This document shows positions 1-31,432 of a stretch of 31,432 nucleotides of DNA, in pieces (position 1 is the stretch's first letter; every line of letters begins with the position of its first letter). This DNA comes from a virus, in IMG/VR virus record IMGVR_UViG_3300021960_000317, positions 1 to 31,432 of that record. One strand, written 5' to 3'. A model generated the notes under the pieces. The model worked only from the letters and a program-made list of their open reading frames with translations. It was not told the DNA's origin and did no database searches. The translations under genes were made by a program, and so were the position numbers.

Positions 1-306
1 AATACTACCAAATCCACCACAGTCATTTTTATTAAATACTTTTGCCTGTACAGTAGTTAAATTAGTTAGTGCCGTCTGTGCATTAACATTTGCTGGAAAG
101 TCGCTACTGGCGGCTACATCTGATAACACAGTCATAGCAGTTTGAACTTTAGGAGCTAAGTCTATGGCTTCTCCATTACCTCGTTGGAATCCAACCATAG
201 CAGTAATACTTGAAGGAGTAAGTCCTCCTTTAGGACGACCAATAGCCACATATTGCCCGTCGGCCACGGTTGTCATTGAACTTGCACTAGCTATTAGATC
301 TGCCAT
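1..306 (-). CDS. Probable virion structural protein, 3' end outside window
   Basis: The reading frame starts at ATG 306 and runs open to position 1, so at least 102 residues are present and the C-terminus is missing. A GGAAG-type ribosome-binding site lies about 8 nt upstream of the ATG. The visible part is rich in Ala, Ser, Thr and Val, starts MADLIASASS, and contains one Cys near its visible end (NKNDCGGFG). It has no signal peptide or membrane segment. This low-complexity style is typical of phage virion proteins, but I recognise no family. It follows the nrd/LSm genes after a 10-nt gap and is probably co-transcribed with them. Confidence 0.5.
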   Translation of the reverse strand, partial: MADLIASASSMTTVADGQYVAIGRPKGGLTPSSITAMVGFQRGNGEAIDLAPKVQTAMTVLSDVAASSDFPANVNAQTALTNLTTVQAKVFNKNDCGGFGSI

Positions 307-316
307 GAGTGTCTTC

Positions 317-628
317 CTACGTAACTATTTTTCCTGCATCTACTGGCTCAATACCAGTGGTAGTTTTAATATAATGATTTTGTATATCTTTAATAGTATG
401 TGAATGCATCATCACATGCTTTTTGTCTAATCTGATACTCTTATCTAAATCGCTTGTAAATAAGCTTTGTATAAGTCCTATGCCTTGTTGACTTGGCATA
501 ACTGTACATGGCTTAATCACTGTGAATGTATCATCATCTTCTTCAACAATCTTGGCAACTAGTTCATCACCGTTGACTATTTTAAAAGTTACTATATCGT
601 CTTCTTCGTACTTAGGTGCTACTAACAT
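317..628 (-). CDS. Small LSm/Sm-like protein (tentative)
   Basis: 103 aa. Residues about 10-45 read as a strongly bent beta-barrel pattern: a hydrophobic strand, an N-G-D-E turn (VNGDELVAKIVEE), an acidic loop and a further strand. This resembles the Sm1 half of LSm/Hfq-like folds, and small Sm-like proteins occur in marine T4-like phages. The C-terminal half contains a His-rich stretch (KKHVMMHSHTIKD). The gene overlaps the 3' end of the glutaredoxin gene by 17 nt, so translation is probably coupled. A role in RNA binding is inference; the second Sm motif is not clear. Confidence 0.4.
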   Translation of the reverse strand: MLVAPKYEEDDIVTFKIVNGDELVAKIVEEDDDTFTVIKPCTVMPSQQGIGLIQSLFTSDLDKSIRLDKKHVMMHSHTIKDIQNHYIKTTTGIEPVDAGKIVT

Positions 629-878
629 TCGACTCTCCTAGTTTTTTTGAAATTTCCTCATCTGATAATTTTGTAAGACCTTGATACCCACCCTGTACAA
701 ATAATTCATCCCCTAGATAAATCTGTGGTGCTGACCTATGCCCTTGGGCTATCAACCATTCACGTGCTTCTGGATGCTCATCAATCTTTAGCTCTTTGTA
801 TTCCACATTCTTTGATTCTAGCAAGTGTTTTGCTTTGTCGCAGAACGGACAATTATTTTTTGAATATACTGTTAACAT
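612..878 (-). CDS. grx: Glutaredoxin
   Basis: 88 aa, normal length for a glutaredoxin. It has the dithiol active site CPFC at residues 11-14, a cis-Pro region (SAPQIYLG, where most family members have TVPQ) and a GGYQGL motif for glutathione binding. Its expected role is to re-reduce ribonucleotide reductase. It starts with a TAATG overlap at the end of nrdB, so nrdA-nrdB-grx form one coupled unit. T4 nrdC is the functional counterpart. Confidence 0.93.
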   Translation of the reverse strand: MLTVYSKNNCPFCDKAKHLLESKNVEYKELKIDEHPEAREWLIAQGHRSAPQIYLGDELFVQGGYQGLTKLSDEEISKKLGESNVSST

Positions 879-1984
879 TATAACTCCGGTAGTTCGTCAT
901 ATTCTACGTTCTCGCCCATAACGCCGATGACATAGTTAGTTGATTCGTTTTCTTGTAGTGCTGTTTGTTTTTTACTAGTGTCTGAGTGTTTATTAAACCA
1001 AGGTATTGGTGTAGTCTTTGGTGCTTCACCTCTGTACTTGATACCAATATCTTTCAGAGCACCTACTGCTGTGTAGTCAACAAACTCTTTAAGTATATTT
1101 GCGTTAAGTCCAATCACCGGACCCATTTTAAACAAATAGTCTGCCCAGTTCTTTTCTTCTTGAATAACATCTTCGTACATTTTATATACTTCTTCTTCAC
1201 ACTCTTCTTTAGCTTTAGCAAAGCGTTTGTCTTCTTTAACTACCTGTTTGATCATCCAAGCAGTCCACTCTTTGTGTAGCAATTCATCTTGTAGGATTAG
1301 GCTAATAATGTTGCCGTTACCCATAAAGATCTTGTTTTCTACCATCGCTAGACTCGTAGCAAAGGAGACCATAAAACGGAAAGCTTCGAGGCCATAACTA
1401 GCATTTAGAGCCAGCCAAATCGCCTTAATATGGTCCATTTCGTCTATTTTATGCCCCAATTCTTTCTTACAGTTAACGACATGTAGCTTGTCATAGTATT
1501 CGCCAATACTGCTAGCCATGTCAATAATTTCTTTTGTGTCATGGATTGTATTGAATACTTCCTTAGGCACATTATAAATGTTACGTATGATATGACTGTA
1601 TGAACGTGAGTGTATATTAGTTTCAAAGAACGACCAGTTATAAACTAATGCTTCTAGTTCAGGTAGTCCTACCACAGGAGTAAATACTTGACTAGGTGCT
1701 CTACCTTGTAGGCTGTCTAATGCTGTTTGTCTTAGCAAGTTTGACGTAAAGATATGCTTGACTGTGTCACTAGCATCTTTAAAGTCATTGCTATCTTTAG
1801 TTAATGAAACTTCTTCTGGAACCCAAAAGAAACCCCTAGCTGTTTGTTCTAGCTTAACAGCTTTTTCATATTTTACTTCTTCAAATCTCTGTATAGTTAC
1901 AGGACCTGCAGGGTCAAGAAACATTTTTCTTGTTAGATAATCTGTTTTTGTACTCAGGTCGTATTGTGCTTTAATTTTTACCAT
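878..1984 (-). CDS. nrdB: Ribonucleotide reductase class Ia beta subunit (R2)
   Basis: 368 aa. It is the ferritin-like R2 subunit that carries the di-iron site and tyrosyl radical for deoxynucleotide synthesis. Motifs seen in order: EVSLTKDSNDF (first Asp ligand), FFETNIHSRSYSHIIRN (Glu/His ligands and the radical Tyr region), LEAFRFMVSFA (Glu ligand) and QDELLHKEW (ExxH ligand pair). The C-terminal tail ends with acidic residues YDELPEL, as expected for docking to R1. The start overlaps the nrdA stop (TAATG). Oddity: the first Glu/His pair reads E-T-N-I-H, one residue longer than the usual ExxH. Confidence 0.96.
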   Translation of the reverse strand: MVKIKAQYDLSTKTDYLTRKMFLDPAGPVTIQRFEEVKYEKAVKLEQTARGFFWVPEEVSLTKDSNDFKDASDTVKHIFTSNLLRQTALDSLQGRAPSQVFTPVVGLPELEALVYNWSFFETNIHSRSYSHIIRNIYNVPKEVFNTIHDTKEIIDMASSIGEYYDKLHVVNCKKELGHKIDEMDHIKAIWLALNASYGLEAFRFMVSFATSLAMVENKIFMGNGNIISLILQDELLHKEWTAWMIKQVVKEDKRFAKAKEECEEEVYKMYEDVIQEEKNWADYLFKMGPVIGLNANILKEFVDYTAVGALKDIGIKYRGEAPKTTPIPWFNKHSDTSKKQTALQENESTNYVIGVMGENVEYDELPEL

Positions 1985-4311
1985 TATAATTTACATCCTT
2001 CGCAATCGTCGTCTTCTAAAATATCGTTACCAGCTGGTAACTCCGTTGTTGTATCTACATCTAGTGTTCCAGATTTACTGCCTTGCTTGTTAACTAGGCT
2101 GTAATAGAAAGTCTTCAATCCCCATATATGTGCTTGCATCAAGTTTCCAGCAATCAATGTTGTTGGAACTTTGTTGTCCTTGAAGTGTGCAGGATTGTAA
2201 AAGGTATTTGTACTTATGCTTTGATCAACATAAGCGGCTAATACCGCGGCCGTTTTGAGGTAATCTGTACAATCAGTCTGTTCCCACATAAGTTGATACT
2301 TATTTTTCAGCTTATGATACTCTGGAACCACCTGTACAAAGGATCCTGCTTTAGACTCTTTGACTGATATCAAACTCATTGGCATCTCAATACCATTGGT
2401 TGAATTAATAACAACGCTAGACGACTCAACTGGAGCAATAGCCATTAATGTAGCATTACGCACACCGTGACTTCGCATATCGCTACGTAGCTGTTCCCAA
2501 TCAAGTTCAGGAGTAAAGTCTGCTAGTTTATTAACACCCTTTGCTCTGTTTTCCCAAGGAAAATAACCTTTACCATATCTAGTAAACTCTGAATGTAAAC
2601 ACGGGCCTCTATCTTTAGCAAGTTCAACTGAAGCTTCTGTTAGATAAAATGCTTGATGTTCCATCCAACTTTTAACATCTTGTAGTGCTTCTTTGTCACC
2701 ATATCTCATACCACGTTTAGCGTGCCAGTAAGCAAGGTTAGTAACACCAATACCTAGTGGTGATATTTCATCATTCGACAATTTACTTTGTACACTTAAG
2801 AAATCTTGATACTCTAATATATTACATAAACTACGCTGTAAAGTACGGCAAGCACGTCTCATATCTTCTGGGTTACGGAATGCTCCCCAATTGATACTGC
2901 CTAGTGTACACAAAGCAATACGTCCATTGCTGTCATCTAATCTCTTAAATGGTTTAGTTGGTAACAGTATTTCACAACACAAGTTACTTTGATATATAGT
3001 ATGGAACTCAGGATCAAATGGACCTTGATTCATAACGTTATCAATGAACACCATATAGATTCTACCAGTGTCTGTTCTTTCTTTAAGCAGTCCACCTTTG
3101 AATACTTCTTCTGCTGTTAATACTTTTTTACGTAGATTCTTTTTCTTTTCATACTTGACATAAAGTTCTTCAAATAGTTCGCTGTCTTTGTAAAATGCTT
3201 CATACAAGTCTGGGACTTCGTTAGGATCAAAGAATGTTATGTTTTCTTTATTTTTAAAACGTCTCCAAAAGAAAGCGTTAAGCACGACACCATAGTCCAT
3301 ATGTCTAACACGAGTTTCTTCTGTACCTTGGTTATTTTTTAATACAATCAAGTCATCAAACTGATGATGCCATATAGGATAAAACACTGATGCTGATGCG
3401 TTACGTATTCCACCTTGTGAACAACTACGTAAGTCACCAAACCATTTCTTTAAGAATGGAATCATACCAGTGTGCTTAATTTCTCCGCCTCTAATAGGTG
3501 AGCCCAATGGACGTAGTCTACCTATCTCTAAACCAATGCCAGCTCTTTTACTAGCATACTTGGCCATCATTTCACCTGAAGCAAATATCGAGTCTAGGTC
3601 GTCGTCTGATTTAATTAACACACAACTACTAAACTGTTTTGTAGGGGTGCCTAATCCAGCAAGGACCGGGGTAGCGAGGGTAAATAGTCCATCGCTGGAG
3701 CAGGCGTAATAGTCTTTAATTAATTTTATTCTTTGATTAGGGTTTTCGTTATGGAACACTGTTGCGGCCGCTATCATGTAACGTATCTGTGGTGTTTCGT
3801 ATATTTGATTTGTGCTTCTATTTCTTACTAGATATTTTTCAATCATCTGTGCCATAGCGGCATAACTGTACTGTTCGTCTTTTTCATGATCCAATAGATC
3901 ATTCATTTTATTCCAGTCGTCTTCTGAATACCATTGCAATAGGTCTTGCGTGTACAATCCTGTGGCTACATTAGTTTTTACAATGTCATACAAGTGAGGT
4001 ACTTGGTAGTCACCGTAGATATCTTTACGTAACATACTCAGACGTTGTTTGCCTGCAACAAATTGATAGTTAGTGTGTCCTACTTCTGGTTCGTGTTCTA
4101 CATCGATTAGATCAACGATAGCACGTAGAGTGATTTCATCAATTTCTCTTGTCGTTATTCCATCATAGAAGTGCGGTTGACTTTTTATCTCAATCATTGA
4201 TTGACTGACGTCTGCTACACCTTGACAAACTTTTGCTACTTGATTTTGCCATTTTGTTAAATCTAATGGTACGATATCACCACTACGTTTTTTAACTTGA
4301 ATATTACCCAC
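1984..4311 (-). CDS. nrdA: Ribonucleotide reductase class Ia alpha subunit (R1)
   Basis: 775 aa, close to the E. coli NrdA length. An N-terminal ATP-cone-like segment (VKKRSGDIVPLDLTKW) suggests overall allosteric control is retained. The active site shows CVLIKSDDD (first redox Cys) and NLCCEILLPT (Asn, radical Cys and Glu). TNGIEMPMSL lies in the C-terminal part of the barrel. The tail ends DCEGCKL, a CxxC shuttle pair reduced by the adjacent glutaredoxin. The start is GTG at 4311 with an AGAGG ribosome-binding site upstream; no ATG fits better. It provides dNTPs for phage replication. Confidence 0.96.
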   Translation of the reverse strand: MGNIQVKKRSGDIVPLDLTKWQNQVAKVCQGVADVSQSMIEIKSQPHFYDGITTREIDEITLRAIVDLIDVEHEPEVGHTNYQFVAGKQRLSMLRKDIYGDYQVPHLYDIVKTNVATGLYTQDLLQWYSEDDWNKMNDLLDHEKDEQYSYAAMAQMIEKYLVRNRSTNQIYETPQIRYMIAAATVFHNENPNQRIKLIKDYYACSSDGLFTLATPVLAGLGTPTKQFSSCVLIKSDDDLDSIFASGEMMAKYASKRAGIGLEIGRLRPLGSPIRGGEIKHTGMIPFLKKWFGDLRSCSQGGIRNASASVFYPIWHHQFDDLIVLKNNQGTEETRVRHMDYGVVLNAFFWRRFKNKENITFFDPNEVPDLYEAFYKDSELFEELYVKYEKKKNLRKKVLTAEEVFKGGLLKERTDTGRIYMVFIDNVMNQGPFDPEFHTIYQSNLCCEILLPTKPFKRLDDSNGRIALCTLGSINWGAFRNPEDMRRACRTLQRSLCNILEYQDFLSVQSKLSNDEISPLGIGVTNLAYWHAKRGMRYGDKEALQDVKSWMEHQAFYLTEASVELAKDRGPCLHSEFTRYGKGYFPWENRAKGVNKLADFTPELDWEQLRSDMRSHGVRNATLMAIAPVESSSVVINSTNGIEMPMSLISVKESKAGSFVQVVPEYHKLKNKYQLMWEQTDCTDYLKTAAVLAAYVDQSISTNTFYNPAHFKDNKVPTTLIAGNLMQAHIWGLKTFYYSLVNKQGSKSGTLDVDTTTELPAGNDILEDDDCEGCKL

Positions 4312-4327
4312 TTAATTGAACCTCTTC

Positions 4328-4783
4328 TTAAAATTTATCTAGTTTTAAATCCTCTTTTGTATATCGATGCAACAGCTTTAAATCTTTTACTTGTTTTGTA
4401 TTTACTATTTCAAATGGCCAGTAATTAAGAATATATTTTCCATTGTCGATCCAAGCTACAGAGTGTCTTTCTTTCTCTTTATAGTCATAATAGATACGTA
4501 GTTCTAAATTTACATCTTTATGACTAGTTAAGTATATAGTATACAGTATACCTAATGCTTTAGCAACACCGCACCAGTAGTTTTCGGCTAACAAAGTCCA
4601 GGGATCAGGCCAATTTGTTGTATCATCTTGTGACAGATTGTGATTAACAAAAGGAGCAGTACTCCACATGTCATTTAATTCTGTTATTGCAGATTTTAAG
4701 GGAAGTCTATCTAGCTCGTGACGGAAGTCCTTCCATTTGCTTAGCCTGTCGTTGATACGCAGGTTCCAAAAATCTCGCCACAT
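4328..4783 (-). CDS. Small protein with transglutaminase-like Cys-His pattern
   Basis: 151 aa, no signal peptide or membrane segment. I do not recognise it by whole-protein similarity. It contains YWCGVAKALG with Cys71, followed 36 residues later by RHSVAWIDNGKYILNYWP with His107 and Asn120. This layout (Cys at the start of a helix, H-x-x-x-W strand, then an acidic or amide residue before xWP) matches the transglutaminase/papain-like catalytic core, with Asn where Asp is usual. It begins 1 nt after the stop of the fibre-like gene and ends 16 nt before nrdA. Enzyme activity is inference. Confidence 0.45.
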   Translation of the reverse strand: MWRDFWNLRINDRLSKWKDFRHELDRLPLKSAITELNDMWSTAPFVNHNLSQDDTTNWPDPWTLLAENYWCGVAKALGILYTIYLTSHKDVNLELRIYYDYKEKERHSVAWIDNGKYILNYWPFEIVNTKQVKDLKLLHRYTKEDLKLDKF

Positions 4784-4784
4784 A

Positions 4785-5345
4785 CTATGCGAAAGATTTT
4801 ATGTAATATTTGAATTCGGCGTTGTCACCTGTACTTGAAGTTGTGTATTGTAATACCACTGCGTTTGCATTTGCAGTGAATCCCCATGTTACTCCGACGT
4901 TGGCCGTTTCTGTATAATCATCTTCGAAGACTGCGGTACCTGCTGTACCATTATATTGAGCGATTTTCAATTGACCAATTCTGTAATCAGTTCCTCTTGA
5001 TATCTGATAATCTAATGCATTGGTAGTTGCTGAAGCAACTCTAACATTGGTATTAGCTGTTGTGTTGTCTAGTAAAGCAATAGTAGCTTGTGGTGTACCT
5101 ACAGCCGTAACTAATTCAGAAACCTGTGTTTCTAATAAAGAAACATTACTTTGCAATGCTCCCATTGAAATGGTTGTTACAATTTCAGTAACACCAGTAA
5201 CTGGTGAGCCTTCTACTAAGGTTCCGTTACCTATGTAAAGTCTACGTTGATCAACTGACCAACCAAATTCACCACTACTCAGAGTTGGTAAATTTTCTTG
5301 TAGTCCACGTCGAACTTGTATTTTTGAAATTTGTATTACGGCCAT
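4785..5345 (-). CDS. Short tail-fibre-like protein
   Basis: 186 aa. Residues 1-55 have the fibre N-terminal pattern IQVRRG...LPTLSSGEFGWSVDQRRLYIGNG, as in major-tropism-determinant-like and phage tail-fibre N-terminal domains (xxRRGxxxxxPxLxxGExGxxxDxxxLxIGxG). A short heptad-like helix follows (about 70-90), then a beta-rich C-terminal domain rich in Thr and Ala. The large fibre at 20030-22639 starts with the same kind of domain. A perfect late promoter lies 33 bp upstream of the ATG. It is probably a virion appendage component. Confidence 0.65.
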   Translation of the reverse strand: MAVIQISKIQVRRGLQENLPTLSSGEFGWSVDQRRLYIGNGTLVEGSPVTGVTEIVTTISMGALQSNVSLLETQVSELVTAVGTPQATIALLDNTTANTNVRVASATTNALDYQISRGTDYRIGQLKIAQYNGTAGTAVFEDDYTETANVGVTWGFTANANAVVLQYTTSSTGDNAEFKYYIKSFA

Positions 5346-5377
5346 GTTTCTTGTAACCTAATTATTATATTATCTAG

Positions 5378-5385
5378 TATTTATA
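5378..5385 (-). promoter_or_regulatory. T4-type late promoter (TATAAATA)
   Basis: The minus strand reads TATAAATA followed by CTAG, identical to the T4 late promoter -10 consensus. It lies 33 bp before the ATG of the fibre-like gene (5345), which gives a leader of about 26 nt. It is embedded in the last codons of the nuclease gene. Confidence 0.8.
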
Positions 5386-6064
5386 CCAATTTATAATACT
5401 GCTCTACTCTGTCAAACCAACGGTTTAACCATTTATCCCAATCAGCACCCTCGACTGTCCACGTTTGGAATTCATAATCTTTAGAACACATCAAGATAAC
5501 ACCTTGTTTAATATCAGTTCCATGGACTTCATTATGTGCGGCACCGTAGGCACATAATTGGAGGAAATAGTCTTCAACCCACTCCGTTTTCTTAGGTTTA
5601 TTAGTCTGTTTGTAGTCAATTATTGCCGGGGCACCCTTATATACTCCGCAAGCATCTGTAGTGCCTGCATAAAGCCCAGGAACGTATAATGGAACTTCAA
5701 TACCCCACATTTCATCAACATTTACTAGTCCTTTTTCAACTATCTTCTGTGCCATTTTGTAACTTTGCTGGCTGTAGGGATTGGTTCCAGGCTCGCCCAT
5801 GTCTCTATCGTTTTCAACATAGTCTTCTAACCACTTGTGCATACGTGTGCCTCTGTTGGCGGCTTCTGTGGTAATTTCCTGTGCTTTTGCTGGGCCTACT
5901 CGCTTACGCCAGTTTTCCAGAGCTAGTTGTTTTTCTTTTGACTTGGTCTTGTCTAGTATAGTAGTAACACTAGGAACTTTACTACCATCGGGTAAATTGT
6001 ATAATCTTTTACCGTCAACTGACTTTCGTGATATGGGTGTGTAATCGTATTTTTTTATAAGCAT
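5381..6064 (-). CDS. PD-(D/E)XK nuclease (YqaJ/RecB-like exonuclease)
   Basis: 227 aa from ATG 6064. It shows the nuclease core: GTRMHKWLEDY helix (about 72-82), IEVPL with Glu123, AGTTDACG with Asp137, IIDYKQTNK with Asp150/Lys152, and the QLCAYGAA helix with Gln169. This is the PD-(D/E)XK fold of RecB-type and lambda-type exonucleases. It probably trims DNA ends in recombination or degrades host DNA. A longer frame begins at TTG 6088, but that codon lies inside the sigma70 promoter, so ATG 6064 is preferred. There is no Shine-Dalgarno, and the transcript is predicted to be leaderless. Confidence 0.85.
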   Translation of the reverse strand: MLIKKYDYTPISRKSVDGKRLYNLPDGSKVPSVTTILDKTKSKEKQLALENWRKRVGPAKAQEITTEAANRGTRMHKWLEDYVENDRDMGEPGTNPYSQQSYKMAQKIVEKGLVNVDEMWGIEVPLYVPGLYAGTTDACGVYKGAPAIIDYKQTNKPKKTEWVEDYFLQLCAYGAAHNEVHGTDIKQGVILMCSKDYEFQTWTVEGADWDKWLNRWFDRVEQYYKLV

Positions 6065-6070
6065 GTTATT

Positions 6071-6099
6071 AGTATATATGCTTGTCAAGGATTTGTCAA
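6071..6099 (-). promoter_or_regulatory. Sigma70-type promoter for the nuclease gene
   Basis: On the minus strand, TTGACA (6099-6094), a 17-bp spacer and TATACT (6076-6071). Only 6 nt separate the -10 from ATG 6064, so transcription should start at or next to the A of the start codon. The -35 begins directly after the A-type carrier stop codon (6100-6102). Confidence 0.82.
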
Positions 6100-6420
6100 C
6101 TAAACTGTGAAACTTTCTCCACAGCCACAGCGTGCTTTTTCTTTCTCGTTGATAAACTCATAGCCTTCATTGAGTCCTTTCTTTTGATAATCAACAACAA
6201 CACCATCTAGATATACTAAATCTTTTTTGTCTACTACTATTCTAATACCTTTGTCTTCAAACACTTCGTCATAATCTGTAGCTTGTTCACAAAACTCTAG
6301 TACGTATGCCATACCCGAACACCCAGTGGTTTTTACACCAATACGTAGTCCTAGAGTATTATATCTACTTGCTATACTTTCTTTTGCCTTTTCTGCGGCT
6401 ATATCAGTCAAAGAGATCAT
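6100..6420 (-). CDS. iscA: A-type Fe-S cluster carrier (IscA/ErpA/SufA-like)
   Basis: 106 aa, typical length. The three invariant cysteines of A-type carriers are present: TGCSG (Cys34) and the C-terminal RCGCGESF (Cys98, Cys100). These proteins receive Fe-S clusters from IscU-type scaffolds and pass them to target enzymes. It is the last gene of the operon starting with the iscU-like gene at 7915, and overlaps the DUF1289-type gene by 17 nt. iscA is used as a family label; erpA or sufA would be equally possible. Confidence 0.9.
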   Translation of the reverse strand: MISLTDIAAEKAKESIASRYNTLGLRIGVKTTGCSGMAYVLEFCEQATDYDEVFEDKGIRIVVDKKDLVYLDGVVVDYQKKGLNEGYEFINEKEKARCGCGESFTV

Positions 6421-6580
6421 TTATTTCCTTCTGCAATCTTTCCATTATTGTTTTACGTTCACTGTCAGTGTAGTCCCACCATTCAGCTATTTCTTTCTGT
6501 GTCCTTCCACAACCTATACAGACACCTTCACTATCTGTGCGACATATTGATACACAAGGAGTTTCTATCTGTTTATCCAT
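6404..6580 (-). CDS. DUF1289-family small cysteine protein
   Basis: 58 aa from ATG 6580 to TGA 6404. The sequence begins MDKQIETPCVSICRTDSEG and continues VCIGCGRTQKEIAEWW. The four cysteines in a CxxxC...CxxC layout, followed by the EIAEWW helix, are the signature of the DUF1289 family of small bacterial proteins. The start overlaps the SGNH-like gene by 8 nt, with an AGGG ribosome-binding site, and the end overlaps the A-type carrier gene. The Cys set could hold a metal or Fe-S cluster, which fits the neighbours; function is unknown. Confidence 0.87.
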   Translation of the reverse strand: MDKQIETPCVSICRTDSEGVCIGCGRTQKEIAEWWDYTDSERKTIMERLQKEINDLFD

Positions 6581-7532
6581 TGCTTTCCCTTATAAATTTA
6601 CTTATCTTCTCAGCATACTCTTGATGCTGTTTAGGGCCTGGGTGGATATTGTCAGTGCCATAGTCTATCATAATCGCATTACTATATTTTTCACCATTTT
6701 GTTTTTGTTGTAAATCTAAGAATCTTTCGTATGACCTCATTGCCAATGGTAGCCAGGAGGGATCCAAAAAATTAATAATATATAACTTTGCGTGAACTTT
6801 GTCACAGAAATTAATTACCTGATGTATATGTCTTAATGCTACCAGGCATTGTGTATTACTAAAAAAATGATCTATTTTATAATTAAAAAAATCAAACTCT
6901 TCTGCCTGGCAGACAGGGTAAGACCTTAATTCATTTTCTACAACTGCCTCGACTCTGCTAGGTGCAGTTAACCCCCATACTACTATATCGTCTTTTTGAA
7001 CGTCACTTCTAATTATTTGATCCGAGGCATCCCAAATTGATGCTCCTGATTTTGCTAGGTTTACTTCATTGACATTCAACTTGTTAGCAACCAGATGCCC
7101 CCATCTTTCTTCATCTTCTACTCCAAAGGCACTTGTCCAACTACATCCAGCTGTCCATAATACAGGATCCAAATCTTTTCTAGTATTCCTATTGTAATTA
7201 CAATGATTAGCTAATTGATTAACAACATCTTCAGCACCTATAGCATTAAACTTACTAGTTGCTATATCAATAGCTTGGGCATATATCAGATGATTATCTA
7301 AATTAATTACACGTTCCCAATTCAAAGCTAAGAACTTAATTTCTTCGCAGTGTGCTAACAGTCCGTCATCAATCTCTCCGGCGGTTAGCCCTACGTCTTC
7401 TAAAGATGTGTGATAATCTAAGACCTCAACGTCATTGATCGCTGTGTTTAAGTTTTTCTTACATAGAAACGTACTGGAGTAGCCGGAAAAATCAAACTCT
7501 TTATGACTAATATATAATGTGCCAATGGCCAT
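6573..7532 (-). CDS. SGNH/GDSL-hydrolase-like protein with N-terminal extension
   Basis: 319 aa. The C-terminal 195 residues carry SGNH blocks: LWTAGCSWTSAFG (Ser131 in the GCS form of block I), LAKSGASIWDAS (block II Gly) and DNIHPGPKQH (Asp294 and His297 of block V). Block III Asn appears replaced (VVWGLTAPS). Residues 1-120 form an unrecognised extra domain. These enzymes remove acyl or acetyl groups from sugars or lipids. It sits between the iscU-like and DUF1289-type genes, overlapping both, so it is translated with Fe-S genes. Substrate is unknown. It is related in style to the three SGNH-like genes at 17166-19008. Confidence 0.72.
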   Translation of the reverse strand: MAIGTLYISHKEFDFSGYSSTFLCKKNLNTAINDVEVLDYHTSLEDVGLTAGEIDDGLLAHCEEIKFLALNWERVINLDNHLIYAQAIDIATSKFNAIGAEDVVNQLANHCNYNRNTRKDLDPVLWTAGCSWTSAFGVEDEERWGHLVANKLNVNEVNLAKSGASIWDASDQIIRSDVQKDDIVVWGLTAPSRVEAVVENELRSYPVCQAEEFDFFNYKIDHFFSNTQCLVALRHIHQVINFCDKVHAKLYIINFLDPSWLPLAMRSYERFLDLQQKQNGEKYSNAIMIDYGTDNIHPGPKQHQEYAEKISKFIRESNG

Positions 7533-7915
7533 TAACTGTTTCCGTTCTTCTCTTTGTAGTCTTTAATTGCTGATTTAATAGCATCTTCTGCTAACACTGA
7601 ACAGTGTATCTTAACTGGAGGTAGTGCTAGTTCTTCTGCTATAGCTGAGTTTTTAATTTCGTGTGCGTCATCAATGTTCATACCTTTTAACATTTCTGTT
7701 ACTAGACTTGAACTTGCTATAGCTGAGCCACATCCATAAGTTTTAAACTTAGCATCTTTGATAACACCTTCTTCTACCTGTATCTGTAGTTTCATAACGT
7801 CACCACATGCAGGTGCACCAACCATACCCGTGCCTACATCTTTACTTTCTTTATCTAAGCTACCTACATTACGTGGATTCTCATAATGATCTAAAACTTT
7901 GGCTGAATATGCCAT
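7532..7915 (-). CDS. iscU: IscU/NifU-like Fe-S cluster scaffold
   Basis: 127 aa, the usual IscU length. The N-terminal YSAKVLDHYENPRNVGSLD is typical of IscU. Cluster ligands are all present: Cys37 in APACGD (with Asp39), Cys62 in YGCGSAIASSS, and His104-Cys105 in KIHCSVLAEDAI. The LPPVKIHC chaperone-binding region is conserved. It assembles clusters from sulfur delivered by a (host) cysteine desulfurase. It is the first gene of a four-gene operon with its own promoter and an AAGGAG ribosome-binding site. No desulfurase is seen in this window. Confidence 0.94.
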   Translation of the reverse strand: MAYSAKVLDHYENPRNVGSLDKESKDVGTGMVGAPACGDVMKLQIQVEEGVIKDAKFKTYGCGSAIASSSLVTEMLKGMNIDDAHEIKNSAIAEELALPPVKIHCSVLAEDAIKSAIKDYKEKNGNS

Positions 7916-7929
7916 GCGTGTTTCTCCTT

Positions 7930-7972
7930 AATACTTGAGTATTATTGTACAGTATTTATCTGGGGGTGTCAA
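7930..7972 (-). promoter_or_regulatory. Dual promoter and dyad of the Fe-S operon
   Basis: On the minus strand, TTGACA (7972-7967), 17-bp spacer, TACAAT (7949-7944). Inside the spacer is GATAAATA (7960-7953), a T4-type late-promoter sequence, so early and late transcription may both start here. Directly after the -10 is the dyad AATACT-CA-AGTATT (7943-7930), which spans the expected start site and may be an operator. The ribosome-binding site AAGGAG follows, then ATG 7915. Confidence 0.72.
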
Positions 7973-7978
7973 CTGATG

Positions 7979-8353
7979 TTAGTATACAGATTTATTTCTT
8001 TTTTTGCCGGCACGTTTAGCCATTTTTGATACTGTGTCTACTGGTGCTTGTCTGGCATCTGTGTTTGTTGTTGTAGATGTTTCATCTTCTTGATCGTCTG
8101 CTGTACGAAGTTCAACATAATCTTTATTGAAACTTTTTATTAGATTTTTTAAAGCTGGGTTATTTTCGTTTGCCGCAACAAGAGCATCATAATCAAAGTT
8201 CTTATCAGTGTTAAGTACCATGTTGATCAGACTTTGTGTTGAAATTTTTGGAGGTGTTTTTTTATCTTTGTATCTGTGACGAATCAATTCCAGAGCTGTT
8301 GTTAAACTTGCCTCTGGAGTATTTATATTGTCTGTGAATTCACCTAATCGCAC
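7979..8353 (-). CDS. Unknown basic/charged protein, possible head-core component
   Basis: 124 aa, not recognised. The N-terminal half is helical (EASLTTALELIRHRYK), a middle part reads ISTQSLINMVLNTD...FDYDALVAANENNPALKNLIK, and the C-terminal part is low-complexity acidic then strongly basic (KMAKRAGKKRNKSVY). It starts 2 nt after the stop of the 230-aa gene, so the two are co-translated. The pair could be head-assembly core or scaffold proteins, but this is inference from composition and company. Confidence 0.5.
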   Translation of the reverse strand: MRLGEFTDNINTPEASLTTALELIRHRYKDKKTPPKISTQSLINMVLNTDKNFDYDALVAANENNPALKNLIKSFNKDYVELRTADDQEDETSTTTNTDARQAPVDTVSKMAKRAGKKRNKSVY

Positions 8354-8355
8354 GA

Positions 8356-9048
8356 CTATCTTAATTCGCGACCAAGTTCTTCAGCACCACCAGTAGCGGC
8401 ATCTGTTGCCGCAAAGCCGTCTGTTTCGTCTTGATCTAGTTCACTTTCTTGCCCTGTAAGATCAACTTCAGCTTCATCCCCTGGCATTGCCATTGGGTTG
8501 TCTGTTTGTTCACCAGTTAGGATTTTAACACCGTTATCAACACCATCTCTAGCTGTCTGTAGTTGAACCATTAATGTATCTAATGTTGTACCAACAGCAT
8601 TTTTGAAACCTTCTGCTTGTTCTGATCCAATTTGATCTCTGATACTATCTAGTAACTGAGGAAGTTGTTCGTTTTGCATCTTACCACACTTCTCAATAGC
8701 GTCTTGTATTGAGTCAACCATGTCTTTAGCGGCTAATAAAACTTCAGCATTTCCAACTTCGCCTTCAGTGATAACTTCGACTTCTTCTGTTTGTGGAATA
8801 GCACGTTCTTGTAACCAACGATTCAGTCCTTCTTTTACAGTCAACAGTTCCATATAACGTGGATTTTTTTCTGCTGTATGTAAGTTAGTGCTATGACGTA
8901 TCTTGTCTAGATTAGCAGTAATTGTTTCGCTGAGCTTTTCAGCTTTTTCAACTGTTAGGCTATCGTAATTAATAGCAAAGCCGAATCGACTTTCTAACAC
9001 TTTGTTAATCTTTTTCGCTGATGTCATTGACATTTCTGCTAGTTTCAT
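8356..9048 (-). CDS. Possible prohead core/scaffold protein
   Basis: 230 aa, helical and acidic. Residues 12-90 are predicted helices (SAKKINKVLESRFGFAINYD...). Residues 100-180 are another helical block (DMVDSIQDAIEKCGKM), and the C-terminus is very acidic. A possible T4 gp21 protease site, I-T-E|G, occurs at residues 93-96 between the two blocks. Strong helicity, acidity and a cleavage site fit T4-like prohead core proteins, but I cannot name a homologue. The ribosome-binding site is AGGAAG. Confidence 0.45.
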   Translation of the reverse strand: MKLAEMSMTSAKKINKVLESRFGFAINYDSLTVEKAEKLSETITANLDKIRHSTNLHTAEKNPRYMELLTVKEGLNRWLQERAIPQTEEVEVITEGEVGNAEVLLAAKDMVDSIQDAIEKCGKMQNEQLPQLLDSIRDQIGSEQAEGFKNAVGTTLDTLMVQLQTARDGVDNGVKILTGEQTDNPMAMPGDEAEVDLTGQESELDQDETDGFAATDAATGGAEELGRELR

Positions 9049-9067
9049 GGTGTATCTTCCTATTAGT

Positions 9068-9556
9068 TTATTCTTTTATATATTTAGCCAAGTTTAAAGT
9101 TTTCTGTAATTCTTTCTTGACTATTTCAAGTCTATCCATGGTATTTGTGTATCTAGACGAGTAATAATCTTCTTTGAACTCGTCTCCTTTCTCAATTGCT
9201 TTTTTATATCCTGCTCGATATTGTAGAGCATCCATTTCTAATCTACCCAACAGTGTATCAGCATCTTTAATATTATCTGCTAACGTAGTTTCTTTCTGAT
9301 GTAAGGCTATACAATAAAATATAGCATCTTTGCGTGAGAAGAAATCAAATATATCAGAGCCTTTATCAACCACACGCCAACATCTTGCGTCAATTTTTAC
9401 AACCTTGTAATGGCCAACAAGTACATCCGACCCAATCTGATAGCAGAAAGGAAGTTCTCGAGAACTCCCAGATATACGTTCTAATTCTTGTTCCGTAAAT
9501 CTACGGATTTTTTCAAGATCGAATTTGTTAAATTTTCTTGTAATAGATTTTGCCAT
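9068..9556 (-). CDS. Conserved-looking hypothetical protein
   Basis: 162 aa, not recognised. The basic N-terminus (MAKSITRKFNKFDLEKIRRF) is followed by a beta-rich section (YQIGSDVLVGHYKVVKIDARCWRVVDKG) and then long helices (residues about 85-160). No catalytic motif or membrane segment is seen. Its start lies inside the end of the 67-aa gene (29-nt overlap) and its stop is 19 nt before the 230-aa gene. Confidence 0.55.
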   Translation of the reverse strand: MAKSITRKFNKFDLEKIRRFTEQELERISGSSRELPFCYQIGSDVLVGHYKVVKIDARCWRVVDKGSDIFDFFSRKDAIFYCIALHQKETTLADNIKDADTLLGRLEMDALQYRAGYKKAIEKGDEFKEDYYSSRYTNTMDRLEIVKKELQKTLNLAKYIKE

Positions 9557-9731
9557 CTTGTTTAGTTCTAAGTAACACGTCTTTGACAGTTAGCTGATGT
9601 GCGAGTAATTGCTCGCGGTCATTTAACTGAGTCTTTGCAACGGGCCCGTCGGCGAACTGTTCCAACAATGCTATTTCTTCGTTGGTTATTGGCAATAGTA
9701 ATTTATTATTTGTAAGTTCTACGATTTTCAT
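9528..9731 (-). CDS. Small hypothetical protein
   Basis: 67 aa: MKIVELTNNKLLLPITNEE at the start, then a helix with EQFADGPVAK, and a winged-helix-like end (LTVKDVLLRTKQDGKIYYK). A late-type promoter AATAAATA lies 28 bp upstream and an AGGAAGG ribosome-binding site precedes the ATG. The pattern loosely resembles a small DNA-binding fold, but no family is assigned. Confidence 0.5.
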   Translation of the reverse strand: MKIVELTNNKLLLPITNEEIALLEQFADGPVAKTQLNDREQLLAHQLTVKDVLLRTKQDGKIYYKKI

Positions 9732-9758
9732 AAAGTTAAGCCCTTCCTGGTTTAACTC

Positions 9759-9766
9759 TATTTATT
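9759..9766 (-). promoter_or_regulatory. Late-type promoter (AATAAATA)
   Basis: Seven of eight bases match TATAAATA on the minus strand. It overlaps the stop region of the XhlA-like gene and lies 28 bp before the ATG at 9731. Confidence 0.5.
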
Positions 9767-10028
9767 AGTTGAATATGCCGGCTTGTATAAAAGCGAACAC
9801 TGTCCCGGCTAATATACCGATAGCGGCAAGTGAGAATTTAAACCATTGACTGTAACGACTACGTTCGTTAGATGCCAGACAATTCTTGATATCAACCATA
9901 TGGGTTTCAAGTTTGTCCATTCTTTCTTCTAGACTGTCTAGTTTCTCTTCCAAGTTATTATACCTCTCGGCACATAACTCAACGTGGGCTTCTAGATTTA
10001 CTTTTTCAATTTTCGTAGGTGATGACAT
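9765..10028 (-). CDS. XhlA-like coiled-coil membrane protein
   Basis: 87 aa. Residues about 10-52 form a coiled coil (NLEEKLDSLEERMDKLETHM). A short polar link follows, then one transmembrane helix at about 62-84 (WFKFSLAAIGILAGTVFAF). The coiled-coil plus C-terminal single-helix layout is that of haemolysin XhlA-type phage proteins, which sit in the inner membrane and can assist holins. The gene has a long (about 100 nt) leader containing direct repeats. A lysis role is inference; no lysozyme gene is adjacent. Confidence 0.6.
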   Translation of the reverse strand: MSSPTKIEKVNLEAHVELCAERYNNLEEKLDSLEERMDKLETHMVDIKNCLASNERSRYSQWFKFSLAAIGILAGTVFAFIQAGIFN

Positions 10029-10050
10029 ACGTCGCCTTTCTCAATAGCGA

Positions 10051-10104
10051 TGCCATTTAATGTGCCTTAATGTTGTGCCTTAATGTGCCTTAATGAATGC
10101 CTAA
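10051..10104. repeat. TGCCTTAATG direct-repeat cluster in a leader
   Basis: Three perfect copies of TGCCTTAATG lie at 10063-10072, 10076-10085 and 10086-10095, the last two directly abutting. Degenerate copies flank them (TGCCATTTAATG at 10051, TGCCTAAG from 10098). A hairpin GTAACA-TTAT-TGTTAC lies beside them at about 10114-10129. The cluster sits in the predicted mRNA leader of the XhlA-like gene. Confidence 0.75.
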
Positions 10105-10134
10105 GCATCAAACGTAACATTATTGTTACAAATG

Positions 10135-10142
10135 TATTTATT
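10135..10142 (-). promoter_or_regulatory. Late-type promoter (AATAAATA), long leader
   Basis: Minus-strand AATAAATA, seven of eight bases of the late consensus, overlapping the stop of the 149-aa gene. The nearest downstream start is ATG 10028, so the leader would be about 100 nt and would include the repeat cluster and a hairpin. Confidence 0.45.
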
Positions 10143-10590
10143 ATTGCATTGATTTCATAAAGTATATATTTTTATATGTGCCAGATGTATAAAACAATGA
10201 GTGCGGAATAGTTGGCATTTGCTCATCTAAGTTTAAAATTGCAGGCACATTTACAAAATCTTTTTTAATAGTTCCATACGGATCATTATCTAACCTGTAA
10301 ACATCTTGGAATTCTATAGCAAAGCTGAAAGTCCAAACATTATATTTAAATCCCATTTCTCCTAGATAGTATGACCCAAATTTAAAACTGTCAATTTCTG
10401 TGTCTTGTATCTTATATACTCTGCCGATATCAAACAGTTGTGTTCTTAATCCTACTAGTTGACATACGGTCTCAAAATTACGCTGTTGATTTCTTTCTTT
10501 TGCTTTACTATCTGAATATTGTAGCACATTTGTTTTTGTGATATCAATCAGGCTGATGCATTGATGGTAATGTAAGGTTTGTTCTATCAT
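10141..10590 (-). CDS. Hypothetical protein, possibly virion-associated
   Basis: 149 aa, not recognised. It starts with LHYHQCISLIDITKTNVL, has a basic Gln/Arg stretch (SKAKERNQQRNFETV), and then a beta-rich half with many aromatic residues (KFGSYYLGEMGFKYNVWTF). No membrane segment or catalytic motif is evident. It follows the terminator of the 153-aa virion gene and is therefore a separate transcription unit. Confidence 0.5.
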   Translation of the reverse strand: MIEQTLHYHQCISLIDITKTNVLQYSDSKAKERNQQRNFETVCQLVGLRTQLFDIGRVYKIQDTEIDSFKFGSYYLGEMGFKYNVWTFSFAIEFQDVYRLDNDPYGTIKKDFVNVPAILNLDEQMPTIPHSLFYTSGTYKNIYFMKSMQ

Positions 10591-10625
10591 TGTAAAAGTA
10601 TTTAGTAATAGGTATTTTAGTCAAT

Positions 10626-10650
10626 AAAAAAGCACCCAAAGATGCTTTTT
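10626..10650 (-). terminator. Rho-independent terminator
   Basis: Minus-strand stem AAAAAGCA / TGCTTTTT with an 8-nt loop, followed by a T run. It lies 19 nt after the stop of the 153-aa gene at 10669. Confidence 0.8.
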
Positions 10651-10668
10651 ATATTTGTTGAGAGATAT

Positions 10669-11130
10669 TTAGACTGTGCCTACACTAGGACTTTCTATAA
10701 CTTGTGTACCACTCACGTCAACTGAGTTACCACCAGCTGATATAATTGATGTATTTGCATATGTAAACGTTGTTCCAGTTAAACGTGTTGCCGCTGTGTT
10801 AGCACCAATCTGTCTAACACGATGTTGTAAATCATCTGCATGTACAGTTGGATCCGTAATAACAAAAATATTTGCCTGATCTGCTACTGTTGACCCTACA
10901 GTCCAATATGCCAATGGAGCTACTTCGTCCACGATCGACTCAATGACACCTCCTGTATAACCAGAATCTGGAATTAAGTTGCCACGTGGTGTTGTGGTTG
11001 TTGTTGATCCGCCAGCATTAACTGTGATTACATGTAATTTTGAGTTAACTGGGTATAGTGTGCCTACCACTGTCTGCGTTCCGACTAGTGTATTGGCTTG
11101 ACCCAATTTCCATTTTTGTACTGTTGCCAT
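10669..11130 (-). CDS. Probable virion structural protein
   Basis: 153 aa, beta-rich and rich in Thr, Val, Gly and Ala. It begins MATVQKWKLGQANTLVG and contains a Thr5 run (GGSTTTTTPRGN). It has no cysteine, no catalytic motif and no signal peptide. It has its own late promoter, a GGAGAG ribosome-binding site and its own terminator, so it is monocistronic and probably made in large amounts. Head decoration or tail protein are both possible. Confidence 0.6.
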   Translation of the reverse strand: MATVQKWKLGQANTLVGTQTVVGTLYPVNSKLHVITVNAGGSTTTTTPRGNLIPDSGYTGGVIESIVDEVAPLAYWTVGSTVADQANIFVITDPTVHADDLQHRVRQIGANTAATRLTGTTFTYANTSIISAGGNSVDVSGTQVIESPSVGTV

Positions 11131-11161
11131 CTTTTATCTCTCCAAATTTGTTTCTTTTTAT

Positions 11162-11169
11162 TATTTATG
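11162..11169 (-). promoter_or_regulatory. Late-type promoter (CATAAATA)
   Basis: Seven of eight bases match the T4 late consensus on the minus strand, 32 bp before ATG 11130 of the 153-aa virion gene, with a GGAGAG ribosome-binding site between. Confidence 0.6.
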
Positions 11170-11194
11170 CAGACTAGTAGAAATTGAGAATAAA

Positions 11195-11220
11195 AAAAAG
11201 CACTCCGAAGAGTGCTTTTT
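11195..11220 (-). terminator. Rho-independent terminator with UUCG loop
   Basis: Minus-strand stem AAAAAGCACTC / GAGTGCTTTTT closed by a TTCG tetraloop (C-UUCG-G), continuing into a long T run. It lies 25 nt after the stop of the 120-aa gene at 11246. Confidence 0.9.
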
Positions 11221-11245
11221 GTGTTCAGTACATAAAGTACAGATC

Positions 11246-11608
11246 TTACATACCTTCTAATGTAGTAGGTTCTGTAACTGTTACAGTTTCTGAATCAGAT
11301 AGTGTAGCAACACCACCTGCAACTGTAAATGTAGCTGTATCAAGTACTTGTGCAATTAAGTCTGCTAATTGATTGATATCAAGTGCATGCTTATCAACTA
11401 CACAGTAGATTTCATTACCGTCTGCTTTAAAGTTAAAAGTACCAACTGCTGAACCAAATGCGTCTGAGATTTCAGCCGCTGCCGCATCTGATGCCGCTAC
11501 TGCTAAACCTGAACCACTTAATACAACTTTGTATACTGATTGTGCTGTATTTCTTTGGATTGTACCGCGAGCTACTGCTGTTGGGTTAGTTCTTGTAAAA
11601 ACTGCCAT
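11246..11608 (-). CDS. Probable virion structural protein
   Basis: 120 aa, Ala/Thr/Val-rich, starting MAVFTRTNPTAVARGTIQ. It has a helix-turn section (DINQLADLIAQVLD) between beta strands and a Thr/Glu-rich end. It contains one Cys. It has its own late promoter, AGGAG ribosome-binding site and a strong terminator, so it is a monocistronic late gene probably expressed at high level. Family not recognised. Confidence 0.6.
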   Translation of the reverse strand: MAVFTRTNPTAVARGTIQRNTAQSVYKVVLSGSGLAVAASDAAAAEISDAFGSAVGTFNFKADGNEIYCVVDKHALDINQLADLIAQVLDTATFTVAGGVATLSDSETVTVTEPTTLEGM

Positions 11609-11654
11609 TGTATTTCTCCTAATTTTATTACTCGAGTCTGTCCGAGCATAAATT

Positions 11655-11662
11655 TATTTATC
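11655..11662 (-). promoter_or_regulatory. Late-type promoter (GATAAATA)
   Basis: Minus-strand GATAAATA 47 bp before ATG 11608. A short inverted repeat (CTCG...CGAG) follows in the leader, then AGGAG. Confidence 0.6.
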
Positions 11663-11673
11663 AAGGTTTAGCC

Positions 11674-11701
11674 AAAAAAAAGCACGCGGATTATGCGTGC
11701 T
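11674..11701 (-). terminator. Rho-independent terminator
   Basis: Minus-strand stem AGCACGC / GCGTGCT with a 7-nt loop followed by TTTTTTTT. It ends the four-gene late operon whose last gene stops at 11718. Confidence 0.9.
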
Positions 11702-11717
11702 GTATTTTATTTAGGAT

Positions 11718-12275
11718 TTACTTTAATTTGCTTTTAAAGTGAACAAAAATGTCAGCTTGATGTGCTGTACTCTGTAGTACGTTCTTTAACGCCCTTTTAG
11801 TTACGTTTTTTTCTGTTTTACTCGGTAAATGCCAATCAGTTACATTACGTCTTGCTGAACTTAGCTCGCCGCTACTGATTTTAAAAGTATCTTGTAGTTT
11901 TTGGAATAATGCTCTGTCTAGTCCTCGATCTTTCCGGCCGCCTAGTATTTCTCTAAAGTATCTTCTTATAGCTAGTACAGGTACTGATATACTAGCATTA
12001 CTTTTTATTCTTGCAGAATACTTGTCTTGATTATTTAACACAGCTAATAGGTTATGCAAATCTGTAGCACTGGTACGCATAGCATCAAAGTTGGTGTAAT
12101 CCATAGTGTCACTTACATATTTTTTAGCCCACTGTGGATCTTCTTGACGTATAATTTCTAACATCAGAAACATCGTGAATGCCATCTTTGCAATATCATT
12201 TGCACTCTTTCCTCTGAGAGTGTCACTGCCCCTGAACATTCTTGCTTCTTTTAATTCTTCAATAAAGTCAAACAT
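11718..12275 (-). CDS. Unknown protein with capsid-targeting-like N-terminus
   Basis: 185 aa, helical, family not recognised. The N-terminus MFDFIEELKEARMF contains L8-K9-E10|A11, which fits the T4 gp21 protease rule (Leu/Ile-x-Glu|Ala/Gly), close to the start as in T4 internal proteins. The body includes DIAKMAFTMFLMLEIIRQEDPQW and a basic region SVPVLAIRRYFREILGGRKDRG. It is the last gene of the late operon from 14185, starts with a TAATG overlap and is followed by a terminator. Virion-internal location is inference. Confidence 0.5.
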   Translation of the reverse strand: MFDFIEELKEARMFRGSDTLRGKSANDIAKMAFTMFLMLEIIRQEDPQWAKKYVSDTMDYTNFDAMRTSATDLHNLLAVLNNQDKYSARIKSNASISVPVLAIRRYFREILGGRKDRGLDRALFQKLQDTFKISSGELSSARRNVTDWHLPSKTEKNVTKRALKNVLQSTAHQADIFVHFKSKLK

Positions 12276-13501
12276 TATGCTTTACCTTGGAAATTAGTTC
12301 TTGAAAATTCTAAACGATCAACTAATTTTATAGCATTACCATCATGTCCGATAGCAACAAAGCCTTCAGGTGTAGTAACTCTATACCCATCATTAGTTTT
12401 TTGGAAAGTACCGATCCCTTCTACTTGTTGTAGTTTACGTAATAGCATTGTTTTCATTTCAATAAATCTTTTATACACTGCCATGATACCAGTTAATGAA
12501 TTAGCATGATCTGCTATCCATTGTTCTTTTTCTTTAATTTTAGTTAATCTGTTCTGTGCGGCTCTGTCAGTAATATTGTCTATATCTTTAGTCATTACAT
12601 CACGATAATGTGCAACAAAATCTTTTAGAAATGCTGTTGGTTCTGTTACTTGTGTTCCTGATCTAACCATTTTATTAACAAAAGGTTTAATATTACGGGC
12701 AAAGTCTTTGTTGTCTAATATGATATCAAACCTTGACTTACCAATCTTCTCAATGGTTTTATAAGTGCTGTTTAACATAGCTTTAATTTTTTGATTTTCG
12801 CTTTGTGTGAGGCTAGCTATACCAGTATAATCTTTGTATGTAGCATCATCAAACCATACGTCTTTAGTTTGATTCAATCCTTGTATATTAACTATGAATG
12901 ACGCTTTCATGTCTTCGAGTGAGTCGCCTTCGTAGCTGGTATGGAACACGATACCTAACTTAGCTTGTGAAATACGCTTACCTATTTTTTGATCAACAGG
13001 TACAGCATAAGTTATAGTGTTAGGAGTAAACACATAGCACTGCTCGTTGTTGACTTCTTCCTGTGTTACATCACCTTCTGTAAACATTAGGTCGCCTTGC
13101 ATTACTCCACCTATGCCTAATTTTTTAAGATGCTGTAGTGCTGACTGTAGTTTTACTGCTAGCTCGGGCTTATCACTGTAGAATTTAGCAATGTCTTTTG
13201 TGGTTTTACACAGCTTAGGTTGTTTTGAAAAAGCTGACTTAGTGCCAACAAAGAAACGACTGTCTTTGGGATCAACACCACATACTACTGCTGGTGACCC
13301 GTCCCACTTTACAGTTAGCTTACTGGTAGTTCCTGTGCCTTCTGATAACATGTTATGTAAACTTTCTACATAATCCAATGCACTCATAGCACCATCATAT
13401 CCACCGTTAAAAACCAAGTCTTCAAGATGTTCAAGGTGTGTATTCTTAGCTTCAGCTAATAAAAATTTTGGTGTTTCTTTTTTAATTTCAAATAGTTTCA
13501 T
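12275..13501 (-). CDS. Nucleotidyltransferase/ligase-like protein (DUF6267-like)
   Basis: 408 aa. Ligase-superfamily motifs occur in order: KWDGSP with Lys65 (motif I, the AMP/GMP-accepting Lys), GVMQGDLMF at 132-140 (motif III), IVFHTSY at about 184-190, PEGFV at 378-382 (motif IV) and AIKLV with Lys392 (motif V). Between motifs III and IV is a helical insert of about 180 residues. I believe it belongs to the phage family called DUF6267, from memory and unchecked. The N-terminal peptide ends L15-A16-E17|A18, a likely gp21 cleavage site, so it may be packaged in the capsid. It could join or adenylylate nucleic acid; the substrate is unknown. Confidence 0.62.
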   Translation of the reverse strand: MKLFEIKKETPKFLLAEAKNTHLEHLEDLVFNGGYDGAMSALDYVESLHNMLSEGTGTTSKLTVKWDGSPAVVCGVDPKDSRFFVGTKSAFSKQPKLCKTTKDIAKFYSDKPELAVKLQSALQHLKKLGIGGVMQGDLMFTEGDVTQEEVNNEQCYVFTPNTITYAVPVDQKIGKRISQAKLGIVFHTSYEGDSLEDMKASFIVNIQGLNQTKDVWFDDATYKDYTGIASLTQSENQKIKAMLNSTYKTIEKIGKSRFDIILDNKDFARNIKPFVNKMVRSGTQVTEPTAFLKDFVAHYRDVMTKDIDNITDRAAQNRLTKIKEKEQWIADHANSLTGIMAVYKRFIEMKTMLLRKLQQVEGIGTFQKTNDGYRVTTPEGFVAIGHDGNAIKLVDRLEFSRTNFQGKA

Positions 13502-13947
13502 TATAGTACGTCTGCTGGCTCTTGAACGACATAGCCTTGGTCAGCGGCTTTGTCATAGTAATCATTAAATTTTTGTATATTTGCTGGTTGTTTAACTCTA
13601 TACAGTCTAGTCTCTTTGTCTCGCTGAACCTGCCCTCTAAGACTTTTTGGTAGCTTATTTAAATACCAGCCATCACGCCTTACAATAATATCAACATCAT
13701 CAGCTCTGAATAAAGGATGAGGGAATCTGTATTGTGTAGTATTATCTAGAGTAGCATTAACATCGTAGTTAGGATTTCCTGAGACTGTTTGTTTTGTTGC
13801 ATCTACTTCTCCAGAATCGACATCTTGAATAGCTTTTTGTTTTTGTTTGATATTTTTACTTTTATCTGGACTGTAGACTGCTTGACCGACACCTTTTGCG
13901 ATGCTTTTTAATAGGCCAGCTTCGTGTATTAGTTCTTTAATCTTCAT
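13501..13947 (-). CDS. Probable capsid internal protein (T4 IP-like leader)
   Basis: 148 aa. The N-terminus MKIKELIHEAGLLKS closely mimics the capsid-targeting peptides of T4 internal proteins (form MKTYQEFIAEA), with the gp21 cleavage site I7-H8-E9|A10. The mature part is basic (KQKQKAIQD), then Asn/Asp-rich, and ends with a folded-looking section (DVDIIVRRDGWYLNKLPKSL). It overlaps both neighbours (11 nt upstream, TAATG downstream). It is probably packed in the head and delivered with DNA; this is inference from the leader. Confidence 0.55.
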   Translation of the reverse strand: MKIKELIHEAGLLKSIAKGVGQAVYSPDKSKNIKQKQKAIQDVDSGEVDATKQTVSGNPNYDVNATLDNTTQYRFPHPLFRADDVDIIVRRDGWYLNKLPKSLRGQVQRDKETRLYRVKQPANIQKFNDYYDKAADQGYVVQEPADVL

Positions 13948-14185
13948 CTTTAACTTTCCTTATACCTCTAGAGAACTTCTTTGGATCTTGACCTTTGATT
14001 GCATTCAAGAAGCGATTTTCTAACTTTGTTGCAGTAACGCCATCGTAGCTTTCGTGTATATGTTTTATAATGTTGATCGCACTTTTGATCACATTATTGG
14101 CACGACTTTCTAGGAGGTTTTCTTTGTCCTTGTGGATTAGAAGTTCGTCTAGCTCTGTTAATATACTACGGGTTTTTTTCTGCAC
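13937..14185 (-). CDS. Small helical protein, first gene of the late operon
   Basis: 82 aa, starting with GTG at 14185 after a GGAG ribosome-binding site 7 nt upstream. It is highly charged and helical (ELDELLIHKDKENLLESRANNVIKSA), with no Cys. A late promoter lies 21 bp upstream. It heads the operon of four genes ending at 11718. Family not recognised. Confidence 0.55.
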   Translation of the reverse strand: MQKKTRSILTELDELLIHKDKENLLESRANNVIKSAINIIKHIHESYDGVTATKLENRFLNAIKGQDPKKFSRGIRKVKDED

Positions 14186-14205
14186 TGTATTACTCCAATT
14201 TAGTA

Positions 14206-14213
14206 TATTTATC
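14206..14213 (-). promoter_or_regulatory. Late-type promoter (GATAAATA)
   Basis: Minus-strand GATAAATA just after the stop of the radical SAM gene (14219) and 21 bp before the GTG at 14185. The leader would be about 14 nt and contains GGAG. Confidence 0.65.
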
Positions 14214-14218
14214 GAAAA

Positions 14219-15748
14219 CTAATTAATCAATTTCCTACATTCTTCTAATTCTGGGACATAATCTACTAACTTAATATTTCTTGATTTATCTAATGTGTCA
14301 TTGAATTCAAAGAAGGTCTTTAATGTGTCTATGTTACAAGAATAGTTAGGATCAGAATAATGATCAAAGATAGTATCAATCATCGACTTATTATCTCTGG
14401 CATCAGTGTAATACATCTTGGTCTGTTTGATTTTGGTCATCGAGTCAATTACTAATGCAGGATTAGGATGATTAAGTATAGTAATGCTATCGTCATTCCA
14501 GTAGGTCTGTTGTAGAAACATAGTGCTATCTGGAAACTCCCTATCAACAAACTCGTAGAGCAAGTGCAAATTCGTTATGTTCCAAATTCCCGGAATAGCT
14601 TCGAATGAAATATAAAAACCTGCATCCTTTAATCTATGTATGTTTTTTACTACCGTATCCCAGGTTGATCCCCACCTAATATAATCATTTACTTTTCCAT
14701 ATCCGTCAATGCTTACACTGAGATTTATATCATCAAACTTACTCAGTATGTTAATTAATTTATCACTGATTTTCTGTGCGTTTGTGTTTAGAGTGATATC
14801 TAAATCCGTTCTTCCTAGATCGACACATTTTTCTAAAAATTCATAGAACTCCGGTATTATTGTAGGCTCTCCGCCTGTTGAGTAAACTCTTGCACCAGGT
14901 AATAGATTTGGAACATCAATATGATCATAGGTCCCCCATATATGGGGTCTAGACATGAATGGGTGTTCGATACCTATTGTTTTAAATTCTTTATCTAGTA
15001 AATGACTGTTATGCGGAGCACACATTCTACACGCTAGATTGCATTTATTACTAGGTCTAACTTCATAGAAGACAGGAATTTTAAATTTGTTTAAATCTTC
15101 TATAGATTGTATATTCAACTTAGCCGCCCAGTCCATGGATTCGTGAACTCTAGTGCTGGTAAAACCCATGTCTTGTTCCTTATAGCAATTCTGACACTTT
15201 TCACTATATTCTCCTGCCAACATCTTTCGTCGAAGTTCAGTAAATTCTGGATCTGTCTCCCAATCATCGATGTCTTTTAATTTTTTAATAGGATGTTCTA
15301 CTCCAGTCTTGCTACAGATATAAACATTCCCAAATTCTTCTAATAGATGTATCCATGGATAAACACAGAATCTTTTATTTTTTTCTACTAGTTCGCTCAT
15401 AAACACGATACTTTTCGATGATTCATTATTTCTAAATTCAGTCTGGTATCCTTGTTTTTCTAATTCAACCATTATCTTATATGTTGATAACAAAGATTTC
15501 CAATGGTTCCATTCCTTATAGGGTTGATCAAGCATTTTAATTACATCAAAATTTTTGGCTATTTCGATTACTCCGCCAGACCAAATGTCTGTAATGCTAG
15601 AGTGATAGTACCCTGGCTCTTTAGGGATAAAGGTTGAGTCAATGATTAAGCCGTGATTTATTGTTTTGTCTTTACTAGCAAGTTTGTTAGTATCATTGTC
15701 GGTGATTGTAGTGTTTGTGCCTAAACACAGTATTTTTTTATTAAACAT
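14219..15748 (-). CDS. Radical SAM protein with auxiliary-cluster-like domain
   Basis: 509 aa. The radical SAM motif C236-x3-C240-x2-C243 (NKCNLACRMC) binds the catalytic [4Fe-4S] cluster, and STGGEP is the SAM-binding GGE motif. A domain before the barrel (residues about 125-200) has FCVYPWIHL, Cys145, CQNCY (Cys185/188) and STR, as in twitch/SPASM-type auxiliary-cluster proteins. Residues 1-115 are an extra N-terminal domain. It overlaps the helicase stop (TAATG), so it is made with the replication genes. Reaction and substrate are unknown; peptide or nucleotide modification are possibilities. It would need Fe-S clusters, which fits the iscU/iscA-like genes. Confidence 0.85.
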   Translation of the reverse strand: MFNKKILCLGTNTTITDNDTNKLASKDKTINHGLIIDSTFIPKEPGYYHSSITDIWSGGVIEIAKNFDVIKMLDQPYKEWNHWKSLLSTYKIMVELEKQGYQTEFRNNESSKSIVFMSELVEKNKRFCVYPWIHLLEEFGNVYICSKTGVEHPIKKLKDIDDWETDPEFTELRRKMLAGEYSEKCQNCYKEQDMGFTSTRVHESMDWAAKLNIQSIEDLNKFKIPVFYEVRPSNKCNLACRMCAPHNSHLLDKEFKTIGIEHPFMSRPHIWGTYDHIDVPNLLPGARVYSTGGEPTIIPEFYEFLEKCVDLGRTDLDITLNTNAQKISDKLINILSKFDDINLSVSIDGYGKVNDYIRWGSTWDTVVKNIHRLKDAGFYISFEAIPGIWNITNLHLLYEFVDREFPDSTMFLQQTYWNDDSITILNHPNPALVIDSMTKIKQTKMYYTDARDNKSMIDTIFDHYSDPNYSCNIDTLKTFFEFNDTLDKSRNIKLVDYVPELEECRKLIN

Positions 15749-17139
15749 TATTCAGCTTTCTTAAGTCCAGCTAACATATTCTTTAGCTTGCTCGAGTCTA
15801 CTTGAGCATTTACTTTACTAGCTTCTTGTGGTGGTGTTACTGTCGCCTGACTTTTTATCTGCCCCATGATGTTTGAACTACCTTGGCCTTGCCTGTTTTC
15901 TTCTTGGGCATCTTCCCCTGGATCTGTAATACGTAAACTGTTAAGATCAAATTCCAAATCAACTTTCATGCCAACACCAGAACTTGATCTAGTTTTCATT
16001 AACTGTATTTGATATCTTCCACGTTCTCGCATTGCACGACTTGTAAAAATACCAAACACATTATCAGCAGTATTAATTTTACTTAATCCGCCTGCAATGT
16101 GACTATGGTCAAATTCAATTTCTTCTACTGCTCCACGATTCAACTGCGATGCTGTAATCATTAATATGTTAAATTCTCTTGCCAAGTTACGTAGTTCTTC
16201 TGACACATACTTGTCTTTAACAAACAAGTCATTTGGTGATACTTTAGCACTCACAGGCATAACTAAATCTAAATAGTCAACCATGATAAAGTCGACTTTC
16301 ATTCCTGTCTGTACCTGTAATTCTTTGAGATAACTTCTAATTTGATTTACATTTGATTGTGCTGGCATATACTTGATACGTAACTTACCTGACTTCTTGC
16401 CAACCATCTTAACTTTCATTTCAACTGTGTCCATATCTTTAAACACTTCTTTTGTTGAAACATTAGCAACCATTGAATCCATACGCATAGCACACAAGCC
16501 TTCGCTCAATTCCAATGTTAAGAATACTCCATTGAGTCCTTGTTGTATCCAATTAATTGCTATGTTCTGCATAAACAAACTCTTGCCACTGCCAGAGCCA
16601 CCTGCAAAGATGTTTAGTTCTCCTCTGTTCATACCACCAAACAATCTTTTATCTAATGTTGGCCATCCTGTACTTAACTGTCCGTTGTTATCTTTAATTG
16701 CTAACAGTCTTGCTCTTGGATCTTCAAAATAGTCTGTACCCATGTCTTTGGTCAAACTAATTTGCACAGCATCTTTAATTAATTTTTCTACTGGATCATA
16801 CTCGCCTTTCTCAAGTAAGTCTGCTGACTTAAGAATAGCACGTTCTAGTTCTTTCTGTCTGGTGAAGCCTTCGAACTCAACCATAAACCAGTCATAGTGG
16901 TCTTCAGTTAGATCTTTGATAGGGTTCAGCTCTACCTTAGTTACTGCTAGTACCTGTTCTGCTGTTGGCAATGTTTTATGTTTATCTGCATGCTCTAATA
17001 AAAACTTAGCCGCTTCTCTATAGTTTCTATCAAAATTTTCTGGATTATAGATGTTCTGCACACGCACAAAACTCTGTGCATCCTGCATCATCATTTCTAA
17101 AAATAGTTTCTGTAGTTCTGGTGTGTATTCTTTTGTCAT
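15748..17139 (-). CDS. 41: Replicative DNA helicase (gp41-like, DnaB family)
   Basis: 463 aa. It has an N-terminal helical domain (1-135) and a RecA-type core with Walker A GGSGSGKS at 180-187, LTLELSEG (motif 1a region), IMVDYLDLV (Walker B), ITASQLNRG (sensor/H3-type Gln) and SRAMRERGRY near the Arg finger. This is the hexameric helicase that unwinds the phage replication fork and partners with the primase at 19987. It has its own perfect sigma70 promoter and no ribosome-binding site; the radical SAM gene is translated from the same mRNA. Confidence 0.93.
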   Translation of the reverse strand: MTKEYTPELQKLFLEMMMQDAQSFVRVQNIYNPENFDRNYREAAKFLLEHADKHKTLPTAEQVLAVTKVELNPIKDLTEDHYDWFMVEFEGFTRQKELERAILKSADLLEKGEYDPVEKLIKDAVQISLTKDMGTDYFEDPRARLLAIKDNNGQLSTGWPTLDKRLFGGMNRGELNIFAGGSGSGKSLFMQNIAINWIQQGLNGVFLTLELSEGLCAMRMDSMVANVSTKEVFKDMDTVEMKVKMVGKKSGKLRIKYMPAQSNVNQIRSYLKELQVQTGMKVDFIMVDYLDLVMPVSAKVSPNDLFVKDKYVSEELRNLAREFNILMITASQLNRGAVEEIEFDHSHIAGGLSKINTADNVFGIFTSRAMRERGRYQIQLMKTRSSSGVGMKVDLEFDLNSLRITDPGEDAQEENRQGQGSSNIMGQIKSQATVTPPQEASKVNAQVDSSKLKNMLAGLKKAE

Positions 17140-17148
17140 GTATACTTA

Positions 17149-17177
17149 ATTATACAACTTTTCCTTTATGGTGTCAA
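17149..17177 (-). promoter_or_regulatory. Consensus sigma70 promoter for the helicase gene
   Basis: Minus strand TTGACA (17177-17172), 17-bp spacer, TATAAT (17154-17149): a perfect consensus. Nine nt (TAAGTATAC) separate the -10 from ATG 17139, so the mRNA leader is predicted to be 0-3 nt. The -35 lies inside the last codons of SGNH-like gene C. Confidence 0.9.
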
Positions 17178-17867
17178 TGATTGATGTTGCTCATTTATTT
17201 GTTTTATTTTGTGTAAAATAACTTTTGCTACCGTTGCGTGTGTCTTTTTTCCAAAATGTCCAGTTATACCTGTCTGATCTTGATTAGGAAAATTAATAAA
17301 AATTTTATTTGGGTCATTAACTATACTGTCCTGTATGTTATGCACATGCCGATCCCAAAGAAGCCAATACCATTTTTTGTTAGCTAATAACGATTGTAAT
17401 TTACTAAATGTTTTTTTAAAGTTTTTTAAATTATCTTCAAAATCAAACTCATAGTATGTATCTATACCCGTAGCACGTCTATGGAGATCTATAAATTGTA
17501 TAAAAAATGTGTCTATCTGAGCATCGGTCTTTAAGACTTCTTCAACTTGCTCTACTATGACTTCATTACTTGCTCGATAACATCCTTGGCTGAAATTCCA
17601 GCAAGTTGCATCTAATTTTTTTGATACAATTTGAGCAAAACTTTCTTCTAACTCAATGCTGTGTCCATTAACGATGCTAGACCCAAACCAGGCAAATGTT
17701 TTATTTTTATACGTATCAGCAATTACATATTCAATATTGCTTCTATACCCTAGTTCATTGAATGAATAGTTAACTTCGCCTCTATTATCAGACGCATAAC
17801 ATGTCATTGATTCTCCACGCAACTCATATTGACTAGGTAAAGGTGTCGGTAAAATGTTTTTTGTCAT
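17166..17867 (-). CDS. SGNH-hydrolase-like protein C
   Basis: 233 aa. It shares the array pattern: ASDNRGEVNYSFNELGYRSN, then AWFGSSIVNGHSIE (block I with Ser), CWNFSQGCYRASN (block II) and TGHFGKKTHATVAK (block V His). A central helical part (LKNFKKTFSKLQSLLANKKW) precedes WYWLLWDRHV. It is the third of three adjacent SGNH-like genes, joined to the second by an ATGA overlap. The expected chemistry is ester hydrolysis or acyl transfer; substrate is unknown. Confidence 0.65.
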   Translation of the reverse strand: MTKNILPTPLPSQYELRGESMTCYASDNRGEVNYSFNELGYRSNIEYVIADTYKNKTFAWFGSSIVNGHSIELEESFAQIVSKKLDATCWNFSQGCYRASNEVIVEQVEEVLKTDAQIDTFFIQFIDLHRRATGIDTYYEFDFEDNLKNFKKTFSKLQSLLANKKWYWLLWDRHVHNIQDSIVNDPNKIFINFPNQDQTGITGHFGKKTHATVAKVILHKIKQINEQHQSLTP

Positions 17868-18448
17868 ACTAGTTTCTTTATTAAAAATTTAGATAATAGC
17901 TGATGAGTTTTTGGCCCAGCTTGAGTCGTACTGGCAGACTTGTCTATAAAAGGGGGACTCACCAAATCAAAATACCCTGATAATATTTTGTCTTTTTCTA
18001 CTAAACTATCAATTAATATATGGACACTATCTGGATATAATTTCTTAGTCTTCTCAACAAATGTATAAACAGGAACTGTGCATAAAGGGTCATATTTGTC
18101 ACTGACCCATTGTACTACTATTGGAATATTTTTTACTTCTTGATGCACTAAAGAAATAGTGTCAAAAAAATCTTGATTATTATATTTAACACAGGCATAA
18201 CTGCAATTCCAAATCTTTAAATTTTTTTCTTTGGCCACCACATGCGGAAAAGTTTGTTCTATAAGTACGCCCACGCCAAATGGTGTGCTACCACCAAAAA
18301 ATACTAAGTCAGGTGTATAATTAAAATCCACCTCACTTCGAAATCCCTGAGCGTTGAATCGATAAGTCACCGTACCAGATTGATCTTGACCGTAACGATC
18401 TACTACTCGATTAGAAAAATTTCTTTGCTCTTGTATTATGTTAATCAT
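17864..18448 (-). CDS. SGNH-hydrolase-like protein B, catalytic His replaced
   Basis: 194 aa. The N-terminal pattern YGQDQSGTVTYRFNAQGFRSE matches genes A and C. Block I is VFFGGSTPFGVGV (Ser kept) and block II is IWNCSYACVKYNN. In block V the neighbour's THPGPKTH becomes TTQAGPKTH: the expected catalytic His is Gln and the Pro is Ala. It may be inactive or may bind rather than cut. It overlaps A and C by ATGA junctions and is co-translated with them. Confidence 0.65.
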   Translation of the reverse strand: MINIIQEQRNFSNRVVDRYGQDQSGTVTYRFNAQGFRSEVDFNYTPDLVFFGGSTPFGVGVLIEQTFPHVVAKEKNLKIWNCSYACVKYNNQDFFDTISLVHQEVKNIPIVVQWVSDKYDPLCTVPVYTFVEKTKKLYPDSVHILIDSLVEKDKILSGYFDLVSPPFIDKSASTTQAGPKTHQLLSKFLIKKLV

Positions 18449-19008
18449 AAATTATCCACACGATTAAATAGCAAGTCCAAGGTCTTTGCCCATACTTTGT
18501 GTGTCTTTGGTCCTGGATGTGTTCTACTAACGTCGGAATCTATAGACGGCATTAAATGCACTGCTCCTGGATATTTCTTTTTAGTTTGAGAAACGTTAAT
18601 AATATTCTTATCTAATGAATCGACATAGGTTATTAACTTACTAATATCTTCTTGTCCTTCTCTTTCTACCCAGAAAAATGCGATTTTAACTTCCTTATTA
18701 TATAATGGAGAACTTAGGAAATTTTCTAGATTGGTCACACTGTCTTTATTTAGGTATTCTCCAGCTAGCCCAAAATTTTGTGAATTATTAAATTGACTCG
18801 ATAGTATCTGGTCTTCATTTACTCCAATCCCAAAAATAGAACTATTTCCAAAGAAAGCATATGTAGGACAATCAGAATAGTTATTTTTATTTCGAAATCC
18901 CTGGGCATTTATGGAGTATGTTATCAACCCAGTGTTATCGAGTCCCCAAGTTTTAACTGTCTGCCCTCTAATGTTGTATAATGGAGCATTACAATTATCG
19001 ATCGGCAT
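18445..19008 (-). CDS. SGNH-hydrolase-like protein A
   Basis: 187 aa. N-terminal WGLDNTGLITYSINAQGFRNK is the shared array motif; block I is AFFGNSSIFGIGV (Ser56) and block V is SRTHPGPKTHKVWAKTL (His164). The usual DxxH Asp is not at -3 (Ser there), although an Asp lies at -5. It overlaps the primase stop by 14 nt and gene B by 4 nt, so it is expressed with the primase. Substrate is unknown; virus surface sugars or nucleotide modifications are both possible. Confidence 0.68.
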   Translation of the reverse strand: MPIDNCNAPLYNIRGQTVKTWGLDNTGLITYSINAQGFRNKNNYSDCPTYAFFGNSSIFGIGVNEDQILSSQFNNSQNFGLAGEYLNKDSVTNLENFLSSPLYNKEVKIAFFWVEREGQEDISKLITYVDSLDKNIINVSQTKKKYPGAVHLMPSIDSDVSRTHPGPKTHKVWAKTLDLLFNRVDNL

Positions 19009-19987
19009 AGAGTTTCTTCCTCATAAGTTCGATCTTGAGCTTACTTGTTTCTTTAGCATCTATTATACTTTTTAATACAAACAATTTACCATACTGCTGT
19101 ACAGCCTCATTAATATCTTTGCAGGTTTCTTGCCACACCGGAAAACTTGCTGTCCATCCATATTCTTGTGCATCTTTTAACAGTTTACTACCTGCTTGAT
19201 CTCTATCCGCAACAACAATGACTTCTCTGCCCAAACTGTCGATTATATCTGCTTGTTGCTCACTTATTTGATTACTCATAACAGCAACGCCATCCACACT
19301 CATAGCATCAAATGGACCTTCACATACAATAACAAACTTCCAGTCTGCTAGTTGTCTATCAACATTAAACACATATCCTGTGTCAAACTTGTTCCAGTAC
19401 TTTGGTTTTACATCAGGGTCTACTGCACGTCCTATATATCCTATTAGTTTTTTATGCCAATAGCAAGGAACGATAACACGTTTATGCATATTGTTAGCTC
19501 GGTCCTCAGTGACATAAAAATCATATTCTTGTATATCTATTTTTCTATCATATACATATTCAAGTGCTGGATGTGCCTGTTCTAAATCTTTAAAACGCAC
19601 ACTGTCTTTGGGTAATGGTAATGCTGTAAATTCAACTCGTTCTTCTTCCGCTTTGACTTCTTCAGGACTGACTAGATCTCTTATACGTATAGCTTCAATG
19701 ACTAATCTTTGTACTTCATTTGGGTCGGCTCCAAACCAAGACATCAGTTTACGGAATTTATAGGTTAAGTGTCTACCTGGTTGATAACTGGCTTTGAAGT
19801 TACAATTAAAACAGTGATATGATACTGACCCATCTTGGTTATTTGCTATACCGCCTCTGCCACGTCTATCGGGTGTTTCGCCATTGTGTTCACAGCAGAC
19901 AGCATTAAAACTTGTCCATCCACTGGGGCTTGTCTTCTTTTTTGTAGGAAGAATAGTTTTTACAAAGTCTTGAACGGTGTTAAGCAT
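18995..19987 (-). CDS. 61: DNA primase (gp61-like, zinc ribbon plus TOPRIM)
   Basis: 330 aa. The N-terminal zinc ribbon uses CCEH (Cys31/32, His34) and CFNC (Cys59, Cys62). The TOPRIM domain shows VIVCEGPFDAMSVDG (Glu223, Asp227) and VVADRDQAG (Asp261, Asp263). It makes RNA primers for lagging-strand synthesis with the gp41-like helicase. ATG 19987 lies 7 nt after a TATAAT box and has no ribosome-binding site, so a leaderless transcript is predicted. Three SGNH-like genes follow in the same operon. Confidence 0.92.
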   Translation of the reverse strand: MLNTVQDFVKTILPTKKKTSPSGWTSFNAVCCEHNGETPDRRGRGGIANNQDGSVSYHCFNCNFKASYQPGRHLTYKFRKLMSWFGADPNEVQRLVIEAIRIRDLVSPEEVKAEEERVEFTALPLPKDSVRFKDLEQAHPALEYVYDRKIDIQEYDFYVTEDRANNMHKRVIVPCYWHKKLIGYIGRAVDPDVKPKYWNKFDTGYVFNVDRQLADWKFVIVCEGPFDAMSVDGVAVMSNQISEQQADIIDSLGREVIVVADRDQAGSKLLKDAQEYGWTASFPVWQETCKDINEAVQQYGKLFVLKSIIDAKETSKLKIELMRKKLYADR

Positions 19988-19994
19988 ATACTAT

Positions 19995-20023
19995 ATTATA
20001 CGCTAGTTTACACAAAAAATCAA
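19995..20023 (-). promoter_or_regulatory. Sigma70-type promoter for the primase operon
   Basis: Minus strand TTGATT (20023-20018), 17-bp spacer, TATAAT (20000-19995). The gap to ATG 19987 is 7 nt, so the transcript should begin at the start codon or 1-2 nt before it. Confidence 0.82.
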
Positions 20024-20029
20024 GTATTT

Positions 20030-22639
20030 CTACGATATTCTGAACCACTCGCTTACTGTGGAACTATAAACGTAGCTAACCTTGGTGTCAGTGACAAGAG
20101 CAATGTTCGATTCTGGAGCTGTTACTGATACCCATGGTGACAGTACTCGGAATGTTTCAACAGCTACATTTGATGATATCGAAATTACTGTTCCGTCAAC
20201 GTTAGCATTAGGTAGTTTAACATCAGCCCAAAAACTAACTGGTGGTACAGCAGGTGTAGGAGTAATCAATACATGCGTAGTATGTACATTAGCTGTGATT
20301 GCTAGGTTAGCAGTTGGCAGATAATGCTGTAGTGTAACTTTCGAATCACCGGAATCAACATATCCTTTCATTGCAACATTGGCTGTTGTAACCTTGTTAT
20401 CTGTATAGCCAATTTGACCTATATTGGCAGTTAGTACTTTGTTGTCTGTATAACCAATTTGCCCGATATTGGCAGTTAGTACCGTGTTGTTTGTATAACC
20501 AATTTGCCCGATATTGGCTGTATTAACTCTTGATGTGATAACACTGTCTTGTACAGTGTTCGCGAAATCAGTATACCCTTTGATTCCGATATTAGCTGTT
20601 GTAACTTTGTTGTCAGTGTAACCTATCTGCCCGATGTTGGCTGTGTTTATTGCTGTGGTTACTCCTGTAATAGCATCTGCTTGTATAGTATTGGCAAAAT
20701 CAACATACCCTTTCAGCCCAATATTTGCTGTTTCTACTTCTGAAGTAATAGCACCGGCTTGTATAGTGTTAGCTGTGGTAACTTGATCATTTATGTACCC
20801 AATAATTCCAACGTTGGCTGAGTTTAACCCTGTTACAATCTGGTCAGATTGTACTGTGTTAGCAAAGTTAATATACCCCAGTATACCAATGTTAGCTGTT
20901 AGAACTGCATTATCTGTGTAGCCTATTTGCCCAATGTTGGATATATTAATTTGATCGAGAGTATAACCTATTTGTCCAATGTTAGCAGTTGTAACTTTAT
21001 TGTCTGTGTAACCGATCTGTCCAAGATTTGCTGTTGTAACTTTGTTGTCTGTGTAGCCTATTTGTCCAATATTTGCTGTGTTTACTCTAGTAGTAATAAC
21101 ACTGTCTTGTACAGTATTAGCAAAATCAGTGTAACCTTTCATACCCACATTAGCTGTTGTTATTGCTGTGGTTAGTGTAGTGTATGCGTTAGCATCATCG
21201 TTGATTGCCGCGGCTATCTCTACCAATGTATCTAGTGCCGCAGGTGCCGCACCTATCAATGAAGTAAATTCGCTGTCAACGTATCCTTTCATACCGATGT
21301 TAGCTGTTGTTACTTGATTGCCTATGTATCCAATGATAGCTACATTAGAAGCACTAATTTGTTGTGATTGGATAGTGTTGGCTAGACCTACGTAACCTTT
21401 TACTCCAACATTGGCTACTTGTATTTGTTGTCCTATATACCCAATGGTCCCAATGTTAGATATATTAATTTGATTGAGAGTATAACCTATCTGTCCAATG
21501 TTAGCTGTTGTAGTTGAGTTATCAACATATCCTCGCATGCCAATATTAGCTGTTCCTACCACTGAAGTAATAACATTGTCTTGTACAGAGTTAGCAAAGT
21601 CAATATATCCTTTTACACCAATATTAGATATATTAATTTGATCGAGAGTATAACCTATCTGTCCGATGTTAGCTGTTGTAGTCGAGTTATCAACATATCC
21701 TGTCATACCAAGGTTGCCAGAATCGACTTTACCAATCATGCCAATGTTAGCTGTGTTTACTCTAGCAGTAATAACTCCGTCTTGTACTGTGTTGGCAAAG
21801 TCAGTGTAACCTATTTGCCCAACGTTAGCTGTGTTTACTCTAGCAGTAATAACTCCGTCTTGTACTGTGTTGGCAAAATCAACATATCCTTTTAATCCTA
21901 CATTTGCCTGAGTTACTGTTTCGTTTGTAAATCCTACCTGAGCAGAGTTAGCTATTGATATATGTTGTGTTATATATCCTACTTGTACAGTATTAGCAAG
22001 ATCAACATACCCTTTCATTCCTACGTTGGCAGTTAGTACTTTGTTATCTGTATAACCTATTTGCCCAACGTTTGCTGTGACAATCGATGTTGCAACTTTG
22101 TTGTCTGTGTACCCTATCTGACCAATATTAGATATGTTAATTTGATCGAGAGTATAACCTATCTGGCCGATGTTGGCATTGGTCACGGTTGCTATGGTGC
22201 CACTATATGTTGGTAAAAATGATGTTACATTGGCATTGCCGTATCCAGGTACAGCAATACTGTCGACATATCCTTTCATTCCAACATTGGATGATGTTAT
22301 ACTGTTACTAAGTGAAATATATACATTAACATCATCATTGATAGAGTCTGCTATCTCACCAAGTGTATCTAATACTCCAGGTGCTGTTCCGATTAACGTA
22401 GCGATATTAGCCGATACTGCATCGTCAACATATCCTCGCATGCCAACATTAGCTACTGCAACATTACTACCGCTTTGTGCGGCATTAGGTAATAGTAATC
22501 CTCCAGCAGTACTACCATCATGTATTCTGATACTGTCTGCTGTGGTGTCGATTGTTATCTCACCGACTGGTCCTGTATATCCTGCACTTACTGTGGCATT
22601 CCCACGTTTGTGCAGTATCTGTACGTTAGCTACTGCCAT
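20030..22639 (-). CDS. Large repetitive tail fibre
   Basis: 869 aa. Residues 1-55 form the fibre N-terminal domain (VQILHKRGNATVSAGYTGPV, GEITIDTTADSIRIHDG). Residues about 155-765 consist of dozens of short units of the form AN(I/V)G-x-x-GY(T/V)D with linkers NKV, FANTVQ and LDQINIS. About 14 copies read GQIGYT. Residues 770-869 are a beta-rich C-terminal domain ending in VSEWFRIS. Regular short repeats suggest a long trimeric shaft with a receptor-binding or trimerising tip. The start overlaps the BppU-like gene (TAATG). Confidence 0.8.
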   Translation of the reverse strand: MAVANVQILHKRGNATVSAGYTGPVGEITIDTTADSIRIHDGSTAGGLLLPNAAQSGSNVAVANVGMRGYVDDAVSANIATLIGTAPGVLDTLGEIADSINDDVNVYISLSNSITSSNVGMKGYVDSIAVPGYGNANVTSFLPTYSGTIATVTNANIGQIGYTLDQINISNIGQIGYTDNKVATSIVTANVGQIGYTDNKVLTANVGMKGYVDLANTVQVGYITQHISIANSAQVGFTNETVTQANVGLKGYVDFANTVQDGVITARVNTANVGQIGYTDFANTVQDGVITARVNTANIGMIGKVDSGNLGMTGYVDNSTTTANIGQIGYTLDQINISNIGVKGYIDFANSVQDNVITSVVGTANIGMRGYVDNSTTTANIGQIGYTLNQINISNIGTIGYIGQQIQVANVGVKGYVGLANTIQSQQISASNVAIIGYIGNQVTTANIGMKGYVDSEFTSLIGAAPAALDTLVEIAAAINDDANAYTTLTTAITTANVGMKGYTDFANTVQDSVITTRVNTANIGQIGYTDNKVTTANLGQIGYTDNKVTTANIGQIGYTLDQINISNIGQIGYTDNAVLTANIGILGYINFANTVQSDQIVTGLNSANVGIIGYINDQVTTANTIQAGAITSEVETANIGLKGYVDFANTIQADAITGVTTAINTANIGQIGYTDNKVTTANIGIKGYTDFANTVQDSVITSRVNTANIGQIGYTNNTVLTANIGQIGYTDNKVLTANIGQIGYTDNKVTTANVAMKGYVDSGDSKVTLQHYLPTANLAITANVHTTHVLITPTPAVPPVSFWADVKLPNANVDGTVISISSNVAVETFRVLSPWVSVTAPESNIALVTDTKVSYVYSSTVSEWFRIS
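20345..22175. repeat. Coding tandem repeats of the fibre shaft
   Basis: DNA-level repetition underlies the shaft. Variants of a unit encoding ANIGQIGYTDNKV and of a longer unit encoding NTANIG...GYTDFANTVQDSVIT recur throughout. Some neighbouring copies are nearly identical (for example the units around 21750-21880), while others differ at synonymous sites. This points to repeated duplication with divergence. The plus-strand open frames here are by-products of the repeats. Confidence 0.85.
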
Positions 22640-23130
22640 TATATAGTTCCTCCGTCATAGGTTACATTGGCCGCAAACGGTTCTTGATTATAGTATGCCG
22701 GTTGTATGTCTAAATCCAATGGTGCTTGGTAGTTGTCATCAAAGTATAAAGGTTGTTCTTTGTTGTCTGATTCTCTATTGCTCTTAAATGTAATTTTATA
22801 TTTTCTATTTTCTAAATTGCTAATTGTTAACGAGTCAAATGTAAATGTACCTCTTCCATTTGCGGCATTAGCAAAACTCACTGCATATGTATTAACTGTT
22901 ATTTTGTTTATAGGATCTTGTATTGCGGCCTGCACTGCATAACCTGTTAAATTTACTGGTTTCTGGTCTTGATTTTTAAATTCGATGACGCAAGGATTAT
23001 CAACTCCTTGGTAAACTGTAATTGGTCTCTGATACACAGGTCTATTCCTCGTTTTAATTGTGGGGTCGGACATATCCAAAAATTGGACGGTGTGTTTATT
23101 ATCATATAAATAACTGTAGATTAGGGGCAT
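22639..23130 (-). CDS. BppU-like baseplate/structural protein
   Basis: 163 aa. The middle part (IEFKNQDQKPVNLTGYAVQA, then FANAANGRGTFTFDS) resembles the N-terminal immunoglobulin-like domain of phage baseplate upper proteins, which carry fibres. It ends with an acidic, Tyr-rich tail. It immediately precedes the large fibre gene (TAATG overlap), so it could anchor that fibre. Expression is from a late promoter at 23155-23162; the ribosome-binding site is AAGGA. Confidence 0.6.
   Translation of the reverse strand: MPLIYSYLYDNKHTVQFLDMSDPTIKTRNRPVYQRPITVYQGVDNPCVIEFKNQDQKPVNLTGYAVQAAIQDPINKITVNTYAVSFANAANGRGTFTFDSLTISNLENRKYKITFKSNRESDNKEQPLYFDDNYQAPLDLDIQPAYYNQEPFAANVTYDGGTI
23105..23112 (+). 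promoter_or_regulatory. Plus-strand late promoter (TATAAATA)
   Basis: Exact T4 late consensus on the plus strand, inside the first codons of the BppU-like gene. It points to the only plus-strand gene of the window; AGGGG at 23122-23126 could serve a TTG start at 23135. Confidence 0.65.
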
Positions 23131-23134
23131 TTAA

Positions 23135-23545
23135 TTGTCTCGATCCTTATTGAGTATTTATCGAGAACACATGGAAGACACGCATAAGAAACTTTTAGAT
23201 CAATATCCTTTTATTAGTTTTATAACCTATGGCGGTAATGACTATATCGGAATTATACAAAATTTCGACGAGGTTATTACTACTATCTATGATTTTGCGG
23301 CATTAAGAACTTTGGAACAGAAAACAAGGTTTTTAGAACTAGCAGATCAATGGTGGTGGGAATCTAATAGACTAGTACCAATCAATGTATTTTTAAAAGC
23401 AGATTGGGCTCAGTTCCGTGCCTGTTTAAAAACATTCAACTCTAAAGATGTAACTATAGAACATGGGCCGTATATAAGTCTTAAAGAAATCGCTAGTAAA
23501 AGAAGTAAGCGTAGAAGTATTACTCTGGTTCGGAAAGTAAATTAA
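23135..23545 (+). CDS. Conserved-looking unknown protein, only plus-strand gene
   Basis: 136 aa from TTG 23135, or 124 aa from ATG 23171 (MEDTHKKLLDQYPFISF). TTG has AGGGG 8 nt upstream, but the protein reads more naturally from the ATG. The core has YGGNDYIGIIQNFDEV, LADQWWWESNRLVPINVF and a basic tail (KRSKRRSITLVRKVN). I believe similar opposite-strand proteins occur in marine T4-like phages, from memory only. No enzyme motif is seen. It ends inside the 3' end of the DnaE-like gene, 26 nt overlap tail to tail. Confidence 0.75.
   Translation: MSRSLLSIYREHMEDTHKKLLDQYPFISFITYGGNDYIGIIQNFDEVITTIYDFAALRTLEQKTRFLELADQWWWESNRLVPINVFLKADWAQFRACLKTFNSKDVTIEHGPYISLKEIASKRSKRRSITLVRKVN
23155..23162 (-). 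promoter_or_regulatory. Late-type promoter (GATAAATA) for BppU-like gene
   Basis: Minus-strand GATAAATA 25 bp before ATG 23130, flanked by the inverted repeat TCTCGAT...ATCGAGA. It lies within the 5' part of the plus-strand gene. Confidence 0.65.
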
Positions 23546-24095
23546 GATTTACAACAACTAATTGTGCATAAGAAATTGCGTGTGCTTTTTTGAAGTAGTA
23601 ACTATCATCCTTAGGTTTAACCCAAACATCTTTAGCAACGTCTTTCCAAGTCTTACCTATCAAATGTTTTTTAGCTGGACGTATCACACTTAACAACATT
23701 GCCAATCTTGGAATACTGTCAACTGGTTCAGGCATCTTTAACATAGTATCATAATGATTGTTAATGTGTATTAATTGTTCGCAAACAGTTCTGTCACGTA
23801 GTCGAGCCCAGTCTGGCTCACGCATTAATTCAACAAGATGTTGTTCATCTCTAACTTGTTTATAAAGGTTAACATTTAATAAGTCTAGCTTCATGTAGCC
23901 ACGGTCCTCAGAGACATCATAGTCTAAACTTGCCCACCCTGTAAACGGATCAACAGGAATATCAGTAGCATACACTCCTGAATTATGTTTGACCAGCTTT
24001 CCATCTCTCAGCATACTAGCAGAAGTAACATCAAGTACCTTTAACACTTGGTCTCTGTCTGCAAAATCTATATCAATGTCTGACTTAAATTTCAT
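23520..24095 (-). CDS. Miniature DnaE-like (family C polymerase palm) protein
   Basis: 191 aa. Landmarks of bacterial Pol III alpha occur in the right order in a fraction of the normal length: SDIDIDFADRDQVLKV (like PDFDVDFCMEKRDQV, with D8/D10), KHNSGVYATDIPV (like KHAGGVVIAP), LDYDVSEDRGYMKLDLLNV (third Asp, D71, like GLVKFDFLGL), LSVIRPAKK (like ALYRPG) and YYFKKAHAISYAQL (like FNKSHSAAYAL). PHP, most of fingers, beta-binding and OB domains are absent. It starts with an ATGA overlap after the zinc-finger gene. It may be a divergent replication accessory protein; polymerase activity is unproven. Confidence 0.6.
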   Translation of the reverse strand: MKFKSDIDIDFADRDQVLKVLDVTSASMLRDGKLVKHNSGVYATDIPVDPFTGWASLDYDVSEDRGYMKLDLLNVNLYKQVRDEQHLVELMREPDWARLRDRTVCEQLIHINNHYDTMLKMPEPVDSIPRLAMLLSVIRPAKKHLIGKTWKDVAKDVWVKPKDDSYYFKKAHAISYAQLVVVNLNLLSEPE

Positions 24096-24829
24096 AGCCC
24101 TGCTTCTTTGGTTACCATCTTAACCCATTCAGTGTCTGCTAGGTAATCTACAAACTTACGTTGCCAATAGTCTGGATCTATCGTTGGCATAACCATTGCA
24201 ATTTGTTCTTCGTTAAGTCTACTAAGAAATTCAACGCCGCTATCACAATTATAAACGATCCAAGGACTAACACGACCATTAACGATATGATGAACAATGC
24301 GATTATCACTGCCAAATCTGAAATAATCTTTAAAATGTAATCCTTCTGTGTCATCTGCATACTCCTGCATTTCTGTTAAGGCACGTTCAACTGCATCGTT
24401 GATTGATTCTCGCTTTATATATTGTGCAAGAAACTCTGCGTATATTGCTTCTCGACACCAATGATCTAGTTTTTTATTTTCTTTTATGACCCACTCGATA
24501 AACATCTTAGGATTAACAGCACGTATAGCTACAATATGTCTTCCAAACTTAACAAAAGCAGTATAGTAAGCTGATTTAGCAAAGTCTTGATAGTTTTTCA
24601 TTTTAGCACTACCCTGTGTCATCTCATAAAAACGCAAATAGGCCTGCATACCTAACTGTACACCTACTTCTTTTTCTTGCTGGACCCGTCTTTTACTTTC
24701 GCACATGTGAGCTAACAGAGTACTTTCTCTACGATACTCTTTGCCACAATATTTGCATTTAAAAGTTGTTAGCGTTTGTTCCATTGAGCTCTGATTCTCT
24801 TGCCATGTTGATAGTATTTCATTGATCAC
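24092..24829 (-). CDS. Zinc-finger protein of unknown role
   Basis: 245 aa from GTG 24829 (an internal ATG at 24784 is an alternative start). Near the N-terminus is a C2H2/C2HC-type finger, CKYCGKEYRRESTLLAHMC. The rest is helical and aromatic-rich (AVNPKMFIEWVIKENKKLDHW, IDPDYWQRKFVDYLADTEW). It overlaps the upstream gene by GTGA and the DnaE-like gene by ATGA, so all are co-translated. It is probably nucleic-acid binding; no further family is recognised. Confidence 0.65.
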   Translation of the reverse strand: MINEILSTWQENQSSMEQTLTTFKCKYCGKEYRRESTLLAHMCESKRRVQQEKEVGVQLGMQAYLRFYEMTQGSAKMKNYQDFAKSAYYTAFVKFGRHIVAIRAVNPKMFIEWVIKENKKLDHWCREAIYAEFLAQYIKRESINDAVERALTEMQEYADDTEGLHFKDYFRFGSDNRIVHHIVNGRVSPWIVYNCDSGVEFLSRLNEEQIAMVMPTIDPDYWQRKFVDYLADTEWVKMVTKEAGL

Positions 24830-25296
24830 CCTAAATCCTTTTTTATTTCTTTGTCTGGAATACCTAAACTCTGTGCTAATTTTTTAAGTTCTTTCTTGTC
24901 ATTGAGCGTTGCCATAAGATCTATTTCATCTTGCTTCATGTTTGGATAAAGTTTAGCCAGAAACTTTTGACTTTTATTATCACCTTGTTTCTTTTTGGCC
25001 TTTAACCAATAATGAAACTGTGGACCCATAGACGGACTTACTGCTGTACATGTTAACCACTGTAATTTAGTATGTTTACTTCCTAGATCAAAGAACCATT
25101 TGTTTACATTGTTATTTGTTGCCATTAGGTAATATGCCTGTAGATCATGACTACCACTGCCTACGTTAGCTCCGTATTTGAGCATGAGATAAGTCGAAAA
25201 CTTCTTTCTATCTTCATCAGTAAAGTTGTCATAATAGGCACGATCTTTTCGATCAAATGCCTGCATTTCATATTTGATATGTAAACTTGAACTCAA
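24826..25296 (-). CDS. Unknown protein in the DnaE-like/zinc-finger cluster
   Basis: 156 aa from TTG 25296, or 146 aa from ATG 25266 (MQAFDRKDRAYY). It contains DRKDRAYYDNFTDEDRKKF, LQAYYLMATNNNVNKWFF, KLQWLTCTAVSPSMGPQFH and a basic section KAKKKQGDNKSQK. The end is helical and charged. The architecture faintly recalls the T4 gp62 clamp-loader subunit, but I do not find the key residues, so I leave it unnamed. It is co-translated with the neighbours. Confidence 0.6.
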   Translation of the reverse strand: MSSSLHIKYEMQAFDRKDRAYYDNFTDEDRKKFSTYLMLKYGANVGSGSHDLQAYYLMATNNNVNKWFFDLGSKHTKLQWLTCTAVSPSMGPQFHYWLKAKKKQGDNKSQKFLAKLYPNMKQDEIDLMATLNDKKELKKLAQSLGIPDKEIKKDLG

Positions 25297-25529
25297 TTTT
25301 TATTTCTAACATAATTAATTAATTGATCAACTGCTTGTTGCATGCTTCTAAACTTAGCTTCAAGTTGCTCTATTGTAGCTTGTTGCCTTTCTACCATGTT
25401 GTGCAATTTACCAAAAGCTTCTGTTGTTTCACGTAGTTTCTTATCTTGACTTAATAGATTTGGGCGTGGTGGAGCATTTGGATCCACTGCACGTTTCTTT
25501 TTTGTCTGCTTAAACATTTTAGGATTCAT
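25293..25529 (-). CDS. Small coiled-coil protein
   Basis: 78 aa. The basic, Pro-rich start (KKKRAVDPNAPPRPNLLSQ) is followed by a coiled coil from about residue 30 to 75 (HNMVERQQATIEQLEAKFRS). It overlaps both neighbours by 4 nt. It may be an oligomeric accessory protein of the replication cluster. Confidence 0.65.
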   Translation of the reverse strand: MNPKMFKQTKKKRAVDPNAPPRPNLLSQDKKLRETTEAFGKLHNMVERQQATIEQLEAKFRSMQQAVDQLINYVRNKN

Positions 25530-25813
25530 TCTGTGTCCTCATTGTGATCTTCTTTACTCAAATTATATATCAATATCAATTGATCAAGTTGTTGCTTTAC
25601 GGCTGTATTTGTTTTGGCTAATTGATTTATGTCTTTCCACTGAGCAACTTCTTTTGTATCAGTGTCGAACGGTCTGTTTATTCCATCAAACTCGCCTGGT
25701 TCGTAATCATACGGAAACTCTGCCGTTAGACTCTCTAATAGTTCTGCTGTAACATCATCAAAATCGTTCATAAGATCCTTTACATTATCAGAATATTCGT
25801 GGTTTTTTCTCAT
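25526..25813 (-). CDS. Small acidic protein, first gene after a sigma70 promoter
   Basis: 95 aa, acidic and helical: DNVKDLMNDFDDVTAELLES, then PYDYEPGEFDGINRPFD and a C-terminal helix (NTAVKQQLDQLILIYNLS). It starts at ATG 25813, 9 nt after TATAAT, without a ribosome-binding site. It heads a run of five overlapping genes that includes the DnaE-like protein. Function is unknown. Confidence 0.6.
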   Translation of the reverse strand: MRKNHEYSDNVKDLMNDFDDVTAELLESLTAEFPYDYEPGEFDGINRPFDTDTKEVAQWKDINQLAKTNTAVKQQLDQLILIYNLSKEDHNEDTE

Positions 25814-25822
25814 ATATTAATA

Positions 25823-25851
25823 ATTATACTACCAAATTTTAGAATAGTCAA
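25823..25851 (-). promoter_or_regulatory. Sigma70-type promoter for the DnaE-like cluster
   Basis: Minus strand TTGACT (25851-25846), 17-bp spacer, TATAAT (25828-25823), then 9 nt to ATG 25813. It overlaps the end of the 166-aa gene (stop at 25829). Confidence 0.85.
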
Positions 25852-26329
25852 TGACTTCGCTCTGCCTTGATATATCTTTGACAAAATAAGCACACATTGG
25901 TTTTTCACTGTCGTTGATTGGTACTGCTAGTAACTGCCCTGGTTTAAGTTTGGGGAAGTACCATTTAACATCCTGAAAGATATCAACAATCTCAACCGGT
26001 TCAAACACTGGTTTAAAACTAGTCAACGGATTGAATGTGTATGCTGAAAATCCACGATCATTGATCGATGTTAATGGCACAACTTCTAAATCACCAAAAT
26101 CAGGCTCTCCAATTAGTAACTGCCAATCAACAGGCATCTTAACTGAGTTACCTCCAATATTTAATACTAGTGCTGGCGAGTTGAAGCTTTCTAAGAAGAT
26201 TAATGGAATAAAGAAATAATCTGGATTCTTTGGATCACTATTATCTAATATGCTAAAACGCATGTCATCTACTTCATCAGGGATCTCATTCATTTCGTAG
26301 GCTGTATTCTCTAGTGTTAATATGTGCAT
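25829..26329 (-). CDS. Unknown beta-rich protein downstream of uvsW
   Basis: 166 aa, acidic, rich in Pro and aromatic residues. Segments include PDEVDDMRFSILDN, ALVLNIGGNSVKMPVDW and WYFPKLKPGQLLAVPI. No membrane segment or active site is visible. The ribosome-binding site is AAGGAAA and the gene follows uvsW after 14 nt. Family not recognised. Confidence 0.6.
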   Translation of the reverse strand: MHILTLENTAYEMNEIPDEVDDMRFSILDNSDPKNPDYFFIPLIFLESFNSPALVLNIGGNSVKMPVDWQLLIGEPDFGDLEVVPLTSINDRGFSAYTFNPLTSFKPVFEPVEIVDIFQDVKWYFPKLKPGQLLAVPINDSEKPMCAYFVKDISRQSEVIDYSKIW

Positions 26330-26343
26330 AATTTTCCTTGTTG

Positions 26344-27801
26344 TTATTGCCAGTCCACTTTTTCAACTACAAATGGATAGTTTGCTTCTCGATAAAATTG
26401 TTTACGTTTAGTTAAATGTCTTTTAGCAAATTTGCATGTAGATGTTATATCCCAGATTTGAACAAAATCTTTATCTTCTGCTTTTCTGATACCTCTACCG
26501 ATTGACTGGATAACTCTGACGAAGCTCTTGCCAGGCTCGACGAGGATGAGGTTGAAAATTCTAGGTATATTAATGCCCACAGCGGCCACGCCATAAGTAG
26601 CAATAATAACCTTACTATCCATAGTTGCAATTTCGTCATATTCGTCTTTCCTATCTTTTGCTTTAGTTGCACCCGACACAAACACTGATCCTGGTATTCT
26701 TTCTTGTAGTTGTTTGCCGGGTGCTATCCTGTCTACTAGTATTAGTGTGTTACCACTTTCGATAATCTTACTTACCAATTCAGCTATGTAATCTAACCTT
26801 CCTTCAGTTTCTAACAGGTACTTTAGTTCACTCTGATAGTCTTTGTATTCTACATGATCTTTTAATTGTAACACATTCACATGGCAGTTAGCAAGTACAC
26901 CTTGGTCTTGTAATTCGCTTGCACTTAACTTACCTAGCACATCACCTAAACTACATCTTAGGCTCATACGTTCAAATTCTTCTTTAGGTATAGTTCCTGT
27001 TAGTCCCCAACGTATAGGAATGTGTGCCATTACTCCTGTTAGCAAAGTTTTTAATGCATCTGCTTTGGCCATATGTACTTCGTCAACCATAACGCAGACA
27101 ACATCTTCAAGGAACTCATGTATAGTTATATCTACTTCGTGATTACGACTACCTTTAAGTAGGATATTAAGACTTTGCCAAGTACAAATTGTATGTGTAC
27201 GACCAAACTCTTTTCTATCACCAAAGTAAACACCTACATCTAATCCCATATTAACATAGTCAGCTTCTGTTTGTGTAACTAAACTTTTGTTTGGCACAAT
27301 AACTATTGTACGTCCGTGTGGCTCACACTGTGAACTCAATGCCGCAGTGATTAATGTCTTACCAGCACCTGTTGCTATCTCTTGTAAGCTTTGTGGATTC
27401 TCAAGAAACTTGTTTATGATTTCAACTTGATAGTCTCTCAACACTATTGGTTCACCTGCTATAGGATGCCCTTCGGGCCAATTAATATTGCTAAATGTAT
27501 CTTCAGTGACTTGAGTAAATTCAAATTGTGTTTGGTATTCCCTAAGGTCTTCTAGTTCAACCTGATACCCTTGTTGATCTAAATACTGTAAAATTTCTGG
27601 TAATAAGTTAATGTATGTTGACCCACCAAGTTGAAAAAATCCAACTTTGCCATCCCATCTACCGAGACGTACCGCAGGCATATAACGAGCACCAGGAACC
27701 TCATACTTAAACTTATTAGTAAGTTCTTTACGTTCATGAAGATCAAGACCTTCTATCTTAACGTTCACTTCATCTTTAATTAATAATCTAGCTAAACTCA
27801 T
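26344..27801 (-). CDS. uvsW: UvsW-like DNA/RNA helicase (superfamily 2)
   Basis: 485 aa. An N-terminal domain of about 100 residues resembles that of T4 UvsW (ARYMPAVRLGRWDGKVGFF). Helicase motifs: Walker A ATGAGKT at 142-148, DEVH at 240-243, GLTGTIP (motif III), GINIPRIFN (motif V region) and QSIGRGIRK (motif VI). UvsW remodels branched DNA and R-loops and helps switch T4 from origin- to recombination-dependent replication. It starts with an ATGA overlap after the 180-aa gene. Confidence 0.92.
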   Translation of the reverse strand: MSLARLLIKDEVNVKIEGLDLHERKELTNKFKYEVPGARYMPAVRLGRWDGKVGFFQLGGSTYINLLPEILQYLDQQGYQVELEDLREYQTQFEFTQVTEDTFSNINWPEGHPIAGEPIVLRDYQVEIINKFLENPQSLQEIATGAGKTLITAALSSQCEPHGRTIVIVPNKSLVTQTEADYVNMGLDVGVYFGDRKEFGRTHTICTWQSLNILLKGSRNHEVDITIHEFLEDVVCVMVDEVHMAKADALKTLLTGVMAHIPIRWGLTGTIPKEEFERMSLRCSLGDVLGKLSASELQDQGVLANCHVNVLQLKDHVEYKDYQSELKYLLETEGRLDYIAELVSKIIESGNTLILVDRIAPGKQLQERIPGSVFVSGATKAKDRKDEYDEIATMDSKVIIATYGVAAVGINIPRIFNLILVEPGKSFVRVIQSIGRGIRKAEDKDFVQIWDITSTCKFAKRHLTKRKQFYREANYPFVVEKVDWQ

Positions 27802-28340
27802 AATTTCTTTTGTGCCTTTAACCAGGATTGGTAGAAGTCTTTACCTGGTAGTGTAGTTACAAATGGTTGTAGTTGTTCAATCACAGTTCCTTCTAATATA
27901 CTTTCTAATGTTACAGTCTTTTGTGTGTTTTGTAAAACAAGATGGCGATAATCTAACATCATTTGAGCATATTCTTTTATTGTCTTTGTTCCGCCTGTGG
28001 CTATTTGCATTCCTTCCCAAATCTCAGTGGAATGTATCTGTTTAAATCTCTCTGCGGCCCATAGTGCGGTATCAATCTTTTCAACTATGATACCAACAAA
28101 ATCATGTTTCTTCTTTATATGATATTCGATGTCATGGCTAGGAATGCTATTATAGGACTTAGTTATTGTTTTTAAGTATTGATCCTTTTCTACTGTAGAC
28201 TTAAATTCATGCGGTTTTTTAAGTTTTTGCCGTCTGGAACTTAGTAGTACTCTATCGTTAGCATCTATTACTGCATCCTTAGGATCAACTATCGCTGTTA
28301 ATAGATCTCCACACGATCCACCCATATAACAAATTATCAT
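27798..28340 (-). CDS. Unknown protein upstream of uvsW
   Basis: 180 aa from ATG 28340, chosen because it forms a TAATG junction with the upstream stop and has GGAG 9 nt before it. The frame remains open to 28379, but that part is upstream coding sequence. The N-terminus MIICYMGGSCGDLLTAIVD has a Gly-rich turn after a strand, reminiscent of a nucleotide-binding loop but without the Lys. The remainder is helical. It is co-translated with uvsW; function is unknown. Confidence 0.6.
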   Translation of the reverse strand: MIICYMGGSCGDLLTAIVDPKDAVIDANDRVLLSSRRQKLKKPHEFKSTVEKDQYLKTITKSYNSIPSHDIEYHIKKKHDFVGIIVEKIDTALWAAERFKQIHSTEIWEGMQIATGGTKTIKEYAQMMLDYRHLVLQNTQKTVTLESILEGTVIEQLQPFVTTLPGKDFYQSWLKAQKKL

Positions 28341-29032
28341 TATTTCACACTCCATGGAGACCCTTGGTACACAAACCAAAATTTTAAATTACCATTTGTT
28401 GTATCAGGATTTTCAAGTTGGTCATAGTAGCCATTGGCATCAGGAGACTTTTTTCTAAATACTATATCAGACCAAACCAATTTAAGATTGTGTGTATGTT
28501 CTAATCCTTGTGCCCAATTTAAAAAATATTGCTCCATATCTGTAGTTAGCCTATTAACATGTATCTGAGTGTCCCTAAAACTATAAAATACTCGACATCC
28601 AGGATTCATGATCTTAGAATAATGTTTGAGATGATCCGACAATCCATCAACAGTGACCCAATGGTCAGACCTATTATTTACTACTGCAAAGTTGTCAACT
28701 TTGAACGGAATTAGGTTAGGAAGATCACTACGGTCTTCACAAACATGAATGTCTGGATAGAATGATTTTACTATAGGATACATTTCTATAACTTGCAATT
28801 CAGGGTATATATCTTTAAGATAATATCCTGCACTGGAAAAGAATGTTGTAGTACCTGGCTGACAGTTTTGAAGTATCTTATAATCATAACCATCTACTAA
28901 AGACCGATCATTGGATTTTCTATTCCATAGCCAGTATTGATGCTTTAGCCTACCAAATCGATACATGGCATATTGTACTTTCCAATCTAATTTCAATGAA
29001 CTTTGATTAAAATTTTCAATAATTTTAGTCAT
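28340..29032 (-). CDS. Rossmann-like protein, possibly methyltransferase-related
   Basis: 230 aa. An N-terminal aromatic segment is followed by a Rossmann-type alternation: GTTTFFSSAGYYLKDIYP (strand and Gly-containing loop), LQVIEMYP (strand 2 ending in an acidic residue), NFAVVNNRSDHW (strand 4 region) and NPGCRVFYSFRDT (strand 5). This is the order of SAM-dependent methyltransferases, but the classic GxGxG is missing. It could be a divergent or inactive methyltransferase. It overlaps the upstream gene by 8 nt. Confidence 0.45.
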   Translation of the reverse strand: MTKIIENFNQSSLKLDWKVQYAMYRFGRLKHQYWLWNRKSNDRSLVDGYDYKILQNCQPGTTTFFSSAGYYLKDIYPELQVIEMYPIVKSFYPDIHVCEDRSDLPNLIPFKVDNFAVVNNRSDHWVTVDGLSDHLKHYSKIMNPGCRVFYSFRDTQIHVNRLTTDMEQYFLNWAQGLEHTHNLKLVWSDIVFRKKSPDANGYYDQLENPDTTNGNLKFWFVYQGSPWSVK

Positions 29033-29579
29033 ATGATGACCTTATATAATAGTGCCTGTCAGGAATTACCCATGTAAAGCTTTCGCCATGTTCAATTTGA
29101 TCAAGGCTAAGATCAATAATGTCAAATTCTGGCATTGATTTCTTTAACCATTGGGTCACAGCTATATGCATATTATTATCAAGTGTATGATCATGATAAC
29201 TATTGTCAATGTTAATGTAAGAAGAGTTAAGGCAAAGGTACAACTTTGAACATTTGTCCAATTGTTCTCTTATCTTTTCAATCATTGCTTTACAAGGATA
29301 TCGACTAAACTTCTGATCAGTAATCACTGTTATTTCAGCTTCTCTACTAGATTGACAATGTTTAACTAAGTTAAACTCGGTAAACACATCACAGTCAATT
29401 TTAAATTTAACTTTCTTAAATCTATTAAGCAAGATAAAATCTTCTATTTGTTTTTCTCTCCTAATCTTTATAGAGTCATTGAAAAACTTTTTTTGTGTGT
29501 GGTGCCATCTTTTTGCCCATTTATATAATGATACATCATCATTGATAATAATTTTTTTATCAGTAGTCAATGAGTTCAT
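29025..29579 (-). CDS. Unknown protein, paired with the Rossmann-like gene
   Basis: 184 aa. Basic N-terminal third (WAKRWHHTQKKFFNDSIKIR), then an alternating alpha/beta middle (EAEITVITDQKFS, KLYLCLNSSYINID) and a C-terminus with ESFTWVIPDRHYYIR. No known motif. It joins the HARP-like gene upstream by TAATG and overlaps the Rossmann-like gene downstream, so the three are co-translated. Confidence 0.55.
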   Translation of the reverse strand: MNSLTTDKKIIINDDVSLYKWAKRWHHTQKKFFNDSIKIRREKQIEDFILLNRFKKVKFKIDCDVFTEFNLVKHCQSSREAEITVITDQKFSRYPCKAMIEKIREQLDKCSKLYLCLNSSYINIDNSYHDHTLDNNMHIAVTQWLKKSMPEFDIIDLSLDQIEHGESFTWVIPDRHYYIRSSYD

Positions 29580-30712
29580 TAGGCATTCTCCTTTAGGCGT
29601 GTTGCACCGTAATAGATAATCTTTTCTGCTTTACGTGTCCAATCCATCTTGCGACCACCAAACATCATTTCAAATGTTGTTACTAATAATGGTACAGGAA
29701 AATTCCAGGTAGCTGGGATCTTATGTGCATATATTATTTTAACATTATATGGGTTGTACTCGCTAGTCTTGGTTTTACCGTTCCTGTCAAATCTCACAAT
29801 ATCTTTTTCGTCGAATCGATTTAGATTGATATCAAATAAGGTAGGATTATAAATGCAGATAGGGTAACGATCAGTAAGTTCGGCGTAATCAAATATCATA
29901 TTTAAATTTTTAGGACTTGGTTTAATGTGTATACTGTGTTTCTCTCCAATTTCACTTAGTGATGGCCCATATTGTTTTGTTGCTTGTTGTAGTATCTTTT
30001 GTCCAACTTGATAGCCGCATATTCCACTGTGATCAATCAACTTAACAATATTACCAGTATTTAGGCCACCATGTTGATCTAAATATTCTAGCAAACTACT
30101 AGGAGCATTAGTCACTGTATACTTGTTGTCTTGTTTAATTAGTTCAATCTTATAAGGTTGCTTTTCGCATTCGATAATTTGATCTAGCAAAGTATGTATC
30201 TCTTGATCAATGTCAAATCCATATGCTTGGGCCCAAGTAATTACCCAATTGACGTTATATTCAGTTATGCCAAAATACCAAGTTTTCGTATCACGCTCAA
30301 ATCTAACACTTCCCTGACTTATTCCTTTGACCTCTTGTATTTCGTTTATTAATTTAGTGTCATATGGAAAACGTATAGCCATGCTATCATTGATTAGTTT
30401 GACCGTTTTACTACGATCTATTTTACGTATAGGAAGTCTAAACTGAGGATGCTCAACAGGTGATACATCAATATTGTTTTTAGCAAATTGTTTACGATAC
30501 TTTAATACCAACTTAACTACTAGTTCGCTTTGTTTATCTGTTAACGCCGTGCCCCACACTGTGCTAGCCGACATGTTGTCAATGATACTAATATCATACC
30601 GAGCTAAACTTATTTTTTGTGCTTGAGGAGGGGCTAATAATTTTGCAGGAATTCCTACTTCGTACCCACCGAGATATTCAAGGTAATCTTCTACATATTG
30701 AAAAATTTGCAT
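29579..30712 (-). CDS. HARP-like domain protein without helicase motor
   Basis: 377 aa from ATG 30712 (MQIFQYVEDYLEYL). Residues about 112-170 read AIRFPYDTKLINEIQ...RFERDTKTWYFGITEYN, the pattern of HARP domains that guide SMARCAL1-type annealing helicases to forked DNA. No Walker A, DExH or other helicase motif follows. The C-terminal part (VPLLVTTFEMMFGGRKMDWTR) is not recognised. The frame extends to ATG 30730, but that codon lies within the sigma70 promoter. It may bind replication forks. Confidence 0.55.
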   Translation of the reverse strand: MQIFQYVEDYLEYLGGYEVGIPAKLLAPPQAQKISLARYDISIIDNMSASTVWGTALTDKQSELVVKLVLKYRKQFAKNNIDVSPVEHPQFRLPIRKIDRSKTVKLINDSMAIRFPYDTKLINEIQEVKGISQGSVRFERDTKTWYFGITEYNVNWVITWAQAYGFDIDQEIHTLLDQIIECEKQPYKIELIKQDNKYTVTNAPSSLLEYLDQHGGLNTGNIVKLIDHSGICGYQVGQKILQQATKQYGPSLSEIGEKHSIHIKPSPKNLNMIFDYAELTDRYPICIYNPTLFDINLNRFDEKDIVRFDRNGKTKTSEYNPYNVKIIYAHKIPATWNFPVPLLVTTFEMMFGGRKMDWTRKAEKIIYYGATRLKENA

Positions 30713-30718
30713 ATTATT

Positions 30719-30747
30719 ATTATATAGCATTTATCTAGATATTGCAA
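30719..30747 (-). promoter_or_regulatory. Sigma70-type promoter for the HARP-like gene
   Basis: Minus strand TTGCAA (30747-30742), 17-bp spacer, TATAAT (30724-30719), 6 nt to ATG 30712. The upstream ATG at 30730 falls inside the spacer, which supports the shorter protein. Confidence 0.75.
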
Positions 30748-30757
30748 GTATAAAGAA

Positions 30758-30785
30758 CCCCTAAAGTCGACAAAAACTTTAGGGG
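30758..30785 (-). terminator. Rho-independent terminator after the AAA ATPase gene
   Basis: Ten-bp perfect stem CCCCTAAAGT / ACTTTAGGGG with an 8-nt loop; the minus-strand transcript continues TTCTTTAT. It lies directly upstream of the -35 of the HARP-like gene's promoter. Confidence 0.8.
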
Positions 30786-30857
30786 CCTACTACACAATGC
30801 ACCCGGAGCCAGACAAATGGGAGGCGCATTGTTTTTAGCTACTGACGTAGCTAAAAC
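30786..30857 (-). ncRNA. Structured 3' region, candidate small RNA
   Basis: No gene fits in this interval. Two further hairpins precede the terminator on the minus strand. Hairpin 1 is a 10-bp perfect stem TTTTAGCTAC / GTAGCTAAAA with loop GTCA (30833-30856), starting 2 nt after the ATPase stop. Hairpin 2 is a 7-bp stem ACAATGC / GCATTGT (30794-30832) with a large loop that includes CCTCCC, complementary to Shine-Dalgarno sequences. Together with the terminator it could be a 3'-derived small RNA or an mRNA-stabilising end. Confidence 0.4.
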
Positions 30858-30858
30858 T

Positions 30859-31432
30859 TTACCTACTCTTCATACAAGTAGTTTCGGTCATTACTTTCCA
30901 TTTATTTGGAAAGCTACGGCGCAGATCAGCAATCTTGATCGCCATACGTAAACTCATTTCTCTTAATTTATTTTTCCGTTCACGCATAAAGTCAATTATC
31001 TCTGCTTGTTGATGACCATCAAAATCATAATTAGCAAACAGTTCGCCTGTTCTTGAAATTTGTTCTATACGTAACAGTTTATCACGCATTGTATCTAATG
31101 TTAGATCTAAATGATGACATCTTGATTGTATAGCATCTAAGTGATCTCGTATCTTTTGACTCTTCATAGCATCAAACTTCAAGTTAGTAATAAAGATAAC
31201 ACCACCTTTAAAATCAAAGCTATCCGGAATGCCTTCGTTACGTAAACTGTGACTGTCAGCCAACCAACTAATAGTTCTTTTCTTACCTGAGTCTAAAGCA
31301 CCTTTAAGTAAGTTTAAGCAAACGTCATCAGTTAAAATTGAATCGCAGTCATCAAATACCACAACTGAATTTTCGTCTGAGTATCTATATAGTGCTTTAT
31401 ACATACCTAGTGCTGATGCAGTACCTTTAATC
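30859..31432 (-). CDS. AAA-family ATPase, 5' end outside window
   Basis: The frame is open to the window edge (at least 190 residues); the Met at 31404 is internal because codons upstream (IKGTASALG) continue in frame. Walker B is VVVFDDCD, followed by a sensor-1-like Asn in GVIFITNL, both typical of AAA ATPases; Walker A would be outside the window. The C-terminal 100 residues are helical and basic (RERKNKLREMSLRMAIKIADL). Partner or substrate is unknown. Confidence 0.75.
   Translation of the reverse strand, partial: IKGTASALGMYKALYRYSDENSVVVFDDCDSILTDDVCLNLLKGALDSGKKRTISWLADSHSLRNEGIPDSFDFKGGVIFITNLKFDAMKSQKIRDHLDAIQSRCHHLDLTLDTMRDKLLRIEQISRTGELFANYDFDGHQQAEIIDFMRERKNKLREMSLRMAIKIADLRRSFPNKWKVMTETTCMKSR

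What the first reader, a model, noticed from the sequence alone, without database searches (positions are those of the whole stretch)
11718..14213. Late operon whose products carry T4-style capsid-targeting and gp21-cleavage leaders
Three consecutive proteins have a site fitting Leu/Ile-x-Glu|Ala within the first 18 residues: LIHE|A (residues 6-10, leader MKIKELIHEA, very like T4 internal-protein leaders), LLAE|A (14-18) and ELKE|A (7-11). T4 internal proteins are packed into the prohead by such leaders, cut by gp21 and injected with DNA. Inference: this operon encodes a set of capsid-packaged, injected proteins, including a ligase-like enzyme.
Basis: partly seen in the sequence, partly recalled or inferred. 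Interest (0 to 1): 0.75.

Follow-up and report, generated by a model that had tools for sequence, protein, structure and literature searches.

The report
Phage proteins tagged for capsid packaging
Three neighbouring genes of an uncultured T4-related giant-phage lineage make proteins with short, evolutionarily conserved front-end tags like those T4 uses to load proteins into its head and cut them there, so these proteins, one of them ligase-like, are probably carried in the virus particle and perhaps injected into the host with the DNA.

Summary
In detail: three consecutive minus-strand genes (13501-13947, 12275-13501, 11718-12275) encode IHE|A (residues 7-10), LAE|A (15-18) and LKE|A (8-11). 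Three adjacent hits by chance is about 0.004, post hoc.

Conservation makes it more than chance. DUF6267 (gene 2) keeps L-x-E|[A/S] in all 79 complete-start relatives fetched; gene 3 in 9/9. The gene before DUF6267 varies greatly in length and sequence but nearly always starts MKI[NK]E[IVL]xxE|[A/G/S]. Of 25 control families, only genes 2 and 3 carry a conserved site. All five complete relatives encode gp21 protease and gp23. A late-type ATAAATA box precedes the operon in 46/46 distinct upstream sequences.

Published virion proteomes agree: syntenic regions of PA5oct and Atu_ph07 encode virion-associated proteins. Cyanophage cytidylyltransferases with T4-like leaders (MRFRQFIIE|A, MKSFLQFLKE|A, MKNFSSFLTE|A) are virion-detected, whereas leaderless DUF6267 proteins of two of those phages are not listed.

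Packaging and cleavage are likely (about 0.8); injection is plausible but untested. 'Ligase-like' rests on invariant KxDG, EGFV and K motifs. It is a new variant of the T4 internal-protein system, with enzymes as cargo.

The parts
14206..14213 (-). GATAAATA, late-type promoter box about 20 nt upstream of the first gene of the operon
   Evidence: ATAAAT box about 28 nt upstream of the orthologous gene in 46/46 distinct upstream sequences, [TG]ATAAATA 26/46 against 2.1% in control stretches
13937..14185 (-). 82-aa protein, first gene of the operon; PHROG 11854 'virion structural protein'; homologue of PA5oct gp259; no leader site within 20 residues (LLES at 24-27)
13501..13947 (-). 148-aa basic protein in a hypervariable slot, predicted internal protein; mature form 139 aa, pI 9.2
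13921..13947 (-). leader MKIKELIHE (residues 1-9), predicted cut before Ala10
   Evidence: leader-like start in nearly all relatives of the slot gene: E at 8-10 in 47 of 49 distinct sequences
12275..13501 (-). 408-aa DUF6267 protein (PF19782, domain from residue 20), ligase-like motifs K65-W-D-G, E379-G-F-V, K392
   Evidence: model, Foldseek
13451..13501 (-). leader MKLFEIKKETPKFLLAE (residues 1-17), predicted cut before Ala18
   Evidence: L15-x-E17-[A/S]18 in 79/79 relatives; residues 1-23 disordered in the model
11718..12275 (-). 185-aa basic helical protein of unknown fold; homologue of Atu_ph07 gp064
12246..12275 (-). leader MFDFIEELKE (residues 1-10), predicted cut before Ala11
   Evidence: [LI]8-x-E10-[A/S]11 in 9/9 aligned members; residues 2-18 of low pLDDT
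15748..17139 (-). gp41-type DnaB-like helicase, upstream landmark of the syntenic block
8356..9048 (-). downstream gene of the same late block; PHROG 14154 'virion structural protein'

Best explanation
This is a T4-type capsid-packaging operon. After late transcription from the GATAAATA promoter, three basic proteins carry removable N-terminal leaders of 9, 17 and 10 residues that dock them in the prohead core; the gp21-type protease cuts after L/I-x-E, freeing the mature proteins inside the head, where DNA is then packed around them. They probably leave with the DNA at infection and act in the first minutes: DUF6267 as a ligase-like nucleotidyltransferase (repair of nicked incoming DNA or cleaved RNA would fit), the variable-slot protein as an IP-like factor against host defences or for takeover. 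Shown here: the sites, their conservation, the promoter, the synteny, and protease and capsid genes in relatives. Inferred from relatives' proteomes: presence in virions. Inferred only: cleavage, injection, and what the proteins do.
For: Sites confirmed. L-x-E|[A/S] in 79/79 DUF6267 relatives, 9/9 of gene 3, and E at 8-10 in 47/49 distinct slot proteins, against near zero in almost all of the other families tested. Leaders are disordered in models. Conserved late-type box. gp21 and gp23 in 5/5 complete relatives. A T4-IP-shaped start pattern hits only IPII and IPIII in 100 kb of T4, only two MS-detected proteins in 250 kb of PA5oct, only the virion NMNAT in 40 kb of S-SCSM1, and 11 starts against 0 of 235 internal MK/MR positions in the 329-kb relative. 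PA5oct syntenic gp258 and gp257 are MS-detected; the Atu_ph07 region CDS 31-76, which includes the syntenic genes, has 29 MS virion proteins. Virion-detected cyanophage cytidylyltransferases next to DUF6267 or in related late blocks carry such leaders, while the leaderless DUF6267 of S-SZBM1 and S-CREM2 is not listed in their virions. Mature products are basic.
Against: No proteomics for this phage; the window is a fragment without gp21 or gp23. Nearest relatives L001/L002 of protein 1 read ELTNE|A, and some slot proteins have V, R, Q or D after E. PA5oct enrichment of the plain motif among MS-detected proteins is borderline (5/89 against 4/255, p = 0.054), and that MS list includes likely carry-over such as ribonucleotide reductase. 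PA5oct gp256, the KIDG protein in the syntenic place, is not marked as detected. DUF6267 in many cyanophages has no leader. Injection has no direct support here.
Confidence: 0.78

Rival explanations
1. The conserved N-terminal peptides are docking motifs that take the proteins into the virion, or to another complex such as the replisome, but are not cut; the E-A/S/G step is part of the binding motif.
For: Conservation of M-K-L/I-x-E-I/L at the very N-terminus is as strong as that of the L-x-E site, and some slot proteins lack a small residue after E.
Against: The positions conserved in the second half are exactly those of the gp21 consensus, with freely varying x and interchangeable A/S/G; spacing to the folded domain varies; the protease is present in complete relatives. 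In T4 the same peptide does both jobs.
Confidence: 0.13
2. The proteins are cut and are virion components, but structural or scaffold-like (head or neck) rather than injected effectors.
For: The downstream genes of the same block and gene 13937 are PHROG 'virion structural', and head-core proteins of PA5oct and G001 carry similar leaders.
Against: DUF6267 has ligase-type motifs; leader-bearing proteins of relatives include cytidylyltransferases and ADP-ribosyltransferase-like paralogues; the slot gene is hypervariable, as expected of host-interaction factors. This differs from the best explanation only in the injection step.
Confidence: 0.3
3. Chance matches to a short degenerate motif.
For: About 4-5% of unrelated phage proteins have the pattern in the first 20 residues, and the three were found by looking.
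Against: Conservation in 79/79 and 9/9 relatives against near zero in control families.
Confidence: 0.03

Closest known systems
T4 internal proteins IPI, IPII, IPIII with capsid targeting sequence (CTS) and gp21 cleavage (PMC9026906, PMC12373910)
   Same: N-terminal leader of about 10-20 residues ending L/I-x-E|A/S (T4: MKTYQEFIAE|A, MKTFKEFTSTTTPVSTITE|A; window: MKIKELIHE|A, MKLFEIKKETPKFLLAE|A, MFDFIEELKE|A); basic products; leader kept while the body varies; late expression; gp21 protease in the lineage.
   Different: Other leader core (MKI[NK]E.., MKLFEIK.., MFDFIQEL..), one residue shorter in protein 1; cargo includes a conserved 391-residue enzyme-like domain; located behind the gp41 helicase; found in an uncultured jumbo-phage lineage; packaging not yet shown.
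T4 Alt, capsid-borne injected ADP-ribosyltransferase
   Same: An enzyme carried in the head with a short N-terminal propeptide (PMC9026906); Atu_ph07 has an array of leader-bearing ADP-ribosyltransferase-like paralogues beside the homologue of window gene 3.
   Different: DUF6267 has ligase-type, not ADP-ribosyltransferase, motifs; T4 Alt begins MELITELFDE and does not match the A/G/S form of the site.
Cyanophage virion cytidylyltransferase/NMNAT (T4-GC190) next to DUF6267 (T4-GC71)
   Same: Same neighbourhood behind gp41; T4-like leaders on the transferase; detected in virions of S-SM1, S-SZBM1, S-SCSM1 and S-CREM2.
   Different: In those phages it is the transferase, not DUF6267, that has the leader; the papers report virion detection but no leader or protease site.
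phiKZ/SPN3US prohead-protease-processed ejection proteins
   Same: Head proteins cut by a gp21-like protease C-terminal to Glu after a short motif, and ejected into the host (PMC9026906, PMC5694885 abstract).
   Different: Another jumbo-phage group with other proteins; the window lineage is T4/gp23-type.

Membership tests
T4-type internal (capsid-targeted) proteins | N-terminal leader ending in the gp21 consensus L/I-x-E|A/S/G | tested here: met
T4-type internal (capsid-targeted) proteins | Leader conserved while the cargo varies | tested here: met
   Slot gene 107-760 aa with one type of leader; partial relatedness of bodies means this is variation, not full independence
T4-type internal (capsid-targeted) proteins | gp21-type protease in the same genome | tested here: inconclusive
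   The window is a fragment; 5/5 complete relatives have it, four fragments do not
T4-type internal (capsid-targeted) proteins | Late expression | tested here: met
   Conserved ATAAATA box at a fixed distance; similar boxes before the portal gene and other virion-type genes in G001. Sequence evidence only
T4-type internal (capsid-targeted) proteins | Basic product | tested here: met
   Mature pI 9.2, 8.5, 10.2
T4-type internal (capsid-targeted) proteins | Present in the mature virion | not testable with these tools
   Only relatives: PA5oct gp258/gp257, Atu_ph07 CDS 31-76 region, cyanophage cytidylyltransferases
T4-type internal (capsid-targeted) proteins | Cleavage at the predicted bond | not testable with these tools
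   Needs N-terminal or semi-tryptic data
T4-type internal (capsid-targeted) proteins | Injection into the host | not testable with these tools
   Needs a translocation assay
Covalent nucleotidyltransferase / ligase superfamily (DUF6267) | Motif I K-x-D-G | tested here: met
   K65-W-D-G68 invariant in 31 sequences
Covalent nucleotidyltransferase / ligase superfamily (DUF6267) | Motifs IV (E-G-x-V) and V (K) | tested here: met
   E379-G-F-V in 30/31, K392 in 31/31; assignment to the motifs is by eye
Covalent nucleotidyltransferase / ligase superfamily (DUF6267) | Significant sequence match to a known ligase family | tested here: not met
   Pfam gives only DUF6267; no PDB profile match
Covalent nucleotidyltransferase / ligase superfamily (DUF6267) | Ligase fold | tested here: inconclusive
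   Model pLDDT 72; best PDB hits are RNA ligases but E is 0.27 or worse

The most novel reading that the evidence does not exclude
T4-superfamily phages, including jumbo and marine lineages, share a portable head-export signal (short N-terminal leader with a hydrophobic core ending L/I-x-E|small) that loads many unrelated enzymes (ligase-like, NMNAT/cytidylyltransferase, ADP-ribosyltransferase-like and others) into the capsid for injection, so that injected effectors could be listed from genome sequence alone.
Probability: 0.55. Interest if true: 0.78.

Novelty: new variant of a known kind. Interest (0 to 1): 0.63.

Why it matters
If true, it offers a mechanism for an unexplained result in cyanophage proteomics (NMNAT-like enzymes in virions, which the authors could not tell from carry-over; PMC10665884, PMC9602691) and makes a leader pattern a predictor of head-packaged, possibly injected proteins in uncultured jumbo phages. 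T4's own internal proteins were recently shown to be specific restriction inhibitors (PMC12373910), so the hypervariable slot proteins here are candidates for unknown anti-defence factors. The DUF6267 family, found in hundreds of phage records and without a function, would gain a place of action in this lineage: the incoming virion.

Tried and rejected
Homology of proteins 1 and 3 to known families by Pfam and PHROGs: none. Protein 1 in the phage collection by tblastn: none. PDB fold match of protein 3: none. Profile search of DUF6267 against PDB sequences: only insignificant YehD hits. Exact search of a guessed leader codon string in the window's own record: no match, uninformative.

Plain [LI]xE[AGS] as a genome-wide predictor is too loose: 13 of 141 T4 proteins, of which 7 are internal, core or shell proteins known as gp21 substrates; PA5oct p = 0.054. 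So conservation, synteny and a stricter start pattern were used. The stricter pattern was framed after seeing T4, window and relative leaders, so its hits are not fully independent. It does not catch the Atu_ph07 array leader M[KR]WxQLxE, so leader cores differ between lineages; there the plain motif is enriched in the syntenic region (5/21 against 27/822, p = 0.0008).

TATAAATA is not enriched in the window as a whole, and GATAAATA counts are near chance; only position-specific conservation upstream of gene 13937 is informative. The ADP-ribosyltransferase-like call for the Atu_ph07 array rests on R44/S90/E228 only; Pfam found nothing. The idea that slot proteins have wholly unrelated bodies was dropped: single linkage joins 47 of 50. 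Supplementary tables (Atu_ph07 Table S5, Sullivan Table S8) could not be opened.

Full report
What is in the window. The record is a 31,432-base virus fragment carrying T4-type genes (ribonucleotide reductase genes by sequence, UvsW, gp41- and gp61-like helicase and primase) on the minus strand. Behind the helicase and a radical-SAM gene lie four overlapping genes: 13937-14185, 13501-13947, 12275-13501 and 11718-12275. No other of the 43 window ORFs considered has [LI]xE[AGS] with the E within 20 residues. Against a background of about 4.6% of non-head T4 proteins, three in a row is about 0.004, so alone it would be only suggestive.

Conservation. DUF6267 (12275-13501) has 80 fetched IMG/VR loci, 79 with a complete start; all 79 have L15-x-E17-[A/S]18. 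In a 31-member alignment that also includes divergent members, E17 is invariant, position 15 is L in 29, position 18 is S or A in 30, while positions 12 and 16 vary. The Pfam domain starts at residue 20 and residues 1-23 have very low pLDDT, so the fold does not explain the conservation. The search used a leader peptide (MKLFEIKK) among its six patterns, so the sample leans to leader-bearing members; the family at large includes leaderless forms (below). Protein 3 (11718-12275) keeps [LI]8-x-E10-[A/S]11 in 9/9; its 27%-identical Atu_ph07 homologue and the Phosso gene in the corresponding place have LNE|S and LEE|S at residues 21-25. Of 25 families defined by window genes in these contigs, only these two have a conserved site (8/8 and 54/57); the next is 24% and most are 0. 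The slot gene was not captured well by that family test and is treated separately.

The variable slot. In relatives the gene between 13937 and DUF6267 starts at a fixed 11-nt overlap with 13937 but ranges from 107 to 760 aa, and is sometimes absent or doubled. With the start chosen from that overlap alone, 49 of 50 distinct sequences start MK; 47 of them have E at residues 8-10, 41 have [LIVM]xE[AGS] starting within residues 2-18, and 32 the strict form. Codons at E9 and at the A/G/S position vary synonymously, so it is the residues and not a DNA element that are kept. The bodies are not all unrelated: single linkage joins 47 of 50. Exceptions matter: nearest relatives L001 and L002 read MKIKELTNE|A, and others have V, R, Q or D after E.

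Leaders elsewhere in the lineage. The 329-kb contig of locus L075 (G001) has gp21 (PF03420, E = 5e-28) and gp23, as have Atu_ph07, PA5oct, Phosso and Vibrio phage 2.275.O; four incomplete contigs show neither. A start pattern shaped on T4 internal proteins, M[KR]x(2,3)[EDQ][FILVM][ILVM]xE, finds in 100 kb of T4 only IPII and IPIII; in 250 kb of PA5oct two proteins, both marked ESI-MS/MS, one of them (MKINDIITEG) between portal and protease; in 40 kb of S-SCSM1 only its virion NMNAT; in G001 eleven at protein starts and none at 235 internal MK/MR positions. Six of the eleven lie in one G001 stretch, 206495-212633, with leaders such as MRAREFIIEG, MRAIEFIIED, MRAREFILEG, MRFKEILNEV, MRFKEILREY.

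Late promoter. An ATAAAT box stands about 28 nt before gene 13937 in 46/46 distinct upstream sequences, although the DNA further upstream differs; [TG]ATAAATA occurs in 26/46 against 2.1% of control stretches. The window copy is 14206-14213. It resembles the T4 late promoter TATAAATA (from general knowledge). In G001 such boxes precede the portal gene and many others.

Virion evidence in relatives. PA5oct has the same order: primase, helicase, gp259 (homologue of 13937), gp258 and gp257 (both ESI-MS/MS), then a run of MS-detected proteins. Its MS list also contains metabolic enzymes, so carry-over is possible. Atu_ph07 CDS 31-76, which spans the syntenic genes gp054-gp068, holds 29 MS-identified virion proteins of which only two had been predicted as structural (PMC6102473); single identifications could not be checked. 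There the homologue of protein 3 (gp064) is followed by gp063 and then a row of paralogues that start M[KR]WxQL[TNI]E and keep R44, S90 and E228, an ADP-ribosyltransferase-like triad. In cyanophages DUF6267 lies beside a cytidylyltransferase/NMNAT in several genomes; that transferase is reported from virions of S-SM1 (T4-GC190, PMC3037559), S-SZBM1 (PMC9146016), S-SCSM1 (PMC9602691) and S-CREM2 (PMC10665884). Its N-terminus is MRFRQFIIE|A, MKSFLQFLKE|A and MKNFSSFLTE|A in the last three and MITFHVFITE|A in P-RSM6. By contrast DUF6267 of S-SZBM1 and S-CREM2 starts without a leader and is not in those virion lists, and the Vibrio phage copy, away from the cluster, is leaderless too. Leader and virion presence thus go together where both are known, in few cases, and with the authors' own carry-over caveat.

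What the proteins may be. DUF6267 has invariant K65-W-D-G68 and K392 and near-invariant E379-G-F-V, as in motifs I, V and IV of covalent nucleotidyltransferases (motif assignment is from general knowledge). The model is moderate (pLDDT 72); its best PDB hits are nick-sealing RNA ligases but with E 0.27 and worse. 'Ligase-like' is reasonable, not proven. Protein 3 is helical with no PDB match. All mature products are basic.

Mechanism. T4 work shows that the first ten residues of IPIII suffice for targeting and that gp21 cuts after L/I-x-E (PMC9026906); T4 internal proteins are injected and block specific GmrSD restriction enzymes (PMC12373910). By analogy the three products are targeted to the prohead core, cut, and carried with the DNA. 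Targeting and cutting are strongly suggested; injection is inferred from the enzymatic nature of cargo in relatives and is the least secure step.

Novelty. The T4 review already suggests that the CTS is a general way for T4-like phages to load various proteins. Searches of the open-licence literature showed no report of such leaders in jumbo or marine phages or on DUF6267, in a library that lacks most subscription papers. I file it as a new variant of a known kind.

Noticed in passing
G001 (contig of L075) 206495-212633 = L118:16495-19878 and L119:875-3633: A second leader operon in a related 329-kb phage: a run of different proteins starting MRIIDLLTEA, MRAREFIIEG, MRAIEFIIED, MRAREFILEG, MRFKEILNEV, MRFKEILREY; mostly no Pfam match.
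   Followed up: partly
L090:9835-16567 (Atu_ph07 gp062 to gp054): Array of paralogous proteins with leader M[KR]WxQL[TNI]E and an R-S-E triad like ADP-ribosyltransferases, inside a region rich in MS-detected virion proteins; resembles a multiplied T4 Alt.
   Followed up: partly
L136:2692-3789, L137:6191-7279, L138:28820-30049, L139:8609-9469, L088:2173-2763: Cytidylyltransferase/NMNAT-like proteins with T4-like leaders (MITFHVFITE|A, MRFRQFIIE|A, MKSFLQFLKE|A, MKNFSSFLTE|A, MRAKEILRE|A); the second to fourth are reported virion proteins.
   Followed up: yes
L074:3549-3836 (also L073, L075): The DUF6267 leader (MKLFEIKKETPKWLLAE) at the front of a 95-aa protein with an unrelated body, next to a full DUF6267 whose leader is diverged (MQLHEIQNKSPSWMLVES): looks like leader reuse or a broken duplicate.
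   Followed up: no
L019:3740-6004, L016:1191-3380, L071:1921-3906, L024: Slot proteins of 661-760 aa with several L-x-E|A/G/S sites in the first 40 residues and no Pfam match; unclear whether the leader is cut more than once.
   Followed up: no
L089:12470-15442 and onward (PA5oct gp254-gp243): The whole stretch behind the syntenic operon is a run of MS-detected proteins, so much of window 7979-11608 is probably virion protein too.
   Followed up: partly
window 14219-15748: Radical-SAM protein inserted between helicase and operon; relatives have other genes or several in this place.
   Followed up: no
window 17166-19008: Three consecutive small proteins of similar make-up (shared 'G-x-S-x-x-x-G' type stretch), possibly paralogous SGNH-like hydrolases, between primase and helicase.
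   Followed up: no
window 20030-22639: 869-aa protein made of repeats like TANIGQIGYTDNKV, fibre-like.
   Followed up: no
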